Shown here in pieces: positions 1 through 64,000 of a DNA stretch of 64,000 nt. The first letter of the stretch is position 1; each line of letters starts with the position of its first letter. The position numbers and the translations under genes were made by a program. The DNA comes from Variovorax paradoxus (GTDB lineage: Bacteria; Pseudomonadota; Gammaproteobacteria; Burkholderiales; Burkholderiaceae_C): contig NZ_CP123990.1 in NCBI RefSeq assembly GCF_029919115.1, forward strand, positions 2,914,001 through 2,978,000. Reading direction: 5' to 3'. The notes below the pieces were generated by a model. That model saw nothing but the letters and a program-made list of their open reading frames with translations, searched no databases and was not told the DNA's origin.

Positions 1-758
1 TGGAAATCGCTGCCGCGCGAGGCGGCGAAATCGAACTCGAGCGCCTTGTCGGCGTATTCGACGTATTCGGCTGTCGTGTGGCTGCCGGTGACGACCTCGA
101 TCGCCTGCCCGCCATGCGCCTTGAACTCGAGGAACAGCGCGTATTCCTCGTTGGCGGTGAACTTGTAACGCCCCGGGTGCGCGATGACGGCCATGCCCTT
201 GGCAGCCGTGATCCAGTGCACCGCGTCTTTCAGCGAGGCCCAGCGGTGCGGCACGTAGCCGGGCTTGCCCTCGGTCAGGTACTTGCGGAACACCTCAGGC
301 GTGTCGCGGCAATGCCCTTGCTCGACCAGGAAGCGCGCAAAGTGCGTGCGCGAGATCAGTTCGGGGTTGCCGACGAACTTGAGCGCGCCTTCATAAGCCC
401 CATGAATGCCGACCCTGGCCAGCCCCTCGGCCATTTCTTGTGCGCGCTTGCCGCGGCCGCCGCGGGTGTCGTAGAGGCCCTGCGTCATGGCGGCATCGTC
501 GGGATCGAAGCCCAGGCCGACGATGTGCACCGTTTCGTTGGCAAAGGTGACCGAAATCTCGGTGCCGGTGAGATAGCGCAGGCCGTTGGCACGCGCTGCG
601 GCAGCAGCGCGGTGCTGTCCGCCGACTTCGTCGTGGTCGGTGAGCGCCCAGAGCTCGACCCCGTTGGCAGCGGCGCGCGCCGCCAGTTCTTCGGGCGTCA
701 GCGTGCCGTCGGAGACCACGGAATGGCAGTGCAGATCGGCATTGAGAATAGAGGACAC
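1..758 (-). CDS. PHP-domain phosphoesterase (3',5'-nucleoside bisphosphate phosphatase / YciV type), 3' end outside window
   Basis: The reading frame is open on the minus strand from a GTG at 758 to the window edge. An in-frame stop lies at 768-770, so GTG is the only good start. The N-terminus has the PHP metal-binding HxH (H10-C-H12), followed by SDGT and later LTDHDE, TGTE and IAHPG motifs. These are characteristic of the PHP family. The order and spacing fit the TrpH/YciV (RNase AM) group, which hydrolyses 3',5'-nucleoside bisphosphates and trims short RNA ends. About 252 residues are visible of an expected 280 or so. No strong ribosome binding site is seen before the GTG. Family assignment is firm; exact substrate is inferred from family. 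Confidence 0.85.
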   Translation of the reverse strand, partial: MSSILNADLHCHSVVSDGTLTPEELAARAAANGVELWALTDHDEVGGQHRAAAAARANGLRYLTGTEISVTFANETVHIVGLGFDPDDAAMTQGLYDTRGGRGKRAQEMAEGLARVGIHGAYEGALKFVGNPELISRTHFARFLVEQGHCRDTPEVFRKYLTEGKPGYVPHRWASLKDAVHWITAAKGMAVIAHPGRYKFTANEEYALFLEFKAHGGQAIEVVTGSHTTAEYVEYADKALEFDFAASRGSDF

Positions 759-855
759 GCGATCATTCTATTGGGTCTGGAACACCGATGCGGGCGCATG
801 GATGCTATTGTGATTGCTATTAAATAAATAGCATTACTGCATTTGCCGATGCGGC

Positions 856-1890
856 CTAGCGCTTCTTGCGAAATGCCGCCCACGCCGCTACGGCGGTAAA
901 GCTCGCAACAATGGCCACGACGATCCAGAACCCGTGCTTGTGCTCGGCCAGCGGAATGCCGCCCACGTTCATTCCGAACAAGCCGGCAAGTATGTTGATC
1001 GGCAACGCGAGGACCGTGACCACCGTCAGCACGAACAGGCTGCGGTTGTTGTCTTCGTTCACATTGGCGGCAATTTCTTCTTGCAGCAGCTTGATGCGCT
1101 CCTGCAGCGCCTGCATGTCGCGCAGCACCACCGAAAACTCTTCGGTGGAGCCGCGCAGTTCTTGCGCATCGGGCTCGGCCATCCAGGCCGGCGGCCCTTG
1201 CAGCAGGCGGAAGAGGGCGGCGGGCTCGGGGGCCAGCAGCCGCTGCAGCCGCACCAGCAGCCGGCGCAGCACGCCGAGCCGCGCGCGCTTGTGGTCGAGC
1301 CGGCCAGCGAGCAACTCGTCTTCGATGCGATCGATGCGCGACGTGACGCCGCGCACAATCTTTACGAGCACGTCGGCCTGCGCGCGCAGCAGGTGCTCGA
1401 GCAGTTCGGTGCTCGAGCGCGGTGCGTCTCCGGCCTTGACCGCCGTTCGCAGCGCATCGACCGAGCGCAGCGGCTTGGCGCGCGCGGTAACCACCAGGCG
1501 CGGCCCCACGCTGATCCAGAGCGTGGAGATGTCCGAGGGCTCGAAGCTGAACTCGAAGTGCACGTCGTTGATGACGGCAATCAGCGAATCGTCAGCGCGC
1601 TCGATGCGCGTGGAGGGCAAGCCCTCGTGCAGTGCTTCGTAAAAGGTGTCGGAGAGCCGTGCGTGGCGCAGCAGCCACCGCTCGGCCTGGGCGTGGCTCA
1701 GGTTGAAGTGCAGCCACAAGAACGCCGAGTCCGACGAGGGAGGCGCGCCGTCGTCCAGCCACGCCGCAGCTTGCGCCGAATCGATCGCCCGCACAGGCTC
1801 CGGCGCAGCTGCGTCGAAAAGGTAGCCGCAGATCAGCCCGGCTTCGTCGCCGCCGTACGAGTTGGCGGCCAGGTCATGGAGTGCCGGCAA
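856..1890 (-). CDS. CorA/ZntB-family divalent metal transporter
   Basis: This 344-residue protein has the CorA layout: a long acidic and helical cytoplasmic domain, then two C-terminal membrane helices (about residues 285-305 and 320-340). The signature GMN tripeptide sits at the end of the first helix (context LFGMNVGG). CorA members form pentameric inner-membrane channels for Mg2+ or other divalent cations. The loop after GMN reads GGIPLAEHKHGFW. This resembles ZntB-type proteins (GxPxxxxxxGF) more than classic CorA (MPEL), so Zn2+/proton transport is a likely role. The C-terminus RKKR is a typical short cytosolic tail. It is transcribed away from the PPK2 gene. Metal specificity cannot be read from the sequence. 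Confidence 0.85.
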   Translation of the reverse strand: MPALHDLAANSYGGDEAGLICGYLFDAAAPEPVRAIDSAQAAAWLDDGAPPSSDSAFLWLHFNLSHAQAERWLLRHARLSDTFYEALHEGLPSTRIERADDSLIAVINDVHFEFSFEPSDISTLWISVGPRLVVTARAKPLRSVDALRTAVKAGDAPRSSTELLEHLLRAQADVLVKIVRGVTSRIDRIEDELLAGRLDHKRARLGVLRRLLVRLQRLLAPEPAALFRLLQGPPAWMAEPDAQELRGSTEEFSVVLRDMQALQERIKLLQEEIAANVNEDNNRSLFVLTVVTVLALPINILAGLFGMNVGGIPLAEHKHGFWIVVAIVASFTAVAAWAAFRKKR

Positions 1891-2043
1891 GGTGCGTGTG
1901 GATCAGGAAAGCCAAAGGGGGTTTGCCAGATGGTGTTCGACCTATATGACAACCTCGTGTCCGCCGACGCCGAACCGTCACGCAACGGTCATACCCTGCG
2001 TGCAGCATGCCTCGATCCACCTACACATCTCTCTTTGCTAGCC

Positions 2044-2964
2044 ATGATGCCGACGAGCGCACTTCCAGACCACGAAGACCTGATGCAACGCATCGCCCGC
2101 GATTTGATCGACAGCTATGACGAGGAGCTCGAGCTGGAGATCGAAGACCGCGACATCGGCGACCTCGACCCCGCCGCGCGCGCCACCGACAAGGCCGCGC
2201 GGCAGGCCTACTTCAAGGAGCTGTTCCGCCTGCAGGGCGAACTGGTGAAGCTGCAGGACTGGGTGCAGCACAGCAAGCAGAAGGTGGTCATTCTTTTCGA
2301 GGGCCGCGATGCGGCGGGCAAGGGCGGCGTGATCAAGCGCATTACCCAGCGCCTGAATCCGCGCGTGGCGCGCGTCGCTGCGCTGCCGGCACCCAACGAC
2401 CGCGAACGCACCCAGTGGTACTTTCAGCGCTATGCCGCGCACCTGCCGGCGGCTGGTGAAATGGTGCTGTTCGACCGCAGCTGGTACAACCGCGCCGGGG
2501 TCGAGCGCGTGATGGGCTTTTGCACCGACGACGAGTACGAAGAGTTCTTCCGCACCGTGCCGGAGTTCGAAAAGATGCTGGTGCGCTCGGGCATCAAGCT
2601 CATCAAATACTGGTTCTCCATTACCGACGACGAGCAGCACATGCGCTTTCTCGGGCGCATTCACGATCCGCTCAAGCAATGGAAGCTGAGCCCCATGGAC
2701 CTTGAAAGCCGCCGCCGCTGGGAGGAATACACCAGGGCGAAAGAGATCATGCTGGAGCGCACCCACATTCCCGAGGCGCCATGGTGGGTGGTGCAGGCGG
2801 TCGACAAGAAGAAAGCTCGGCTCAATTGCATCAGCCACCTGCTGGGCCAGTTGCCCTACCAGGAAGTGGCGCATCCGACCGTCCAATTGCCTGCGCGGGA
2901 GCGCCATGCCGATTACCTGCGCCAGCCGGTGCCGGCGAGCATGATGGTGCCGGAGATCTACTGA
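2044..2964 (+). CDS. ppk2: Polyphosphate kinase 2 (PPK2)
   Basis: The protein is 306 residues from the ATG at 2044; the frame is open far upstream but that part is antisense to the CorA gene. PPK2 enzymes transfer phosphate between polyphosphate and nucleotides (for example GDP or ADP to GTP/ATP) in the cytosol. Visible motifs are the Walker A GRDAAGKGG (residues 87-95), the lid-region arginines in APNDRERTQWYFQRY, and the Walker B-like FDRSWYNRAGVERVMGF. These are diagnostic of one-domain PPK2. The acidic N-terminal stretch (ELELEIEDRD) is common in class I enzymes. Start 2044 or the next codon 2047 are both possible. Nucleotide preference is not readable. Confidence 0.93.
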   Translation: MMPTSALPDHEDLMQRIARDLIDSYDEELELEIEDRDIGDLDPAARATDKAARQAYFKELFRLQGELVKLQDWVQHSKQKVVILFEGRDAAGKGGVIKRITQRLNPRVARVAALPAPNDRERTQWYFQRYAAHLPAAGEMVLFDRSWYNRAGVERVMGFCTDDEYEEFFRTVPEFEKMLVRSGIKLIKYWFSITDDEQHMRFLGRIHDPLKQWKLSPMDLESRRRWEEYTRAKEIMLERTHIPEAPWWVVQAVDKKKARLNCISHLLGQLPYQEVAHPTVQLPARERHADYLRQPVPASMMVPEIY

Positions 2965-3034
2965 GGCACGGGGCGGGGCTCCTGGCCTTCACCGCCCGTT
3001 TGGACGGCCGGCGCTTTGCCCTCACACTGCGCCC

Positions 3035-4102
3035 ATGGTTCGTCGTTCCACCGCCGCTTCTCTCTTTGCCCGCGCCTACGAGCGCAACCTGAAGGCGCTG
3101 ACCAAGCTCACCCTGAGCAACAGCAAGCGTGTCACGGGACAGGTGCAGCGTGCCACCGCCAAGCGGCTCAAGCCGCCGCCGGGCCGCGGTGACTGGCTCA
3201 GCGGCATGGCGCTGGGCCCGGGCGGCGCGCGGGGCTATCACCTTTTTCGCCCGGCCGACCTGAAGCTGAAGCCCGGCGAGAGGTTGCCGCTCATGGTCAT
3301 GCTGCACGGCTGCGGGCAAACCGGCCGCGACTTTGCTGCCAGCACGCGCATGAACACGCTCGCAGTGCGGCAACGCTTTCTGGTGCTCTATCTCGAGCAG
3401 GACAGGCTGGCCCATCCGCAAGGTTGCTGGAACTGGTATGAGCGGCGCTCGGGCAAGGCCGACGCCGAAGCCGCCACGCTGATGGCGGCCATCGACCAGG
3501 CCTGCGTGCTGTATCCGGTGGATCGCGAGCGCATCGCGCTGGCCGGTCTCTCGGCCGGGGCCAGCATGGCGGCGCTGCTGGCCACGCGCTACCCGCTGCG
3601 CTTTCGCGCCGTGGTCATGCATTCAGGCGTGGCGCCGGGCGCCGCGAAGTCGTCGGCCACCGCCCTGGGGGCCATGCGCGGGCAGCACACACCGCCGATG
3701 CCTTCCACCGCGGTCGGCAAGGCGATGGGCGCCGCCGCAGTCTTCGCGACGTTGCCGCCGATGCTGGTGCTGCATGGGGATGCCGACGCCGTGGTCGCGC
3801 CGAGCAACGCCGTCAACAGCGCGGCCGTATGGGCCACCGCGGTGGGTGCAAAACCGGGCCTCTCGCGCACGCTCCAGCGCGGCAAGCGGCATCCGATGCG
3901 CGTGACCCAGTTCCGGCGCAAGGGCCGCACGCTGGTCACGCTGTGCGAGATTGCAGGTTTGGGCCATGCCTGGAGTGGGGGGGCCGCCAGTCTGCTTTTC
4001 AGCGACCCGGCCGGGCCGGATGCCACGCGCATGATCTGGGCCTTTGCGGCGGCGCAGTTCAAGCTGGAGGCGCCGAGTTTCATTTCGGCTGCGAAGGTCT
4101 AG
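3035..4102 (+). CDS. PHB depolymerase-family esterase (alpha/beta hydrolase)
   Basis: The protein is 355 residues. After a basic N-terminal region it enters an alpha/beta-hydrolase fold with an oxyanion motif MLHGCGQT and the nucleophile elbow GLSAGAS (Ser173). Later VLHGDADAVV carries the expected Asp and LGHAWSGG the expected His. The LHGCGQ and CWNWY motifs are typical of the polyhydroxybutyrate depolymerase/LpqC esterase family. No signal peptide is evident, so an intracellular ester hydrolase or short-chain polyester depolymerase is plausible. The N-terminus has many Lys/Arg and could bind PHB granules or nucleic acid. Its stop codon overlaps that of the convergent HEPN gene (4099-4102). 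Confidence 0.82.
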   Translation: MVRRSTAASLFARAYERNLKALTKLTLSNSKRVTGQVQRATAKRLKPPPGRGDWLSGMALGPGGARGYHLFRPADLKLKPGERLPLMVMLHGCGQTGRDFAASTRMNTLAVRQRFLVLYLEQDRLAHPQGCWNWYERRSGKADAEAATLMAAIDQACVLYPVDRERIALAGLSAGASMAALLATRYPLRFRAVVMHSGVAPGAAKSSATALGAMRGQHTPPMPSTAVGKAMGAAAVFATLPPMLVLHGDADAVVAPSNAVNSAAVWATAVGAKPGLSRTLQRGKRHPMRVTQFRRKGRTLVTLCEIAGLGHAWSGGAASLLFSDPAGPDATRMIWAFAAAQFKLEAPSFISAAKV

Positions 4103-4527
4103 TCCGGCTTGGGCGGTGGCAGTTCAGAAAGCTTCGAGGCGACGCGTCGGCATGCAGCGATCAGATCGCGAACGATGCGCTCGTCTACATTCATGTCGCC
4201 TTCGTACTCTCCCAGATTGCGGATTTCATGGCACTTGGCCAGTACCCGCCACACCTCCGGGCCCAGTTCCAACGTATGAGGCAGCACCTGAAAGACAATG
4301 AAGCGGTTGCCTGAGCGGTAGCCATGCCAACGTAGCGCCGCGAGGCACATGGCGTGCGCTGCGTTGTAGGCAAGATCGAATCGGCCCTCGACGGAAAGTT
4401 GCATCACCTGGGCGTCCGCCAAGCGCGCGAGTCCGGAACGCATCAGGCCCGCGAATTCGCGAGCATCCGGCGGTTCTGCGGCGAGCGGCTTGGTCGGGCC
4501 GCACAGGTTTTCAAGCGGGGAGGGCAT
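4099..4527 (-). CDS. HEPN-domain protein, partner of upstream nucleotidyltransferase
   Basis: This is a 142-residue mostly helical protein. Its C-terminal half contains CHEIRNLGEYEGD (R103-N104 to Y108), the RN-x3-Y signature of one HEPN subgroup. The classic HepT RNase motif (R-x4-6-H-x-Y) is not clear. It overlaps the upstream winged-helix nucleotidyltransferase gene by 17 nt on the same strand, so the two are surely co-translated. HEPN/MNT pairs commonly act as toxin-antitoxin modules; in the HepT/MntA type the nucleotidyltransferase modifies the HEPN toxin. The toxin role here is inference from gene pairing. The start is the ATG at 4527; the stop overlaps the esterase gene tail to tail. 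Confidence 0.72.
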   Translation of the reverse strand: MPSPLENLCGPTKPLAAEPPDAREFAGLMRSGLARLADAQVMQLSVEGRFDLAYNAAHAMCLAALRWHGYRSGNRFIVFQVLPHTLELGPEVWRVLAKCHEIRNLGEYEGDMNVDERIVRDLIAACRRVASKLSELPPPKPD

Positions 4528-5137
4528 GCGCGTTGCCGATGATCCAGAGCTTGGGCTGCTCCATGACGCGCTTCACGAACGATTCGCCGTCTTTGTGCTT
4601 TCGCATCAGTTCTTTTCTTGTGAACATGGTCGGGTTCACTGTACGGCCCAGACGTGCCGATACTGCATCGAGAGCGAGAAACAGATCCGAATACGCAAGT
4701 TCTTCACTGATCAGCAGCAGGTCGATGTCGCTCGCGGCCGTGTCGCTCTTCTTGGCGACCGAGCCGAACACGAACGCGGCTTCGATCTTTTCGGCCAGCG
4801 GTTCCAGCGCTTCGCGCAGTGGACCTGCGAGTCCGAAAGTCTTGCGAACGATGCTGCTCAATTCGTCAAAGATCGGCGCCGCGGCATTGGCTTGATAGTG
4901 CTTCTGGTTGCCGACGCGCGATGTGATGAGCAGGCCGCTGTCTGCCAACTGCTTGAGTTCGCGTTGCACGGCGCCGGAGCCTGCGCCGGTGAGCTTGATC
5001 AGCTCGGTGGAAAAGAAACTCCGGTCCGGCTGGCCGAAGAGATAGCCGAGCACGCGCTGCTGGGTGGTCGTGAACAGGGCGTCCGCCAGGCTGGCGGGCC
5101 TTGCGGTCTGTTTTGCTTGCGATGAGGATATGCCCAT
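4511..5137 (-). CDS. Winged-helix / MNT-type nucleotidyltransferase fusion
   Basis: From the ATG at 5137 the protein has 208 residues. The frame is open further upstream, but that region lies outside the gene and holds an operator. Residues 20-85 look like a winged-helix DNA-binding domain (TTTQQRVLGYLFGQPDRSF, then GAVQRELKQLADSGLL). Residues 120-145 carry the minimal nucleotidyltransferase motif FGSVAKK...SDIDLLL, that is G125-S126 with D137 and D139 as metal ligands. It precedes a HEPN gene, so it is the probable antitoxin and autoregulator of the pair. Its start codon lies inside the first of two CCCA-N3-TGGG sites, consistent with autorepression. Distinct from AbiE-type proteins, as far as can be seen. 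Confidence 0.8.
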   Translation of the reverse strand: MGISSSQAKQTARPASLADALFTTTQQRVLGYLFGQPDRSFFSTELIKLTGAGSGAVQRELKQLADSGLLITSRVGNQKHYQANAAAPIFDELSSIVRKTFGLAGPLREALEPLAEKIEAAFVFGSVAKKSDTAASDIDLLLISEELAYSDLFLALDAVSARLGRTVNPTMFTRKELMRKHKDGESFVKRVMEQPKLWIIGNAHALPA

Positions 5138-5165
5138 TTTGGGTATTTTAAAGCCCAAAATGGGT
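5132..5165. promoter_or_regulatory. Paired palindromic operator at the wHTH-nucleotidyltransferase start
   Basis: Two sites, CCCATTTTGGG (5133-5143) and CCCAAAATGGG (5154-5164), each have the form CCCA-N3-TGGG. They are inverted copies of one another and also near-direct repeats (GCCCA-N3-TGGGT), with centres 21 bp apart, two helical turns. The first covers the ATG of the minus-strand gene; the second lies about 20 bp upstream. This is the arrangement expected for a dimeric autorepressor. The likely ligand is the winged-helix protein encoded next to it; that link is inference. Confidence 0.7.
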
Positions 5166-5315
5166 TTTTTGGGGCGCAGCTCGACAGTCCCGCCCTGAGT
5201 ACCTCCGTGTACGCCACCCGGCGTATTTCTCGCGCGCGGCCGAATCCGCAGACTCCCCTCCATCGTCCGGCGAGCCCGGCGACAAGGTTTCAACCACCCC
5301 GGAGCAGGAGTCCAC

Positions 5316-6584
5316 ATGCAACGTCGTTTCACCCTCAAGGCGCTTACCGCCGCTGTCGCGCTGGCCAGCATTTCCGCTGCGCCCGCATTCGCCGCCGACA
5401 CCATCAAGGTCGGCGTGCTGCACTCGCTGTCGGGCACGATGGCCATTTCTGAAACCGTGTTGAAAGACACGGTGCTGATGGCCATCGACGACATCAACAA
5501 GAAGGGCGGCGTGCTGGGCAGGCAACTCGAGCCCGTGGTGGTCGACCCGGCTTCCAACTGGCCGCTGTTCGCCGAAAAGAGCAAGCAGCTGCTCGGACAG
5601 GACAAGGTTTCGGTGATCTTCGGCTGCTGGACCTCGGTGTCGCGCAAGTCGGTGCTGCCGGTGGTCGAGGAAATGAACGGCCTGCTGTTCTACCCGGTGC
5701 AGTACGAAGGTGAAGAACTCAGCAAGAACGTGTTCTACACGGGCGCCGCGCCCAACCAGCAAGCCATTCCGGCTGTCGACTACCTCATGAGCAAGGAAGG
5801 CGGCGGCGCCAAGCGCTGGGTGCTGCTGGGCACCGACTACGTGTACCCCCGCACCACCAACAAGATCCTGCGCGCCTACCTGAAGAGCAAGGGCGTGAAG
5901 GACACCGACATCGACGAGAAGTACACGCCTTTCGGCCACAGCGACTACCAGACCATCGTCGCCGACATCAAGAAGTTCTCGGCCGGCGGCAAGACCGCCG
6001 TGGTGTCGACCATCAACGGCGACTCCAACGTGCCCTTCTACAAGGAACTGGGCAACGCCGGCCTGAAGGCCAAGGACGTGCCGGTGGTTGCCTTCTCGGT
6101 GGGCGAAGAAGAACTGCGCGGCGTGGACACCAAGCCGCTGGTCGGCCACCTGGCCGCATGGAACTACTTCATGTCGATCAAGAACCCGACCAACACGGCG
6201 TTCATCAAGCAGTGGAGCGACTACGCCAAGGCCAAGAACATCGCCGGCCACAAGGACAAGCCGCTCACCAACGACCCGATGGAAGCCACCTGGATCGGCA
6301 TCCACATGTGGAAGCAGGCGGTCGAAAAGGCCAAGAGCACCGACACAGACAAGGTGATTGCGGCGATGGCCGGCCAGACCTTCACGGCGCCTTCGGGCAT
6401 CGTCTCGAAGATGGACGAGAAGAACCATCACCTGCACAAGAGCGTGTTCATCGGCGAGATCAAGGCCGACGGCCAGTTCAGCGTGGTGTGGAAGACGCCG
6501 GGCCCGGTCAAGGCCAAGCCGTGGAGCCCATACATCGAAGGCAACGACAAGAAGCCGGACCAGCCGGCTGGCAAGTCGCTGTAA
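5316..6584 (+). CDS. urtA: Urea ABC transporter, periplasmic urea-binding protein UrtA
   Basis: The 422-residue precursor begins with a clear Sec signal peptide (MQRRFTLKALTAAVALA, cleavage after AFA near residue 27). The mature part starts DTIKVGVLHSLSGTMAISE and contains FGCWTSVSRKSVLPV, PVQYEGEE and GTDYVYPRTTN, all highly characteristic of UrtA. It captures urea in the periplasm for the UrtBCDE permease and ATPases. A good ribosome binding site (GCAGGAG) sits 6-7 nt before the ATG. It is first in a five-gene operon in canonical order. No clear sigma-54 or NtrC site was spotted in the 150 bp upstream, although nitrogen control is usual for this system. Confidence 0.97.
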   Translation: MQRRFTLKALTAAVALASISAAPAFAADTIKVGVLHSLSGTMAISETVLKDTVLMAIDDINKKGGVLGRQLEPVVVDPASNWPLFAEKSKQLLGQDKVSVIFGCWTSVSRKSVLPVVEEMNGLLFYPVQYEGEELSKNVFYTGAAPNQQAIPAVDYLMSKEGGGAKRWVLLGTDYVYPRTTNKILRAYLKSKGVKDTDIDEKYTPFGHSDYQTIVADIKKFSAGGKTAVVSTINGDSNVPFYKELGNAGLKAKDVPVVAFSVGEEELRGVDTKPLVGHLAAWNYFMSIKNPTNTAFIKQWSDYAKAKNIAGHKDKPLTNDPMEATWIGIHMWKQAVEKAKSTDTDKVIAAMAGQTFTAPSGIVSKMDEKNHHLHKSVFIGEIKADGQFSVVWKTPGPVKAKPWSPYIEGNDKKPDQPAGKSL

Positions 6585-6593
6585 AGCGCGTTT

Positions 6594-6708
6594 CTCCCTC
6601 CCCCCGCTGGGAGGGCAGGGGTGGGGGCAAGCGGCGGTCGATTCGGTCACTGCGCCTGAGTTGGCGCCGCGTGCCCCCACCCCAACCCTCCCCCGGACGG
6701 GGAGGGAG
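6594..6708. repeat. REP/BIME-like inverted repeat between urtA and urtB
   Basis: Two GC-rich arms of about 36 nt (6594-6629 and 6672-6708) are inverted copies with a few mismatches. They share CTCCCTCCCC at the outer ends and GGGGTGGGGGCA at the inner ends, flanking a 42-nt centre. This is a common look for dispersed Burkholderiales intergenic repeats. As RNA it would fold into a large hairpin inside the urt operon. That could attenuate transcription or protect the urtA message. It has no T-run, so a simple terminator is unlikely. Confidence 0.75.
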
Positions 6709-6732
6709 CCAATCCCAACTTCCACTTTCACG

Positions 6733-8316
6733 ATGCTTCGACGAACCCTTCACTGCGCACTCGCCGCCATGCTGCTCATGGCAACGGCCGTCCACGCGCT
6801 GACCGCCGACGAAGCCAAGGCCATTGCCTCCGGCGAATCCGAATCGCGTATCACCGCGCTCAACAAGGCCGTGCTCACGGCCGATGAAAAAACTGCCGCC
6901 TTCATCCAGGCCATGTCGGAAGACGCGGTCAAGTACACCGAAGACAAGGTCTTCGTGATGAAGGATGACAAAGGCTACGACCCCGTGACCGGCGCCGAAC
7001 TGAAGGTGCCCGACACGGCGGAAGACGTGGTCAACAACAACCTGATGCGCGGCGCGCTCGATGCCGCGCAGGCCGCGCTCAAGCTCACCAGCAAGGACGA
7101 CGCGGTGCGCGCCGAAGCCGCGCAGGCGCTCTTCAAGGAGCCCGACGAATCGCGCATTCCGATGGTCGAGAAGGCTCTGGCCGCCGAGACCAACCCCGGC
7201 ATCAAGGCGCAGCTGCAGCTGGTGCGCGCCGCCAGCATGCTCAGCAGCGCCGACAAGGCCAAGCGCCTCGCCGCCGCCAAGGAACTCGGCGCCAACAGCA
7301 GCCCCGACACCAAGCTGCTGCTCAATCAGCGGCTCGCCGACGAGACCGAAGCGGACGTCAAGGCCGCCATCGTCGCTTCCATTGCAAGCATCGACGGCTC
7401 GCTGGTGTGGGGCGACCGCATCAACGCGGTGTTCAGCGGCATCAGCCTGGGCTCTGTGCTGCTGCTTGCCGCACTGGGCCTGGCCATTACCTACGGGCTG
7501 ATGGGCGTCATCAACATGGCGCATGGCGAGCTGATGATGATCGGCGCCTACGCCACCTACGTGATGCAGGGCATCTTCCAGCGCTACATGCCCGAGGCGG
7601 CTTTCGGCTGGTACCTGGTTGCAGCCATTCCGGTCTCGTTTCTTGCGTCGGCGCTCGTGGGCGCAGTGCTCGAGCGCGGCGTCATCCGCTTTCTTTACGG
7701 CCGTCCGCTCGAAACGCTGCTCGCTACATGGGGCATCAGCCTGATGCTGCAGCAGCTTGTGCGGTCGCTGTTCGGCGCACAGAACGTGGGCGTGGAAAAC
7801 CCCGGCTGGATGAGCGGCGGCTTCACCATGCTGAGCAACGTCACTCTGCCGTGGAACCGCATCTGCATCATCATCTTCGCGGCGCTGGTGCTCTTGGCCA
7901 TGGGCTGGCTCATCGGCCGTACGCGTCTCGGGCTTTTCGTGCGCGGCGTGACGCAGAACAGGCCCATTGCTTCGTGCATGGGCGTGAACACGGCGCGCAT
8001 CGACACCTATGCCTTTGCGCTCGGCTCCGGCATTGCCGGCCTTGCGGGTTGCGCGCTGAGCCAGATCGGCAACGTGGGGCCCGACCTCGGCCAGAGCTAC
8101 ATCGTCGACAGCTTCATGGTGGTCGTGATGGGCGGCGTCGGCCAGCTCGCCGGCACCGTGTATGCGGCGCTGGGGCTCGGCGTTCTCAACAAGTTCATCG
8201 AGGGCTGGGCGGGCGCGGTGCTCGCGAAGATCGCGGTGCTCGTTTTCATCATCATCTTTATTCAAAAGAGACCTCAGGGCATCTTCGCCATGAAGGGCCG
8301 GAGCGCAGAGGCATGA
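6733..8316 (+). CDS. urtB: Urea ABC transporter permease UrtB
   Basis: I place the start at the ATG 6733, giving 527 residues; the longer frame runs back through the intergenic repeat. The start gives a signal peptide (MLRRTLHCALAAMLLMATAVHA). Residues 30-210 form an Ala/Lys-rich, HEAT-like periplasmic region that is typical of UrtB and absent from LivH. About eight membrane segments follow, with the LivH-type motif GLMGVINMAHGELMMIGAYA. With UrtC it forms the urea channel in the inner membrane. Its stop codon overlaps the urtC start (ATGA at 8313-8316), so translation is coupled. Confidence 0.95.
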   Translation: MLRRTLHCALAAMLLMATAVHALTADEAKAIASGESESRITALNKAVLTADEKTAAFIQAMSEDAVKYTEDKVFVMKDDKGYDPVTGAELKVPDTAEDVVNNNLMRGALDAAQAALKLTSKDDAVRAEAAQALFKEPDESRIPMVEKALAAETNPGIKAQLQLVRAASMLSSADKAKRLAAAKELGANSSPDTKLLLNQRLADETEADVKAAIVASIASIDGSLVWGDRINAVFSGISLGSVLLLAALGLAITYGLMGVINMAHGELMMIGAYATYVMQGIFQRYMPEAAFGWYLVAAIPVSFLASALVGAVLERGVIRFLYGRPLETLLATWGISLMLQQLVRSLFGAQNVGVENPGWMSGGFTMLSNVTLPWNRICIIIFAALVLLAMGWLIGRTRLGLFVRGVTQNRPIASCMGVNTARIDTYAFALGSGIAGLAGCALSQIGNVGPDLGQSYIVDSFMVVVMGGVGQLAGTVYAALGLGVLNKFIEGWAGAVLAKIAVLVFIIIFIQKRPQGIFAMKGRSAEA

Positions 8317-9536
8317 GCAACACCAAGGTCGCACTTCCAACCAAGGGCCCGCTGCTGAGCGGCAAGGGCTGGACAGCCTTCTTTGTCGCGCTGATCGTCG
8401 TATGCGCTGTGGCGCCCGTGCTCAACATGTGGGTGCCCGCGGACAGTCCGCTGCACATGAGCGACTACGCGGTGGCGCTGGTCGGCAAGATCATGTGCTA
8501 CGCCATCTGCGCGCTGGCCATGGACCTGATCTGGGGCTACACCGGCATTCTCTCGCTGGGCCACGGCCTCTTCTTTGCGCTCGGCGGCTACATGATGGGC
8601 ATGTACCTCATGCGGCAGATCGGGCGCGACGGCAACTACAAGAGCGACCTGCCGGACTTCATGGTGTTTCTGGACTGGAAGACATTGCCCTGGCACTGGA
8701 CCTTCAGCGACAGCTTCATTGCCACGCTCGTCCTCATCGTCGCGGTGCCGGGCCTCATCGCCTTCGTGTTCGGCTTCTTTGCCTTCCGCTCGCGCATCAA
8801 GGGCGTCTATTTTTCGATCATCACGCAGGCCATGACCTTCGCTGCCATGCTGCTGTTCTTCCGCAATGAAACCGGCTTTGGCGGCAACAACGGCTTTACC
8901 GACTTCAAGCGCATCCTGGGTATTCCAATTGCCACGCAGGAAATGCGCATGACGCTCTTCGCGCTCACGGGCATCACGCTGCTGGGCTTCTTCCTGTTTG
9001 CCAAATGGCTCATCGGCAGCAAGTTCGGCCGCGTGCTGCAGGCCATTCGCGATGCCGAAACGCGCGTGATGTTCTCGGGCTACAACCCGCTGCCGTACAA
9101 GCTCACCATCTGGGTCATCTCCGCCATCATGTGCGGCGTGGCCGGTGCGCTGTACGTGCCGCAGGTCGGCATCATCAACCCCGGTGAAATGAGCGCGGCC
9201 AACTCCATCGAGATCGCGATCTGGGCGGCGGTGGGCGGACGCGCGACGCTCATCGGGCCGATCATCGGTGCCTTTATCGTCAACGGCGCGAAGAGCTGGC
9301 TCACGGTGGCGTACCCCGAATACTGGCTGTACTTCCTGGGCGCCTTGTTCATTGCTGTCACGCTGTTTCTGCCGAACGGCATCGTGGGTCTGGTGAAGAA
9401 GTGGTTGTCGCGCGAGAAGGTTGCGCCCAGCGCCGCCCGCGAAGAAGCGCAGCGCGCCATGGCCGCCGCGCAAGGCGTCGAGCCCGAGGCGCTGCACGCG
9501 CCGCTCGCCGCCGAGGTGAAGGGAGCGCGCGCATGA
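8313..9536 (+). CDS. urtC: Urea ABC transporter permease UrtC
   Basis: This 407-residue membrane protein is of the LivM type. It has about ten hydrophobic segments and the motif ALAMDLIWGYTGILSLGHGLFFALGG (shortened here in reading to WGYTGILSLGHGLFF). Other hallmarks are FRNETGFGGNNGFTDF and INPGEMSAANSIEIAIW, typical of UrtC. It pairs with UrtB to make the transmembrane pore. The last 35 or so residues are a hydrophilic Ala/Glu-rich tail (EKVAPSAAREEAQRAMAAA) that is longer than in most family members. Start overlaps the urtB stop by four bases. Confidence 0.95.
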   Translation: MSNTKVALPTKGPLLSGKGWTAFFVALIVVCAVAPVLNMWVPADSPLHMSDYAVALVGKIMCYAICALAMDLIWGYTGILSLGHGLFFALGGYMMGMYLMRQIGRDGNYKSDLPDFMVFLDWKTLPWHWTFSDSFIATLVLIVAVPGLIAFVFGFFAFRSRIKGVYFSIITQAMTFAAMLLFFRNETGFGGNNGFTDFKRILGIPIATQEMRMTLFALTGITLLGFFLFAKWLIGSKFGRVLQAIRDAETRVMFSGYNPLPYKLTIWVISAIMCGVAGALYVPQVGIINPGEMSAANSIEIAIWAAVGGRATLIGPIIGAFIVNGAKSWLTVAYPEYWLYFLGALFIAVTLFLPNGIVGLVKKWLSREKVAPSAAREEAQRAMAAAQGVEPEALHAPLAAEVKGARA

Positions 9537-9595
9537 GCCGCCGGGCCGCTCCCAAGGCGAATACCGCAGCGCGAAGCGCGGAGGTTTCTGAATGA
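9533..9595 (+). other. 20-codon mini-ORF bridging urtC and urtD
   Basis: An ATG at 9533 overlaps the urtC stop (ATGA) and opens a 20-codon frame. Its TGA at 9593-9595 overlaps the urtD start (ATGA at 9592-9595). The peptide reads MSRRAAPKANTAARSAEVSE. It may be a translated linker that couples urtC and urtD, or just a dispersed repeat (it contains the hairpin GCGCGAAGCGCG) that happens to be open. No functional domain is visible. Confidence 0.4.
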
Positions 9596-10470
9596 CGCCC
9601 GACCTGATGGAAGCAGGCGCCGAGCGTGCCGCCCGCGCGGCAGGCATGCACTACGTGAGCGGCAGTACCGAGTCGGGCGGCCGTTCCGCCGACTTCGGCC
9701 GCATTGCAACGCCGGGCGAAGTAGACATCACGCACGGCCGCATCTTGTACCTCGAAGACGTGAGCGTGAGCTTCGACGGCTTCAAGGCCATCAACAAGCT
9801 CTCGCTCGACATTGCGCCGGGCGAGCTGCGCTGCATCATCGGGCCCAACGGCGCGGGCAAGACGACGATGATGGACATCATCACCGGCAAGACGCGGCCC
9901 GACTCGGGCACCGTGTTCTTCGGCAGCACCATCGACCTGCTGCGCCACCGCGAGGCCGACATTGCCCAGTTGGGCATCGGCCGCAAGTTCCAGAAGCCGA
10001 CGGTGTTCGAGCACCTCACCGTGTTCGAAAACCTCGAGCTCGCACTCAAGACCAACAAGGGCGTGCGCGCGTCGATGCTGTTCAAGCTCGACTCGGCGCA
10101 GAGCGACCGCTTGGCCGAGGTGCTGCACACCATTCACCTGGCCGACAGCGTTTCGCGCCTTGCAGGCAACCTGAGCCACGGCCAGAAGCAGTGGCTCGAG
10201 ATCGGCATGCTGCTGATGCAGGACCCGAAGCTGCTGCTGCTCGACGAACCCGTGGCCGGCATGACCGACGAAGAAACCGCGCGCACCGCCGAGCTCTTCC
10301 TCACGCTCAAGGGCAAGCATTCGCTGATGGTGGTGGAGCACGACATGAGCTTCATCCGCACCATTTCCGAGATAGTGACGGTGCTGTGCGATGGATCGGT
10401 GCTCGCTCAAGGCACGTTGGACGAAGTGCAGTCCGATGAACGCGTGATCGAGGTTTATCTCGGCCGCTGA
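9592..10470 (+). CDS. urtD: Urea ABC transporter ATP-binding protein UrtD
   Basis: This 292-residue ATPase has Walker A GPNGAGKTT (residues 84-92), the signature LSHGQKQWLEIGMLLM, and Walker B LLLLDEPVAGM. The switch His is in VVEHDM. The pattern matches LivG/UrtD. About 45 residues precede the ABC domain, which is longer than usual. This extension (HYVSGSTESGGRSADFGR and so on) contains no domain I know. UrtD and UrtE together drive urea import from the cytoplasmic face. The start ATG overlaps the mini-ORF stop; an upstream GGAGG (9579-9583 region) serves as ribosome binding site. Confidence 0.95.
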   Translation: MTPDLMEAGAERAARAAGMHYVSGSTESGGRSADFGRIATPGEVDITHGRILYLEDVSVSFDGFKAINKLSLDIAPGELRCIIGPNGAGKTTMMDIITGKTRPDSGTVFFGSTIDLLRHREADIAQLGIGRKFQKPTVFEHLTVFENLELALKTNKGVRASMLFKLDSAQSDRLAEVLHTIHLADSVSRLAGNLSHGQKQWLEIGMLLMQDPKLLLLDEPVAGMTDEETARTAELFLTLKGKHSLMVVEHDMSFIRTISEIVTVLCDGSVLAQGTLDEVQSDERVIEVYLGR

Positions 10471-10482
10471 GGAATCGATTTC

Positions 10483-11175
10483 ATGCTGACAGTCAAGAAC
10501 ATCCACCAGTACTACGGCGGCTCCCACATCCTGCGCGATGTGAGCTTCCAAGCAACGCTCGGCAAGGTCACCGTGCTGCTGGGCCGCAACGGCGTGGGCA
10601 AGACCACGCTGCTCAAGTCGCTGATGGGCCTGGTGCCCATCAAGAGCGGCAGCATCGAGCTCGAGGGCAAGCCGATCCACAAGGCCACGCCGTATGAACG
10701 GGCAAGAGCCGGCATCGGCTTCGTCCCCCAAGGCCGCGAAATCTTCGCGCGACTCACCGTGGAAGAAAACCTGCGCATGGGCCTGGCCTACAAGAGCGGC
10801 AGCACGCCCATTCCCGCGGAACTCTTCGAGCTGTTCCCCGTGCTCAAGCAGATGATCAACAGAAGAGGTGGCGATCTCTCCGGTGGGCAGCAGCAGCAGC
10901 TGGCCATTGCCCGCGCCCTCGCGCCCAAGCCCAAGCTCCTGATCCTGGACGAGCCTACCGAAGGCATCCAGCCCAGCATCATCAAGGACATTGGCCGCGT
11001 CATCCGCATGCTGGCCGACCGCGGCGACATGGCCATCGTGCTGTGCGAGCAGTATTACGACTTTGCCCAGGAGCTGGCCGACGACTACCTCGTGATGGAG
11101 CGCGGCGAGGTGATTGCGCGCGGCCTCGGCAAGGACATGGAAGCACAGGGTGTGCGGCAGCTGGTCGCCATCTGA
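10483..11175 (+). CDS. urtE: Urea ABC transporter ATP-binding protein UrtE
   Basis: The protein is 230 residues, the usual size for a LivF/UrtE ATPase. Walker A is GRNGVGKTT (residues 34-42). The signature is LSGGQQQQLAIARAL and Walker B LLILDEPTEGIQPSI, followed by CEQYYDFA in the switch region. It starts 12 bp after urtD and is the last gene of urtABCDE. Urease structural genes do not follow; in this window only ureD is present, 30 kb away. Confidence 0.96.
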   Translation: MLTVKNIHQYYGGSHILRDVSFQATLGKVTVLLGRNGVGKTTLLKSLMGLVPIKSGSIELEGKPIHKATPYERARAGIGFVPQGREIFARLTVEENLRMGLAYKSGSTPIPAELFELFPVLKQMINRRGGDLSGGQQQQLAIARALAPKPKLLILDEPTEGIQPSIIKDIGRVIRMLADRGDMAIVLCEQYYDFAQELADDYLVMERGEVIARGLGKDMEAQGVRQLVAI

Positions 11176-11310
11176 CCGCAAGGGGCAGAAGCCGGAAAAA
11201 GCCCATCCCGGTATCAGCCCTTCGGCCTTTGCGTATCGGCAGCGATTCAGGGTTTACCCTAAAATCGGGCTCTGCCCGTCACCGCCGGGCACCCTCCCAG
11301 GAGCCTGGCC

Positions 11311-12570
11311 TTGAACGCCTCCCCACCCGTGCACGATACCGGCGCGGACACCGACATTTCCTCTTCCGCTTTGTCTGCGCCGACTCGGCCCGTCAACTTC
11401 TTGCGGGCCGTGCTCGCGCTCGGCGTCGGCGGCTTTGCCATTGGCACGGGTGAGTTCGTCATCATGGGCCTGCTGCCCGAGGTGGCGCGCGACATTGCTG
11501 TCAGCATTCCGCAGGCGGGCCACGTCATCAGCGCCTACGCGCTCGGCGTGGTCATCGGCGCGCCCGTGCTCGCGGTGCTTGCCGCGGGTTGGCGGCGCCG
11601 CGCACTGCTGATTGCGCTCATGGCCATTTTTGCCGCCGGCAATTTCGCCAGCGCCATGGCCCCGGGCTACATGTCGCTCAACCTGCTGCGCTTTGCGACC
11701 GGCCTGCCGCACGGCACCTACTTTGGCGTTGCCGCGCTGGTAGCGGCCACGCTGGCGCCACCCGGCCGCCGCGCGCGGGCCGTGGGCCTTGTGATGCTGG
11801 GGCTCACCGGGGCCACGCTCGTCGGGGTGCCGATTGCCGCCTGGCTCGGGCAGCTGTTCGGCTGGCGCGCGGCCTTCGTGTTCGTCGGCATCATCGCGCT
11901 CATTGCCGTGGCGCTGCTGCGCCGCGACATTCCCGATCTGGCGGCGCCCGCAGGCGCCAGCCCCTGGCGCGAGCTTGGCGCGCTCAAGCGCAAGCAGGTG
12001 TGGTTCACGCTCGGCATCGGCGCCATCGGCTTCGGCGGCATGTTCTCGGTGTTCAGCTACATCAAGCCCACGCTCATCGAGGTGGCGGGGCTGCCGCTGG
12101 GCGGGGTGCCGTTCGTGCTTGCGCTGTTCGGCCTGGGCATGGTCACGGGCAACCTGGTCGGTTCGAGGCTGGCCGACAAGTCGCTCATGCGCACCATCGG
12201 CGGCCTGCTGGTGTATGCGGCACTGGTGCTCGCCATGTTCACCTTTGCGGCGCACAACGTGTACACGGCGGCCTTCAACGTGTTTCTCATCGGCACCACC
12301 GTTGCCATCGGCCCGGCGCTGCAGATTCGCCTGATGGACGTTGCCGGCGATGCGCAAACGCTCGCCGCCGCGCTCAACCACTCGGCCTTCAACATGGCCA
12401 ACGCGCTCGGCGCCTGGCTCGGCGGCGTGGCCATTGCGGCAGGCCTGGGCTGGACTTCGACCGGATGGGTGGGCGCGCTGCTGGCGCTGGCAGGCATCGG
12501 CATCTTTGGCTGGGCGGTGATGAGCGCACGTGCCGGCACGCGGCCGGACGGGCGCCTGGAAGCCACCTGA
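11311..12570 (+). CDS. MFS transporter, AraJ/YdhP-like drug or sugar efflux type
   Basis: The start is a TTG at 11311 with AGGAG seven bases upstream, so the unusual start is well supported. The 419 residues form about 12 membrane helices. Helix 1 to 2 reads GFAIGTGEFVIMGLLPEVARD, here recognised by GTGEFVIMGLLP, a hallmark of the DHA1 AraJ/YdhP/NepI subgroup of exporters. A conserved arginine-rich loop (GWRRRALL) follows helix 2. It sits in the inner membrane and probably exports a small molecule by proton antiport. It is 135 bp after urtE and likely a separate transcription unit. Substrate unknown. Confidence 0.87.
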   Translation: MNASPPVHDTGADTDISSSALSAPTRPVNFLRAVLALGVGGFAIGTGEFVIMGLLPEVARDIAVSIPQAGHVISAYALGVVIGAPVLAVLAAGWRRRALLIALMAIFAAGNFASAMAPGYMSLNLLRFATGLPHGTYFGVAALVAATLAPPGRRARAVGLVMLGLTGATLVGVPIAAWLGQLFGWRAAFVFVGIIALIAVALLRRDIPDLAAPAGASPWRELGALKRKQVWFTLGIGAIGFGGMFSVFSYIKPTLIEVAGLPLGGVPFVLALFGLGMVTGNLVGSRLADKSLMRTIGGLLVYAALVLAMFTFAAHNVYTAAFNVFLIGTTVAIGPALQIRLMDVAGDAQTLAAALNHSAFNMANALGAWLGGVAIAAGLGWTSTGWVGALLALAGIGIFGWAVMSARAGTRPDGRLEAT

Positions 12571-12660
12571 GAAAATCCCGCGCATGCAGGATTGCGCGGC
12601 CGTGTCTATGATGACCGCCGCCCTTCCATACCTCTCTCATCTCTTCGGATCGAGACCACC

Positions 12661-13671
12661 ATGAGCATTCCCACCACCCGGCTCGGCCGCACGGGCCTGA
12701 CCGTGTCGCGCCTTGCGCTCGGCACCATGACCTTCGGCCTGCAGACCGACGAGGCCGTGTCGCACAGCATTCTGGACAAGGCCGCGGAAGGCGGCATCAA
12801 CTTTCTGGATACAGCGGATGTGTACCCGCTGGGCGGTACCGTCGAAACCACGGGCCGCACCGAAGAAATCATCGGCCGCTGGCTGCAAAAGCAGGGCGCT
12901 ACAGGTCGCCGCCGCTTTGTCGTGGCCACCAAGGCCGTGGGCAAGGTCGGCCCCAACAGCTGGGACCAGGGCGCATCGCGCAAGCACCTGCTCGATGCCA
13001 TCGACGCCTCGCTCAAGCGGCTGCAGACCGACCACGTCGACCTGTACCAGCTGCACAGCGACGACCGCGAGACGCCGCTCGAAGAAAGCCTGGAGGCGCT
13101 GGACGTCATCGTCAAGTCGGGCCGCGCGCGCTACATCGGCGTGTCCAACTTCCTGGCCTACCGGCTGGCCCGCGCGCTCGGCAAGGCCGAGCTGCACAAG
13201 CTCACGCGCTATGTGTCGGTGCAGCCGCGCTACAGCCTGCTGTTCCGCGAAATCGAACGCGAGCTGCTGCCGCTGGCAGGCGAAGAAGGCCTGGGCGTGA
13301 TTCCGTACAACCCGTTGGCCGGCGGCCTGCTCACCGGCAAATACAAGCCCGGCGCCAAGCCAGAGGAAAACACCCGCTTCACGCTCGGTACAGCTGGCGG
13401 CATGTACCAGGACCGCTACTGGAACGAGCGCAGCTTCAACACCGTGACGCAGCTGCACAAGCTCGCCGACGAGGCCGGCGCGCCGCTGGCCACGCTGGCG
13501 GTGGCGTGGGTCATGGCCAACCCGCTCATTACCGCGCCGCTGCTCGGCGCCAGCCGGCCCGAACAGCTGGACGCCACTCTCGCAGCGGCGGAATACAAGC
13601 TCGACCCGGCACTGAAGCAGAAGCTGGACGAGCTCACGGCCGAATACCGCAAGGGCGACGCACCCCGCTAG
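12661..13671 (+). CDS. Aldo/keto reductase
   Basis: From the ATG at 12661 this protein is 336 residues, with a TIM-barrel aldo/keto reductase pattern. The catalytic tetrad is visible as Asp50, Tyr55, Lys91 and His132 (contexts FLDTADVYP, VATKAVG, YQLHSDD). GVSNF and the C-terminal GASRPEQLD segment bind NADPH. It most resembles YghZ/Tas-type reductases that act on small aldehydes and ketones. The frame opens upstream at 12592, but 12661 matches family N-termini (TRLGRTGLTVSRLALGTM). It is followed after 40 bp by the DedA-rhodanese gene on the same strand. Confidence 0.92.
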   Translation: MSIPTTRLGRTGLTVSRLALGTMTFGLQTDEAVSHSILDKAAEGGINFLDTADVYPLGGTVETTGRTEEIIGRWLQKQGATGRRRFVVATKAVGKVGPNSWDQGASRKHLLDAIDASLKRLQTDHVDLYQLHSDDRETPLEESLEALDVIVKSGRARYIGVSNFLAYRLARALGKAELHKLTRYVSVQPRYSLLFREIERELLPLAGEEGLGVIPYNPLAGGLLTGKYKPGAKPEENTRFTLGTAGGMYQDRYWNERSFNTVTQLHKLADEAGAPLATLAVAWVMANPLITAPLLGASRPEQLDATLAAAEYKLDPALKQKLDELTAEYRKGDAPR

Positions 13672-13711
13672 GCCGCCACGGAGTGAACCCGAAGAACCTT
13701 GCGCTGTTGCC

Positions 13712-14650
13712 ATGGCACAGCTGATGTCGCTGCTGGTGCAGAACGCGATCGCGATCGTCTTCGCGGCGAGCTTTGCCGCGCGCCTCGGCTTGCCGGTGCC
13801 CGCAGCCGCGGTGCTTGTGGTGTCGGGCGCGTTGCTGGCGGCAGGCAACGTCTCGGTGGCAGGGGTTGTGCTGGCTGCGGTGGCGGCCAACCTGCTCGGA
13901 GACGGCGCCTGGTTCTACGCCGGGCGGCGCTTCGGCTACCGCTTCATGCGCCTTCTGTGCCGGATCTCGCTGTCGCCCGACTCTTGCGTGCGGCGCGGCG
14001 AATCGCTCATCGGCCGGTGGGGCGGCCTCTCGCTCGTGGCCGCCAAGTTTGTGCCTGGCGTCTCGGTGGTGGCACCGCCCATGGCGGGCGCGCTGGGCAT
14101 GTCGGTGTGGCGCTTCATCGGGTTCGACATTGGTGCCGCGCTCATCTGGACCGGTGTTTTCCTGGGACTGGGCTGGGCTTTTCGCGATCAGATCCAGGAA
14201 GTGCTGGCCATGCTCGCCCAGGCCGGCGGTATTGCAACGCTCGCGCTGGTGGTGGTGCTGGCCGTGATGCTGGCGGTGCGCTACTGGCGCCGCCGTGCGT
14301 TCACGCGGCTCACCGGCATGCCGCGCATTACCGTTGACGAACTGCACGACCTGCTGGCCGGCGAGGTACCGCCGCTGGTCATCGATGTGCGTGGTGAGGC
14401 CGGCCTGCAGGTCGACCCGCGACGCATTCCCGGTGCGCTGCCGTACACGCTCAAGGCCCTGCAGCAGCGGCATGGAGAGCTGCCGCTTGTCGGCGGGCGC
14501 GACGTCGTTCTTTATTGCAACTGCCCCAACGAGGTGTCGGCAGCCTTGGCCGCGCGCGTGCTTCTGGCGCGGGGTGCGCGGCGTGCCCTGCCGCTGACGG
14601 GCGGACTCGACGCGTGGGTGGCCTCGGGCCGGCCGACCAGCCTGCACTGA
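13712..14650 (+). CDS. DedA-family membrane protein fused to a C-terminal rhodanese domain
   Basis: Residues 1-200 are a DedA (VTT) membrane domain with the conserved GDGAWFYAGRRFG and the FVPGVSVVAPPMAG re-entrant loop. Residues 208-312 are a rhodanese domain: it starts RITVDELHDLL, then LVIDVRGE, and has the catalytic loop YCNCPNE with Cys269. DedA proteins act in lipid flipping and membrane potential homeostasis; rhodaneses carry sulfur as a persulfide. The fusion recurs in several proteobacteria and suggests a membrane-tethered sulfur carrier. A second Cys (271) lies two residues beyond the catalytic one. Function of the fusion is unknown. Confidence 0.88.
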   Translation: MAQLMSLLVQNAIAIVFAASFAARLGLPVPAAAVLVVSGALLAAGNVSVAGVVLAAVAANLLGDGAWFYAGRRFGYRFMRLLCRISLSPDSCVRRGESLIGRWGGLSLVAAKFVPGVSVVAPPMAGALGMSVWRFIGFDIGAALIWTGVFLGLGWAFRDQIQEVLAMLAQAGGIATLALVVVLAVMLAVRYWRRRAFTRLTGMPRITVDELHDLLAGEVPPLVIDVRGEAGLQVDPRRIPGALPYTLKALQQRHGELPLVGGRDVVLYCNCPNEVSAALAARVLLARGARRALPLTGGLDAWVASGRPTSLH

Positions 14651-15073
14651 TCAGTCGAGCCGGACCATCGGGCACGACAGCACCATTCGTTCGTCCAGCG
14701 GCGAATTGCGCCAGCCGGGCAGGGCGCGCTTCTCGTAGGCCTCGAGCGACTGGTAGCCCTGGACGCTCCAGCCGTACGTGCTGTACTGCTGCGCTTCGAT
14801 CACCTCGTAGTGGCACCGCCTGCTGCGCGCGGCAAGGCGAAAGGCGATCCGGCGATGGTCCGCGGCAAGGTCTTTGTCCAGCACGCTGTACCGGGTGGGC
14901 TTGCAGATGCTGAAGCTCGAATTCCATTCGATGGTCTTGGTGCGGACGAAGAGCCCGCCCGAGCATGCACGCCCCGTCCCGCTGAAAACCGCGGTAAACG
15001 GCGCGTCGGCATGGGCCGGGCCGAGGCCACCCGATAGAAGAATGGCCAGTACGGCAGCTCTGCCAATCTGCAT
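14651..15073 (-). CDS. Exported protein of unknown function
   Basis: I choose the ATG at 15073, which has GGGAGA upstream and gives a standard signal peptide (MQIGRAAVLAILLSGGLGPAHA). The mature domain is about 118 residues with four Cys (in RACSGG, FSICKP, RRCHYE and LSCPM), probably forming two disulfides. Aromatic and beta-strand-like patterns (FSGTGRACSGGLFV, YSTYGWSVQGYQSLEAYEKR) suggest a small beta protein in the periplasm. I do not recognise the family. It is convergent with the DedA-rhodanese gene and divergent from the histidine kinase gene at 15152. Confidence 0.65.
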   Translation of the reverse strand: MQIGRAAVLAILLSGGLGPAHADAPFTAVFSGTGRACSGGLFVRTKTIEWNSSFSICKPTRYSVLDKDLAADHRRIAFRLAARSRRCHYEVIEAQQYSTYGWSVQGYQSLEAYEKRALPGWRNSPLDERMVLSCPMVRLD

Positions 15074-15151
15074 GAATGATCTCCCGTGTGCGTTGCCGTG
15101 CCCCCGCAATCTTAAGGTTCGGGCCACGCCCGGTGGTAGTCTTGCCCACCG

Positions 15152-16516
15152 ATGAACCTCCGTACCAAGATCGTCGCGCTGGCTGTTGCACCCCTGCTCA
15201 TCGCGCTAGTGCTGGTTGCGCTGGCGGTGCGCCACCAGGAGCACGATCTTGCGCGGCGCGAGCGGGCGCTCATCGAAAAAAGCTACATGGACCAGCGGCG
15301 CAGCGAACTGCGCAGCTATGTCGACCTGGCCGTGAGCATCGTGCGCCCGCTGTACGACGCCGGCCTGGACGACGAAGAAACCCGCAACGAGGCCCTGCGC
15401 CGCCTGGCCGCACTCGACTACGGCGACGACGGCTACTTCTTCGTCTACGACATGCAGGGGCGCTCCCTCATGCATTCGCGGCAGCCCGACCTCGTGGGCA
15501 AGAACCTCTGGGAAATGCGCGACTCCCGCGGCCGCTTCACCATACAAGACCTGATTGCGGGGGCGCAGGCGGGCGGCGGCTATGTCGAATACGAGTGGCG
15601 CAAGCCCTCCAGCGAGCAGATGGCGCCCAAGCTCGGCTACGTTACCGCGCTGCCTCGCTGGAACTGGATGGTAGGCACCGGCCTTTACCTCGACGACATC
15701 GAAACCACCATGCAGGCGCTCGACCGGCAGATGAGCGCCAACGTCACCACCACGCTGCTCTGGATTGCCGGCATTGCAGCGCTGTGCCTGGGCGTGGTGA
15801 GCGCCACCGGGCTGCTGCTCAACCTCAGCGAACACCGCGTGGCCGAGGCCAAGCTGCGGCTGCTTGCCCGGCGCGTAGTGCAGTCGCAAGAAGAAGAGCG
15901 CGGCCATCTTGCGCGCGAGCTGCATGACGGCACCAGCCAGACGCTCGTGTCCGCCAAGCTGCTCATCGAATCCGCCGTAGACGCCCTCGACCGCGGCAGC
16001 CAGGCTGCGCCGCCGGCGCTGACCAAGGCGCTGCAAAGGCTCAACGATTCGCTGCTTGAAGTGCGCCGCATTTCGCACCGCCTGCGCCCGGCGTTGCTCG
16101 ACACCCTTGGCCTGCCCGCGGCACTTCAGCGCCTGGGAGACGAGTTTGCGGAAGAGGGCACCATCGATGCGTCCATCATGATCGAAGGCGAGGCCTTCGA
16201 ACTCTCGCAGGAAACAAAGACCGCGCTCTTCCGCGTCACGCAAGAAGCGCTCACCAATGTGCGCAAGCATGCAACGGCGCACCGCGTGCATATTGCGCTC
16301 GGCTTTTCGGACGAAGAAGGCGTGCGGCTCGAGATTGGCGACGATGGCGCGGGTTTCGACGTGGACGCCACGCAACTCGACCCGCGCCGCGGCATCGGCC
16401 TGCGCAACATGCGCGAACGCATGGAGTCCATCGGCGGGCGCCTCAGTGTGCATTCCAGTGAAGGCGGAACGACCATCGTGGCCGAAGTGCCGACCCAGAG
16501 CGCAAGGCCTGAATAG
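15152..16516 (+). CDS. Cache-domain sensor histidine kinase (NarL-partner type)
   Basis: The protein is 454 residues. A first membrane helix (about 8-28) is followed by a periplasmic single Cache domain (DGYFFVYDMQGRSLMHSRQP, GYVTALPRWNWMVGTG). A second helix lies near 197-220. The cytoplasmic part has a HisKA_3 dimerisation region with the phosphoacceptor His258 (ARELHDGTSQTL) and a HATPase_c domain (TNVRKHA, DDGAGFD, GIGLRNMRERM). This is the MCP/Cache-to-LuxR kinase type that senses small organic acids or amino acids. The response regulator gene begins 8 bp downstream, so the pair forms a two-component operon. Ligand unknown. Confidence 0.93.
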   Translation: MNLRTKIVALAVAPLLIALVLVALAVRHQEHDLARRERALIEKSYMDQRRSELRSYVDLAVSIVRPLYDAGLDDEETRNEALRRLAALDYGDDGYFFVYDMQGRSLMHSRQPDLVGKNLWEMRDSRGRFTIQDLIAGAQAGGGYVEYEWRKPSSEQMAPKLGYVTALPRWNWMVGTGLYLDDIETTMQALDRQMSANVTTTLLWIAGIAALCLGVVSATGLLLNLSEHRVAEAKLRLLARRVVQSQEEERGHLARELHDGTSQTLVSAKLLIESAVDALDRGSQAAPPALTKALQRLNDSLLEVRRISHRLRPALLDTLGLPAALQRLGDEFAEEGTIDASIMIEGEAFELSQETKTALFRVTQEALTNVRKHATAHRVHIALGFSDEEGVRLEIGDDGAGFDVDATQLDPRRGIGLRNMRERMESIGGRLSVHSSEGGTTIVAEVPTQSARPE

Positions 16517-16524
16517 CCATCGAG

Positions 16525-17172
16525 ATGACGATGACAGACGCTGCCTCCACCATCCGCCTCTTTCTGGTCGACGACCATCCTCTTGTGCGCGACGGCCTGC
16601 GCGCGCGGCTCGGCTCCATGCCCAACCTGGAGATCGTCGGCGAGGCGGGCAGTGCCGCCGAAGCGCTCGCGCTCGTGCAAGAGCTGCGCCCCGACCTGCT
16701 GTTGATGGACGTCGGCATGAAAGACATGAACGGCATCGACCTGGCCGCGCTGGTGCTGCAACGCCAGCCGGCGCCGCACGTGGTAATGCTCAGCATGTAC
16801 GACAACCCCGAGTACGTGCAGAAGGCCTTGCAAGTGGGCGCGCGTGGCTACGTGCTGAAGGATGCGCCCGCTGCCGAGATCGTTGCCGCCATAGAAGCCG
16901 TATCAGCCGGCGGCACCTTCCTGAGCCCGGCCGTTTCCAAAAAGCTGTTTCGCAACCAGGCGCCCAAGCCGCTGCTCACCCCGCGCGAGAGTGAAATACT
17001 CACCGCGTTGGGCAGGGGCGAATCGAGCAAGCAGATTGCGCGCGACCTCGGGCTTAGCGTGCGCACAGTGGAGGCGCACCGGCAGAGCATCAAGCGGCGG
17101 CTGGGAATCGAGGGTCAGGCCGAGTTGATCAAGTATGCGGTGGAACATGCACGGGAGTTCGGCGGCGGGTGA
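16525..17172 (+). CDS. NarL/FixJ-family response regulator
   Basis: The 215-residue protein has a receiver domain with the acidic pocket DDHP, phosphoacceptor Asp62 (LLLMDVGMKDMNG), and the conserved Lys in VLKDAPAAE. A C-terminal LuxR-type helix-turn-helix follows (LTPRESEILTALGRGESSKQIARDLGLS, then RTVEAHRQSIKRRLG). It is co-transcribed with the Cache kinase just upstream. The ATG at 16525 is four codons before a second possible start; I saw no decisive ribosome binding site. Targets are not evident nearby. Confidence 0.94.
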   Translation: MTMTDAASTIRLFLVDDHPLVRDGLRARLGSMPNLEIVGEAGSAAEALALVQELRPDLLLMDVGMKDMNGIDLAALVLQRQPAPHVVMLSMYDNPEYVQKALQVGARGYVLKDAPAAEIVAAIEAVSAGGTFLSPAVSKKLFRNQAPKPLLTPRESEILTALGRGESSKQIARDLGLSVRTVEAHRQSIKRRLGIEGQAELIKYAVEHAREFGGG

Positions 17173-17187
17173 GCCGCGGGGCTCTGG

Positions 17188-17325
17188 TCATACATGCGCG
17201 AGGATGTTGACCAGCTTTCCGATCGGGTCGCGAACGAAGAACCGGCGGACTCCCCAGGGTTCGTCGGTTGGGCCGTACTCGATAGAGAAGCCGGCGGCTT
17301 TCAGCATCGTCGCCCCCTTGGGCAG
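17188..17325 (-). pseudogene. Remnant: C-terminus of a VOC (glyoxalase-fold) protein
   Basis: On the minus strand, 46 codons ending at a TGA (17188-17190) read LPKGATMLKAAGFSIEYGPT and then WGVRRFFVRDPIGKLVNILAHV in two stretches. The second stretch is the typical last strand of a VOC-fold protein (RDPxGKLVNI). Nothing upstream supplies the rest of the domain: the fragment starts directly after the stop codon of the membrane protein gene at 17326. It is therefore a truncated relic, probably left by a deletion. A 39-residue product from the internal ATG is conceivable but not expected to fold. Confidence 0.7.
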
Positions 17326-17682
17326 CTACTCCCGGAACCAGATCTTGAGCGTTACATAAACCGCATAGCTCAGCCCAAGCACCATCCAGGCAAGGAAGAA
17401 CATGTTGGCCCAGTAATCGCCGGTATTTGCCGCCAGTGTGTAGACCTGCATCCCGCAAGCCTTGCCGAGGCACGGCACCTCGCCCCGAACCAGCGCGCGC
17501 AAGAACGCAAACAGAAAGTAGCAGCCGGCGGCAGCGGCCAAGAGCAATCCCACCGGCCCTGTGAGTCCTTCGGTGCGCTCGCCGTTCTCATTCCAACGCT
17601 TCTTACGAAGCAGGTTTTGCCCGTACTTGTACCAGGCAAATCCGAGCAAGAGCATCAGCGAGTAGTAAAGGGCGGTACGCAT
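17326..17682 (-). CDS. Small membrane protein of unknown function (three helices)
   Basis: From the ATG at 17682 this encodes 118 residues. Three hydrophobic helices are evident (about 3-18, 40-62 and 88-112). Two Cys lie in GEVPCLGKACGM, between helices 2 and 3, and may face the periplasm. The frame extends upstream to 17784, but that part is arginine- and histidine-rich and unlikely to be coding. I do not recognise the family. The stop codon is immediately followed by the VOC relic, in the same frame, so the 3' end may have been created by a rearrangement. Confidence 0.55.
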   Translation of the reverse strand: MRTALYYSLMLLLGFAWYKYGQNLLRKKRWNENGERTEGLTGPVGLLLAAAAGCYFLFAFLRALVRGEVPCLGKACGMQVYTLAANTGDYWANMFFLAWMVLGLSYAVYVTLKIWFRE

Positions 17683-17848
17683 GTCGAGCGAGTCGTTGTG
17701 TTTCAAGCGGTGGTCGTGCACGCGCAATCGTACATGGCGTGGGTACCATGGAAAGCTCGCAAACCGGCTGCGAAGCCCGTGCACAGCTATCTCGAAAGGC
17801 GAAGATCAAATGGCAAGATTCATTTTGGTCGCCACGGCGCCATGCAAT

Positions 17849-18676
17849 TCAAGTTCTGCAATGGCCACGAACCGCAGTTGGGGCAAATCCGAACCGAGCG
17901 CGAAACCTTACCGAAAAGCGCGAAGCCGATTCGTAACCGACGTTAGAGGCAATGCGCGTGACCGCGTGGTCCGTCGACTGGAGCAGAGTCATGGCAAACG
18001 ACATGCGCGCATCCGTCAATACCGCTCCGAAAGTCACCCCTTCGGCGCTCAGTCTTCGCCTGAGAGTTGCTTCGCTCATGGCAAGCCGAGCAGCCACTGA
18101 CGACATCGTCCACGGCTCAGAAAGCGATCCGGCAAACAGGCTCCGCAGTCTTGCCGCCATCGTTACGCTCTGCGGCGCCGCGAGCGCAACGTTGTGCAAT
18201 GACAGCCACACCAATATCTCAGCCATCCTGTGCCTTGCAATTTCGGCGGGAACCTGGGGCGCGTTGGAGATTGCTGCAACGGCTCGCTCGACGGAATCTT
18301 GGAACTCCGGCCCAAGATCCCTGAGTACAGCCGCCTGGCGCAGGGGCCTCGCTTCGCGTCGATCTTGCGCGAAGCCCTCGATGAGCGCCTTGTCCCAAAG
18401 GAGCCAACGTGCTTCAAAAAGACCATGTGCAGACAACTGGTTGAACACGTCGAAGCTCTGCCCGCCGGCCAGCACGACGGCATCGCCGCCCTCCAGGCTC
18501 CAGCGGCGCTGGCCGGACTGGAGCGTTTTCTTGCCGTGCCGCAGGAGTATGAGCGCGGGGCTGTCGAGCGCGAGCTGGCTGATTCGGAGCGTGCTGTGCT
18601 GAACGACATTTGCCGTGGTCCCGATTTCCGGTCGCGAGATCAGCGACCTCACCAAGCTTCGCTTCGTCACTGCCAA
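17849..18676 (-). CDS. AraC-family transcriptional regulator
   Basis: The protein is 275 residues. The N-terminal half is a cupin-like sensor region (SPALILLRHGKKTLQSG, EGGDAVVLAGGQSFDVFNQ). The C-terminal 100 residues carry two helix-turn-helix motifs (WTMSSVAARLAMSEATLRRRL and VTRIASNVGYESASRFSVRFRARFG), the standard AraC/XylS DNA-binding domain. The shape of the N-terminus resembles regulators of virulence or stress genes such as GadX, rather than sugar regulators. It lies 12 bp downstream of a VOC gene on the same strand and may share its transcript. Effector unknown. Confidence 0.9.
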   Translation of the reverse strand: MAVTKRSLVRSLISRPEIGTTANVVQHSTLRISQLALDSPALILLRHGKKTLQSGQRRWSLEGGDAVVLAGGQSFDVFNQLSAHGLFEARWLLWDKALIEGFAQDRREARPLRQAAVLRDLGPEFQDSVERAVAAISNAPQVPAEIARHRMAEILVWLSLHNVALAAPQSVTMAARLRSLFAGSLSEPWTMSSVAARLAMSEATLRRRLSAEGVTFGAVLTDARMSFAMTLLQSTDHAVTRIASNVGYESASRFSVRFRARFGFAPTAVRGHCRT

Positions 18677-18688
18677 TATCGATGAAGG

Positions 18689-19087
18689 CTAGGCGCGCAC
18701 TCGATGAATGGCACAAAGCTTGTTGCCGTCGGGGTCGCGTACATAGGCAAGGTAATACCTTCCCAAGGCGTCATCGCGCAGTCCGGGCGGATCTTCGATG
18801 GACACGCCGCCATGTGCCACCGCCACGTCATGAAACGCTTTCACCAACTCGGGAGTCGCGCATTTGAATGCGATGGTTCCTCCGTTTGCGCACGTGGCAG
18901 GTTGGTTGTCGATAGGCTCGCTGATCCCCAGCGTGCTTCCATCGTGCCGGTAGAACAGCCGGACATGACCCGTTGCTGCAACATTGCGCACGGGTCCGCC
19001 CTGTGCGCCGATTACGGCAAGAACCGCATCGTAGAAGCGTTTGGAGCGTTCGATGTCGTTGCTGCCAACCATGACGTGATTGAACAT
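18689..19087 (-). CDS. VOC-family protein (glyoxalase / dioxygenase fold)
   Basis: I place the start at 19087, where AAAGGAC lies a few bases upstream. The 132 residues form the paired beta-alpha-beta-beta-beta modules of the VOC fold: MFNHVMVGSNDIERSKRFYDAVL at the start, and YLAYVRDPDGNKLCAIH at the end. Such proteins bind a divalent metal and act on glutathione adducts, antibiotics or aromatic diols, or simply bind ligand. His4 and Glu (SIEDPP region) could be metal ligands. The gene is upstream of an AraC regulator on the same strand. Confidence 0.87.
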   Translation of the reverse strand: MFNHVMVGSNDIERSKRFYDAVLAVIGAQGGPVRNVAATGHVRLFYRHDGSTLGISEPIDNQPATCANGGTIAFKCATPELVKAFHDVAVAHGGVSIEDPPGLRDDALGRYYLAYVRDPDGNKLCAIHRVRA

Positions 19088-19229
19088 TCGTTTGTCCTTT
19101 CCGGCTTGCGAAGAATTGAATGGTCGAGCGAGTTTAGGCATGCATTGAAAGCGCCCGAAGCGCAGAATCGCTCACTTTTGGTGCCAATCCGATCATATTG
19201 TTCCCTCTGTCCGTCCAGGACCACCTCGA

Positions 19230-19832
19230 ATGCCAGACCTCCCTCACAGCCCCGCCGCAGACCGCAACAAGCAGCCCATCCTCGATGCATTGATCCGCAT
19301 CCTCGGCGAACGCGGCACCGCCCTGGAGATCGCATCGGGTACGGGCCAGCACGCCGCCTGGTTTGCAGCAGCAATGCCCCAATGGACCTGGCAACCCACT
19401 GATGCGGATGCCCGCATGCTTACTCCGCTCGCAACCCGCGTCGAACAAGCGGCGCTGTCGAATCTGCGGCCACCGCTCCTGCTCGACGTGACTGCATCCC
19501 AATGGCCGTTGCAGGGCCATGCGTTCGACGCGATCTACTGCGCCAACATGCTGCACATCGCGCCTTGGGCCGCATGCGCCGCACTGATGCAAGGGGCCGC
19601 GCGGCACCTGCTTGCCGGCGGGTTGTTGATCACGTATGGGCCTTACTTCGAAGAAGGCGTGACACCGGCGCCGGGCAACCTGGCGTTCGACGAAGACTTG
19701 CGTTCGCGAAATTCCACCTGGGGCATTCGCCACCTGAGAGACGTGACAGCGGAAGCCGGCGCAGCGGGCCTTGCGTTGCACGAGCGGCATGCATTGCCCG
19801 CGAACAATTTGCTTCTGGTATTCGGCCGCTAG
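19230..19832 (+). CDS. DUF938-family SAM-dependent methyltransferase
   Basis: The protein has 200 residues, the family's usual size. The SAM-binding glycine motif is LEIASGTGQHAAWFA. Further conserved blocks are FDAIYCANMLHIAPW, LLITYGPY and DEDLRSRNSTWGIRHL. These are characteristic of DUF938, a class I methyltransferase family of unknown substrate related in sequence to eukaryotic Mettl26. It is transcribed divergently from the VOC gene at 19087 and precedes an SDR gene by 87 bp. Confidence 0.92.
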   Translation: MPDLPHSPAADRNKQPILDALIRILGERGTALEIASGTGQHAAWFAAAMPQWTWQPTDADARMLTPLATRVEQAALSNLRPPLLLDVTASQWPLQGHAFDAIYCANMLHIAPWAACAALMQGAARHLLAGGLLITYGPYFEEGVTPAPGNLAFDEDLRSRNSTWGIRHLRDVTAEAGAAGLALHERHALPANNLLLVFGR

Positions 19833-19919
19833 TTCATTGCATGGAACGGCCATGCTGCGCCGTTGGCGGCAGGCGCACAATTCCGTTTGATATCACTTCC
19901 CTTTTCGGTAGAACGTTTC

Positions 19920-20705
19920 ATGACCGATATCTCCACGACTCCCTCGCGCATCGCTGTCATCACGGGCGGCGCCCGCGGCATCGGCCGCTGGTTCCTCGCG
20001 CATGGCTACAAGGTCGCCTTGCTTGACATCGATGCGCCCACGCTCGAAAAAGCGATAGCCGATCTTGCCGAGCCCGAGAGGGTGCTCGGCGTGCACTGCG
20101 ACGTCTCGAATCCGTCGCAGGTCGCCAGCGCCGCCAAGTCCGTGGTCGAGCGCTTCGGGCATGTCGATGCGCTGGTCAACAACGCCGGCGTGGCGGTGTT
20201 CAAGCCCGTGCTCCAGACTTCGTTCGAAGAGTGGCGCACGGTGCTCGGTACCAACCTGGACGGCGCTTTCTTGTGCACGCAGGCGTTCGGCGCGCTGATG
20301 GTGGAACGTGGGCGAGGTGCGGTGGTGAACATCGCCTCCATTTCGGGCCTGCGCGCGAGCACGCTGCGCGTTGCGTATGGCACCAGCAAGGCGGCACTCA
20401 TTCACCTGACCAAGCAGCATGCAGTCGAGCTGGGCAACGCCGGGGTGCGCGTCAACGTGATCGCGCCGGGGCCGGTCGAGACCGAAATGGCCAAGCTCGT
20501 GCACACGGTGGCCATCCGCTCCGACTACTACGACACCATTCCGCTCGGCCGCTATGGCACAACCGAAGAAATGGCCAATACGGTGGGCTTTCTGTGCAGC
20601 GATGAAGCGAGCTTCATCAACGGCCAGGTGCTTGCGGTGGACGGCGGCTTCGATGCTGCGGGCGTGGGCTTGCCGACCTTGCGCAAGGGGCCGACCGCGT
20701 CCTGA
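19920..20705 (+). CDS. Short-chain dehydrogenase/reductase (SDR), with a short internal gap
   Basis: From the ATG at 19920 the protein is 261 residues. It has the SDR dinucleotide motif TGGARGIG, the DVSNPSQ and NNAGVAV motifs, and the active site Ser-Tyr-Lys (SIS, then YGTSK). The end reads INGQVLAVDGGFDAAG, typical of the family. After TGGARGIG the sequence jumps directly to RWFLAHGYKVALLD. Family members normally have about four more residues here (GIG-x-AIA-R-x-FL). A 12-nt in-frame deletion between two Arg codons would explain it and would shorten the helix behind the cofactor. Activity may be lost or altered. Substrate unknown. Confidence 0.88.
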   Translation: MTDISTTPSRIAVITGGARGIGRWFLAHGYKVALLDIDAPTLEKAIADLAEPERVLGVHCDVSNPSQVASAAKSVVERFGHVDALVNNAGVAVFKPVLQTSFEEWRTVLGTNLDGAFLCTQAFGALMVERGRGAVVNIASISGLRASTLRVAYGTSKAALIHLTKQHAVELGNAGVRVNVIAPGPVETEMAKLVHTVAIRSDYYDTIPLGRYGTTEEMANTVGFLCSDEASFINGQVLAVDGGFDAAGVGLPTLRKGPTAS

Positions 20706-20722
20706 ATACCCGTTGGCGGGTG

Positions 20723-22291
20723 TCAGCGCACGCGTGGCACCGCAGCGGTCAGCAGTGCAAGTGCCTTGTTCAGCGTCGGGGTAGAAAACGGCGAGCCCTT
20801 GGAGTGCCCGATCCGCACCACGATGAGATCGTGCGACGGAATCACCAGCACATATTGGCCTCCCGCGCCAAGCATGTAATAGGCCGACGTTGGCGCGGCC
20901 AGTGAGTTCATCCCGTTGATCCAGAAGAAGCCGCCGTAGATCGGGCGCTTGTCCGCGGCCCAGGCCGGTGCAACGCTGCTCACGAAATTGACGAACCCCT
21001 CGGGAAGAATGCGCTCGCCGTTCCACACGCCGTCTTGCAGGTACAGATTGCCCAGGCGAGCCCAGTCGCGTGCCGACATGAAATCGTAGCCCTGCGTGAG
21101 AAAATTGCCGTAGGGGTCGGTCTCGATCACCATCGAGCGGATGCCGATCTTGTCGAATAGCGCGCGCTGCGGAAACGACAGGTACTCTTCGCCGCGCTTC
21201 TCCACCGCAAGGCGCACCAGGTAGTTGGCAAGCACGGGGTCGGTGTTGCGGTAGCGTCCCACCGCACCGCGCGGCCATTGCTGCGGGCGGGTGGCAGCAT
21301 AGTTGAAGGCGTTGATGCGACCCGTGTAGTAGTAGGTGTGATCGGGGTACGTACCGTTGGGATCAAAGTCCGGATCGTCCGGCGCCTTGATGCGCAGTCC
21401 GCTCGACATCTGCAGGATGTCGGAAATCTTGATCTGCTGACGGCCATCCCCGCCACCTTGCCACTCGGGGATCGGCGCCGGCTGATCGAGCTTGTACTCA
21501 CCCTGCTTGATGAGCACGCCCATCATCGTGGCGACGACGCTCTTGCCCATCGACCACGATTCGAGCGGCGTGCTTGGTCCGATGCCATTCATGTAGCGCT
21601 CGGCGATGATGCGCCCTTTGTGCGTGACCACGAACGCCGCCGTGTAAGCCTCTGGCACGCCAAAAGCCGCCTCGACCGCCTCGTTCACCTTCGCCATGTT
21701 GACTTCCGCAGGCGGCGGGTCGCCGGGCAACACGTCGCCCATTGGCCAGGATTGGGTCGTCGGGTCGGGCAGGGCGCTCTTGACCTCGACGGGCGTGAAG
21801 AAAACATCGTCCCTGCCCGCAGGCAGCGTGACACAGCCCTGTGACCCAAAGTGGCGCGCCACGAGCGTCGGACCGTTGGGAATCGAAATGCGTACCTCCC
21901 GCTTCGCGCGATCCACCACGGGCTTGCCGACGTTCTTGCGCTGCTCGTAGGGCCCCACGAAATAGCCGAGGCTCTCAGCGGCAACATCGGGGTCGACGCC
22001 CGTGATGAACACGGCGGAACACATCGTCTTGGCATAGCCGGAGGTGTGATGCTCCAGCACATTGCCGGGTGGCGGCACATAGGATGTGTTCAGTTCGAGC
22101 GCCCGTGCCCGGGCAATGAGCGCCTCGCGCTCCGGCAGCTGGGCCGTCGTAGGCGGGGGTGTCACCGGAACACCGATGACTCCGCCGCCTCCGCCCCCAC
22201 CGCCGCCACCACCACCACAGGAGGCCAACAGGGCTGCCAGGCTCAGTGCCGTGGCGGTCGCGGCAAGGAAACGGCGGATCGAACAATACAT
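20723..22291 (-). CDS. Lipoprotein serine hydrolase of the beta-lactamase class C / esterase family
   Basis: From the ATG at 22291 the precursor has 522 residues. It starts with a lipoprotein signal (RRFLAATATALSLAALLASC), lipobox LASC, followed by a run of 12 glycines as linker. The catalytic region has SMGKS (the Ser-x-x-Lys pair, in WSMGKSVVA), and the YRN triad element in GRYRNTD. The C-terminal MLGAGGQYVLVIPSHDLIVVR resembles the KTG-like strand region of EstB/penicillin-binding esterases. An N-terminal 150-residue extension has no recognised fold. It is likely an outer-membrane-anchored esterase or amidase. The poly-Gly codons form a simple-sequence tract that may vary in length. Confidence 0.85.
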   Translation of the reverse strand: MYCSIRRFLAATATALSLAALLASCGGGGGGGGGGGGVIGVPVTPPPTTAQLPEREALIARARALELNTSYVPPPGNVLEHHTSGYAKTMCSAVFITGVDPDVAAESLGYFVGPYEQRKNVGKPVVDRAKREVRISIPNGPTLVARHFGSQGCVTLPAGRDDVFFTPVEVKSALPDPTTQSWPMGDVLPGDPPPAEVNMAKVNEAVEAAFGVPEAYTAAFVVTHKGRIIAERYMNGIGPSTPLESWSMGKSVVATMMGVLIKQGEYKLDQPAPIPEWQGGGDGRQQIKISDILQMSSGLRIKAPDDPDFDPNGTYPDHTYYYTGRINAFNYAATRPQQWPRGAVGRYRNTDPVLANYLVRLAVEKRGEEYLSFPQRALFDKIGIRSMVIETDPYGNFLTQGYDFMSARDWARLGNLYLQDGVWNGERILPEGFVNFVSSVAPAWAADKRPIYGGFFWINGMNSLAAPTSAYYMLGAGGQYVLVIPSHDLIVVRIGHSKGSPFSTPTLNKALALLTAAVPRVR

Positions 22292-22500
22292 TGGCGGTCC
22301 TTGAAGAGCTTCGTGGTGGGGAGCTGCGATGGGTGTTTGCCTTGCGCAAATCAACACGGGCGGCATTGTGTGCGAATCCGATGCGGCCGCCTAGCTCTTT
22401 TCAAGACGGGCGCACGCGTCGTAGTTCCAAGGTTCTCACCCCTGCCACAAGGCGCATCAGCCCTTGTGCCCCGCGGCGCGAGTTTCAAGCGAATCCGTCG

Positions 22501-23298
22501 CTAGCGGCACACGCCGTACCCACCGGTCTCCAGGTGAAAGTGGTCGCTATGCGCGGCGTTGTAGTCGGGGCCCAGCACGCCATTGAAGAACCGGCATGCG
22601 CCGCGGTGCGCATCGAGCAACAGCAGGGCGGCCGAATCGTTCGTGCTCGCAGCATCGGCCGCGCCGCTGCGAGGCCAGGCTTGCAGTACCGTGATGCGCC
22701 TGCCGCTCGCCAGCGTCAGGCCGGCAACATCGAGCGCATCGGCCGTCGCGTGCCGACTGCGCGAAGCACCCGGCACGGCACCTTCGCCGCGGTTCACGTT
22801 GCGGCAGGCGTAGCTGCCCAGGTGTTCGATGGCCACCACGGGCTGATCGAAGTGCTGAATAGCGGCCGGCTGCAGCGCGTACCTCTCCCACATGAAGAAG
22901 GAAAGCGCCATGGGGCAGCTCAGCGAAGGCGCCGTGCCAAGGCGCACGCCGGCCGAGCGCAGCCTCACCGAGTTTGTGAAGCCGCAGCCCGGTGCGGTGA
23001 CGCGGTCGGGCAGCAGGTCGTACTGCATGCCGGTTTGCGCCAGCGCAGCAAGACAGCGCGCAGGTTCATTGCGTGCGCGCGAAAGCTTGAAGCCGGTCAG
23101 CCAGTCGGGCGCCGCCGCCACATCGAGCGGAGCCCACGGATTGAAGCGCTCCGGAATCACCAGCCTGCCGGTAGCAACACCCCACGCGGCCAGCAGAGGC
23201 GCAGCGAGCGCAGCGCACACAAACGCCGCGCCGAGCCAGCGCTTGCGGCCCGACGGTTCCAGCTTTTCTTCTGGATTGTCTGAAGGATCCAAGGCCAT
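22501..23298 (-). CDS. Extensin-like family protein (membrane-anchored, M15-like metallopeptidase fold)
   Basis: The protein is 265 residues with one membrane helix near the N-terminus (about 21-43) and a periplasmic domain. The domain contains the extensin-like C-terminal signature: ALSFFMWERYALQPAA, then GSYACRNVN, SRHATADALDVAG and AAHSDHFHLE. The His and Asp residues of HATADALD and HSDHFH match zinc ligands of D-Ala-D-Ala carboxypeptidase-like proteins. A role in peptidoglycan is therefore plausible, though untested for this family. It overlaps no neighbour; the PrsW gene ends... upstream on the same strand at 23314, 15 bp away, so the three genes from 25061 to 22501 probably form one operon. 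Confidence 0.88.
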   Translation of the reverse strand: MALDPSDNPEEKLEPSGRKRWLGAAFVCAALAAPLLAAWGVATGRLVIPERFNPWAPLDVAAAPDWLTGFKLSRARNEPARCLAALAQTGMQYDLLPDRVTAPGCGFTNSVRLRSAGVRLGTAPSLSCPMALSFFMWERYALQPAAIQHFDQPVVAIEHLGSYACRNVNRGEGAVPGASRSRHATADALDVAGLTLASGRRITVLQAWPRSGAADAASTNDSAALLLLDAHRGACRFFNGVLGPDYNAAHSDHFHLETGGYGVCR

Positions 23299-23313
23299 GG
23301 TCCATTGCCTGCT

Positions 23314-24504
23314 TCAGCGTGGAGCTTCCATGAGCGGATCGAGCATCGCGCGCAGCCGCCTTATCGCTACCTCGTGCCGCAGCGTCTGCGCCCCGCGTCC
23401 ATAGGTCATTGCCTTGCGAATGAGCCGCAGCTGTTCGCGCTGCAGCTGGGTCTTCAGGCGCCTTGCCCGCAGGCCGAAGGTCCAGCCGATTTCCATGCGA
23501 ACCTTGTAGCGCAGCAGAGGCGCGCCCAGGCGAATCCACTCGTCGTCGCGGATCAGTTCCCGCTCGGGCACAAAGTAGGCCGCAAGCGCATGAAGATAGG
23601 TGCCGTTCTCGCGAGCGGCAACGCGCCAGAAGATCCCGGCCGCAATCATCGCGGGAATGCCCTTGACTACAAGCAGCACCGCCATCTCGCCATAGCCGCC
23701 GCCAAAAAGATCTTCAAGCCACGGCGAGTTCCAGATGAAATGCATGGCCCACGCCAGCGCAAAGCAAAAAAGCGCGCAGCCGATTCTTGCCGCCATGGGC
23801 CGCTCGGGGTGCAGCAGAAACCACGCCACCCCAAAAGATGCGATGGTGGTGTAGGCCGCATGGCTCCAAAGCCCGCTCAGCAGCCCGCGCGTCAGCAGGT
23901 TGAGCAGCACCGGGTACACCTGGTTCTCGAGCGGAAAGTGCAGCGAGGCGTTGAGGGTGTAGGTGAGGTTTTCGACCACCTGAAAGCCCAGCCCCGCCAT
24001 GGCACCGACGATGAGCACCGAGAGGTAGGTCTGGAACTGGTTGCGCGCCACGAGAATCAGCAAGACCACACCGGCAAGCTTCAGGAACTCCTCGGTAATC
24101 GGGCCCGCAATGGCCGGCCCCCAGACTGCCACGAAGTCAGGCGACACCAGCTTGGCGCACAGGCTCTGTATGGCAATGTTCGCAGGCGCGGCAAAGTACA
24201 CCGCCCCCAGGCCGCCCCACGCAAACGCCAGCACAAAGGCTTCGGGCGGATGCTGCTCGAGCAAGTCGAGCGTGCGAAACACCACAAGAAAGACCAGCGT
24301 ATAGATGCCCCACACCAGCAGGCCAAGCAGCGCCGTAACGGGAACGACACGGAACCCGACCGAGAACATGTTGAAGGTATAGAACAGCCCATTGGCGATG
24401 AGCGCGGCCAGCAGCCAGAACGCCGCGCGGCGCGGCTGGAAGAACGAATCGGTGCCCACCGGCCATTCGCCGCGGTCCTGTTGCGGGGTGAGTTCGAGGC
24501 TCAT
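23314..24504 (-). CDS. PrsW-family intramembrane protease
   Basis: The start is the ATG at 24504, overlapping the previous stop (ATGA at 24501-24504); the frame upstream of this is antisense noise. The 396 residues include about eight membrane helices. The protease motifs are clear: EEFLK (Glu128-Glu129-Lys132), GLGFQVVENLTYT (Phe164, Glu168, Asn169), and SHAAYTTIASFG. PrsW members are glutamic-type or CPBP-like intramembrane proteases that cut anti-sigma factors or other membrane proteins. The last 100 residues are an unusual basic, helical cytoplasmic extension (LRARRLKTQLQREQLRLIRK). No anti-sigma factor lies nearby. Confidence 0.9.
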   Translation of the reverse strand: MSLELTPQQDRGEWPVGTDSFFQPRRAAFWLLAALIANGLFYTFNMFSVGFRVVPVTALLGLLVWGIYTLVFLVVFRTLDLLEQHPPEAFVLAFAWGGLGAVYFAAPANIAIQSLCAKLVSPDFVAVWGPAIAGPITEEFLKLAGVVLLILVARNQFQTYLSVLIVGAMAGLGFQVVENLTYTLNASLHFPLENQVYPVLLNLLTRGLLSGLWSHAAYTTIASFGVAWFLLHPERPMAARIGCALFCFALAWAMHFIWNSPWLEDLFGGGYGEMAVLLVVKGIPAMIAAGIFWRVAARENGTYLHALAAYFVPERELIRDDEWIRLGAPLLRYKVRMEIGWTFGLRARRLKTQLQREQLRLIRKAMTYGRGAQTLRHEVAIRRLRAMLDPLMEAPR

Positions 24505-25061
24505 TGCGGGGCTTCCAGGTCCATCGACTCGAGCATGCCCCTCGCATCGGCCATGGCATCGTTCAGGCCTTCGCTTGCGCCGTAGACGTCGATCTGTACG
24601 AGCGACCGGCGCTGCAGGTCGACCACCTGCCAGAACCGGCCCGCCAGCTTCGAACCATAGTAGGCGAAGGTCTTGCCCTGCAGGCCCCATGGGGTGACAA
24701 AGCCCGACACATCGCCGTCGATCTGCAGGCCTTGGCCCCGCTCCATGAAGCGCTGTTGCCGCACCAGGGGCCCGTCGGGCCCACCTGCCCATTGTCCCGT
24801 GGTCACCAGGAACTTGTGGCCGCCCTTGAACAGCATCAAAGACCTGCCGGCCCTGGAGCGGGACACGTCCATTTCCCATCCTTCGGCGGGTACGAACCGG
24901 GCGTGCCCGACCGAGACGGTTTCACCCGCGGGCAGCGGCCGGCTTCCGGGTGTGCGGCTGTCCCACAATTTCAGGCCACCCACATAGCCGGCAATGGCGA
25001 GCAGTACGGCAAGCGCGCCTGGCCAGGTGCGGTAAGGAATGCGGCGTGACGGTTCGGGCAT
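24501..25061 (-). CDS. Membrane-anchored protein of unknown function, PrsW operon
   Basis: From the ATG at 25061 the protein has 186 residues. A single hydrophobic segment (about 13-31, WPGALAVLLAIAGYVGG) anchors a periplasmic domain of about 145 residues. The domain has features of a small alpha/beta fold (SVGHARFVPAEGWEMD, MLFKGGHKFLVTTG) and ends with a helix. I do not recognise the family. It overlaps the PrsW gene by four bases, which implies joint translation. It could be a substrate or partner of the protease; that is inference from position only. Confidence 0.7.
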   Translation of the reverse strand: MPEPSRRIPYRTWPGALAVLLAIAGYVGGLKLWDSRTPGSRPLPAGETVSVGHARFVPAEGWEMDVSRSRAGRSLMLFKGGHKFLVTTGQWAGGPDGPLVRQQRFMERGQGLQIDGDVSGFVTPWGLQGKTFAYYGSKLAGRFWQVVDLQRRSLVQIDVYGASEGLNDAMADARGMLESMDLEAPQ

Positions 25062-25170
25062 GTTTTGATCGTGCCACACGACCGGCGGCAACCCTTGCAT
25101 TGCCCCGAAGCGCGACTATCCTCCACAGCCGTTGCAATTGAAGTACCCGCTGAACCTCAAGAAAGCGAAT

Positions 25171-25593
25171 ATGAAAAATACGGAAGTGAGCCAGGACCTG
25201 CCGGCGCCGGAACTCATCTCGAGAAAAATTGCCGAGATGGGCGACTGGCGCGGCGACACGCTGGCAAGAATGCGCAAGCTCATCCAGCAGGCAGACCCGG
25301 AGGTGGTCGAGGAGCTGAAGTGGATGGGTACACCGGTGTGGTCGCACGACGGCATCATCTGCACCGGCGAAACCTACAAGGGCAAGGTAAAGCTCACCTT
25401 CGCCAAGGGAGCGTCGCTGAAAGACCCGGCCCGCCTCTTCAACTCGAGCCTGGACGGCAATGTGCGCCGTGCCATCGACATTCTCGAAGGAGAAGCGCTC
25501 GACGAGGCTGCGTTCAAGGCGCTGGTCAAGGAGGCGGTTGCGCTCAATAGCTCGGGCAAGAAGTCCAAAGCTGCGAAGAAGGCGAAGACCTGA
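25171..25593 (+). CDS. DUF1801-domain protein (YdhG/Fra-like fold)
   Basis: The ATG at 25171 gives 140 residues. The core has VVEELKWMGTPVWSHDGIICTGETYKGKVKLTFAKGASL, recognised by KWMGTPVWSHDG and KLTFAKGA, which is the DUF1801 pattern also present in the iron chaperone-like YdhG group. Soluble cytosolic protein. The C-terminal tail is Lys/Ala-rich (SSGKKSKAAKKAKT), as in many small betaproteobacterial proteins, and may contact nucleic acid. Function unknown. It is convergent with a second DUF1801 gene at 25617-25991; the two may be remote paralogues. Confidence 0.85.
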   Translation: MKNTEVSQDLPAPELISRKIAEMGDWRGDTLARMRKLIQQADPEVVEELKWMGTPVWSHDGIICTGETYKGKVKLTFAKGASLKDPARLFNSSLDGNVRRAIDILEGEALDEAAFKALVKEAVALNSSGKKSKAAKKAKT

Positions 25594-25616
25594 GCAAGGC
25601 TTGCTGCGCGAACGGG

Positions 25617-25991
25617 CTACCAGAAGGCGTCGTCTTCGCGCTCACGCACCGCTTTCACGCAGTGCTCCGCAATCTTGCGGACGAGCTCTTCAGGCACGGG
25701 CTTGTCGTAGGGGAGCTGAAGGTAGTTCCTGGTTGTCTTGTGCTTTGCGAGCTCTTTGCCAAACGCCTTCAGCGTTGCCTCAGTAGGTGCAAAGTTGACA
25801 TGCGCCTTGTGCGCCGAAAAAGCGAACAGGAACCGCGGCTCCACGAAGAACGGCGTTCCCCACTTGATCGTTTCTTCTGCATGGGGCGCAACGCTTTTGA
25901 GAATGGCATACACCCGGCGCAGATGCGGCCGGCCCTCGGGCGGGGCTGCCTCGATGTATTCGTCGATCGTGCTCGGGTGCTTGCTTGTCAT
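25617..25991 (-). CDS. DUF1801 / iron-chaperone-like protein
   Basis: This 124-residue protein, from the ATG at 25991, reads STIDEYIEAAPPEGRPHLRR at the start, then ETIKWGTPFFVEPRFLFAFSAH and HVNFAPTEATL. The WGTPFF and KTTRNYLQLPYDKPVP blocks fit DUF1801/YdhG-type proteins. Some relatives are annotated as frataxin-like iron chaperones, but the evidence for that is thin. The reading frame extends to 26297, covering the antisense of the next gene; I reject that extension. It is the last gene of a minus-strand run with a VOC protein and an AraC regulator. Confidence 0.82.
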   Translation of the reverse strand: MTSKHPSTIDEYIEAAPPEGRPHLRRVYAILKSVAPHAEETIKWGTPFFVEPRFLFAFSAHKAHVNFAPTEATLKAFGKELAKHKTTRNYLQLPYDKPVPEELVRKIAEHCVKAVREREDDAFW

Positions 25992-26008
25992 TTTTCTTGC
26001 TTCGGCCT

Positions 26009-26416
26009 TCAGCCGCGGCCCTGGATCATCTTCCATCCATTCCCGGAAGGGTCGCGAAAGCCGGCGTCCACGGTGCCGTAGCGATCCACCGGCTCCTGCG
26101 TGAACTCCACCCCCAAGGCATGCATCCGGGCGTAGGCCGCGCGGCAGTCGTCCACGGTGAGCACGAGCGGCGGCATCGCACCTTTGGCCACCAGGGCGCG
26201 CAGCGCCTGGGCGGTGGCCTCGTCGTGCACCGGCGGGCCGGGCAGAAAAAGGCCAAGCTGGAACGACGGCTGCTCCGGGTGCTGCACCGTGAGCCACCGA
26301 TAGCCGCCATTGCCCACGTCCGTGTGAACGCGGAAGCCGAGCTTGTCTACATAGAACGCCAGCGCTTCGTCCTGATCGCGCACATACAAACCGACGACAT
26401 CAATGCCCTGTTTCAT
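26009..26416 (-). CDS. VOC-family protein
   Basis: The protein has 135 residues with a strong ribosome binding site (AGGAGAG) ahead of the ATG at 26416. It shows the two-module VOC fold: VVGLYVRDQDEALAFYVDKLGF in the first half and DRYGTVDAGFRDPSGNGWKMIQ in the second. This close match to glyoxalase/bleomycin-resistance-like proteins of the PhnB/YaeR type suggests small-molecule binding or metal-dependent lyase action. Its start overlaps the stop of the AraC regulator by four bases (26413-26416), so this regulator and the VOC protein are made together. Confidence 0.9.
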   Translation of the reverse strand: MKQGIDVVGLYVRDQDEALAFYVDKLGFRVHTDVGNGGYRWLTVQHPEQPSFQLGLFLPGPPVHDEATAQALRALVAKGAMPPLVLTVDDCRAAYARMHALGVEFTQEPVDRYGTVDAGFRDPSGNGWKMIQGRG

Positions 26417-26907
26417 GAACTCTCCTGTTGTTGTTCGGGCGTGTTTGTACCGTTTGCCGCCTGGCGCCGCTTCTCCGAAACTGCGGTCGTGAGGCCGGGC
26501 CGGCGCGCGGCGTTCGCGATGCACACAGGCACAGCGCCTTGTTCTCGCGGTGCCTGCCGGCCTTGCGAGCGCACGGCGCTCGGGCTGTTGCCGGTAATGT
26601 CGCGAAAGGTGCGCCCGAAGGTGCCCAGGCTCGCCCAGCCGGTGTCGAAGGCGATGTCGGTAATGGGCAGGTCGGTTTCGCGAAGCAACGCCATTGCACG
26701 CTCGATGCGCCGCGTGAGCAGATACCGGTGAGGCGGAATACCGAACGCCTGCTTGAACGACCTTGCGAAGTGGGCCTCGGACACACCGCTTACCTCCGCA
26801 AGCCGCACCACGGGCCACTCTTCGTGCGAAGCGGCGTCCATCCGGTCTTTTGCGCGCAGCAGCCGTCGCAGCAGGGCAGGGTCCTGCGGGGGAGGGGCTT
26901 CGCTCAT
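26413..26907 (-). CDS. AraC-family transcriptional regulator, short form
   Basis: The 164-residue protein consists almost only of the AraC DNA-binding domain: first helix-turn-helix WPVVRLAEVSGVSEAHFARSF, second LPITDIAFDTGWASLGTFGRTF, then the RDITGNSP signature. There is no N-terminal sensor domain; after the DNA-binding part comes a 45-residue polar tail. It is translationally coupled to a VOC gene. Such regulator-VOC pairs often react to a toxic small molecule. Whether the tail senses anything is unknown. Confidence 0.9.
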   Translation of the reverse strand: MSEAPPPQDPALLRRLLRAKDRMDAASHEEWPVVRLAEVSGVSEAHFARSFKQAFGIPPHRYLLTRRIERAMALLRETDLPITDIAFDTGWASLGTFGRTFRDITGNSPSAVRSQGRQAPREQGAVPVCIANAARRPGLTTAVSEKRRQAANGTNTPEQQQESS

Positions 26908-27059
26908 GCGGCCTCCTGAAGATGCAAGTTAACGGTCAAGGGCGATGCCTGGTTTGTCTTGTTCGTGTCGATGGATTTTCCGCTGCCGGATAATGCCCGC
27001 AAAGGGCTGCGCGCGCAGCCAGGAAGCCTTCCCACCTGTATCTTTCACAAATACGCCAC

Positions 27060-27806
27060 ATGACCATCGAAACGCAAGACGACGTCGTAGCATTGAAACG
27101 GATCGGAAAAATAGTCTCGTTCGTGCTGCAGCAAATGCTCGACGCCGCAGAGCCCGGCATGACCACGCGCGAGCTCGACTTGCTTGGCGAAAGGCTGTTG
27201 CAAGAGCATGGCGCGCAGTCTGCGCCAAGGTTGACATACAACTTTCCCGGAGCGACGTGCATCAGCATCAATGAACAGGCGGCGCACGGCATTCCCGGGG
27301 AGCGCGTCATCCGGGCCGGGGACGTGCTGAACATCGATGTGTCGGCGGAGCTTGGCGGGTACTTTGCCGATACCGGTGGAACTACCGTCGTACCCCCGAC
27401 CACTCCGCAGAAAACCCGCCTCTGTCACGCCACGCGCACGGCGCTCGCCGAGGCGATGAAGACCGCCCGTGCCGGACAACCGATCAATGCGATTGGAGCC
27501 GCCATCGAGCGCACTGCAAAGGCATACGGTTTCAAGATCATCGAAAACCTGGGAAGCCACGGGGTCGGGCGTGCGCTGCACGAAGAGCCGGAACACATCC
27601 CCGGCTACTTCGATCCCTCGGACAAGCGCGTTTTGAAGGAAGGCATGGTCATCACCATCGAACCTTTCCTGTCGACCAAGAGCCGCATCGTTACCGAAGC
27701 TGCCGACGGCTGGACGCTCGCAGGCGCAAGCGGAAACCTGTCTGCGCAGTACGAGCACACGATGATCATCACCAAGGGCGCTCCAATCGTCGTTACGCAG
27801 CACTGA
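27060..27806 (+). CDS. map: Type I methionine aminopeptidase (second copy)
   Basis: The 248-residue enzyme removes the initiator Met from new proteins in the cytosol. All dinuclear metal ligands can be seen: Asp93, Asp104, His167, Glu201 and Glu232, plus the catalytic His76 (NEQAAHGIP) and His174. The main map gene of these bacteria normally sits near rpsB, which is not in this window, so this is probably a paralogue. It lacks the N-terminal zinc-finger extension. It is preceded by a 150-bp gap with no other feature seen and is convergent with the diguanylate cyclase. Confidence 0.92.
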   Translation: MTIETQDDVVALKRIGKIVSFVLQQMLDAAEPGMTTRELDLLGERLLQEHGAQSAPRLTYNFPGATCISINEQAAHGIPGERVIRAGDVLNIDVSAELGGYFADTGGTTVVPPTTPQKTRLCHATRTALAEAMKTARAGQPINAIGAAIERTAKAYGFKIIENLGSHGVGRALHEEPEHIPGYFDPSDKRVLKEGMVITIEPFLSTKSRIVTEAADGWTLAGASGNLSAQYEHTMIITKGAPIVVTQH

Positions 27807-27830
27807 CCGCAGCGGCGGCAACGGCCCTGC

Positions 27831-29347
27831 TCATGCGGGCGCGGGCTGTGCAGTCGAGCACACGCGGTTGCGGCCGCCCGCCTTGGCCGCATACAGTGCC
27901 CTGTCCGCGGCGCGGATCAACTCCTTCGACTGCACCTGCCCCGTTGCCGGAATGAGCGCGTCCACGCCGGCGCTCAGCGTCACGAACCCATCGGCAACCC
28001 CGGAGTGCTCGATCTTCAGGTCCCGCACGGCGCTGCGAATGCGCTCTGCCAGCACCACGGCCCCTTTCACATCGGTGTTGGGCAGCAGCACGGCCATTTC
28101 CTCTCCGCCGTATCGGGCCGCAAGGTCGCCCGGCCGCTGGGATGCAAGGTTCGCGATGGTGCGGCCGATGGTCTGCAGGCACTCGTCGCCTGCGGCGTGG
28201 CCATAGATGTCGTTGTACTGCTTGAAGCAGTCCACATCCATCATGATCAAGGCCAGGGTGCTGGCGGTGCGCGCCGCCCGGCTGAACTCGTTGTCCAGCA
28301 TCATGTCGAACTGCCTGCGGTTCGCGAGGCCGGTCAGGCCGTCTTCCATGGCCAGGGTGTTGAGTGTCTTGTTCAGTGTTTCCAACGCATCGCGTGCCTG
28401 CCGAAGCTCGGCCTCGGTTCGCGTTTGCAGCTGGAGCTGCCTTACCAGCCGCCACCCGATGAACCCGACGATCAAGGTCAGGACGGCGATGCCGCCCGAA
28501 TGCCAAAGCGTTTCGCGCCACCAGTTGGCAAGGATCTCGTCCTTCGACAGGGCTGCTGCAACGAAGAGCGGATAGTTGTCGAGCCGCTGGAAGCTGTTCA
28601 ATCGCGTCACGCCGTCTTGCGCCGACTTGAAGTAAGCCATGCCCATAGGGCCTTCTGCCGTATAGGTGCGGAAGAGTTCGGTGCCCAGCATGTTGCGACC
28701 CGGGGCATCGTCGCTGTAGGGCCGGCGGGTCATCATGGTTCCGTTCTCGTGCACCAGCGCAACGGCCCCTGCCTTGCGTAGAACTTCGAGAAAAAGTCGA
28801 GATGGATCGTCGCGAGCGCCACGCCTGCAAAGCTGCCATCCGCATGGTTGATGCGCCGCGAGATCGGCAGCAGCAACCTGCCGGTGGTTCGGCTCTTCAC
28901 CGGAAGACCGATGTGCGGCCCTCGCTCCTCGTGCGTGCGGTGGAAGACGAAATACTCCCTGTTCGCGTTGTTGAGGTTTTCCGGCTGAGTGGGGCGGGAG
29001 TTTGCGACCCAGTTGCCATCCTTGTCGTAGATATGCAGGCCGTCGAGTTGCGGCAGTTCGGCGACACGCGTTGCAAGCACCTTGCGTAGCCGCGCCACAT
29101 CGGCCTGCTCGGTGCCCTCGTGCTCGACACGTTCCACCATGCCGACCAATACCGTATCGGCTTTCTTGATTGCATCATCTGCCTGCTGCGCCATGGCGCG
29201 CGCGAGGTTCGATGTGGCCACGCCCATCTGCTCGAGCTGGTCCGAGCGCGATTGCCAGCTGTTCCACCCGTCGATCGCAAGAAGAATGGCGCAGACGACG
29301 ACCACGAAAGCCGTCGTACGGAAGGCGATTGACGGTCGATGGAACAT
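27831..29347 (-). pseudogene. Cache-GGDEF diguanylate cyclase, broken by a single-base frameshift near 28775
   Basis: Two minus-strand frames together encode one protein of about 505 residues. The first (from ATG 29347) has a membrane helix and the start of a dCache domain (LDGLHIYDKDGNWVANS, YFVFHRTHEERGPHIG). It runs out of frame after FFSKFYA near 28775. The second frame resumes with GAVALVHENGTMM, the rest of the Cache domain, a second helix (WHSGGIAVLTLIVGFIGWRL), and a GGDEF domain with active site GGEEM and inhibitory site RPGD five residues before. Adding one base at 28774-28775 (AAG to AAAG on the coding strand) restores the frame. It may be a true mutation or a base-calling error. 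Confidence 0.8.
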
Positions 29348-29640
29348 CAGGAGTGCTATCGGGGTAGACCAGAAGAGCTTTTGTCGTACTCTGACACATC
29401 TGCGCAAGGATTGATACCGATAGAAAGGGGCCTTTCTTGGATTGCTCACGGAGCATTGAGGACCAAGCGCTCTGCAACTTTTACTTTCTAACGAATTTCA
29501 GGTGCGTCACGTTCGACGCCGCGACCGTCTTCACCAAGGCCTCCTGCCCGTGGCATTGAAGCGGCGAGCCTAGAAGCTGCGGGTTGGCGCGGCAATGACG
29601 ATAAAACCTCGGTTTATGCCAAAAGGCCCGCGCGAATGTC
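29348..29640. other. Intergenic stretch without a recognised gene
   Basis: This 293-bp stretch lies between the 3' end of the MaoC gene and the start of the diguanylate cyclase gene, both on the minus strand. A short minus-strand frame (29481-29696) reads NPQLLGSPLQCHGQEALVKT near its end. It overlaps the MaoC gene and matches nothing I know. I see no tRNA, repeat or clear promoter. Confidence 0.4.
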
Positions 29641-30083
29641 TCAGTGGCGCTCAATGAGCAGCACCGTGCCGTGCGCAAGAACACTGGTCCGATCATCGGC
29701 GCCTTTTACCCACCCCTGCATCTCGATGATGCTGCCGCCTCTCGGTCGGTCCGCAATCGATAGCACGTTCCACTCGATGAGGACCGTCTCGCTCGCGAGT
29801 ACGGGGCGCAGCAGGTCGACCGAAAGTTGATTCCCAGCACGTTGCCTTTCTTGGCGAAATGGCTGGCGGTCAATCCCATCAACAGGGACGTGGTGTGGGT
29901 GCCGCTTGCGATCAGGCCGCCAAACCGCGTGCCTCTTGCAAACTCGGCATCGTGGTGCAGGGGGTTGTCGTCCCCGGCCGCCTCCGCAAATTTCCTGACT
30001 TGCTCTTCGTCGAACGCGTGCGTTCGCGAGAAACGGTAGCCGGGCTCTATGGGCGCGCCGGGCGCGGGTTCAAACTCAGTCAT
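29641..30083 (-). pseudogene. MaoC-like dehydratase, broken by a single-base frameshift near 29821
   Basis: From the ATG at 30083 the frame reads as a hot-dog-fold MaoC-type enoyl-CoA hydratase: YRFSRTHAFDEEQVRKFAEAAGDDNPLHHD and FGGLIASGTHTTSLLMGL, with the catalytic Asp and His in DDNPLHHD. After VLGINFR the frame is lost. Shifting by one base yields VDLLRPVLASETVLIEWNV and the rest of a normal C-terminus up to TGA at 29641-29643, giving 147 residues. One G seems to be missing (CGG for CGGG). The gene overlaps the CoA ligase stop by eight bases, so it is the third gene of that operon. Confidence 0.8.
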
Positions 30084-31731
30084 GCGGGTTCGCCAGATCG
30101 GTGATGGCTTCCTGGCTTCCGGCTTGCTGTCGCAGGCGGAACTTCTGGATCTTTCCGGTCGCAGTCTTCGGCAAGCTGCTGAATACCACGCGATGCGGAC
30201 ACTTGAAGTGAGCCAGCCGCGCCCGGCAGAAGGCAATGATCTCTTGCTCAGACGGTGCCGCAACACCTGCCCTGAGCTCGATGAACACGCACGGCACCTC
30301 TCCCCATTTCTCGTCGGGCTGGGCGACCACGGCGGCATGCAGGACAGCCGGGTGCCCGTGAACCACGTCCTCGACTTCGACGGATGAAATGTTCTCGCCG
30401 CCGGAAATGATCACGTCTTTCGAACGATCGGTGATCTGCGCATATCCGTTGCCGTGAAGCACCGCCACGTCGCCGGTACGAAACCAGCCATTGGCAACCG
30501 CCTTGCGTGTTGCGGCCTCGTTCTTGAAGTAGCCCATCATGACCGTGTTGCCGCGCAGCATGAGCTCGCCGGCGGTCTTTCCGTCTTGCGGAACGGGCGC
30601 CAGCGTGTCCGCGTCGCCGACCATGAGGCTTTCGAACATGGCGGCTCGCACGCCCTGGCGTACCCGGAGCCTGCCTTGCTCGGCCTGGGGAAGATCATTC
30701 CAGCCGTCTTGCCACACGCAGCTCACCGGCGTGCCGCAGACCTCCGTGATGCCAAACACATGCTCCACGTCGAAGCCCATGGCCAGCACGGCGTTCAGCA
30801 CGGCAAGCGGAGGCGGAGATCCCGCTGTCAGTACGCGTACGGGGCGGGACAGTTCGGTGTTTTTCGCCGCGTCGGCCAGCATGGCCATGACCACCGGCGC
30901 TGCACACAGATGATCGATCTGGTGCTTGTCGACAGCCTGCAGCACTGCTTCGGCGGACACTCTTCGCAAGCAGACGTGGGTGCCCGCCGCAGCTGTTACG
31001 GCCCAGGTGAAGCACCATCCGTTTGCGTGGAACATGGGCAGCGTCCACAGGTATCTCGGCGCCCGGGGCATGGCCCAGTTCGTGATCTGCAGCAGGCTCA
31101 TGAGATAGGTGCCGCGGTGGCTGGCGACCACGCCCTTCGGGTCCCCCGTTGTGCCCGAGGTGTAGTTCAGCGCAATGGGCTGCCATTCGTCACTGGGCCA
31201 CCGGCCGGAAAAACCTGGATCGCCGCTCGCCAGCAGAGATTCGTAGTCGGTCTCGCCGATGGGTTCAGCGGGCAGCGCGAGATGGTCGTCGATGTCTATG
31301 ACCGCAGGCGGACTGTCGAGCAGCTTCAGCGCAGCGGCCACCGTTGCGGCAAACTCCCGGTCGACCATCAGCAGCTTGCACTCGCCGTGATGCAGGATGA
31401 ACGCAATGCCTTCGGGATCGAGGCGGTGGTTGATGGCGTTGAGAACCGCGCCTGCCAGCGGTACACCGAAATGCGCTTCGAGCATGGCGGGTGTGTTGGG
31501 GGCCAGCACCGATACGGTGTCTCCAGGCTCGATGCCCCGATTCACCAGGGCCGACGCAAGGCGATAACAGCGCTCGCGCGTCTGCGCCCACGTTCGCGAC
31601 AGCTCGCCATGCACCACGGCTGCTCGGTCGGGGTGTGCCAGCGCGGCGCGATCGAGAAAGCCGAGCGGAGTGAGCGGCACGTGATTTGCCTCGCAGCGGT
31701 CGAGGCCTCTTCCATAAGATTCCGCGCTCAT
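30076..31731 (-). CDS. AMP-dependent acyl-CoA synthetase / ligase
   Basis: The ATG at 31731 gives 551 residues, the normal length. ANL-superfamily motifs are complete: P-loop YTSGTTGDPKGV, FGITEVCGTP, GWFRTGDVAVLH, and the catalytic lysine region PKTATGKIQKFRLR. The enzyme activates a carboxylic acid to its CoA ester via an acyl-AMP. The sequence is of the medium/long-chain type (FadK/AlkK-like, cf. LPMFHANGWCF). It sits between a nitroreductase (ATGA overlap at 31728-31731) and the MaoC hydratase, so the operon may degrade a short or branched acid. The substrate cannot be read. Confidence 0.92.
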   Translation of the reverse strand: MSAESYGRGLDRCEANHVPLTPLGFLDRAALAHPDRAAVVHGELSRTWAQTRERCYRLASALVNRGIEPGDTVSVLAPNTPAMLEAHFGVPLAGAVLNAINHRLDPEGIAFILHHGECKLLMVDREFAATVAAALKLLDSPPAVIDIDDHLALPAEPIGETDYESLLASGDPGFSGRWPSDEWQPIALNYTSGTTGDPKGVVASHRGTYLMSLLQITNWAMPRAPRYLWTLPMFHANGWCFTWAVTAAAGTHVCLRRVSAEAVLQAVDKHQIDHLCAAPVVMAMLADAAKNTELSRPVRVLTAGSPPPLAVLNAVLAMGFDVEHVFGITEVCGTPVSCVWQDGWNDLPQAEQGRLRVRQGVRAAMFESLMVGDADTLAPVPQDGKTAGELMLRGNTVMMGYFKNEAATRKAVANGWFRTGDVAVLHGNGYAQITDRSKDVIISGGENISSVEVEDVVHGHPAVLHAAVVAQPDEKWGEVPCVFIELRAGVAAPSEQEIIAFCRARLAHFKCPHRVVFSSLPKTATGKIQKFRLRQQAGSQEAITDLANPHD

Positions 31732-32468
31732 GCCTTTGTCTCCTTTGCATTGTTGTGGAACGTCGTGAAGGCCGATACCGGCTCCCGCTCGGTGACGAGC
31801 GAGTTCTCGACCGACGCCTCGTCGGCATAGCCCAGGCTCATGCCGCAGACGAGCATCTGGCCAGGGGTAATTTCCAGAAACTCGGCGATCTGCCGGTGAA
31901 ACTTCAAGAAGGCGGCTTGGGGGCAGGTGTGAAGGCCCCGGCTCCGCGCGGCGATCATCACGCTCTGCAGGAACATGCCGTAGTCCAGCAAGCTCCCTTC
32001 CTGGAGCGAGCGGTCGACCGTGAAGAACAGGCCCACGGGCGCATCGAAGAACTGGTAGTTGCGCCCATGCTGCAGGTGCATGCGCTGCTTGTCGCCCTTG
32101 GCAATGCCAAGCAGGCCGTAGAGATCCCAGCCGACCTTGCGGCGCCGCTCCAAGTAGGGTGAGAACCATTCACGCGGGTAGTAGTCGTAGGGCTCCAGCA
32201 GTTCGCCCGATCTGCCCGGGTCGTTGTCGAGCGCAGTGACTGCAGCACAGAGGCCGGCCTTTGCGGGCCCGGTGAGCACATGCACATGCCAAGGTTGCAT
32301 GTTCATGCCCGAGGCGCTGTAGCGTGCGGTCGAGAGAATTGCCTCTATATCTTCCATTGGGACGGGCTTCGGCAAATACGCTCTCACACTGCGCCGGGTG
32401 GCAATTGCCCAATCGACGGCCACCTGCAGCGCTTGTGCACTGAGCGGCGGCCCCATCATTCGGTTCAT
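31728..32468 (-). CDS. Nitroreductase-family flavoprotein
   Basis: The ATG at 32468 follows a good ribosome binding site (GAGGAAA), which I prefer to the TTG at 32492. The 246 residues show the FMN-binding nitroreductase pattern: RRSVRAYLPKPVP, ARYSASGMNMQPWHVHV, and the C-terminal CGMSLGYADEA. This subfamily reduces nitro groups, quinones or unsaturated ketones with NAD(P)H. It is the first gene of an operon with a CoA ligase and a MaoC hydratase. A hairpin and an AraC regulator gene on the same strand lie upstream. Confidence 0.9.
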   Translation of the reverse strand: MNRMMGPPLSAQALQVAVDWAIATRRSVRAYLPKPVPMEDIEAILSTARYSASGMNMQPWHVHVLTGPAKAGLCAAVTALDNDPGRSGELLEPYDYYPREWFSPYLERRRKVGWDLYGLLGIAKGDKQRMHLQHGRNYQFFDAPVGLFFTVDRSLQEGSLLDYGMFLQSVMIAARSRGLHTCPQAAFLKFHRQIAEFLEITPGQMLVCGMSLGYADEASVENSLVTEREPVSAFTTFHNNAKETKA

Positions 32469-32553
32469 TCGCGGTTTCCTCGCATCCAGCAAGCTCTCGG
32501 CGCACGCAAGGTGCGGCTGCGAGCGGAGGTTAGTTCTGCGAAAGACACAAGCC

Positions 32554-32594
32554 CATGCCCCGACGCCCCGATCTGATCGGGGCCTTTGGGCATG
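32554..32594 (-). terminator. Long symmetrical hairpin between AraC gene and nitroreductase operon
   Basis: Inner arms GCCCCGATC (32565-32573) and GATCGGGGC (32575-32583) are perfect inverted repeats around one base. Outer arms CATGCCC and GGGCATG (32554-32560, 32588-32594) extend it across a 4x4 internal loop. It has no T-run. A factor-independent terminator is possible but imperfect; the inner 19-bp palindrome could also be an operator for the nitroreductase operon. Confidence 0.5.
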
Positions 32595-32630
32595 AGAACG
32601 CCGTTTGGGGGAGCGCCGGGAGCTTGGCGC

Positions 32631-33650
32631 CTATTCCCGTTCTGGCGGAGAAGACCGGTACGCCCCGGGGCTGACGCCGGTCCACTTCTTGAATGCGCGA
32701 TGGAAGGCGCTTGTCTCCTGGAACCCGGTTCGGGCCGCAACTTCAGCCACCGTCAGCGACGCGCTCGAGAGGAGATCGATGGCAATGTCTCGCCGAAGCT
32801 CGTCCTTCACGCGCTGGTAGCTGACACCCTCCTGTTGCAGGCGCCGCTGGAGCGTGGTGCCGCTAACGCAGAGTTCCTGCGCGAGCCTCTCCAGTTCTGG
32901 CCACGCATCGGGAAGTTGACTGCGCAAGCGGTTGCGGACCTGGGCACTGGTGCTCGCGTCGTTGCGGTACTTGACCAGCAGGTTGGCGGGCGCCGCCCGC
33001 AAGAAGTTGTCGACTGTTTCCGGAGATTCTGCAATCTTCAAATCCAGCAGTTCGCTTGCGAATGTGATGTGGGTGGTCTCACCGTTGAATTTGAGGTTCT
33101 CGCAGAACCGTGTGCGGTAGTGGCTGTCGTCGCCGGGCGGCGGGCATCGAAACTGCATCTCGCGCAAGGGAATCCGCCTGTGCACGAGCCAGCATGCCAA
33201 GCCGTGAACGAGGATGAACCAGGTGCCATAGCCAAAGAGCCGCCGCAGCACGCCGCCGTCTTGCAGGACTATGCGGGCCTCGTCCGCCGAGCGGACCAGC
33301 TCCCCGCGAAAGTCGTCCAAGGTCGCATGAAGAAACCTGAGGATGCGGCGCAGCGCGTGCTCGAGGTTGTCGGAGTCGACTGCCGCGCGGGTCATGAGCG
33401 CATAGCTCCCGCGCCGCAGCCCGTGGCTGTCCAGGCCGAAGAATTCGTCGTCCATCAGGTCGGCCAAGGCCACCCACATGCGCGAATAGGCCGCGGCTGA
33501 AATGCGCGCCCGGGGCGCATTCAGCAGATCGCGATCCAGCTTCGCCCTTTCGAGAACACTGGTGATGTCCATGTTCCTGAGCGCTGCGGCGTGGAGTGCC
33601 TCGTGCACGAGTTCGATGGAGACGGTGCCCTTCAATCCTGCTGACTTCAT
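32631..33650 (-). CDS. AraC-family regulator with arabinose-binding-like N-terminus (OruR/ArgR type)
   Basis: From the ATG at 33650 the protein has 339 residues. The N-terminal 200 residues fit the AraC_binding_2/OruR-type domain (ALMTRAAVDSDNLEHALRRIL, FGYGTWFILVHGLACWLV). The C-terminal domain has both helix-turn-helix motifs (LERLAQELCVSGTTLQRRL and LTVAEVAARTGFQETSAFHRAF). This subfamily commonly regulates adjacent catabolic operons. The nitroreductase/CoA-ligase/MaoC operon lies directly downstream and is the likely target. A TTG at 33665 is a less likely start. Confidence 0.9.
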   Translation of the reverse strand: MKSAGLKGTVSIELVHEALHAAALRNMDITSVLERAKLDRDLLNAPRARISAAAYSRMWVALADLMDDEFFGLDSHGLRRGSYALMTRAAVDSDNLEHALRRILRFLHATLDDFRGELVRSADEARIVLQDGGVLRRLFGYGTWFILVHGLACWLVHRRIPLREMQFRCPPPGDDSHYRTRFCENLKFNGETTHITFASELLDLKIAESPETVDNFLRAAPANLLVKYRNDASTSAQVRNRLRSQLPDAWPELERLAQELCVSGTTLQRRLQQEGVSYQRVKDELRRDIAIDLLSSASLTVAEVAARTGFQETSAFHRAFKKWTGVSPGAYRSSPPERE

Positions 33651-33695
33651 GCGGACTCTTTGCAAATAGATGCCATGGCGCCGTTCACCGCCCGA

Positions 33696-34712
33696 TCAAC
33701 GCAACCCCTGCGCCTGCCTTCGCCGCCAGTCCCCCGGCGGCACGCCGAAGCGCCGCTTGAACGCCCGGCTGAAGGCCGCCTCGGACTCATACCTTGCCTG
33801 GTCGGCAATGATCTTGATCGGCAGTTCGCTGCTCTTCAAATGCTTGGCGGCCAGCTGCAGGCGCCAGTGCGCCAGGTATTGCATCGGCGGCTGATCGAGA
33901 AAGTGATTGAACCGTTCGCTCAGCACGGTGCGCGACACGCCCACGCCGCGCGCGAGGCTTTCCAGGCTCCAGTCCTCCAGCGGCGCCGCGTGCAGCAGCT
34001 TCAGGGCCGAGCCAACCACGGCGTCGTTGTACGCCGCGAACCAGCCCACCTCGTCGGCCGAAAGGCCCTGCATGTGCTTGCGCAAGATTTCCACGAACAT
34101 CAGCTCGGTGAGGCGGGGCAGCATGCTGCGCCATCCGGGCTGCGGCTTGCTGGCTTCAGTCACGGTATGGCGGATGGTGGTGGCCAGCCAGTGGTCCGCG
34201 GGCGTGGTGTCGGGGGCAATGTGCAGCATATCGGGCAGGTGCCGCAGCACGGGGTGAAACAGCAGTTCATCGCAGCGTATGAATCCGCAGATGATGCTGG
34301 TGGCACCGCCGGCTCCGCCATGCTCCACCAGCGGCATGCCCGCCCACGGAAGCTGCGGCAGCAACTGCCCGATGTGCACCGGCGCCGTGGCGTCGCCGCC
34401 GCTCAGGCGGTGAACGCCCCCATACGGCAGCAGCACGGCGTCGCCGCTGTTCAGCCGCATGGGTTCGCGCTCGGGCAGCTCGATCCGGCAGCTGCCGGTG
34501 CCGATGATGTGAAAGGGAATCACGCGGCTCGAACCGAGTGCGAGCATCGCGGCCATCTGCCCTGAATCGACGCTCGTCACGCACCAGGGCTCGCGAAACT
34601 CGGCGCGAAACAGCACCATGCCGGTCACGTGCATGCTCTCGAGCAGGTCCGACAGCATGTCCCCCGAACGACCCGGCGATGTTTGGGTCAAGACTTCCGG
34701 CATTTTGGTCAT
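33696..34712 (-). CDS. AraC-family regulator with cupin N-terminus
   Basis: The ATG at 34712 gives 338 residues. The N-terminal part is the cupin_6-type region seen in regulators of hydrocarbon or oxidant response genes (VIPFHIIGTGSCRIEL, NSGDAVLLPYGGVHRLSGG, then CGFIRCD). The C-terminal domain contains LESLARGVGVSRTVLSERF and LPIKIIADQARYESEAAFSRAF. A DsrE gene is transcribed divergently 55 bp away and is the natural candidate target. The FIRCD motif with its Cys is common in this subfamily and may respond to electrophiles; that is inference. Confidence 0.9.
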   Translation of the reverse strand: MTKMPEVLTQTSPGRSGDMLSDLLESMHVTGMVLFRAEFREPWCVTSVDSGQMAAMLALGSSRVIPFHIIGTGSCRIELPEREPMRLNSGDAVLLPYGGVHRLSGGDATAPVHIGQLLPQLPWAGMPLVEHGGAGGATSIICGFIRCDELLFHPVLRHLPDMLHIAPDTTPADHWLATTIRHTVTEASKPQPGWRSMLPRLTELMFVEILRKHMQGLSADEVGWFAAYNDAVVGSALKLLHAAPLEDWSLESLARGVGVSRTVLSERFNHFLDQPPMQYLAHWRLQLAAKHLKSSELPIKIIADQARYESEAAFSRAFKRRFGVPPGDWRRRQAQGLR

Positions 34713-34767
34713 GGTCTGCCTCCGGCACGAAGCGTACGCTGCCTCCACTCATTCAATGGAGACCACT

Positions 34768-35136
34768 ATGAACACCGAGACACGCGATCTGGTTGTTGTA
34801 ATCACGCATGGCATCGACCATGAATTGTCCTCCGTCGGACTGGTCATTGCATTGGGCGGCATGACGTCGGGCCTGAAGGTTTCCATTTTCCTCACCAGCG
34901 CGGGTGTCGATCTCGTGCGGCGCGGCGCATCCGACATGACGCACGTCAAGCCATTGGACCCGCTGGCGGACATGCTGCGCGACTTTCTTTCGCGCGGCGG
35001 CACGCTCTGGGCCTGCACGCCCTGCGTGAAGAGCCGCGGCTACACGCAGGAGAGCCTGCTCGAAGGCGTGGTCATCGCCGGTTCCAGCGTGATGCACGAG
35101 TTGATCAAGCGAGGCGCGGCGACGTTGAGCTTCTAG
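34768..35136 (+). CDS. DsrE-family sulfurtransferase-like protein
   Basis: The start 34768 is preceded by GGAGA with good spacing. The 122 residues adopt the DsrE/DsrF-like fold: LVVVITHGIDHELSSVGLV, LKVSIFLTSAGVDLVRRGA, and a CxxC in WACTPCVKSRGYT. DsrE-type proteins handle sulfur relay or act as small peroxiredoxin-like proteins. The CxxC pair is appropriately placed for persulfide chemistry. It is divergent from an AraC regulator that probably controls it. The frame upstream of 34768 overlaps the regulator's promoter and is not coding. Confidence 0.88.
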   Translation: MNTETRDLVVVITHGIDHELSSVGLVIALGGMTSGLKVSIFLTSAGVDLVRRGASDMTHVKPLDPLADMLRDFLSRGGTLWACTPCVKSRGYTQESLLEGVVIAGSSVMHELIKRGAATLSF

Positions 35137-35227
35137 GTAAAGCGGCGCCGGGGAGGCCGCCGGTGTCCGCGGTTCGCGGGCTGGGCGCGTTAGAGTCTGG
35201 CCACGTCCACAAGACCCGCCATTCCAC

Positions 35228-35761
35228 ATGCAAGACTTGCAAGACGCACTCGCACCCACGCCACGTTCCCGTATGCCGCTGCCGCTACGGCTGCTTCGTC
35301 TGCTTCCCATTGGCGCCTGCCTCCTGGCGCTGGGCTGCGCAAGTCCGCGCATGCCCCCTTCGACAGGCACCTACAGCACCTCGCCCCTGACGGCCGAGCA
35401 ATCGAACGGCGTGGCAATCCACGCGCTCGGCCTGGTCGGCACCCCGTACCGCTATGGCGGCAACACCCCCGAGGGTGGGTTCGACTGCAGCGGGCTGATC
35501 GGCTACGTGTACAAGAACAGCGCTGGCCAGGCGATGCCGCGCACGGTTGCTCGACTGGCGGGGTTCGGCCAGCCTGTGCCGGCGTCCGATATCCGATCGG
35601 GCGACCTGGTGCTCTTCGGCGCATCCACGCCGTCGCATGCGGGCATCTACGTTGGCGCGGGGCAGTTCGTGCACGCGCCGTCCACCGGCGGCGAGGTGCG
35701 GCTCGACAGGCTCGACGGGGTGTACTGGTCGCGCCAGCCGCTGCAGGTTCGCCGGCTCTGA
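35228..35761 (+). CDS. NlpC/P60 (C40) cell-wall peptidase, lipoprotein
   Basis: The predicted protein is 177 residues. The catalytic Cys is in [13 protein letters not shown], with His in [12 protein letters not shown] and a third polar residue in FVHAPSTGG. This is the complete NlpC/P60 triad for cutting peptidoglycan stem peptides. A lipoprotein signal ([16 protein letters not shown]) precedes the domain; the signal would be more typical if translation began at the Met codon at 35273. The motif [18 protein letters not shown] is standard for family members. A weak hairpin terminator follows its stop codon. Confidence 0.92.
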
Positions 35762-35785
35762 ACCCGGGGTTTTCTCCGGGTTTTC
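35762..35785 (+). terminator. Short hairpin after the NlpC/P60 gene
   Basis: ACCCGG (35762-35767) and CCGGGT (35776-35781) form a 6-bp stem with an 8-nt loop, followed by TTTTCC. It starts at the stop codon. A weak factor-independent terminator is likely. Confidence 0.5.
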
Positions 35786-35883
35786 CATTACGCAAAGCCA
35801 CGCACGCGGCCCGCGCGGTGCGACGGATGCGGGCTCGGGGCTGACGCGGAACACTCCCGGGTTCAATTCCAGGAGACATTCCC

Positions 35884-37950
35884 ATGCACAGCATCCGCCG
35901 CCACCTGGTGTGGCTTGCCGTGGCCGTGCTCGGCGCTTTTGCGCTGGGCACCGTTGCCCTCACGCGCGGCGAAAGCGTCAACGCCCTCTGGGTGGTGACC
36001 GCCGCGATCTGCACCTACCTGATCGCCTACCGCTACTACAGCCTGTTCATCGCCGAGAAGGTGCTGGTGCTGGACGGCAACCGCAAGACACCGGCGCACC
36101 GCCACAACGACGGGCTCGACTACGTGCCCACCGACAAGAACGTGCTGTTCGGCCACCACTTTGCGGCCATTGCCGGCGCCGGCCCGCTGGTGGGCCCGGT
36201 GCTCGCGGCGCAGATGGGCTACCTGCCGGGCCTCTTGTGGGTGCTGGCGGGCGTGGTGTTCGCGGGCGCGGTGCAGGACTTCATCATTCTCTTCATCTCC
36301 ACGCGGCGCGACGGCCGCTCGCTCGGCGACCTGGTCAAGCAGGAGATGGGCGTGGTGCCCGGAATGATCGCGCTCTTCGGCACCTTCATGATCATGATCA
36401 TCATCCTCGCGGTGCTGGCGCTGATCGTGGTGAAGGCGCTGGCCGAATCACCATGGGGCACCTTCACGGTGGCGGCCACCATTCCGGTGGCGCTGTTCAT
36501 GGGCGTGTACCTGCGTTTCATTCGGCCGGGCCGCATCGGCGAGGTGTCGCTGATCGGCTTCGTGCTGCTGATGCTCGCCATCTTCGGCGGCCAGGCCGTG
36601 AGCCAGAACCCCGAGTGGGCGCCGCTCTTCACCTTCGACGGCAAGGCGCTCACGTGGATGCTCGTGGGCTACGGCTTCATTGCCGCGAGCTTGCCGGTGT
36701 GGCTGCTGCTGGCGCCGCGCGACTACCTGTCTACCTTCCTGAAGATCGGCACGATCATCGCGCTGGCCATCGGCATCGTGTTTGTCATGCCCACGCTGCA
36801 GATGCCAGCCGTCACGCAGTTTGCGCAAGGCAACGGCCCGGTGTGGTCAGGCAGCCTGTTCCCGTTCCTGTTCATCACCATCGCCTGCGGCGCGGTGTCG
36901 GGCTTCCACGCGCTGATCTCTTCGGGCACCACGCCCAAGATGCTCGACAACGAGCGCCATGCGCGCTTCATCGGCTACGGCGGCATGCTGGCCGAATCCT
37001 TCGTGGCGGTGATGGCGCTGGTGGCGGCTTCGTGCATCGAGCCGGGCATCTACTTTGCAATGAACAGCCCGGCCGCGCTGGTGGGCAGCACCGCGCAGCA
37101 GGCAGCGCAAACCATTTCGAGCTGGGGCTTCGTGGTTACGCCCGAGATGCTGGTGCAGACCGCCAAGGACGTGGGCGAAACCACCATCCTCGGCCGTGCG
37201 GGCGGCGCGCCGACACTGGCCGTGGGCATGGCCCACATCCTTCACCAGGTGATCGGCGGGCAGGCCATGATGGCCTTCTGGTACCACTTCGCAATTCTGT
37301 TCGAGGCGCTGTTCATCCTCACCGCCGTGGACGCCGGCACCCGCGCGGGCCGCTTCATGCTGCAAGACCTGCTGGGCAGCTTCGTGCCCGCGCTCAAGCG
37401 CACCGATTCGCTGCCGGCCAACCTGTTTGCCACGGCGCTGTGCGTGGCTGCTTGGGGCTACTTTCTCTACCAGGGCGTGGTCGATCCGCTGGGCGGCATC
37501 AACACGCTGTGGCCGCTGTTCGGCATCTCCAACCAGATGCTGGCCGCAGTGGCGCTGCTGCTCGGCGTGGTGGTGCTGTTCCGCATGAAGCGCGAGCGCT
37601 ATGCGTGGGTGGCCATTGCGCCGGCCGCATGGCTGCTGGCCTGCACGCTCACGGCCGGCTGGCAGAAGATCTTCTCGCCCGACCCGAAGATCGGCTTTCT
37701 CTCGCACGCGGCCAAGTACACCGAAGGCCTGGCCAATGGCGTGCTGGTGGCACCTGCAAAGACGACCGAGGCCATGTCGCGCATCGTCTTCAACGACCGG
37801 CTCGACGCTGCGCTGTGCGCGCTGTTCATGTTCGTGGTGCTGAGCGTGCTGGTGTACAGCGTGAAGGCATGCCTTGCGGCGCGCGCGGCCAACCGGCCGA
37901 CCGCGCAGGAAACGCCTTTCGAACCGATGGCCGCATCGGCTGCGCGCTGA
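35884..37950 (+). CDS. cstA: Carbon starvation protein CstA, pyruvate/peptide transporter
   Basis: The protein has 688 residues and about 16-18 membrane helices. Motifs typical of CstA are complete: [31 protein letters not shown] (read here as [20 protein letters not shown]), [13 protein letters not shown], and [13 protein letters not shown]. CstA members import pyruvate (BtsT) or peptides during carbon limitation. A good AGGAGA ribosome binding site precedes the ATG. The small DUF466/YbdD protein is encoded 8 bp downstream, as in E. coli. A strong terminator follows the pair. Confidence 0.96.
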
Positions 37951-37958
37951 GCACAGCC

Positions 37959-38165
37959 ATGGCCCTTGCATTGCCGGAAGCCGGGCGCTACTTTGCCCGC
38001 TCGCTCAAGCAGTCGCTGCGGCTCATGGTCGGGCTGCCCGACTACGACGCCTATCTGAGCCACATGGCTGCCACGCATCCCGGCCAGCCGCCGATGAGCT
38101 ACGAGGCCTTCTTCCGCGAGCGGCTCGAAGCGCGCTACGGCGGAGGCAAGGGCCGCTGCTGCTAG
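37959..38165 (+). CDS. YbdD/YjiX-family small protein (DUF466)
   Basis: This 68-residue protein starts at the ATG 37959, eight bases after cstA. It has the family features: [18 protein letters not shown], then [22 protein letters not shown], and a C-terminal GKGRCC. It is always found with CstA/BtsT transporters, whose function it supports. The start GCACAGCC upstream lacks a strong ribosome binding site, so translation may be coupled to cstA. Confidence 0.93.
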
Positions 38166-38231
38166 GCCGCGAAATCCGGCCCGTCCGTGTTTTGTTCGCT
38201 TGACCCGCGCGGAATGCGGGTGATAGCCTGA

Positions 38232-38255
38232 GAAAGCCCGCGCCAGCGGGCTTTC
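38232..38255 (+). terminator. Rho-independent terminator after cstA-ybdD
   Basis: GAAAGCCCGC (38232-38241) and GCGGGCTTTC (38246-38255) are perfect 10-bp arms around a GCCA loop, followed by CTTCG. The A-tract/T-tract pairing makes it work in both directions. Confidence 0.85.
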
Positions 38256-38292
38256 CTTCGTCCAACTTCGAACGAACAACAGAACGGATTCC

Positions 38293-39558
38293 ATGACTCG
38301 TCTTCACAAGCGCAATCACTTCACCAAACCCGCGCCATTGCGCGCCGCCTGCCAGGGCGCACTACTGGCTTGCGCGCTGTTCGCTGGCGCCGCCATGGCG
38401 CAGAAGCCGCACCAGGGTGCACTGGATGCGGCCACGCAGCAGAAAGAAGAAGCGCTGAAGTTGCTGGAGCAAATGGTCAACATCGACTCCGGCTCGGCCA
38501 ACACCGAGGGACTCGACAAGGTGCGCGAAATGGTGGTTGCAGAACTGCGCAAGCTCGACGCGCGCATCGAGACTTTTCCAGCGGAGCCGCATCCCGGCAC
38601 CAACGTGGTCGCCACGATCACCGGGCAGGGCAAGAAGAAGATCCTGATCCTCGCCCACATCGACACCGTGTTCAAGGACGGCACGGCCGCGGCCAAGCCG
38701 TTCTACATCAAGGACGGGCGCGCCTACGGCCCCGGCGTCATGGACAACAAGGGCGGTGTGGTCGCCGGGCTCCAGGCGTTGAAGATCCTGCAGAAGATCG
38801 GCTTCAAGGACTATGGGCAGATCACCTTCCTCATCGACACGAACGAAGAGGTGGGCTCGGTCGGCACCAGCGCGCTCATCGAGCGCATTGCCAAGCAGCA
38901 TGACGTGGCGCTGAACCTGGAGCCGGGCCGCCCGGCCGACGGACTCGTGGTGGAGCGCAAGGGCTCGGCCACGGCGCTCATCGAAGTGAAGGGGCTCGCC
39001 TCGCACGCGGGCGTTGCGCCCGAGGCAGGCCGCAATGCGGCCATGGAAGTGGCGCACCAGGTGCTGCAACTGGCGAAGACGGGCGATGCCGCGAAGAAGA
39101 CCACGGTCAACTTCACGGTGCTCACCGCCAACGGGCCGACCAACGTGATTCCCGCCACCGCAAGCGCCAAGGGCGATGTGCGCGCCGCCACGCCCGAAGA
39201 GCTCGACCGCGTCGAAAAGGACCTGGCCCGCATCTCGCAGAACAAGCTGATTCCCGAGACCGAAGTGCGCGTGCGGCTCATCCGCGGCCTGCCGCCGATG
39301 CCGCGTTCGCCTGCATCGGACAAACTGGTTGCCATGGCCGAAGGCATCTACGCCGAGATCGGCAAGAAGCTCACCATCGAAAGCAGTGGCGGCGCGGCCG
39401 ATGCCAGCCTGGTGGCCGGAGTGGGCGTGCCGGTGCTCGACGGCTTTGGCATTGTGGGCGGCGGCATCCACACGCCGGACGAATACGCAGAGGTCGAAAG
39501 CGTGGTGCCGCGGCTCTATCTGCTGTCGCGCATGCTGATGGACCTGAGCGCCAACTGA
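38293..39558 (+). CDS. Secreted M20-family carboxypeptidase (glutamate carboxypeptidase, CPG2-like)
   Basis: The protein is 421 residues with a signal peptide (about residues 1-36, ending AGAAMA). Zinc ligands are in LAHIDTVF, GPGVMDNKGG, DTNEEVGSVG and the late His in GGIHTPDEYAEV. The catalytic Asp and Glu (HID and EE) are present. Dimerisation-domain features (ASHAGVAPEAGRNA) match carboxypeptidase G2, which removes C-terminal glutamate from folates and peptides in the periplasm. Start 38293 has no obvious strong ribosome binding site but the signal peptide supports it. It follows the cstA terminator, so has its own promoter. Confidence 0.9.
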   Translation: MTRLHKRNHFTKPAPLRAACQGALLACALFAGAAMAQKPHQGALDAATQQKEEALKLLEQMVNIDSGSANTEGLDKVREMVVAELRKLDARIETFPAEPHPGTNVVATITGQGKKKILILAHIDTVFKDGTAAAKPFYIKDGRAYGPGVMDNKGGVVAGLQALKILQKIGFKDYGQITFLIDTNEEVGSVGTSALIERIAKQHDVALNLEPGRPADGLVVERKGSATALIEVKGLASHAGVAPEAGRNAAMEVAHQVLQLAKTGDAAKKTTVNFTVLTANGPTNVIPATASAKGDVRAATPEELDRVEKDLARISQNKLIPETEVRVRLIRGLPPMPRSPASDKLVAMAEGIYAEIGKKLTIESSGGAADASLVAGVGVPVLDGFGIVGGGIHTPDEYAEVESVVPRLYLLSRMLMDLSAN

Positions 39559-39676
39559 GCCTGGCAAGGCACGGACTCAGGCACCGCCTGAGCCTGCCTG
39601 TGTGAAATCCCGTTTCTTTTTGCAAGTGCTTGCTGCCACGATGCCCTCCACCAAACAACTGGTGGAGAACATCGAT

Positions 39677-40096
39677 ATGGCATCCGAATTGAATCAAATC
39701 GCAAGCTGGTCGCTGCGCTGGCGCATTGTGCTGGCGAGCGGGCTGTGCCTTGTGGCTGCGCTCTCCGCGGCGCAGCCGTCCGATCCGAGCGTCGTCCTGC
39801 ACGCGGAGCAACGGTTCCAACTGGCGCTCGAAGCGCAGACGGCCCGCGACTACCGCACCATGCTCGATGAGCTCAGGCAAGCCGCCGGGCAGGGCAGCGC
39901 CGAGGCGCAGGAGATGCTGGGGATGGTGCTGCTCGCTGGGCCCACGCTCTATGGGTCGGCAGTCAAGGCAGACCGCTGCGAGGCTCGCGGATGGATGCTC
40001 AGGGCTGCGTCGCAAGGCAGCGATACGGCGAAGACGCAGCTCATTTTTCTGAACAGGCTGCGCCAGTCTCCGGCTGGCAGGAGCGTTTGCGAATAG
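39677..40096 (+). CDS. Small exported Sel1-like/TPR repeat protein
   Basis: From the ATG at 39677, with GGAG nine bases upstream, the protein has 139 residues. An N-terminal hydrophobic segment (WRIVLASGLCLVAALSAAQ) serves as a signal or anchor. The rest consists of Sel1-type helical repeats (TMLDELRQAAGQGSAEAQEM and CEARGWMLRAASQGSDTAKT). Such repeats bind other proteins. Several start codons are possible (39602 GTG, 39641 ATG). Partner unknown. Confidence 0.65.
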   Translation: MASELNQIASWSLRWRIVLASGLCLVAALSAAQPSDPSVVLHAEQRFQLALEAQTARDYRTMLDELRQAAGQGSAEAQEMLGMVLLAGPTLYGSAVKADRCEARGWMLRAASQGSDTAKTQLIFLNRLRQSPAGRSVCE

Positions 40097-40249
40097 GCTT
40101 TCGATGAGTTGGCGGACGGATGAGTCTGCATCCTGGCGGCCGTGACCTGCGGTTACCAGCGCGTGTGCGAGGATGCTTCTTCCGAAAATGCGGGGCTAGA
40201 CTCTTGGCTCGCAAACCCCTCGGTACCCCCGGTACGAGACAGACTCATC

Positions 40250-40597
40250 ATGAAACCCTGGTTGATCTCCATCGCGCTCGCTTCGGCGGGCACCGCCAAC
40301 GCCGCCGCTGAAAATTGCGAGGCCTTGCGTACCCAGATCGAATCGAAGATTGCCGCCGCGGGCGTCACTCGGTTCACGGTCACCACCGTCGATGCCAACG
40401 CCGAGGCGGGCGGCCAGATGGTGGGGAGCTGCGAGCTTGGCACCAAGAAAATCGTGTATCAGCGCGAAGGCGCACCACCCGCACCCTCCGCACCGGATGC
40501 CGCCTTGAACGGCGCGCCTCCGCGCGCGGCCGACGAACGCATCTTGACGGAGTGCAAGGACGGCACGGTTTCCGTCGGCGGCGACTGCAAGCGGTAA
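40250..40597 (+). CDS. DUF1161-family periplasmic protein
   Basis: From the ATG at 40250 the 115-residue precursor has a short signal peptide (MKPWLISIALASAGTANA). The domain has AENCEALRTQIESKIAAAGV and VDANAEAGGQMVGSCELG, plus a late ECKDG...GGDCK. This Cys arrangement and the GxxVGSCELGTKKI motif are DUF1161. Function unknown. It is followed by an alpha/beta hydrolase gene 36 bp on. Confidence 0.88.
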   Translation: MKPWLISIALASAGTANAAAENCEALRTQIESKIAAAGVTRFTVTTVDANAEAGGQMVGSCELGTKKIVYQREGAPPAPSAPDAALNGAPPRAADERILTECKDGTVSVGGDCKR

Positions 40598-40633
40598 GCC
40601 GCCGGCGCAGAGCCTCTTTCGGAGAAAAGAACC

Positions 40634-41467
40634 TTGTCATCCAAAGCCTTTCGCATCGCACTCTCGACGTCGGCCGCTGCCATTGGCGGCATCGCGGCGT
40701 ACTGGACCCTTCTGGCAACGCGCCAGGGGCACATTCTCTTCAACGCCCGAAAGCTTCCCGTCGTTCATCTGTCGGACGACTTTTCCACCTACTCGCACAC
40801 GGTGCCGGGCGGCATGGTGCGCGGGTATGTCTATCACCCACACGGCGAAGAGGCGCTGCAAGACCTCTTCATTTATTTCGCCGGGCGGGGGGAGGACGTG
40901 CGCGCCACCGCACAGGCATTGCACTGGCTGCCCGAAGGCTTCGGCTTTGCCGCGGTCAACTACCGCGGCGTGGCCGATTCGCAGGGCCATCCGTCCGAGA
41001 TTGCTTCCGTTGCGGATGCCATCCAGTTTGCGCGGCACTTGCGCAAGGCCTTTCCGCAGGCGCGCCTGCACGTGGTCGGCCGAAGCCTGGGCACGGGCGT
41101 GGCCATTCAGCTGGTGGCGCAGCAGGAGTTCTCCAGCCTGCAACTGGTCACGCCTTACGACTCGATGCTGGAAGTGGCCAAGCGGCGCTTTCCGCTCGTG
41201 CCGCTATCACTGCTGCTGCGTCATCGCTTCGATTCGCTGACGCACTGCAAGGAGGTGGCCGCCAAGACGCAGGTGCTGCTGGCCGAGCATGACGACGTGG
41301 TGCTGCCCGAGCGTTCGCAGAAGCTCATCGCCGCCTGGCCGACACCCGTGGCGGTGCAAACCGTTCCCGGCTCCGACCATCACAGCATCATGGGGCTCGA
41401 AGCGACCTGGCTCCACCTCGTCGACTTTGCGCTGACGTCCATCCTTCCAGAGCCGAAGGCCGCTTGA
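40634..41467 (+). CDS. Alpha/beta hydrolase, membrane-anchored (BAAT/DUF-like)
   Basis: The start is a TTG at 40634 with GGAGA 8-12 bases upstream. The protein has 277 residues. An N-terminal hydrophobic segment (IALSTSAAAIGGIAAYWTLLA) anchors it. The hydrolase fold has the nucleophile elbow GRSLGTG, the Asp in LAEHDDVV, and His in PGSDHHSIMG. It resembles bacterial Bem46/ABHD13-type hydrolases. It is convergent with ureD, ending four bases before its stop. Substrate unknown. Confidence 0.85.
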   Translation: MSSKAFRIALSTSAAAIGGIAAYWTLLATRQGHILFNARKLPVVHLSDDFSTYSHTVPGGMVRGYVYHPHGEEALQDLFIYFAGRGEDVRATAQALHWLPEGFGFAAVNYRGVADSQGHPSEIASVADAIQFARHLRKAFPQARLHVVGRSLGTGVAIQLVAQQEFSSLQLVTPYDSMLEVAKRRFPLVPLSLLLRHRFDSLTHCKEVAAKTQVLLAEHDDVVLPERSQKLIAAWPTPVAVQTVPGSDHHSIMGLEATWLHLVDFALTSILPEPKAA

Positions 41468-41471
41468 CGGC

Positions 41472-42302
41472 CTAGGTGGCCCAGATACGCGGCGAGCTTG
41501 GGGGCAATTGCCACAGCTCCGCGCGCCACGCCTGCCACACCTGGCGCAGCAACTGCATCGCGGGCTCGACCACTGGCGCGAGCACGCGCAGCACGACGAT
41601 CTCGGCATGCGGGCTCGTTGCGCCCGCGCTCTCTTGCAGGCCGTGCGCATCAATGGCCGAGCGTGCATGCGCCAGCATCGCATCGCGCCGCGCACGCGCG
41701 GCCGGCGTGCCCGACACGAAGAACAGCGATGCAATGCAGCGGTGCCCGCCGAAGCCCAGTGGGCTTTGCAGCAACCGCTGGTCGGCCGCGTCGATGCGCC
41801 CGCGCTCCAGCCAGATGCCAGGCACCTCGATGTGCTGCAGATACGTGCCGCGTTCGAAAGGCTGGTTTGCGTTGGGCAAGCCCAGGGCGGTCACGTCCCA
41901 GCCGATCATCTCGGCGCCGGGTTCGGCCTCGATGGTGAGGCGGTTCTCAGCCTTGCAGCCGCTGTAGCAGATGGCTTCCAGCGGCAGCCACTCGAGCCGC
42001 GCACCCTGGGCCAGCCGGATGCGCGTGCGCTGCAGCGCCAGCTCGCCTTCGGATCGATAGAAGCGCGAAGCACCGGGCGTGGTGATGAGCCCGTGGCTTC
42101 CATCCGCCGCCTCGATGTCGATGTCCAGCGTGTCGCCACCCACCAGCCCGCCCGGCGGATGCACCAGCACGTTGTGGCAGATGGCATCGCCTTCTGGATA
42201 GAGGCTCTGCAGGATGCGCAGCGGCCCGTCATGGCGAAAGCGTGCGACGCTGCGGGCGGATTCCCGTCGGTAGTCGAGATGAAGATGGGCGTGCCAGGGC
42301 AT
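41472..42302 (-). CDS. ureD: Urease accessory protein UreD (UreH), isolated from the urease operon
   Basis: The 276-residue protein has the UreD hallmarks: FRHDGPLRILQSLYPEG, HNVLVHPPGGLVGGD, TPGASRFYRSEG and LEWLPLEAICYSG. UreD is needed to load nickel into urease with UreF and UreG, forming part of a protein tunnel. In related bacteria ureD is normally followed at once by ureABC. Here the gene downstream on the minus strand is missing; the next feature is a convergent hydrolase gene. It is 24 bp downstream of a nucleoside deaminase gene, so it may now be transcribed with a purine cluster. Urease genes must lie elsewhere if urea is used. Confidence 0.95.
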   Translation of the reverse strand: MPWHAHLHLDYRRESARSVARFRHDGPLRILQSLYPEGDAICHNVLVHPPGGLVGGDTLDIDIEAADGSHGLITTPGASRFYRSEGELALQRTRIRLAQGARLEWLPLEAICYSGCKAENRLTIEAEPGAEMIGWDVTALGLPNANQPFERGTYLQHIEVPGIWLERGRIDAADQRLLQSPLGFGGHRCIASLFFVSGTPAARARRDAMLAHARSAIDAHGLQESAGATSPHAEIVVLRVLAPVVEPAMQLLRQVWQAWRAELWQLPPSSPRIWAT

Positions 42303-42326
42303 CCCTGGAGTCTAGTCGGGCGTTCT

Positions 42327-42872
42327 TTACTTCCACGCTCCGTCATGCGCGGCACTCGCTTCGTCGAGCAGCGCTGGGCCGATGCATTCGATCGGATGCG
42401 GCGACGCGCGGAACACATCGCGGCACGACAGCTCCGCATCGCGCTGGTCCTGCCGCTCGCCGCGGAACACGCGCAGCCGCTCGGCATCGATGCCGAACAC
42501 CACGCGGCCGATGTTCGACCAGAAGATGGCACCCGCGCACATCACGCAGGGCTCGCCCGATGCATAGATGGTGGCGCCCGCAAGCTCTTCGCGCGTGAGG
42601 CCTTTTCCGGCCAGCGCGCGCAGCGCATTCACCTCCGCATGCGCGGTGCAGTCTCCCGTCTCGGTGTTGCTGTTGCCGGCCTCGGCCAGCACCTCGCCGG
42701 CGGCCGAGACGATGACCGACCCGAACGGCCGGTTGCCGCGCCTGCGCGCCGCATGCGACCAGACGATGGCCTTGCGCAGATAACGTTCGTCGCGCTCGTC
42801 GAGCGTGGCTTCTTCAGGGGGTACGGTGTGGCTGTTGCTGATGTTCATGCCTTGGGTAATGTCTTGGCTCAT
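42327..42872 (-). CDS. Nucleoside/purine-base deaminase (guanine or cytosine deaminase fold)
   Basis: This 181-residue protein belongs to the CDA/GuaD zinc deaminase family. The zinc and catalytic motifs are HAE (His78, Glu80; context CTAHAEVNALRAL) and PCVMC (Cys109, Cys112). The start at 42872 overlaps the stop of the transporter-binding protein gene (42869-42872, ATGA), so the two are made together. Their leader holds an NMT1-motif riboswitch, which senses xanthine or urate. A purine-base substrate, such as guanine or an oxidised derivative, is therefore plausible. Homologues are generally annotated as nucleoside deaminases. Confidence 0.88.
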   Translation of the reverse strand: MSQDITQGMNISNSHTVPPEEATLDERDERYLRKAIVWSHAARRRGNRPFGSVIVSAAGEVLAEAGNSNTETGDCTAHAEVNALRALAGKGLTREELAGATIYASGEPCVMCAGAIFWSNIGRVVFGIDAERLRVFRGERQDQRDAELSCRDVFRASPHPIECIGPALLDEASAAHDGAWK

Positions 42873-43894
42873 GTCTTGGAGAGGGTACGTTCGCTCCGCG
42901 ATGGCAGCATCGAAGTGTTGAAGATGGCGTCGGACGCGGGCTTGACCTTGAGGCCGAATACATCGACGACTTCGTCGACCTGCTGCTCGAGCGTGAGTTT
43001 CTTTATGTCGCCCAGGCCATGGCTCCGCGTGTCAGCCGCGCCCACGTATTGCGCCGTCACGCCCCAGCGCTCGAGCTCCATCTTTTCGTCGAGGATGGGT
43101 TCGCGCTGGCGCATGGCCGCAATGCTGGGCGCCGGGTTGGCAAAGGTCTCGACGATGGCGCGGTTGGTGGCGCGCAGAAAAGCCGCAACCAGCTTGGGGT
43201 TCTGCGCAATGAGGTTGCTGCTTGCCAGAATGGCGTTGCCGTACAGGTCGACGCCTGCGTCCGAATACTTGAGCACCGACAGTTCCTCGGCCTTCATGCG
43301 TGCGAAGAGCGAGATGGCTGAATCATGGAAGTAAGTGGCTGCATCGACGTCGCCGCGCACCATCACGTTGTCGCGCGCGCTGAAGTCGGTGGTCTGCCAT
43401 TGGAATGCATCGCTGCGCATGCCTTGCTTGCGCGCCACCATCGGCCACGCGCGGCGGGTCGATTCGACGGCCGCCGCGGCCACCTTCTTGCCCGCCAGGC
43501 TCTTGAAGTCGCCGGTCACGCCGCGGTCCTTGCGGCCGATGATCACGAAGGGTGCGCGGTTGTAGTACTGGTACACGGCCTGCACCATCGGGGTGCCCGG
43601 GTTCTGCGCATTGAACTCGACCAGCGAGCTGATGTCGCCCAGGCCCATCTGGTAGACGCCGCTCGCAATGCGCGTGATGGAGGCGACCGAGCCGGCGCCG
43701 GTGTCGATGGTCACGTCCAGGCCTTCGTCCCTGTAGTAGCCCTTGCTGTGCGCGAGGAAGAACGGCGCGGTCTGCCCGTTGATGCGGAAATCGAGCGTGA
43801 ACTTGAGCGGGGTCAGCTTGCCGCCGCCTTGGGCAAAGACGGCAGGGGCGGCAAGGGTAGCGGCACTGGCCGCAAGAAAGAATCGACGTTGCAT
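42869..43894 (-). CDS. NMT1/SsuA-type ABC transporter substrate-binding protein
   Basis: From the ATG at 43894 the precursor is 341 residues, with signal peptide (MQRRFFLAASAATLAAPAVFA) and mature N-terminus PLKFTLDFRINGQTAPFFLA. The pattern of LDFRxNGQTAPFFLAxxKGYY and GSVASITRIASGVYQMG identifies the NMT1/ThiY-type family, whose members bind pyrimidine precursors, purines, nitrate or sulfonates. The leader contains an NMT1-motif (xanthine-I) riboswitch, so a xanthine/urate-type ligand is expected. No permease or ATPase is encoded beside it. The complete set at 51208-53879 has a second related binding protein and could serve both. Confidence 0.9.
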   Translation of the reverse strand: MQRRFFLAASAATLAAPAVFAQGGGKLTPLKFTLDFRINGQTAPFFLAHSKGYYRDEGLDVTIDTGAGSVASITRIASGVYQMGLGDISSLVEFNAQNPGTPMVQAVYQYYNRAPFVIIGRKDRGVTGDFKSLAGKKVAAAAVESTRRAWPMVARKQGMRSDAFQWQTTDFSARDNVMVRGDVDAATYFHDSAISLFARMKAEELSVLKYSDAGVDLYGNAILASSNLIAQNPKLVAAFLRATNRAIVETFANPAPSIAAMRQREPILDEKMELERWGVTAQYVGAADTRSHGLGDIKKLTLEQQVDEVVDVFGLKVKPASDAIFNTSMLPSRSERTLSKT

Positions 43895-43917
43895 GTGGGG
43901 CCTCGGAATTCTCGGGT

Positions 43918-43954
43918 CTTGAACCCTCCCGCCCAAGGCAGGAGGCACTTCAAG
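43918..43954 (-). promoter_or_regulatory. Putative expression-platform hairpin of the minus-strand xanthine riboswitch
   Basis: In the minus-strand leader a perfect outer pair CTTGAA/TTCAAG (43949-43954 with 43918-43923) encloses an inner 9-bp hairpin (43925-43945, CCTCC at its 5' arm, triloop). Its 5' strand shares bases 43951-43954 with the 3' strand of the aptamer's P1 helix. The two structures cannot form together. It has no T-run, so control may be through mRNA structure rather than termination. Confidence 0.5.
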
Positions 43955-44014
43955 AGCAATTTCCGGGCGGGCGCACAACCGTGGTGCGTGCGCTGCTGAA
44001 CGCTTCTACTCTTG
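43951..44014 (-). ncRNA. NMT1-motif (xanthine-I) riboswitch, minus-strand copy
   Basis: The minus-strand RNA reads CAAGAG, then TAGAAGCGTTCAGC, a variable stem (GCGCAC/GUGCGC), then CCCGGAAATTGC and CTCTTG. P1 is CAAGAG/CUCUUG. The conserved internal-loop sequences GUAGAAGCGUUCAGC and CCGGAAAUUGCUC match the NMT1 motif as I remember it. This motif binds xanthine and urate and controls purine oxidation and transport genes. It lies about 56 nt before the start codon of an NMT1-type binding protein, the gene for which the motif is named. A covariance search would settle the call. Confidence 0.88.
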
Positions 44015-44144
44015 CGCAAGTTCATGCACGAGCCATGCCAAGCCGCATGCCACGGTCTTTTGCTCGGGCATTGCCGTCGGGTGCTTGGAGGCTGCGTCGG
44101 CCCGGGCCACAATGTGGGCGCGCAATTTGCATGGCAAGTGGCGC

Positions 44145-44184
44145 AGAGTAGAAGCGTTCAGCCCCCGCGGCAGGAAATTGCTCT
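44145..44184 (+). ncRNA. NMT1-motif (xanthine-I) riboswitch, tandem copy 1
   Basis: The plus-strand sequence has AGAGTAGAAGCGTTCAGC, a short stem (GCC/GGC with loop CCCGC), and GGAAATTGCTCT. P1 is AGAG/CUCU, four base pairs. The conserved loops equal those of the minus-strand copy and of copy 2. P2 is only about three base pairs, shorter than in the minus-strand copy, so stability may be lower. It is the first of two copies in a perfect 67-bp tandem repeat. Confidence 0.85.
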
Positions 44185-44209
44185 TTCAGGTTCGTTCGTA
44201 CCCACGCGC

Positions 44210-44254
44210 AAAGAGTAGAAGCGTTCAGCCCCCGCGGCAGGAAATTGCTCTTTC
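44210..44254 (+). ncRNA. NMT1-motif (xanthine-I) riboswitch, tandem copy 2 with anti-SD strand
   Basis: The aptamer core (44212-44251) equals copy 1. Two bases of the unit boundary extend P1 to AAAGAG/CUCUUU, six base pairs. The 3' P1 strand CTCTTTC (44248-44254) is complementary to GAAGGAG (44284-44290), the Rieske gene's ribosome binding site, over seven pairs with one G-U. Ligand binding should stabilise P1 and free the site: a translational ON switch. This mechanism is inferred from pairing only. Confidence 0.85.
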
Positions 44255-44297
44255 AGGTTCGTTCGTACCCACGCGCAACAACAGAAGGAGTTCACGC

Positions 44298-45380
44298 ATG
44301 CTCGTCACCCAACAACCCGTCTTCCGCAAGTTCTGGCATGCCGTCATGCCGCTTGCCGACCTGGCCCATGGCCCCAAGCCCTTCACGCTGCTGGGCGAAG
44401 ACATCGTTCTTTTCATCGATGCCGACGGCCAGCCCGCTGCGCTGCGCGACCGCTGCTGCCACCGCACGGCCAAGCTTTCGAAGGGCTGGTGCGTCGACGG
44501 CGAAGGCAAGGCCTGCGGGCAGGGGGCCATCCAATGCGGTTACCACGGCTGGACCTACGACCGCAGCGGCCAGGTGATCCGCATTCCGCAGTACGAGCCC
44601 GACCGAAAGATTTCGCCGGAGTACAAGACGACCGCCTACCGCTGCACTGCGCGCTACGGCTATGCATGGGTGGCACTGGAAGAACCGCTTGCGGATATTC
44701 CGGCGATTCCGGAGTTCACCGACCCGGGCTACCGCACCATCTTCCAGTTCTATGAAGAATGGCAAACCAGCCCGATGCGCGCGCTGGAAAACTCATTCGA
44801 CAACTCGCACTTCAGCTTTGTGCACCGCGCCACCTTCGGCGTGGCCGCAAGCCCGAAGCCGAGCAAGTACGAGCTGGTGGAAAACGAAAACGGCTTCCAT
44901 GCGGAAACTGTGATCGAGGCGGTGAACCCCGCCAAGTTTCACGCCATCAGCGGTGTGACGGACCCGATCACCACGCGTCACATGCGCAACGCTTATTTCC
45001 TGCCGTTCTCGCGCCGGCTCGACATCGAATACCCGAGCGGCGTGCGCCACATCATCATCAACTGCTTCACGCCTATCGACGATGGCCGCATGCAGCTGTG
45101 CCAATGGCTGTTCCGCAACGACACGGAGGCCGATTGCGCGGCGCAGATGCTGATCGATTTCGACGAGGAGATCACGCGCGAGGACAAGGACATCCTCGAA
45201 TCGACAGATCCCGATGCGCTGGTCGATACGCGGCGGCGAGGTGTCGAATATTCAATGGAGTCCGACCGGCCGGGGATGCTGATTCGCAAGCACCTGATGC
45301 AGTTGCTTGCGAAGCATGGCGAGGCGGAGGTTTACCGCGGGATGAACGCTGTGACCATTCCGATTGCGAAGGCTGCGTGA
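44298..45380 (+). CDS. Rieske non-heme iron oxygenase, alpha subunit, under xanthine riboswitch control
   Basis: The ATG at 44298 follows AGAAGGAG. The frame upstream is open through the tandem riboswitch but is not coding. The 360-residue enzyme has a Rieske [2Fe-2S] domain with Cys53-x-His55 and Cys80-x2-His83 (CGYHGW). The mononuclear iron site follows as ENSFDNSHFSFVH (Asp168, His171, His176). Such oxygenases use NADH-derived electrons from a separate reductase to hydroxylate or N/O-demethylate ring compounds. No reductase or ferredoxin gene is beside it. Two NMT1-motif aptamers in the leader suggest a purine-related substrate such as urate, xanthine, methylxanthine or an oxidised guanine. 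That is inference. Confidence 0.93.
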   Translation: MLVTQQPVFRKFWHAVMPLADLAHGPKPFTLLGEDIVLFIDADGQPAALRDRCCHRTAKLSKGWCVDGEGKACGQGAIQCGYHGWTYDRSGQVIRIPQYEPDRKISPEYKTTAYRCTARYGYAWVALEEPLADIPAIPEFTDPGYRTIFQFYEEWQTSPMRALENSFDNSHFSFVHRATFGVAASPKPSKYELVENENGFHAETVIEAVNPAKFHAISGVTDPITTRHMRNAYFLPFSRRLDIEYPSGVRHIIINCFTPIDDGRMQLCQWLFRNDTEADCAAQMLIDFDEEITREDKDILESTDPDALVDTRRRGVEYSMESDRPGMLIRKHLMQLLAKHGEAEVYRGMNAVTIPIAKAA

Positions 45381-45418
45381 GTTATTTGGCGCCGTTGTTC
45401 AGGGCGGCGCACCCGCCG

Positions 45419-45667
45419 ACGGGGTACCTTTCTCCGCGAATGTCCCCCGGCCTGCGGCCTCCTCCGCGAATGTCCCCCGGCCTGCGGCCTCCTCCTTTAT
45501 TTCGCTGCGCAAGGCACCCCGCCAGCGGGAGCGTTATACGGAGCAGTCGTTGATCAGCGATACACCACGAGCGTGCCCCAGTGCACAGGGCATCGGGTGC
45601 TCCCCGCAGCGAAATAAAAGAGGAGGGGCGTAGCCCCGGGGGACATTCGCGGAGGGGAGTACCCGGT
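45419..45667. mobile_element. MITE-like element with long terminal inverted repeats
   Basis: The left arm has CTCCGCGAATGTCCCCCGGC in two tandem 30-bp units (45432-45461, 45462-45491), then CCTTTATTTCGCTGCG. The right arm (45605-45655) is its inverted copy: CGCAGCGAAATAAA, GAGGAGGGGC and CCGGGGGACATTCGCGGAG. They enclose a core of about 97 bp with no open frame. Total length is about 250 bp. The outer ends (GGGGTACC / GGTACTCCCC-like) also match imperfectly. This looks like a dispersed non-autonomous repeat of the MITE or large REP kind. No target-site duplication was confirmed. It fills most of the 337-bp gap between the Rieske gene and dadA. Confidence 0.72.
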
Positions 45668-45717
45668 GGCCTCTGCACGCGCCCCGAACAGCGGCCCAAA
45701 ACCGCAGGCCTCAGGCC

Positions 45718-47019
45718 TCAGGCCGCAGCAGTCGCAGGATTCGGACGCCGATGGTGCGACGTCCCTTGGGTGTAGCGGTCCATCGCCAGCCCGTCCGTGC
45801 GAATCTCCGGCCGCTGACCCGTCACAAGGTCGGAGATCAGCTTGCCCGAGCCGCATGCCATCGTCCACCCCAGCGTGCCGTGACCCGTGTTCAGGAACAG
45901 GTTCGGGTAGCGCGTGGCGCCGACGATGGGTGTGCTGTCGGGCGTCATCGGGCGCAGGCCGGTCCAGAAGGTGGCGCGCGGCAGGTCACCGCCGGGGAAC
46001 AGGTCGCTCACCACCTTCTCGAGCGTGGCGCGGCGATGCGGATTCAGCCGCAGGTCGAAGCCGCCGAGCTCGGCCATGCCGCCCACCCGGATGCGGTTGT
46101 CGAAACGCGTGACCGCCACCTTGTAGGTTTCGTCGAGCACGGTCGATTGCGGCGCCAGCGATTCGTCGAGGAGCGGCACGGTGAGCGAATAGCCCTTGAC
46201 GGGATACACCGGGATGTCCAGCCCCAGCGATGCGATGGCCGCACGCGAATAGCTGCCGAAGGCCATCACATAGCGGTCGGCTGTAAGAATCTTGCCGGCC
46301 TTGGTGCGCACACCGGTGATGCGGCCGCCGTCGGTCTCCAGTCCGTCGATGGTCTGGCCGAAGCGGAAGTCCACGCCCAGTCCGCGCGCGATGTCGGCGA
46401 GGCCGCGCGTGAACAGGTGGCAGTCGCCGGTTTCATCGTTCGGCAGGCGCAGGCCGCCCGCGAGCCGGTCGCGCGCGCCGGCCAGCGCCGGCTCCACGCG
46501 AGCGAGCGCATCGCGGTCGAGCAGTTCATACGGCACGCCGCATTCCTCGAGCACCGCGATGTCGCGCTGCACCGCGTCGAGCTGCGCCTGCGTGCGGAAC
46601 AGCTGCAGCGTGCCGCCGGTGCGCTGTTCGTATTGAAGGCCCGTTTCGGCGCGCAGTTGCTGCAGGCAGCCGCGGCTGTATTCGGCCACGCGCATCATGC
46701 GTTCCTTGTTCACCGCGTAGCGCTCGGGCGAGCAGTTGCGCAGCATGGCGGCCATCCAGCGCAGCTGGAACAGCGTGCCGTCCGGGCGGATCGACAGCGG
46801 CGCGTGCTTCTGGAACATCCACTTGATCGCCTTCAGCGGAATGCCCGGCGCGGCCCATGGCGTCGAGTAGCCCGGCGACACCTGCCCGGCGTTGCCGAAG
46901 CTGGTTTCCTCGGCCGGGCCGGCCTGACGGTCGAGCAGCGTCACGTCGGCACCCGAGCGCGCGAGGTAGTAGGCCGTCGTGGTGCCGATCACGCCGCCGC
47001 CAAGAACGATGACTTTCAT
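45718..47019 (-). CDS. dadA: D-amino acid dehydrogenase, small subunit
   Basis: The 433-residue flavoprotein starts with the FAD motif [21 protein letters not shown]. Further DadA blocks are [20 protein letters not shown] (read as [15 protein letters not shown]), [16 protein letters not shown] [13 protein letters not shown], and the C-terminal [14 protein letters not shown]. DadA oxidises D-alanine and other D-amino acids to keto acids at the membrane. An Lrp-family regulator gene is divergent, and nested palindromes in the 128-bp gap are the likely control region. The last 20 residues are a low-complexity tail. Confidence 0.95.
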
Positions 47020-47071
47020 GGATATTTACCAGAATGAAGGTGAATACACGAAATCTAAGGCGCACAATGCG

Positions 47072-47118
47072 GTGGATTTCATCGTTTTCAAGCGGTTTTC
47101 AGTGAAATCCACTGAAAA
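47072..47118. promoter_or_regulatory. Two overlapping perfect palindromes between dadA and the lrp-type gene
   Basis: GTGGATTTCA (47072-47081) and TGAAATCCAC (47103-47112) form one perfect inverted repeat. TTTTCAGTG (47096-47104) and CACTGAAAA (47110-47118) form a second around AAATC. They share bases, so only one can be occupied symmetrically at a time. The A/T-rich dyads suit an Lrp/AsnC-type octamer. They lie 30-75 bp before the regulator's ATG. Confidence 0.75.
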
Positions 47119-47147
47119 CTTTTGTCCAATGCCTCGCGTGGAGTGAA

Positions 47148-47615
47148 ATGCCCGAACTCGACCGCATCGACCGCAAGATCCTCGACCTGCTGCAGCGCCA
47201 GGGCCGCATTTCCATGACCGAACTGGCCGAGCGCATCGGCCTGTCGGCATCGCCTTGTGCCGAGCGCGTGAAGCGCATGGAACGCGAAGGCGTCATCAGC
47301 GGCTACCACGCGCATGTGTCGCCCGAGGCGCTGGGCAAGACGCTGCTGGTGTTCGTCGAGATCAAGCTATCCGCCAAGTCGGGCGACGTGTTCGACAAGG
47401 TCCGCAAGGAGCTGCTCCACATGCCCGAGGTGCTCGAGTGCCATCTGGTTTCGGGCAGCTTCGACTACCTGGTGAAGGCGCGCCTGAGCGGCATGAGCGA
47501 GTACCGGCACCTCTTGGGCGACATTCTCAAGAAGCTGCCCGTGGCGGCCGAATCGCACAGCTACGTGGTGATGGAAGAAATCAAGGAAACGCTGATGCTT
47601 GCGGTCGACCGCTGA
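47148..47615 (+). CDS. Lrp/AsnC-family transcriptional regulator
   Basis: The 155-residue protein has an N-terminal helix-turn-helix (LDRIDRKILDLLQRQGRISMT, then LAERIGLSASPCAERVKRME) and a C-terminal RAM ligand-binding domain (EALGKTLLVFVEIKLSAKSGD, ECHLVSGSFDYLVKARL). It closely resembles Lrp and BkdR-type activators. It is divergent from dadA and most likely controls it in response to an amino acid such as alanine or leucine. Its ligand cannot be read from sequence. Confidence 0.95.
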   Translation: MPELDRIDRKILDLLQRQGRISMTELAERIGLSASPCAERVKRMEREGVISGYHAHVSPEALGKTLLVFVEIKLSAKSGDVFDKVRKELLHMPEVLECHLVSGSFDYLVKARLSGMSEYRHLLGDILKKLPVAAESHSYVVMEEIKETLMLAVDR

Positions 47616-47685
47616 GCAAGGCCACGGGCTACCATCGCGCCCGGCATTCACAGCCACTCCCACATTCACCACCAAGGACATCGGC

Positions 47686-48084
47686 ATGAGCATCACGGTC
47701 CGGCGCGACGGCATCACGGGCACGCGTCACATTCTCAAGATTCGCAGCCACGAGATCCCCATCGATGCCTCCCCAGCCGGTGGCGGCAGCGATGCGGGGC
47801 CGGAGCCGCACGACCTGTACGACGCCTCGCTGGCCGCGTGCAAGGCGCTCACCGTGCTGATCTACGCGCGGCGCAAGGGCATGCCGGTGGAAGACATCGA
47901 GGTGATTGTCGACCGCGACGACAGCGAGGAGCGCAAAGGCATCTACCGCCTGAAGTCGAGCCTGCGCGTGACCGGAGAGCTCACCGAGGCGCAGCGCGAC
48001 GAGTTGCTGCGGGTCGCGGGCAAGTGCCCGGTGCACCGGCTCATGACCGAAGTAAAGACTGAAATCGAAACCGGCTGGGCCTGA
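47686..48084 (+). CDS. OsmC/Ohr-family peroxidase-like protein (YhfA type)
   Basis: From the ATG at 47686 the protein has 132 residues. Two Cys, in SLAACKALTVLIYARRKG and RVAGKCPVHRLM, match the peroxidatic and resolving Cys of the OsmC family. It has the GPEPHDLYDASLAACKA signature. OsmC proteins reduce organic hydroperoxides with lipoyl cofactors; the YhfA-type subgroup is less studied. It follows the Lrp regulator by 70 bp and precedes a convergent HxlR gene. Confidence 0.92.
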   Translation: MSITVRRDGITGTRHILKIRSHEIPIDASPAGGGSDAGPEPHDLYDASLAACKALTVLIYARRKGMPVEDIEVIVDRDDSEERKGIYRLKSSLRVTGELTEAQRDELLRVAGKCPVHRLMTEVKTEIETGWA

Positions 48085-48115
48085 CCGGCACGGCCACTCG
48101 GGGCACCGGCAAAGT

Positions 48116-48472
48116 TCAGCGCGCCGCGCTCGCACGCCTGGCGTAGCGGTCGCCCCAATCGGCCAGCGGCCCGAGCGCCGCGTTGAGCGAAGCGCCGAGC
48201 TTCGTCTCCGAATACTCCACCCGCGGCGGCACTTCGTGGAACACCTCGCGGTGCACGATGCCGTCCGCTTCCAGTTCGCGCAGCTGCTGGATCAGCATCT
48301 TCTCGCTGATGTCCGGCAAGAGCCGCTTCAGCTCGCCGAAGCGGCGCGGCTGGGCATGAAGCTCCCAAAGGATCACGGCCTTCCACTTGCCGCCGATGAC
48401 CTCGAACGCGGGGCCGATGCCGCAGTTGTAGGGTTTTTTGGCTTTCATCCGTTCTTGCCCTTGTTGGTTCAT
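48116..48472 (-). CDS. HxlR-family transcriptional regulator
   Basis: The 118-residue winged-helix protein has the HxlR signature: CGIGPAFEVIGGKWKAVILW, FGELKRLLPDISEKMLIQQL, and the wing with VPPRVEYSETKLG. The conserved Cys17 near the N-terminus often senses electrophiles or quinones. It is divergent from an NAD-dependent oxidoreductase gene, with a clear dyad in the shared promoter. It probably represses that gene and itself until induced. Confidence 0.94.
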   Translation of the reverse strand: MNQQGQERMKAKKPYNCGIGPAFEVIGGKWKAVILWELHAQPRRFGELKRLLPDISEKMLIQQLRELEADGIVHREVFHEVPPRVEYSETKLGASLNAALGPLADWGDRYARRASAAR

Positions 48473-48487
48473 TACATACGTTTTGGT

Positions 48488-48514
48488 AAGTACCTCACTT
48501 TATTGTAGGTACTT
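48488..48514. promoter_or_regulatory. HxlR operator candidate
   Basis: AAGTACCT (48488-48495) and AGGTACTT (48507-48514) are perfect 8-bp inverted arms with an 11-bp spacer. They lie in the divergent promoter of the HxlR regulator (start 48472) and the oxidoreductase (start 48575). A/G-TAC half sites with this spacing are usual for HxlR-type dimers. Confidence 0.75.
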
Positions 48515-48574
48515 GACCGTTGGAGAGTGCGATTCCTACGATGCAGGCCTCTTCACAACTTGCGGACGACTGGC

Positions 48575-49447
48575 ATGAGCAACAAGGAAATTACCGTACT
48601 GGGCCTGGGATCGATGGGCGTGACCATCGCGCGGCTCTACCTCGACAAGGGCTACAAGGTCACGGTGTGGAACCGCACGGCCGACAAGGCCGCGGCGCTG
48701 GTGAGCCGGGGTGCCGTGCTCGCGCGCGGTGCCGCCGAAGCCTTGCGCGCAAGCCCGGTGACCCTGATGTGCGTGTACGACTACCGCGCGGTCGACGCGA
48801 TCCTTGGCGCCGAGGGCGTGGCCGCGGCAATGGACGGCCGCCTGCTGGTGCAGCTCACCACCGGCAGTCCGCAGGACGCGCGCGATGCCGAGGCCTGGGC
48901 GCACCGCCAGGGCGCGACCTACCTCGAAGGCGCCATACAGGCCGCGCCCGACCAGATGGGGCAGCCCGATACGCCCATTCTCATGTCAGGTGCACAGCAG
49001 GTATTTCGCGCGGCCGAGCCGTTGCTCGGCGTTCTGGGCGGCGGCATCGTGTACCTGGGCGAAAAGGCCAGCGCCGCTGCGGCCATGGACTTGGCCACCC
49101 TGTCGACCATCTACGGCACCATGCTCGGCTTTTTGCACGGCGCGCGCGTGGCCGAGCATGAAGGCTTCGACGTGGCGGAATACGGCCGCATCGTGGCGGG
49201 CATCATGCCCACCTTCGCCGGGTTCCTGCAGCACGAAGGCAGTGTCATCCAGTCGGGCGACTTCGCAATATCGCAAAGCCCCATGCGCATTTCGGTGGAA
49301 GCGACCCAGCGAATCCTGCAGACCGCGCAGCAGGCCGGTATCAACACCGAATTTCCGGCGTTCGCGGCAGGGTTGTTCAGGCGTGCCGAGGCGGCAGGGC
49401 TGGGCGGAGAGGAACTGGCGGCGCTGATCAAGCTGCTGCGCAGCTGA
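48575..49447 (+). CDS. NAD(P)-dependent oxidoreductase, imine-reductase-like
   Basis: The ATG at 48575 gives 290 residues with a Rossmann motif VLGLGSMGVTIARLYLDKG and NADP-binding R after the second strand (VWNRT). The C-terminal helical domain (AAMDLATLSTIYGTMLGFLHGARVAEHEG) matches the imine reductase / beta-hydroxyacid dehydrogenase relatives. The catalytic lysine of 3-hydroxyacid dehydrogenases is replaced here, as is usual in imine reductases. Imine reduction is plausible but not proven. The divergent HxlR regulator probably controls it. Confidence 0.87.
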   Translation: MSNKEITVLGLGSMGVTIARLYLDKGYKVTVWNRTADKAAALVSRGAVLARGAAEALRASPVTLMCVYDYRAVDAILGAEGVAAAMDGRLLVQLTTGSPQDARDAEAWAHRQGATYLEGAIQAAPDQMGQPDTPILMSGAQQVFRAAEPLLGVLGGGIVYLGEKASAAAAMDLATLSTIYGTMLGFLHGARVAEHEGFDVAEYGRIVAGIMPTFAGFLQHEGSVIQSGDFAISQSPMRISVEATQRILQTAQQAGINTEFPAFAAGLFRRAEAAGLGGEELAALIKLLRS

Positions 49448-49550
49448 CGGGCCTGGAGGGGCCAAAAACGGCCAAAAAGGGCATAGAAGGCCGCTCAGGC
49501 CGGAAGAAGTGTGAAGAATTACACTACGACCCGCTCTACAGGACACTTTA

Positions 49551-50447
49551 ATGAAGTGGGTCATTCTCGCCATCTTCGCGCTCAGCGCACTCTACGTTCA
49601 CTTCCGCGGCCAGGTTCGGCATCGTTTTTTCAGGCAGCTGTCTGATCACTCGACCTTCCTGGCGCCGTTGAACGCCTTCATGTACATCTTCTCGAAGGTG
49701 CCGAGCACGCCGTACCTGTCGCCCGCGCAGTTTCCGGAGATGCGCGTGCTCGAAGAGAACTGGGAAGTCATTCGCGAAGAGGCGCTGGCCATGCGCAACG
49801 GCGGCAGCATCAAGGCCTCGAGCCAGTTCAACGACGTGGGCTTCAACTCCTTCTTCAAGAGCGGCTGGAAGCGCTTCTACCTCAAGTGGTACGACGATGC
49901 GCATCCCTCGGCCGCCGTGCTGTGCCCGCGCACCACCGAGCTGCTCAAAGGCATCGGCACCATCAAGGCCGCCATGTTTGCCGAGCTTCCGCCGGGCAGC
50001 CGCCTCGTGCGGCACCGCGACCCGTTCGCGGGATCGCTGCGCTACCACCTGGGCTTGTGGACGCCGGGCGTCGAGGGCTGCTACATCGACGTGGACGGCC
50101 AGCGCTACCACTGGCGCGACGGCGAGGCCGTGGTGTTCGACGAAACCTACATCCACTACGCCGAGAACACGACCGACAAGGACCGCGTGATCCTGTTCTG
50201 CGACATCGAGCGCCCGCTGAAGTACCGCTGGGCCAGCGCCGTGAACCGCTGGTTTGCAAAGAACCTGCTGGCCGCGGCCGCTTCGCCCAACGACGTTGGC
50301 GACAAGACCGGCGGCATCAACCGCGCGTTCAAGTACATCTACCAGATCCGCGTCATCGGCAAGCGGCTCAAGGCCTGGGACAAGCGGGCGTACTACCTTG
50401 TGAAGTGGTCGATCTTCGGCGGCCTGGCACTCTGGATCTTCTGGTAA
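49551..50447 (+). CDS. LpxO-like lipid A / aspartyl-asparaginyl beta-hydroxylase family
   Basis: The 298-residue membrane-attached protein starts with a hydrophobic helix (MKWVILAIFALSALYVHF) and ends with another. Between lies an Fe(II)/2-oxoglutarate hydroxylase domain. The iron triad starts with HRD (His155, Asp157; in VRHRDPFAGSLRYHLGL), and the later His is in DETYIHYAENT. LpxO adds 2-hydroxyl groups to lipid A fatty acids with O2. The arrangement and length fit LpxO. It lies 104 bp downstream of the oxidoreductase, probably its own unit. Confidence 0.92.
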   Translation: MKWVILAIFALSALYVHFRGQVRHRFFRQLSDHSTFLAPLNAFMYIFSKVPSTPYLSPAQFPEMRVLEENWEVIREEALAMRNGGSIKASSQFNDVGFNSFFKSGWKRFYLKWYDDAHPSAAVLCPRTTELLKGIGTIKAAMFAELPPGSRLVRHRDPFAGSLRYHLGLWTPGVEGCYIDVDGQRYHWRDGEAVVFDETYIHYAENTTDKDRVILFCDIERPLKYRWASAVNRWFAKNLLAAAASPNDVGDKTGGINRAFKYIYQIRVIGKRLKAWDKRAYYLVKWSIFGGLALWIFW

Positions 50448-50490
50448 GGCGCAAGCCTTCTGTGCGGCTCTTGGCCGCCGCGGCCAGCCT

Positions 50491-50715
50491 ATGCCGTTCA
50501 CAGACAAAGACCTGCCTGTTCCCGTCGACCTTGCCAGCGCCCAGGCGCTGATCGTGGCGGTTCAACTCGAAGCCGCCGCGCAGCGAATCACCCTGCGTGT
50601 GCCGCCGCCCGAACCCACGACCTGCTGCGGGCGCGGCTGCAATGGCTGCGTGTGGGAAGGCTGGCTGGCAGCCATCGCGTATTGGCGCGACGAGGCGTCG
50701 CTGCTGCTGGCCTAG
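50491..50715 (+). CDS. Oxidoreductase-like domain protein
   Basis: This 74-residue protein carries PPEPTTCCGRGCNGCVWEGW, the complete signature of the oxidoreductase-like N-terminal domain family (PF09791 as I recall it), with four Cys that may bind a metal or cluster. The family is found alone in bacteria and fused in eukaryotes. Function unknown. It lies 43 bp after the LpxO-like gene and five bases before the end of a convergent deaminase gene. Confidence 0.9.
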   Translation: MPFTDKDLPVPVDLASAQALIVAVQLEAAAQRITLRVPPPEPTTCCGRGCNGCVWEGWLAAIAYWRDEASLLLA

Positions 50716-50720
50716 CGCTA

Positions 50721-51197
50721 CTAACGCGCTTCCCAGAAGCCGCGGTGCGTGGCGATCATCTCGTCCGCCACTCCAGGCACCGGCCCGATCACTTCGATCT
50801 TCTTCTGCCCGCGAGCGAACACTTCGCGGCAGGGCAGACTCAGCGTGGGGTTTTCGGGGTGGTCGCCCGTGAGCGCGAGCAATGCGCTTTCTTCCGCCCC
50901 GTAGATAACGCGGCCAATGTTTGCCCAATAGCTGGTGCCCGCACACATTGCGCAAGGCTCGAAGGTTGTCACCAGCGTGCATTGCCACAGGTAGTCTGCC
51001 GGCCAGTTTTGCGCGGCATGGCGCGCGAGCGTGGCCTCGGCGTGGTTCACCGTGTCGATGTTGCCCTGCTCGGCCAGGACGGTTTCGCCGTCGGGCGCAA
51101 TAAGCACGGCGCCGAACGGGTGCCGTCCCATGGCCATGGCGCGGCGGGCCACCTCATCGGCCCGGCGCAAGGCGCGAATGATCTGGTCGTGCGTCAT
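50721..51197 (-). CDS. Nucleoside/purine-base deaminase, second copy
   Basis: The 158-residue protein has HAE (His52, Glu54; in VNHAEATLARH) and PCAMC (Cys82, Cys85), the zinc site of the cytidine/guanine deaminase fold. It differs clearly from the deaminase at 42327. It is the last gene of an operon with a full ABC transporter (binding protein, ATPase, permease), 10 bp downstream of the permease. The imported compound is therefore probably a deaminase substrate, such as a purine or pyrimidine base. Confidence 0.9.
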   Translation of the reverse strand: MTHDQIIRALRRADEVARRAMAMGRHPFGAVLIAPDGETVLAEQGNIDTVNHAEATLARHAAQNWPADYLWQCTLVTTFEPCAMCAGTSYWANIGRVIYGAEESALLALTGDHPENPTLSLPCREVFARGQKKIEVIGPVPGVADEMIATHRGFWEAR

Positions 51198-51207
51198 GAG
51201 CCGCGCC

Positions 51208-51978
51208 TCACTGGTTTTGCGATCCGCGATGCGCCCAGCCGGTCGTGTGCTTCTCGATCACGCTGAAGAGTTCGTACATCAGCATGGCCATTGCGCCCAC
51301 CACCATCAGGCCCGCGAAGGCCAGGCCCATCTGCATGGCCGAGCCGGCGGAAATCAGCAGGTAGCCGATGCCTTCGTTGGCGGCCGTCATTTCGCTCACT
51401 GTGGTGCCGACAAAGGCCAGCGTGATCGCGACCTTGAGCGAGCCGAAGAAGTACGGCATGGAGCGCGGCAGGCCAATTTTCACAAGCACGTCCCAGCGCT
51501 TGGCGCCGAGCACGCGCAGCACGTCTTCCAGCTCGGGCTCCAGGGTGGCAAGGCCGGTGGCAATGTTCACCATGATCGGGAAGAAGCTGATCAGGAAGGC
51601 CGTGAGAATGGCCGGGCCGACGCCGATGCCGAACCACACCACCAGGATGGGCACGAAGGCCGCCTTCGGCAGCGCGTTGAAGGCCGTCATGAGCGGATAG
51701 ATCGCCGCATACGCGATGCGCGAGCTGCCGATCACGAAGCCCAGCAGCACGCCCACCACAATGGCCAGGCCGAAGCCCGCCATCGTGACCCAGAAGGTGC
51801 GCCATGCATGGCCCGCGATGATTTCCTTGAATTCCCAGAACTGGTTCCAGATGCGCAGCGGGCTCGGAAAAATGAAGTCCGACACGCCGAAACCGGCGCA
51901 GATCACCTGCCACAGCAGGATTACCGCCACGAGCAGCAGCCAGGGCGACCAGCGTTCGATTTGCTTGGTGTTCTTCAT
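51208..51978 (-). CDS. ABC transporter permease, NitT/TauT (SsuC) type
   Basis: The 256-residue protein has six membrane helices. The inner-membrane coupling motif EAA is in LEDVLRVLGAKRWDVLVKIGLPRSMPYFFGSLKVAI (recognised by LGAKRWDVLVKIGLP). It resembles SsuC/TauC/ThiX permeases. With the ATPase at 51988 and binding protein at 52845 it forms a complete importer. It may also accept the orphan binding protein at 42869. The start overlaps nothing; it follows the ATPase by nine bases. Confidence 0.94.
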   Translation of the reverse strand: MKNTKQIERWSPWLLLVAVILLWQVICAGFGVSDFIFPSPLRIWNQFWEFKEIIAGHAWRTFWVTMAGFGLAIVVGVLLGFVIGSSRIAYAAIYPLMTAFNALPKAAFVPILVVWFGIGVGPAILTAFLISFFPIMVNIATGLATLEPELEDVLRVLGAKRWDVLVKIGLPRSMPYFFGSLKVAITLAFVGTTVSEMTAANEGIGYLLISAGSAMQMGLAFAGLMVVGAMAMLMYELFSVIEKHTTGWAHRGSQNQ

Positions 51979-51987
51979 GGCGCGCCT

Positions 51988-52845
51988 TCAGTGGGACACC
52001 GCGGCCGCTGTTTGCGCCGCGCTGATGCCCGTGTTGCGAATGGCGCCGATGTGCCCGCGCAGCTCCAGCACGATGTCGGTGAACTCCTTGGTGTAGGTGA
52101 GCTCAAGCTCGCGCGGACGCGGCAACTCGATCTCGCGCTTGACCACGAAGCGGCCCGGGCTCTTGCTCATCACATAAACCGTGTCGGCCAGGAACACCGA
52201 TTCGCGCAGGTCGTGCGTCACCAGGATGACGTTGAACTGCTGCTCGGTCCAGAGGTCGCGAAGAATGCACCAGAGCTCTTCGCGCGTGAAGGCGTCGAGC
52301 GCGCCGAAGGGCTCGTCGAGCAGCAGCATCTTTGGCTCGTGGATGAGCGCGCGGCAAATGCTTGCGCGCTGCTGCATGCCGCCCGAAAGCTGCCACGGAA
52401 ACTTGTCTTCATAGCCTGCAAGGCCCACCTTCTGCAGCAGCTTGCGCGCGCGCTCGACGTATTCCTTGCGCTTGGCCTTGAAACTCGAACGGTAGGGCTC
52501 GACGATTTCGAGCGGCAGCAGCACGTTGTCGACCGTGGTGCGCCACGGCAGCAGCGAAGGCGCTTGAAACGCCATGCCCGAGATCTTGAGCGGCCCGGTC
52601 ACGGGCTGCCCATCGATGCGGATCTTGCCCATCGACGGCATCTTCAGCCCCGTGGTGAGCTTCATGAACGTCGACTTGCCGCAGCCCGACGGCCCGACGA
52701 TGGCGATGAATTCCCCGCGCTTCACCTTCAGGTCGATGGCCTCGACCGCGAAGTGGTTGGCGCGCAGCAGCTCTTCGTTGTAGGCGAGCCAGACGTCCTG
52801 AAAGTCGACGAAGGGAGCTGCGGCCTCGCTCGATGCGTCTGCCAT
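51988..52845 (-). CDS. ABC transporter ATPase, NitT/TauT (SsuB) type
   Basis: The ATG at 52845 shares one base with the stop of the binding-protein gene (TGATG). The 285 residues have Walker A VGPSGCGKST, the signature LSGGMQQRASICRAL and Walker B MLLLDEPFGALD, with THDLRES in the switch. A C-terminal extension (LPRPRELELTYTKEFTD) of about 40 residues is common in the TauB/SsuB type. It powers uptake through the permease encoded next. Confidence 0.95.
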   Translation of the reverse strand: MADASSEAAAPFVDFQDVWLAYNEELLRANHFAVEAIDLKVKRGEFIAIVGPSGCGKSTFMKLTTGLKMPSMGKIRIDGQPVTGPLKISGMAFQAPSLLPWRTTVDNVLLPLEIVEPYRSSFKAKRKEYVERARKLLQKVGLAGYEDKFPWQLSGGMQQRASICRALIHEPKMLLLDEPFGALDAFTREELWCILRDLWTEQQFNVILVTHDLRESVFLADTVYVMSKSPGRFVVKREIELPRPRELELTYTKEFTDIVLELRGHIGAIRNTGISAAQTAAAVSH

Positions 52846-53879
52846 CACTTGCGCAGCACGCCGTTGAGTTCGGCTGCGGGCGGCAGCATTGCCGCGGTCC
52901 ACACCGCGTCTGGGCTCACGCGCGTCTTGGTGTTGAATGCGTCCGACACTTGCGAAGCCATCAGCGACATGCGGCCGGCGTTCACCGCGCCAAAGCCTTC
53001 GCTGCGCGCGTCGGCGCTGTTGATCACGGTGTCGATGGCCAGCTGCAGGCGGCGGGTTTCGAGCTTGCTGTCGATGATGCCGTCGCGCGCTTTTACCGAT
53101 TCGATGGCCACAGCCGGGTTGGCGATGACTTCCTTCGCGCCCTTGGCAAACGCCGAGAGGAATTTCTTCACCGCTTCAGGGTTCTCCTTGATGAGCTTGG
53201 GCGACGCGATGATCACGTTGCCGTACAGCTTCACGCCGTAGTCGGGGTAGGGCAGCACGACGATGTCGGCCGCCTTGGCGCCGCGCGCCTCCAGGTTGAG
53301 CAGCGAGGTAAAGGTGAAGCCCGTAATCGCGTCGATGTCGCCGCGGATCAGCATGGTTTCGCGCAGCGTCGGGTCCATGGCGGTCCAGTTGACGGCGCCG
53401 ATGTTGTTGGCCTTGGCAAAGATCGGGAAGGCGCGGCGGCCCGCGTCGAACACCGGTGCGCCGAGCTTCTTGCCGGCCAGGTCAGCCGGCTTGGTGATGC
53501 CGCTCTTCTTGAGCGTCATGACCGATGCCGGCGTGTTGTTGTAGACCATCATCACCGCGACCGGCTTGTTGGGGCTGTCGGGGTTGTTGGCGTGGAATTC
53601 CATCAGCGCGGCAAGGTCGGCAAAGCCCATTTCGTAGGCGCCGGAGGCCACGCGCGTGACGGTACCGCCCGAGCCATTGCCCGCGTCGATGGTCACGTCC
53701 AGGCCCGCGGCCTTGAAGTAGCCCTTGGCGGCAGGGTGCAGGAACAGCGCGGCCGGACCTTCGAAGCGCCAGTCGAGCTGGAACTTGATCGGCGTCGTGG
53801 TCTGGGCAAGGGCCGACGAAAGGCCGAAGCTGAGGGCCGAGGCGGCGAGGAAGGACTGGAGCAGTTGGCGCTTGTTCAT
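52845..53879 (-). CDS. NMT1/SsuA-type ABC transporter substrate-binding protein, second copy
   Basis: From the ATG at 53879 the precursor has 344 residues with signal peptide (RQLLQSFLAASALSFGLSSALA). The mature N-terminus PIKFQLDWRFEGPAALFLHPAAKGYFKAAGLDV fits the NMT1/ThiY family and is visibly similar to the protein at 42869 (shared KGY, LDVTIDAG and GYE-/GVYQMG regions). It heads an operon with ATPase, permease and deaminase. I looked for an NMT1-motif riboswitch in the 230 bp before it and found none. Ligand: probably a purine/pyrimidine-type base, from the deaminase context. Confidence 0.92.
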   Translation of the reverse strand: MNKRQLLQSFLAASALSFGLSSALAQTTTPIKFQLDWRFEGPAALFLHPAAKGYFKAAGLDVTIDAGNGSGGTVTRVASGAYEMGFADLAALMEFHANNPDSPNKPVAVMMVYNNTPASVMTLKKSGITKPADLAGKKLGAPVFDAGRRAFPIFAKANNIGAVNWTAMDPTLRETMLIRGDIDAITGFTFTSLLNLEARGAKAADIVVLPYPDYGVKLYGNVIIASPKLIKENPEAVKKFLSAFAKGAKEVIANPAVAIESVKARDGIIDSKLETRRLQLAIDTVINSADARSEGFGAVNAGRMSLMASQVSDAFNTKTRVSPDAVWTAAMLPPAAELNGVLRK

Positions 53880-54065
53880 GCGAAATCCGTTGGAGGTGAA
53901 TGCTTCTGCATTCAAGCAAAAACGGTGCCCGCACGCGATTGGTGCGAACCCTTCCGGTGAACTGCCGCGGTGCAATGTGGCGGCGGCAATGCACCTTCTT
54001 TGTGAGTTCTCGCGGATTTGGTCGAAAGGAGCGCCGCTGCCGAACCAGGTTGGGGCGCCGGCCTG

Positions 54066-54105
54066 GCCGGGCGGCGCCGCGGTGGTGGCCCCGCGGTGGC
54101 CCGGC
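54066..54105 (-). terminator. GC-rich hairpin downstream of the TRAP binding-protein gene
   Basis: GCCGGGC (54066-54072) and GCCCGGC (54099-54105) form outer arms, with two CCGCGGTGG direct repeats (54077-54085, 54091-54099) inside. It lies just after the stop of the dctP-like gene. No T-run, so a rho-dependent or merely structured 3' end. Confidence 0.4.
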
Positions 54106-54113
54106 GCGCAGGC

Positions 54114-55115
54114 TCAGAGCGTTGCGCCGATCTTGCGCAACTCCGCAATCTGCGGCGCCTTCGGCAGCCAGATCTTGTCGAACTCCGCAATGATCGGCGC
54201 GGGGTTGTAGCCGGCGTCGCTCTTGATGGCGATGCCGCTCGCCTTGAACTTGTCGATCAGGCCGAGTTCGGTGGTCACGATGTCCCTGATCTGCGCGTCG
54301 AGCGACTGCTTCACCAGGTCGGTAATGAGCGCTTTGTCCTTGGCGTCGAGCGTCTGCCAGATGCGGCCCGAGACCAGCGGCGCAAAGGGCATGAACAGCG
54401 CATTCATCGGCAGCATGGTCTTCGCGACCCGGTCGAAGCGCTGGTTCCAAGAAAACTCGATGTCCGCCTCCAGCCCGTCGACCTGGCCGTTCGACATCGC
54501 GTCGAAAACGGCGGGGGTGGGAATCGGCGTGGGCGCGGCACCGAGCAGCTGGTAGAAGTCGCGGTACACCGGCGTCGGGTTGATGCGCAGCTTCATGCCC
54601 TTGAGGTCGGTCGGCGTGGAGATGGGCTTGGTCGAAAACACCACCCGCATGCCGGTGATGCCCCAGCCCAGGCCGATGGTGCCGGTTTCGCGCGGCAGCA
54701 CGTCGAGCAGCTTGAGCGCGGCAGGTGTGCGCACCAGCGAGGCCACGTTGGTGGTGGAGCGCACGAGGTAGGGCGCGTTGATGGCGGCCACGCTGGAGAC
54801 GCGCGAGCCGAGCTCGGCGGCCTGGATCCAGCCCATGTCCAATGCGCCGGACTGCAGCTGCTGCATCATGGCCGACTCGTTGCCCAGCTGGCCCGAGTGA
54901 AACACGGTGGCGCTCAGGCGCCCATCGGTCGCCTTCTTGAGTGCTTCGCCGAAGCTCACTGCGGCACGGTTCCACGAGTGGCCGGCCGGCGTGATGATGC
55001 CGAGGCGAAACTCCTTGGCGGCCGCTGCGCGCGACACGGTGCTGAAAAGAGCGGACGACGCGGCAGCGCTACCGGCTGCGGCCTGAATGACGAACTTGCG
55101 GCGGGAGAGAGACAT
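54114..55115 (-). CDS. dctP: TRAP transporter substrate-binding protein, DctP type
   Basis: The 333-residue precursor has a Tat-like or Sec signal (SRRKFVIQAAAGSAAASSALF), cleaved near residue 31. The mature part has EFRLGIITPAGHSWNRAAVSF and LKGMKLRINPTPVYRDFYQLL, with the conserved Arg in KLRIN that binds carboxylates. It delivers a carboxylic acid to the DctQM permease. It is the last gene in the DHDPS-dctQ-dctM-dctP order. Ligand unknown; the DHDPS-family gene in the operon suggests a keto or sugar acid. Confidence 0.93.
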   Translation of the reverse strand: MSLSRRKFVIQAAAGSAAASSALFSTVSRAAAAKEFRLGIITPAGHSWNRAAVSFGEALKKATDGRLSATVFHSGQLGNESAMMQQLQSGALDMGWIQAAELGSRVSSVAAINAPYLVRSTTNVASLVRTPAALKLLDVLPRETGTIGLGWGITGMRVVFSTKPISTPTDLKGMKLRINPTPVYRDFYQLLGAAPTPIPTPAVFDAMSNGQVDGLEADIEFSWNQRFDRVAKTMLPMNALFMPFAPLVSGRIWQTLDAKDKALITDLVKQSLDAQIRDIVTTELGLIDKFKASGIAIKSDAGYNPAPIIAEFDKIWLPKAPQIAELRKIGATL

Positions 55116-55160
55116 GCGAGGCTCCGGGTTGGGTGAAGAAAAAGGGGGCGCCTGCCCGGC

Positions 55161-56426
55161 CTACTTGAGCAGGGCGAGCGACAGGCTTGGAAAGAGCGAC
55201 AGCAGCACCAGCGCCGCGCAGCAGATCAGGAAGAACGGCAAGGTGACGATGAACATCTTTCCGGGCTTGGCACCCGTGACTGCAGAAGCCACGAAGAAGC
55301 TCAGGCCCACCGGCGGCGTCATCAGCCCGAGCACAAGGTTGATCACCACCACCACGCCGAAGTGGCGCGGGTCGATGCCGTAGATCTCGGTGGCAATGGG
55401 CAGCAGGATAGGCACGGTCATGATCAAGCCCGGAATGCCGTCGATCACGGTGCCGATCACCAGCAGGATCAGGTTCACCAGCAACAGGAACGCAATCGGG
55501 TCTTTGGCCACGGTCTGGATCCACGCGGCCGTGGCTTGCGGCACCTTGCCGTAGATCAGAAGCCACGAGAACACCGCCGCGGCGGCCACCAGGAAGAGGA
55601 CCACCGCGGAATAGATCGCAGATTTCAGCAGGATCTGCGGAATCATCGCGAAGCGGAATTCCCTGGTGACGTAGCGGCCCACCAGCACCGCAGCCACCGC
55701 GCCCACGGCCGCGGCTTCGGTCGGGTTGGCAAAACCGCCAAGAATCGAGCCGACGATCACGATTGGAATCAGCAGCGTGGGGCAGGCCGTGAGCATGGTG
55801 TGCAGCCGCTGCCTGATGGTTCGCTTGGCGGTGCGCGGGTAGTTGTAGATCAAGCCCATGCACGCAATCACGATGAAGAACAGCGCCGTGAGAATCACGC
55901 CGGGAATGATGCCGGCGATGAGCATGTCGCCCACCGCCACCTGTGCGAGCACGCTGTACACCACGAACATCACCGAAGGCGGAATGATCGGCCCCAGCAT
56001 GCCGCCGTACACCGTGATGCCCGCCGCAAAGGTCTTGTCGTAGCCCTGCTTCTCCATCTCGGGCACCATGATCTGGCTCATGATGGCCACCTGCGCGGTG
56101 GCTGAGCCGATGATCGACGACACCAGCATGTTGGCGAGGATGTTCACGTAGGCCAGCCCACCTTTCACCGAGCCGATGAAGGCCAACGCCAGGTCGACAA
56201 GGCGCTTGGTGATGCCGCCGCCGTTCATGACTTCGCCGATCAGGATGAACAGCGGAATCGCAATGAGGCTATAGCTGTCCACACCGCCGAACATCTGCAC
56301 CGGAAACGACTGGAACAGCACGGTGTCGCCCGAGTTCAGGATGTACACGATGCCCGACAGGCACAGGCAGGCGCCAATCGGCACGCCGACCAGCATGATC
56401 AACAGAAAAAATGCAGAGGTCAGCAT
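55161..56426 (-). CDS. dctM: TRAP transporter large permease, DctM type
   Basis: The 421-residue protein has about 12-14 membrane helices. It shows the DctM motifs GGDxYSLxAIPLFILxGEVMNxGGIT (here DSYSLIAIPLFILIGEVMN), IPPSVMFVVYS and GFANPTEAAAVGAVAAV. It forms the sodium-coupled carboxylate channel in the inner membrane. One base separates its ATG from the dctQ stop. Confidence 0.95.
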   Translation of the reverse strand: MLTSAFFLLIMLVGVPIGACLCLSGIVYILNSGDTVLFQSFPVQMFGGVDSYSLIAIPLFILIGEVMNGGGITKRLVDLALAFIGSVKGGLAYVNILANMLVSSIIGSATAQVAIMSQIMVPEMEKQGYDKTFAAGITVYGGMLGPIIPPSVMFVVYSVLAQVAVGDMLIAGIIPGVILTALFFIVIACMGLIYNYPRTAKRTIRQRLHTMLTACPTLLIPIVIVGSILGGFANPTEAAAVGAVAAVLVGRYVTREFRFAMIPQILLKSAIYSAVVLFLVAAAAVFSWLLIYGKVPQATAAWIQTVAKDPIAFLLLVNLILLVIGTVIDGIPGLIMTVPILLPIATEIYGIDPRHFGVVVVINLVLGLMTPPVGLSFFVASAVTGAKPGKMFIVTLPFFLICCAALVLLSLFPSLSLALLK

Positions 56427-56427
56427 G

Positions 56428-57042
56428 TCAGTTCACCGCGTCGGCGTTGGTCACATGGAACTCGGCGTGCGTGCGGCGGGGTTGCAGGCCAAGGTCTTCG
56501 ACGAGGTTGGACAGCGCATGCAGGCTGAGGGTGGCCGAGAAGACCGGCAAGATCAGCTGGATGGCCCAGGTCGGCCAGTTCAGTGTTTGCGTGCGCTCGG
56601 TATAGAGAAAGTTGAAGGACTCGGCCGCGTATTCCTTGGCATCGAAGCCATAGCGCACGATGCCCACCGGGTCCATGTAGAGCCAGCACATGGCCAGCAG
56701 GGCCAGGCCCAGCAGCAGCACACCGCCCGACGCCGCGGCCTTGGCAATGCGCACTGCTTTTTCGCCGAGCTTGTCGGTGAGCAGCGTCACCGCAAAGTCG
56801 AGCCGCAGCCGCGTCATTGCGGAAGCGCCGATGAAGGTGAGCCACACCACGCAGTACACAGAGGCCTCGTCGACCCAGTAGAGCGGCACGCCGCCGTAGC
56901 GCGTAACCACGTTCAACAGCACCAGCACGATGAGCAGGCCCATCAGGCCGGAGAGAAGGCGGCGCTCGCAGCGCAGGACGAAGTCCGACGCGTCGAGCAC
57001 CCGGCGGGAGAAGCCCCCGCGTTCCAAGGCATGTTCTTTCAT
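56428..57042 (-). CDS. dctQ: TRAP transporter small permease, DctQ type
   Basis: The 204-residue protein has four membrane helices and the DctQ pattern NVVTRYGGVPLYWVDEASVY, plus GASAMTRLRLDFAVTLL. It supports DctM. The last 40 residues form a hydrophilic tail. It lies 36 bp downstream of the DHDPS-family gene and is part of the same operon. Confidence 0.92.
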   Translation of the reverse strand: MKEHALERGGFSRRVLDASDFVLRCERRLLSGLMGLLIVLVLLNVVTRYGGVPLYWVDEASVYCVVWLTFIGASAMTRLRLDFAVTLLTDKLGEKAVRIAKAAASGGVLLLGLALLAMCWLYMDPVGIVRYGFDAKEYAAESFNFLYTERTQTLNWPTWAIQLILPVFSATLSLHALSNLVEDLGLQPRRTHAEFHVTNADAVN

Positions 57043-57078
57043 GGTGTTGTGGCCTTGCGGTGAAGGTTGCGCGACGCG

Positions 57079-57993
57079 TCAGGCGACCGACTGGTACTGC
57101 ACAGGCCGTGTGGCCAGCGCCTTCTTCACGATCGCCTCCACAGCCGCGCGCTCCTCGCCGACCAGGGGCAGGCGCGGACGGCGCATGTGCTCGCTGCCCA
57201 CCCCCACCAGCGCATCGATCAGCTTCAGGTTCTGCACCAGCTTGGTCGACACATCCAGGTGCAGCATCGGCGTCATCCACTGGTACAGCTTCAGCGCCTC
57301 GGCAAACCTGCCCGCCTTCATCAGGTCGTACAGCGCCACCGTCTCGCGCGGGAATGCGCAGCCCACGCCCGCCAGCAGGCCATCGCAACCCAGCGCCAGG
57401 CCTTCGTAGGCGAGGTCGTCCACCCCCAGGAACAGCTGGTAGCGATCGCCCACCGTGTTGCGCAGGTCCGTGACCCGGCGGATGTTGTCCGTGCTCTCCT
57501 TGATGGCCGCAATCCACTCGCAGTCCGCCAGCTGCACCATGTGCTCGGGCTTCAGGTCCACCCGGTAGGCCACCGGGTTGTTGTAGACCATGATCGGCTT
57601 TTGCGCCGCATTGGCGATGGTGCGCACATTCAGCATTGCCTCGCGCGCATCGGCCACGTAGATCACCGAGGGCATCACCATGAAGCCCGCCACCCCCAGC
57701 TTGTTGGCCCCGTCCACATAGCGCAGCGCTTCGCGGGTGCTGGTTTCCGACACATTCGCCAACACCGGGATGCGCCCGTCGGCCGCCTCCAGCGCGATCT
57801 GGGCCACCTGCAGCTTTTCTTCCAGCGTGAGCGTGCTTGCCTCCCCCAGCGAGCCGCAGGTGACCAGGCCGTGAATGCCGTTGCGGATCTGGAAGTCGAT
57901 GTGGCGCGCGGTGCCCTCCGCGTCGATGCGCTCGTCGGCGTGGAACTTGGTGGTGATGGCGGGGAAGATGCCTTGCCAGCGGGGATTGGTCAT
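57079..57993 (-). CDS. Dihydrodipicolinate synthase-family lyase/aldolase (TRAP operon)
   Basis: The 304-residue TIM barrel has GSLGEASTLTLEEK (substrate carboxylate site), the catalytic Tyr in PIMVYNNPVAY, and Schiff-base Lys in WIAAIKESTDN. It belongs to the DapA/NanA/KDG-aldolase family. Genomic context with a TRAP transporter suggests a catabolic enzyme, such as N-acetylneuraminate lyase, a KDG/KDGal aldolase, or a hydroxyproline-path deaminase, not lysine synthesis. The protein is longer at the C-terminus than DapA. It is the first gene of the operon; AT-rich palindromes lie 70-110 bp upstream. Confidence 0.9.
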   Translation of the reverse strand: MTNPRWQGIFPAITTKFHADERIDAEGTARHIDFQIRNGIHGLVTCGSLGEASTLTLEEKLQVAQIALEAADGRIPVLANVSETSTREALRYVDGANKLGVAGFMVMPSVIYVADAREAMLNVRTIANAAQKPIMVYNNPVAYRVDLKPEHMVQLADCEWIAAIKESTDNIRRVTDLRNTVGDRYQLFLGVDDLAYEGLALGCDGLLAGVGCAFPRETVALYDLMKAGRFAEALKLYQWMTPMLHLDVSTKLVQNLKLIDALVGVGSEHMRRPRLPLVGEERAAVEAIVKKALATRPVQYQSVA

Positions 57994-58065
57994 GGAGTGA
58001 TTCCGAAAGTTCGGTGGGGTTGACGAAGAGCCGGCCTGGCCAGCATTGCTGTAAATATATTAAGA

Positions 58066-58100
58066 AGATATTTAAAATATCTGCTCAGGGTATTAGCAGA
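58066..58100 (-). promoter_or_regulatory. AT-rich double palindrome before the DHDPS/TRAP operon
   Basis: AGATATTT-A-AAATATCT (58066-58082) is a perfect 17-bp dyad. Overlapping its end is TCTGCT (58080-58085) with AGCAGA (58095-58100). The region is unusually AT-rich for this genome and lies about 75-110 bp before the DHDPS-family ATG. It is a likely promoter/operator, perhaps for a GntR- or LysR-type regulator encoded elsewhere. A separate CGGTGCATGCACCG palindrome is at 58138-58151. Confidence 0.6.
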
Positions 58101-58161
58101 TTGCATGCCAGCGAAAAAAGTGATGGGCGGGCGAAAACGGTGCATGCACCGCCCGGCCCGC

Positions 58162-58199
58162 AAAGAAAAACGTCCCGCTGCGGCATGCAGCGAGGCGTT
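58162..58199 (-). terminator. Rho-independent terminator of maeB
   Basis: On the minus strand AACGCCTCGCTGC (58199-58187) pairs with GCAGCGGGACGTT (58181-58169), allowing one mismatch, and is followed by TTTCTTTG. It lies 27 bp after the maeB stop. A typical strong terminator with A/T tracts. Confidence 0.82.
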
Positions 58200-58225
58200 G
58201 GACCGGAAGAAAGCGGCGCGGCGCC

Positions 58226-60529
58226 TTACTTCAGCGCCGTAGTGGCATTTGCTACCGCCAGTGCCGTCATGTTGACCACGCGCCGAACGGTGGACGAAGG
58301 CGTGAGCACATGCGCCGAGCCCGAGGCGCCCAGCAGGATGGGGCCGACCGTGATGCCGTTGGCACCCGTCATCTTCAGCACGTTGTAGAGGATGTGCGCC
58401 GAATCGAGGTTGGGGCACACCAGCAGGTTGGCCTCTCCGGTGAGCGTGGTCTCGGGCAGCGCAATGCGGCGCACTTCTTCGGAAAGCGCCGAGTCGCCGT
58501 GCATTTCGCCGTCGCATTCGATGTCGGGCGCCATCTGCGCGAACAGGTCGCGCGCCAGCCGCATCTTGCGCGCCGAGCCGCGGCTCGAGGTGCCGTAGTT
58601 CGAGTGCGAAAGAAAGGCCACCTTCGGCGGCAGCCCGAAGCGGCGCACCTCTTCGGCCGCCATCATTGCAATGCTGGCGAGCAGCTCGGCGCTCGGATCT
58701 TCGTTCACGTTGGTGTCGGTAATGAACACCGTGCGCTTCTCGAGCGTGAGTGCGTTGAGCGTGGCAAAGCCCGGCGCGCCGCGCTTCAGGCCGATAAGGT
58801 TGCGGATGTGCTCCAGGTGCACGTCGAAGCGACCCACCAGCCCGCAAATCATGGCGTCGGCATCGCCCAGGTGCAGCATCAGCGCGGCAATGATGGTGTT
58901 GGAGCGGCGCACCATGGTCTTGGCGGCCTCGGGCGTTACGCCGCGGCGGCCCATGAGCTTGTGGAAGCTCTCCCAGTAGATGCGAAAGCGCGGGTCGTCC
59001 TCGGGGTCGACAATTTCCACGTCGGTGCCCACGCGGATGTGCAGCCCGGCCTTCTTGATGCGCGCCTCGATCACCGCGGGGCGGCCCACCAGGATGGGCT
59101 GCGCCAGGCCTTCGTCTACCGCCAGTTGCGCGGCGCGCAGCACGCGCTCGTCTTCGCCCTCTGCATAGGCCACGCGCTTGGCGGCGGCAATCTTGGCGGC
59201 GCTGAACACCGGGCGCATGAACATGCCGGTCTGGTAGACGAAGCGCGTCAGGTGCTGGCGGTAGGCGTCCATGTCTTCGATGGGCCGCGCGGCCACGCCC
59301 GATGCATGCGCCGCCTTGGCCACGGCAGGTGCAATGCGCAGGATGAGCCGCGAATCGAAGGGCTTGGGAATGATGTAGTCGGGCCCGAACGACAGTTCTT
59401 GTCCCGCATAGGCGGTGGCCACTTCTTCGCTGATGTCGGCCTTGGTGAGTTCGGCAATCTCGCGCACGCAGGCCAGCTTCATTTCTTCCGTGATCTTGCT
59501 GGCGCCGCAGTCGAGCGCTCCGCGGAAGATGTACGGAAAGCACAGCACGTTGTTGACTTGGTTCGGGTAGTCCGAACGGCCGGTGGCAATGATGCAGTCG
59601 GGCCGCACGGCCTTGGCAAGTTCGGGCCGGATCTCGGGCTCCGGGTTGGCCAGCGCCAGGATGATCGGCTGCGTGCCCATGGTCTTGACCATCTCGGCGC
59701 TCATCACGCCCGGGGCCGAGCAGCCGAGGAACACGTCGGCGTCCTTCACCACGTCGGCCAGGGTGCGGGCGCCGGTGTCTTTTTGCGCGTAGCGGGCCTT
59801 GGAGTCGTCGAAGCCGCCCGCGCGGCCCATGTAGATCAGGCCCTTGGAGTCGCAGGCGTAGATGTTGGCGGGCTTGGCGCCCAGGCCCACCATCACGTCC
59901 AGGCAGGCAATGGCGGCCGCGCCGGCGCCCGAGACGGCGATCTTCACGTCTTCGATCTTCTTGCCGACCAGTTCGAGCCCGTTGATCAGCGCCGCGGCCG
60001 AGATGATGGCCGTGCCGTGCTGGTCGTCGTGAAACACCGGAATATTCATGCGCTCGCGCAGCTTCTTTTCGATATAGAAGCACTCGGGCGCCTTGATGTC
60101 CTCGAGGTTGATGCCGCCCAGCGTGGGCTCCAGCGCCGCGATGATGTCGACCAGCTTGTCGGGGTCGGTTTCGGCCAGCTCGATGTCGAACACGTCGATG
60201 CCGGCAAATTTCTTGAACAGGCAGCCCTTGCCTTCCATCACCGGCTTGGCGGCCAGCGGGCCGATGTTGCCCAGGCCCAGCACCGCCGTGCCGTTGGTGA
60301 CCACGCCCACCAGGTTGCCGCGCGCGGTGAAGTCCGCCGCCAGCGATGGGTCGGCCGCGATGTCGAGGCAGGGATAGGCCACGCCGGGCGAATAGGCCAG
60401 CGACAGGTCGCGCTGGTTCAAGAGCGGCTTGGTCGGCGTGATGGAAATCTTGCCCTTGACGGGCGAGCGATGGTATTCGCGCGCTGCATCGCGAAGAGCT
60501 TCTTCTGCGGGGGAGAGGGGTGCAGCCAT
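58226..60529 (-). CDS. maeB: NADP-dependent malic enzyme with C-terminal phosphotransacetylase-like domain
   Basis: The 767-residue MaeB-type enzyme converts malate to pyruvate and CO2 with NADP. Residues 1-430 have the malic enzyme motifs [27 protein letters not shown] and [13 protein letters not shown]. Residues 440-767 form a PTA-like domain, which regulates activity through acetyl-CoA binding but lacks phosphotransacetylase activity in characterised members. AAGGAGACA precedes the ATG. It supplies pyruvate and NADPH during growth on C4 acids or acetate, in keeping with the glyoxylate and TRAP operons nearby. Confidence 0.96.
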
Positions 60530-60772
60530 GAAATGTCTCCTTGTTTCTGACGGGGAATGAGGCTACCGCAAAAGCATGGCTTGTTCCCAAAGGGGAAATG
60601 CCGAAAACGCCTGAACCCATAGCCCGCGCGGAACCGAAGCGCCGGTTCGCTAAACTCCGAAAGTGTTGGCCAAGGGCAACCAAGGTTAAACAAGGCAATG
60701 CAAGGCCGTGCAGCCAAGGCCGCCGGCCATCGTCAATCAAGACACACAAAAGACAACGAAGAGGGGCAGCGC

Positions 60773-62113
60773 ATGACACCCGGAGCTTTCACCACCACCG
60801 ACCCCGACGTCGTGGTCATCGGCGGCGGGCCTTCGGGCTCCACCGTGGCGGCGCTGCTTGCGGACAAGGGGCACGACGTGGTGCTGATCGAGAAGGCGCA
60901 GCACCCGCGCTTTCACATCGGCGAATCGCTGCTCCCCATGAACATGCCGCTGTTCGACCGGCTGGGCGTGCGCACCGAGGTCGAGGCGATCGGCATCAAG
61001 AAGCACGGCGCCGAGTTTGTCTCGCCGTGGCACGACCACTCGAGCCACTTCGACTTCGGCGAGGCGATGGACAAGAGCTTTCCGTATGCCGTGCACGTGC
61101 GCCGCTCCGAGTTCGACGAACTGCTGTTCCGCCACGCCGGCAAGCTTGGCGCGCGAACCTTCGAAGGCCAGCGCGTTACAGGTGTCGACATGGACGCGGG
61201 CAAAGGCACGGCCGACAACCGCCCGCTGGTGAAGGTCAAGGCCGACGACGGCACCGAGACCCAGTGGCGCCCGCGCTTCGTCATCGATGCCAGCGGCCGC
61301 GACACGCTGCTGTCCAGCCAGTTCGACGCCAAGCAGCGCAACCGCAAGCATGCGAGCGCGGCGCTCTACGGACACTTTGCCAATGCGGAACGCCGCCCGG
61401 GCCGCTTCGAGGGCAACATCTCGCTGTTCTGGTTCGATCACGGCTGGTTCTGGTACATCCCGCTGAAGGACGGCACCGTGAGCGTCGGCGCGGTGGCCTC
61501 GCCCGCGTACTTCAAGGGCCGCCAGGGCAAGTCGCTCGAAGACTTCCTGATGGAAACCATCGCGCTTGCGCCCAAGCTGGCCGCGCGCCTGAAGAACGCC
61601 ACGCTGATGGAAGGCGCCACCGCCACCGGCAACTACGCCTACGACTCCAAGTTCTGCCGCGGCGACCGCTTCATGATGGTGGGCGATGCGTATGCCTTCG
61701 TCGACCCGATGTTCTCGTCGGGCGTGTACCTCGCAATGAACAGCGGCTTCGAGGCAGCCAAGGCGGCCGACCTCTGGCTCAGGGGCGAGGCGAAGGAGGC
61801 CGAAAAAGCCTTCCGCCACTACGAGAAGGTGATGAAGCGCGGACCGAAGATGTTCTCGTGGTTCATCTATCGCATCACGTCGCCGGCCATTCGGCGGCTG
61901 TTCATGGCGCCGCGCAACATCTGGCGCATGCAGGAGGCGCTGTTGTCCATATTGGCGGGCGACCTGTTCCGCGACACTCCCATCGGCCCGCGTTTCTGGG
62001 GCTTCAAGGTGACGTACTACGCCTCTTGCATCGGCATCCTGCCGCAGGCCGTGAAGACCTGGGCATGGCGCCGGCGCAACCTCAAGGAATCCCTCGAGGC
62101 TGCAAAGACCTGA
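60773..62113 (+). CDS. FAD-dependent monooxygenase/halogenase-like protein (tryptophan halogenase / GGR family)
   Basis: From the ATG at 60773 (GAGGGGCAG upstream) the enzyme has 446 residues. The N-terminus has the FAD motif VVVIGGGPSGSTVAALLADKG and then HIGESLLPMN, typical of halogenases and their oxidoreductase relatives. The mid-region has WFDHGWFWYIPLKDGTVSVGA (read as DHGWFWYIPLKDG) and GDAYAFVDPMFSSGVYLA. The WxWxIP signature of halogenases is present in the form WFWYIP, and a lysine expected for HOCl formation was not confirmed. Members near it are often found in polyketide or lipid pathways; here it stands alone between maeB and glxR. Substrate unknown. Confidence 0.85.
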   Translation: MTPGAFTTTDPDVVVIGGGPSGSTVAALLADKGHDVVLIEKAQHPRFHIGESLLPMNMPLFDRLGVRTEVEAIGIKKHGAEFVSPWHDHSSHFDFGEAMDKSFPYAVHVRRSEFDELLFRHAGKLGARTFEGQRVTGVDMDAGKGTADNRPLVKVKADDGTETQWRPRFVIDASGRDTLLSSQFDAKQRNRKHASAALYGHFANAERRPGRFEGNISLFWFDHGWFWYIPLKDGTVSVGAVASPAYFKGRQGKSLEDFLMETIALAPKLAARLKNATLMEGATATGNYAYDSKFCRGDRFMMVGDAYAFVDPMFSSGVYLAMNSGFEAAKAADLWLRGEAKEAEKAFRHYEKVMKRGPKMFSWFIYRITSPAIRRLFMAPRNIWRMQEALLSILAGDLFRDTPIGPRFWGFKVTYYASCIGILPQAVKTWAWRRRNLKESLEAAKT

Positions 62114-62122
62114 GCCGCAGGC

Positions 62123-63031
62123 TCAGTCCGGCGTGACGGTGTGCTGGGCGAGCGCTTCGAGCGCACGCACCAGTGCCGAGTGGTCCTGCTGGCCATGTCC
62201 CAGCGCCGCACAGGCATTCATCAGCTGCGCCGCGCCCGCGGTCTGCGGCAATGCCACGCCCAGGGCACGTGCGCTCTGCAGCGCCAGGTTCAGGTCCTTC
62301 TGGTGCAGCGAGATGCGGAAGCCCGGTGCAAAGGTGCGCTTGATCATGCGTTCGCCATGCACTTCGAGAATGCGCGAGCTGGCAAAGCCGCCCATCAGCG
62401 CCTGGCGCACCTTGGCCGGATCGGCGCCTGCCTTGGACGCGAACAGCAGGGCCTCGCCCACCGCCGCGATATTGAGCGCCACGATGATCTGGTTGGCCAC
62501 CTTGCAGACCTGGCCGTCGCCTACGTTGCCCACGAGCGTGACGTTCTTGCCCATTTTCTCGAGCAGCGGCCGCACCTGGCCGAAGGTGCCTTCGTCGCCG
62601 CCGCACATGATGGTGAGGCTCGCGGCCTTGGCGCCCACTTCGCCGCCGGAGACGGGCGCGTCGATGTAGCCGCAGCCCAGCGCGATGATGCGCTTGGCAA
62701 AGCCCTTGGTGGCAATCGGATCGATGGAGCTGCAGTCGACCACGATCTTGCCGCGCGAGTCCTTCAGGCCTTCGGCCACGCCCAGCGTGCCCGGCTCGCC
62801 GAAAAGCACTTTCTCCACGTCGGGCGTGTCGGGCACCATGATGAAGATCACGTCCGCCTGGCGCGCCACTTCGGCCGCCGAGGCGCAGATGGTCGCCTTG
62901 GAGATGAAGGGCTCGGGTGTGTTGCCCTGGGTGTTCACGAACAGCTGGTAGCCCGCGTCGAGCAGATGGCCCGCCATGGGCGCGCCCATGATGCCGAGGC
63001 CGATGAATCCGATTTTTTGAGATTGCGACAT
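62123..63031 (-). CDS. glxR: 2-hydroxy-3-oxopropionate reductase (tartronate semialdehyde reductase)
   Basis: The 302-residue beta-hydroxyacid dehydrogenase has the NAD motif IGFIGLGIMGAPMAGHLL, the substrate motif DAPVSGGEVGAKAASLTIMCGG, and the catalytic Lys in GDGQVCKVANQI. The context, downstream of hyi and gcl, identifies it as the enzyme turning tartronate semialdehyde to D-glycerate in the glyoxylate (glycerate) pathway. The hyi gene begins 34 bp upstream. Confidence 0.95.
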   Translation of the reverse strand: MSQSQKIGFIGLGIMGAPMAGHLLDAGYQLFVNTQGNTPEPFISKATICASAAEVARQADVIFIMVPDTPDVEKVLFGEPGTLGVAEGLKDSRGKIVVDCSSIDPIATKGFAKRIIALGCGYIDAPVSGGEVGAKAASLTIMCGGDEGTFGQVRPLLEKMGKNVTLVGNVGDGQVCKVANQIIVALNIAAVGEALLFASKAGADPAKVRQALMGGFASSRILEVHGERMIKRTFAPGFRISLHQKDLNLALQSARALGVALPQTAGAAQLMNACAALGHGQQDHSALVRALEALAQHTVTPD

Positions 63032-63064
63032 GTCTTCAGTTTCCTTGGATGCTGTTGTCTGGGT

Positions 63065-63850
63065 TCACTTCTGCTGCGTCAGGGCCTGCCGCCATCCGAG
63101 GCCGTCGACGGTGTCGCTGCGCGGCTTGTATTCACAGCCGATCCAGCCGTCGTAGCCGATCGAATCGATGTGCCTGAAGAGCCACGGGTAGTTGATTTCG
63201 CCCGTGCCCGGTTCGCCGCGCCCGGGGTTGTCGGCCAGCTGGATGTGGCCGATGCGCGCGAGGTTCTTCGACAGTGTGTTGCCAAGCTCGCCTTCCATGC
63301 GCTGCGCGTGATAGATGTCGTACTGCACCCGCAGGTTGGAAGAACCCACTTCGTCGATCAGCGCCAGCGCCTGGTCGGTGCGCGTGAGAAAGAAGCCCGG
63401 AATGTCGAAGGTGTTGATCGGCTCGATCAAAAGCCGCAGGCCGGCCGCCTCGAGCTCGCCGGCGGCAAGGCGCAGGTTCTCGACCACGGTCTTGTGCGCG
63501 GCCTCGGTGCTCACGCCGGCCGGCACCTTGCCGACCAGGCAGTTGAGCTGCGGGCAGCCCAGTGCGGTGGCGTAGTCGATGGCCATGGCAATGCCTTCGC
63601 GGAACTCGCCGGTGCGGTCGGGGTGGCAGGCAATGCCGCGCTCGCCCTTGTCCCAGTCGCCGGCAGGCAGGTTGTGCAGCACCTGCTGCAAACCGTTGGC
63701 GCGCAGCGCGGCGGTGAGCTCCTTCTTTTCGAAGGGGTAGGGGAACAGGTATTCCACCGCCTCGAAGCCCGCCTTGGCGGCGGCCTCGAAGCGCTGCATG
63801 AACGGAAGCTCGGTGAAGAGCATCGTGAGGTTGGCTGCAAACTTTGGCAT
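63065..63850 (-). CDS. hyi: Hydroxypyruvate isomerase
   Basis: The 261-residue TIM barrel has the typical Hyi motifs: FAANLTMLFTELPFMQRF, GWxGCEYKP-like GWIGCEYKPRSDTVDGLGW, and metal ligands in LIEPINTFDIPGFFLTRT and QYDIYHAQRMEG. It interconverts hydroxypyruvate and tartronate semialdehyde. It lies between gcl and glxR in a typical operon that handles glyoxylate from allantoin, urate, or glycolate. Confidence 0.95.
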   Translation of the reverse strand: MPKFAANLTMLFTELPFMQRFEAAAKAGFEAVEYLFPYPFEKKELTAALRANGLQQVLHNLPAGDWDKGERGIACHPDRTGEFREGIAMAIDYATALGCPQLNCLVGKVPAGVSTEAAHKTVVENLRLAAGELEAAGLRLLIEPINTFDIPGFFLTRTDQALALIDEVGSSNLRVQYDIYHAQRMEGELGNTLSKNLARIGHIQLADNPGRGEPGTGEINYPWLFRHIDSIGYDGWIGCEYKPRSDTVDGLGWRQALTQQK

Positions 63851-63867
63851 GGTGCGTGTCTCCGTGC

Positions 63868-64000
63868 TCAGTCCAGCATCTCGGCCGCAACGGCGGTGGG
63901 GGCATCGGCCGGGTGTTCGGCCAGGGGCTCGAACTCGGTGATGTTGTCGATCTCGGTGCCCATTGCAATGTTGGTCACGCGCTCGAGCATCACTTCGATG
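63868..64000 (-). CDS. gcl: Glyoxylate carboligase, C-terminal fragment (gene continues beyond window)
   Basis: The minus-strand frame visible at the end of the window reads [20 protein letters not shown] and ends EMLD with TGA at 63868-63870. The ERVTNIxMGxEID motif is the C-terminal signature of glyoxylate carboligase, which joins two glyoxylates to tartronate semialdehyde and CO2 using thiamine diphosphate. About 44 of 590 residues are inside the window. It heads the gcl-hyi-glxR order. Confidence 0.93.

Follow-up and report, generated by a model that had tools for sequence, protein, structure and literature searches.

Two riboswitch copies before one gene

What does a gene gain, if anything, from a riboswitch that stands before it twice? 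The question is raised by the window (the whole 64,000-nt stretch of Variovorax paradoxus DNA analysed here), in which two adjacent and 100% identical units of 67 nt (44145-44211 and 44212-44278, plus strand) precede a gene for a Rieske oxygenase of 360 aa (44298-45380, plus strand, start codon at 44298). An earlier note, made from the sequence alone, had described each unit as holding a complete NMT1-motif aptamer, and this reading stands: both match the Rfam family RF03054 (xanthine riboswitch / NMT1 motif) over its full length and above its curated cut-off of 36 bits, with 48.2 bits (E 1.3e-7) for copy 1 (aptamer 44141-44188) and 49.0 bits (E 7.8e-8) for copy 2 (aptamer 44208-44255). Standard pairs occupy 10 of 10 core positions checked (P1, P2a and the start of P2b) in each copy. 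The covariance-model search of the window also returned a third aptamer absent from the note, located divergently on the minus strand (43949-44016, 54.0 bits) before the gene for an NMT1/THI5-like ABC substrate-binding protein (42869-43894, minus strand, start at 43894; PF09084, 124.5 bits). These three are the only RF03054 matches in the whole genome; 124 nt separate the minus-strand aptamer from the first plus-strand match, and 19 nt the two plus-strand matches from each other.

The plus-strand copies run in the same direction, with no ORF between them and within a gap of 300 nt, which is how tandem riboswitches are defined by Sherlock et al. 2022 (PMC9481103), and they share a single expression platform, i.e. 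one Shine-Dalgarno (SD) sequence and one start codon downstream of both. A search of 43900-44320 returned neither a terminator-like nor a sigma-70-like site. Among direct repeats of at least 50 nt in the window (exact seeds of 20), the tandem is accompanied by one other pair, 225 nt long and 71% identical. The Rfam model gives either copy the P1 AGAGUA/UGCUCU; the strand AAAGAG (44210-44215, plus strand), which spans the unit junction and forms the 5' side of the extended P1 in copy 2, adds two A-U pairs there (AAAGAG/CUCUUU). P1 thus counts 6 bp in copy 1 and 8 bp in copy 2, so that the junction does lengthen P1 as had been proposed, while the proposed lengths of 4 and 6 bp have to be corrected.

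The oxygenase and its surroundings

The oxygenase carries Rieske and VanA_C domains (Pfam PF00355 and PF19112), and among solved structures it comes nearest to two methylxanthine demethylases, NdmB and NdmA, and to SxtT and SxtDIOX (E 4e-30 to 5e-29). These relatives fit an oxygenase with a purine-like substrate, not pinned to one compound; none of the NCBIfam models reaches its cut-off on the protein. The riboswitch thus stands before genes of the purine oxidation and transport type, the gene context of its class, and the published gene list of the class includes dioxygenases (Yu and Breaker 2020, PMC7373994). The minus-strand neighbours of the NMT1 gene, at 41472-42872, are a deaminase gene, to which the NCBIfam model TadA comes nearest without reaching its cut-off, and the urease accessory gene ureD, a neighbourhood that fits a setting of purine breakdown. 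The segment 53572-53796 is 71% identical over 225 nt to 43590-43814, part of the NMT1 gene. Near it are genes for an ABC permease (51208-51978), an ATPase (51988-52902) and a second deaminase (50721-51197), and the RF03054 search of the window returned no match there.

Occurrence and origin of the tandem

A tandem arrangement of this riboswitch is rare in the genomes sampled. Within the genus, 92 of 101 genomes contain an RF03054 match (the filters drop some weak matches), and in one of these 92, the window's own genome, the matches form a tandem. Inspected by eye, 10 of the 92 hold a single match and the 81 others besides the window's genome hold matches on opposite strands or far apart, the divergent pair being the usual arrangement; same-strand neighbours elsewhere in the genus are separated by 9 kb (G024) and by 27 kb (G097). 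A third xanthine riboswitch at a separate place occurs in three genus genomes, G033, G005 and G004 (loci L004, L005 and L006), with the top scores of the genus list (60.9 bits). The family sample yielded matches in 75 of 399 genomes and again a tandem only in the window's genome (1/75); six other family genomes have same-strand pairs on one contig, each more than 2.5 kb apart, and four of these include a member below cut-off. In the sample of the taxonomic class, 4 of 369 genomes had a match (2 above cut-off), and the window's genome was the sole one with a tandem. Weak matches of 28.1 bits, below cut-off, occur in two genomes of another family of that class (L213, L214).

We also scanned the genome_contigs collection (84,980 species; records close to the window's genome possibly excluded) with a tandem pattern built on the core GTAGAAGCG and covering start-to-start spacings of 39-99 nt. 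This gave 71 stretches, none of them with an RF03054 match. A filter demanding CAG after each core passed 0 of the 71 and was set aside, since real aptamers can lack that G; therefore all 71 were scanned with Rfam. Of 156 aptamer-like stretches in 79 loci, the half-pattern recovers 145 (the 11 misses all have loops >48 nt), a proportion that overstates its sensitivity because the 156 came from a looser pattern itself requiring TAGAAGCG.

The literature agrees with the earlier note, which knew of no described tandem xanthine-I pair: the survey table of Sherlock et al. 2022 (PMC9481103) places xanthine-I among the classes not found in tandem, and we found no described tandem xanthine riboswitch among the matches listed from the open-licence part of PubMed Central, where the class is also the subject of a crystal-structure paper (PMC8266621). 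The divergent pair was already known: copies facing opposite ways in H. intermedia were noted by Yu and Breaker 2020 (PMC7373994). The tandem duplication is thus real in the assembly, belongs to a known riboswitch class and has been seen once so far.

How the second copy arose can be read from the relatives. For the comparison 39 of 40 genus loci were usable (L143 was excluded); they provide 38 Rieske-side leaders, every one single-copy, and one locus with a different gene at that place (L132). Six of them (L107, L109, L110, L113, L118 and L119) differ from the window's unit by one base in ungapped comparison, and none of the 39 loci contains the unit junction. In the relatives, as in the window, GCGC-AGAG leads into the unit, and in the nearest relatives CGCGCAA-CAAC comes after it; the event was therefore a plain duplication. 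Its junction, CAA-AGAG, is the source of the two added A-U pairs in P1 of copy 2. An insertion of AA at the junction was considered and ruled out, as both A are the end of unit 1.

The exact identity of the units fits a recent event, but the further proposal of a duplication under selection for higher expression finds no support: the identity carries no information on selection, the arrangement is found in one genome, and a neutral event there fits equally well. The strongest rival to a functional tandem is indeed a genuine but neutral duplication that will not last, one copy working and the other being a bystander to be lost, which we regard as quite possible though short of an even chance. 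An exact identity of 67 bp that leaves no trace of selection would be expected of such a bystander, as would its restriction to one of 92 genus genomes with a match; moreover, the single-copy relatives share the switching strand and the SD described below, so that one gene-proximal copy is enough for the logic of the switch.

A conserved helix between P1 and the Shine-Dalgarno sequence

In free folds of the leaders examined, the P1 3' strand GCUCUUUC pairs with the SD sequence GAAGGAGU (in L121 only with coding sequence included). In the window the former occurs twice on the plus strand, at 44180-44187 in copy 1, where AAAGAG (44210-44215) is its alternative partner by predicted pair probabilities, and at 44247-44254 in copy 2, where folds, alignment and pair probabilities mark it as the anti-SD strand. 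The SD lies at 44284-44291, also on the plus strand, and the minimum free energy folds predict a small hairpin (44257-44282) in the linker that joins the anti-SD strand to it.

RNAalifold, applied to 40 distinct leaders, returned exactly these 8 pairs and no other conserved helix. The genus contributes 29 of these leaders and other genera the remaining 11, five of which stand before Rieske genes and six before a gene recognised by an N-terminal motif; one of the six (L186) encodes the Pfam DIOX_N domain of isopenicillin-N-synthase-like oxygenases. The family loci comprise 78 aptamer sides in 40 loci (34 NMT1-like, 21 pcbC-like, 5 Rieske and 18 unclassified), and the covariation test took 7 of the 21 pcbC-like sides, those with the start codon <60 nt from the aptamer. 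Standard pairs were found in 96.9% of 318 cells, compared to 50.7-67.5% in slid versions and 89.1% in shuffled ones. Beyond P1, 8 sequences at each of the two outer pairs carry changes in both partners (outer pair 1: UA 29, GC 8, unpaired 3; outer pair 2: CG 27, AU 7, GC 1, unpaired 5). In none of 500 shuffles was the percentage paired, the number of cells changed on both sides or the covariation score higher. The number of pairs changed in both partners (2; shuffled 1.9, with 449 of 500 as high) and that of further pair types (6; shuffled 5.6, with 296 of 500 as high) are not remarkable. The covariation signal thus rests on two pairs, and the six inner ones prove little because the aptamer and the SD themselves hold them nearly constant. 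One compensatory change (CUCUUUG with CAAGGAG in L127) was scored against the helix because MAFFT had shifted this row in the alignment (A1).

Two energy comparisons point in the same direction. For 11 representatives, hand-picked from 51 leaders, matched strand pairs sum to -125.0 kcal/mol compared to -102.5 +/- 6.0 kcal/mol for permuted ones (p = 1.4e-4). For 20 of the 39 genus leaders the cost of opening the SD was calculated: it is 5.6-8.9 kcal/mol, compared to means of 3.1-4.8 for shuffled linkers (mean z 2.8). The native value is reached by no more than 3 of 100 linker shuffles in 15 of these leaders; the weakest cases are L122 (23/100) and L141 (9/100). The helix varies in length, with 10 or 11 pairs in L193 and L211, bulges in L176, L191 and L195, and 7 pairs instead of 8 in L141. 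Taken together, the sequestering helix is conserved and covarying on the Rieske side and in some other oxygenase leaders, and a platform common to them may be a more general result than the tandem itself.

The sign of the switch

P1 is required for ligand binding, as reported for the published mutant M3 (Yu and Breaker 2020, PMC7373994). Because the P1 3' strand is common to P1 and to the SD-blocking helix, the ligand-bound aptamer and the blocked SD are mutually exclusive. The simplest reading of the sequence is that xanthine would turn the Rieske gene ON, a sign opposite to the published one. Control would be exerted at translation: GCUCUUUC would pair either with the P1 5' strand, in the bound aptamer, or with the SD, so that ligand would let P1 form, free the SD and switch the gene ON.

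The rival here is an OFF switch as published for the class, in which the bound P1 lowers Rieske translation and two aptamers in series sharpen the repression. It draws on the one reporter test of the class known to us, from H. intermedia S1, where a binding-dead mutant was expressed above wild type (Yu and Breaker 2020, PMC7373994). At the present locus, however, P1 and the blocking helix share a strand, the blocking helix covaries at two pairs, and the 40 leaders offered no other conserved helix. Moreover, the two sides of the divergent locus differ in platform. In 35 distinct NMT1-side leaders of the genus (of 39) there is a conserved anti-P1 helix, UCUUGAA/UUCAAGA, which competes with P1 and does not hold the SD; the sign may therefore differ between the sides, and the conflict with the published OFF sign may be only apparent. 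Around the SD, most of the NMT1-side leaders carry UUCCGAGGCC, and their platform does not resemble the Rieske-side one. The H. intermedia construct was picked partly for its short distance to the ribosome-binding site, and the text of that report, as far as it describes the construct, names neither platform nor side; a protein search had no Hydrogenophaga among the 120 matches listed. As the side tested there is not stated, the ON sign remains one that we infer. We consider an OFF switch unlikely.

An attempt to derive the sign by forcing the aptamer in folding calculations was set aside. The SD opened in all 39 Rieske-side leaders, yet it did so too in 34 of 37 NMT1-side leaders (39 minus 2 without an SD by rule; L116 had been dropped earlier for want of a start codon), and a calculation that both sides answer likewise cannot discriminate the sign. 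The constrained-fold energies are large because the non-canonical aptamer core is not represented in the model.

Predicted behaviour of the tandem

The earlier note had suggested that CUCUUU of copy 1 could pair with AAAGAG of copy 2. The predicted ligand-free ensemble agrees (mean pair probability 0.67-0.69), and the pairing gains meaning because the P1 3' strand can also make the helix with the SD. Strand 2 is predicted here to be bound to the SD (0.98). Strand 1 hardly touches the SD (0.01) and prefers AAAGAG of copy 2 (0.67). Without ligand, then, strand 1 would hold AAAGAG of copy 2 and strand 2 would hold the SD; once aptamer 1 holds ligand, AAAGAG would be free, P1 of copy 2 could build and the SD would be released. 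Such a relay, with every P1 3' strand masking the purine-rich stretch that follows it, would make a cooperative ON device out of one duplication and would be the first tandem xanthine-I riboswitch known to us; we put it forward tentatively, as rather less probable than the broader explanation given below. P1 forms at no more than 0.012 without ligand in the folds; because it is nearly excluded there, switching would have to occur during transcription.

A two-site model based on constrained equilibrium folds of the leader, with co-transcriptional folding outside its scope, predicts how the copies might combine. For the leader only, the predicted open-SD fraction rises from 0.0022 in the unbound state to 0.11 or 0.12 once one of the aptamers is in place and to 0.72 once both are. 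The energy needed to form the two together is 11.6 kcal/mol, compared to 7.0 and 6.2 singly, so that they are coupled by -1.6. With an apparent Hill value of 1.46 the response is steeper than that of a single copy, and the half response is predicted at about 40 times less ligand than in a single-copy leader (log10 lambda50 4.20 compared to 5.80). With 24 nt of coding sequence the coupling drops to -0.8, the Hill value becomes 1.04 and the SD is open in 0.018 of molecules when both aptamers are formed, while a sensitivity gain of about 26-fold is kept (log10 lambda50 5.74 compared to 7.16); the size of the effect is thus not robust, because the added sequence shrinks both Hill value and open fraction. 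The longer P1 of copy 2 is not the source of the steepness, as model tandems without the two junction A still give Hill values of 1.55 and 1.59. It does lower the formation cost of aptamer 2 (6.2 compared to 8.4 kcal/mol, leader only).

These calculations speak against a mere bystander, in that the tandem needs less ligand in the model and, for the leader only, responds more steeply, which is a property of the model and not a sign of selection. The explanation we favour, and hold to be slightly better than an even bet, is that a 67-bp xanthine/urate riboswitch unit, comprising the aptamer and its switching strand, was recently duplicated before the Rieske oxygenase gene and that the two copies act in series in a translational ON switch; here we infer the ligand binding at this locus, the ON sign and the action in series. 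An error of assembly or sequencing is a very improbable source of the second copy: Sherlock et al. 2022 (PMC9481103) name assembly-error duplicates as a source of false tandems, but the genome is a single, 100% complete contig of 5,810,675 bases (5.81 Mb), a weak argument as a collapsed or doubled 67-bp unit can survive in a finished assembly.

Comparison with known systems

The locus catches a tandem while its copies are still identical and offers 38 single-copy relatives for comparison. It is therefore a natural test of whether the bare duplication of an aptamer steepens the response at once. If the platform is read correctly, the class would include ON switches for oxygenases, which would bear on what Yu and Breaker 2020 (PMC7373994) remarked, namely that, among the genes under control of the class as listed there, none degrades oxidised purines.

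Compared to the xanthine riboswitch as described (NMT1 motif, RF03054; PMC7373994), the present leader is alike in aptamer sequence and fold, divergent placement, association with transport and purine oxidation genes, and control at the ribosome site, but it differs in having two tandem aptamers and a platform that predicts ON where the published reporter was OFF. With the pseudo-cooperative tandems of the TPP type (Sherlock et al. 2022, PMC9481103) it shares repeated units, one ligand and one leader; it differs in that the search of 43900-44320 brought up no terminator-like site, so that the copies do not resemble two independent decision points. Cooperative tandems of the glycine type, as treated in the same survey (PMC9481103), likewise have two like and adjacent aptamers for the same ligand before one expression platform. 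The tandem described here differs from them in that its copies are identical and that any cooperativity, for which the folding model predicts a Hill value of 1.46 or 1.04 according to the length of RNA included, would be passed on through alternative pairing of their strands.
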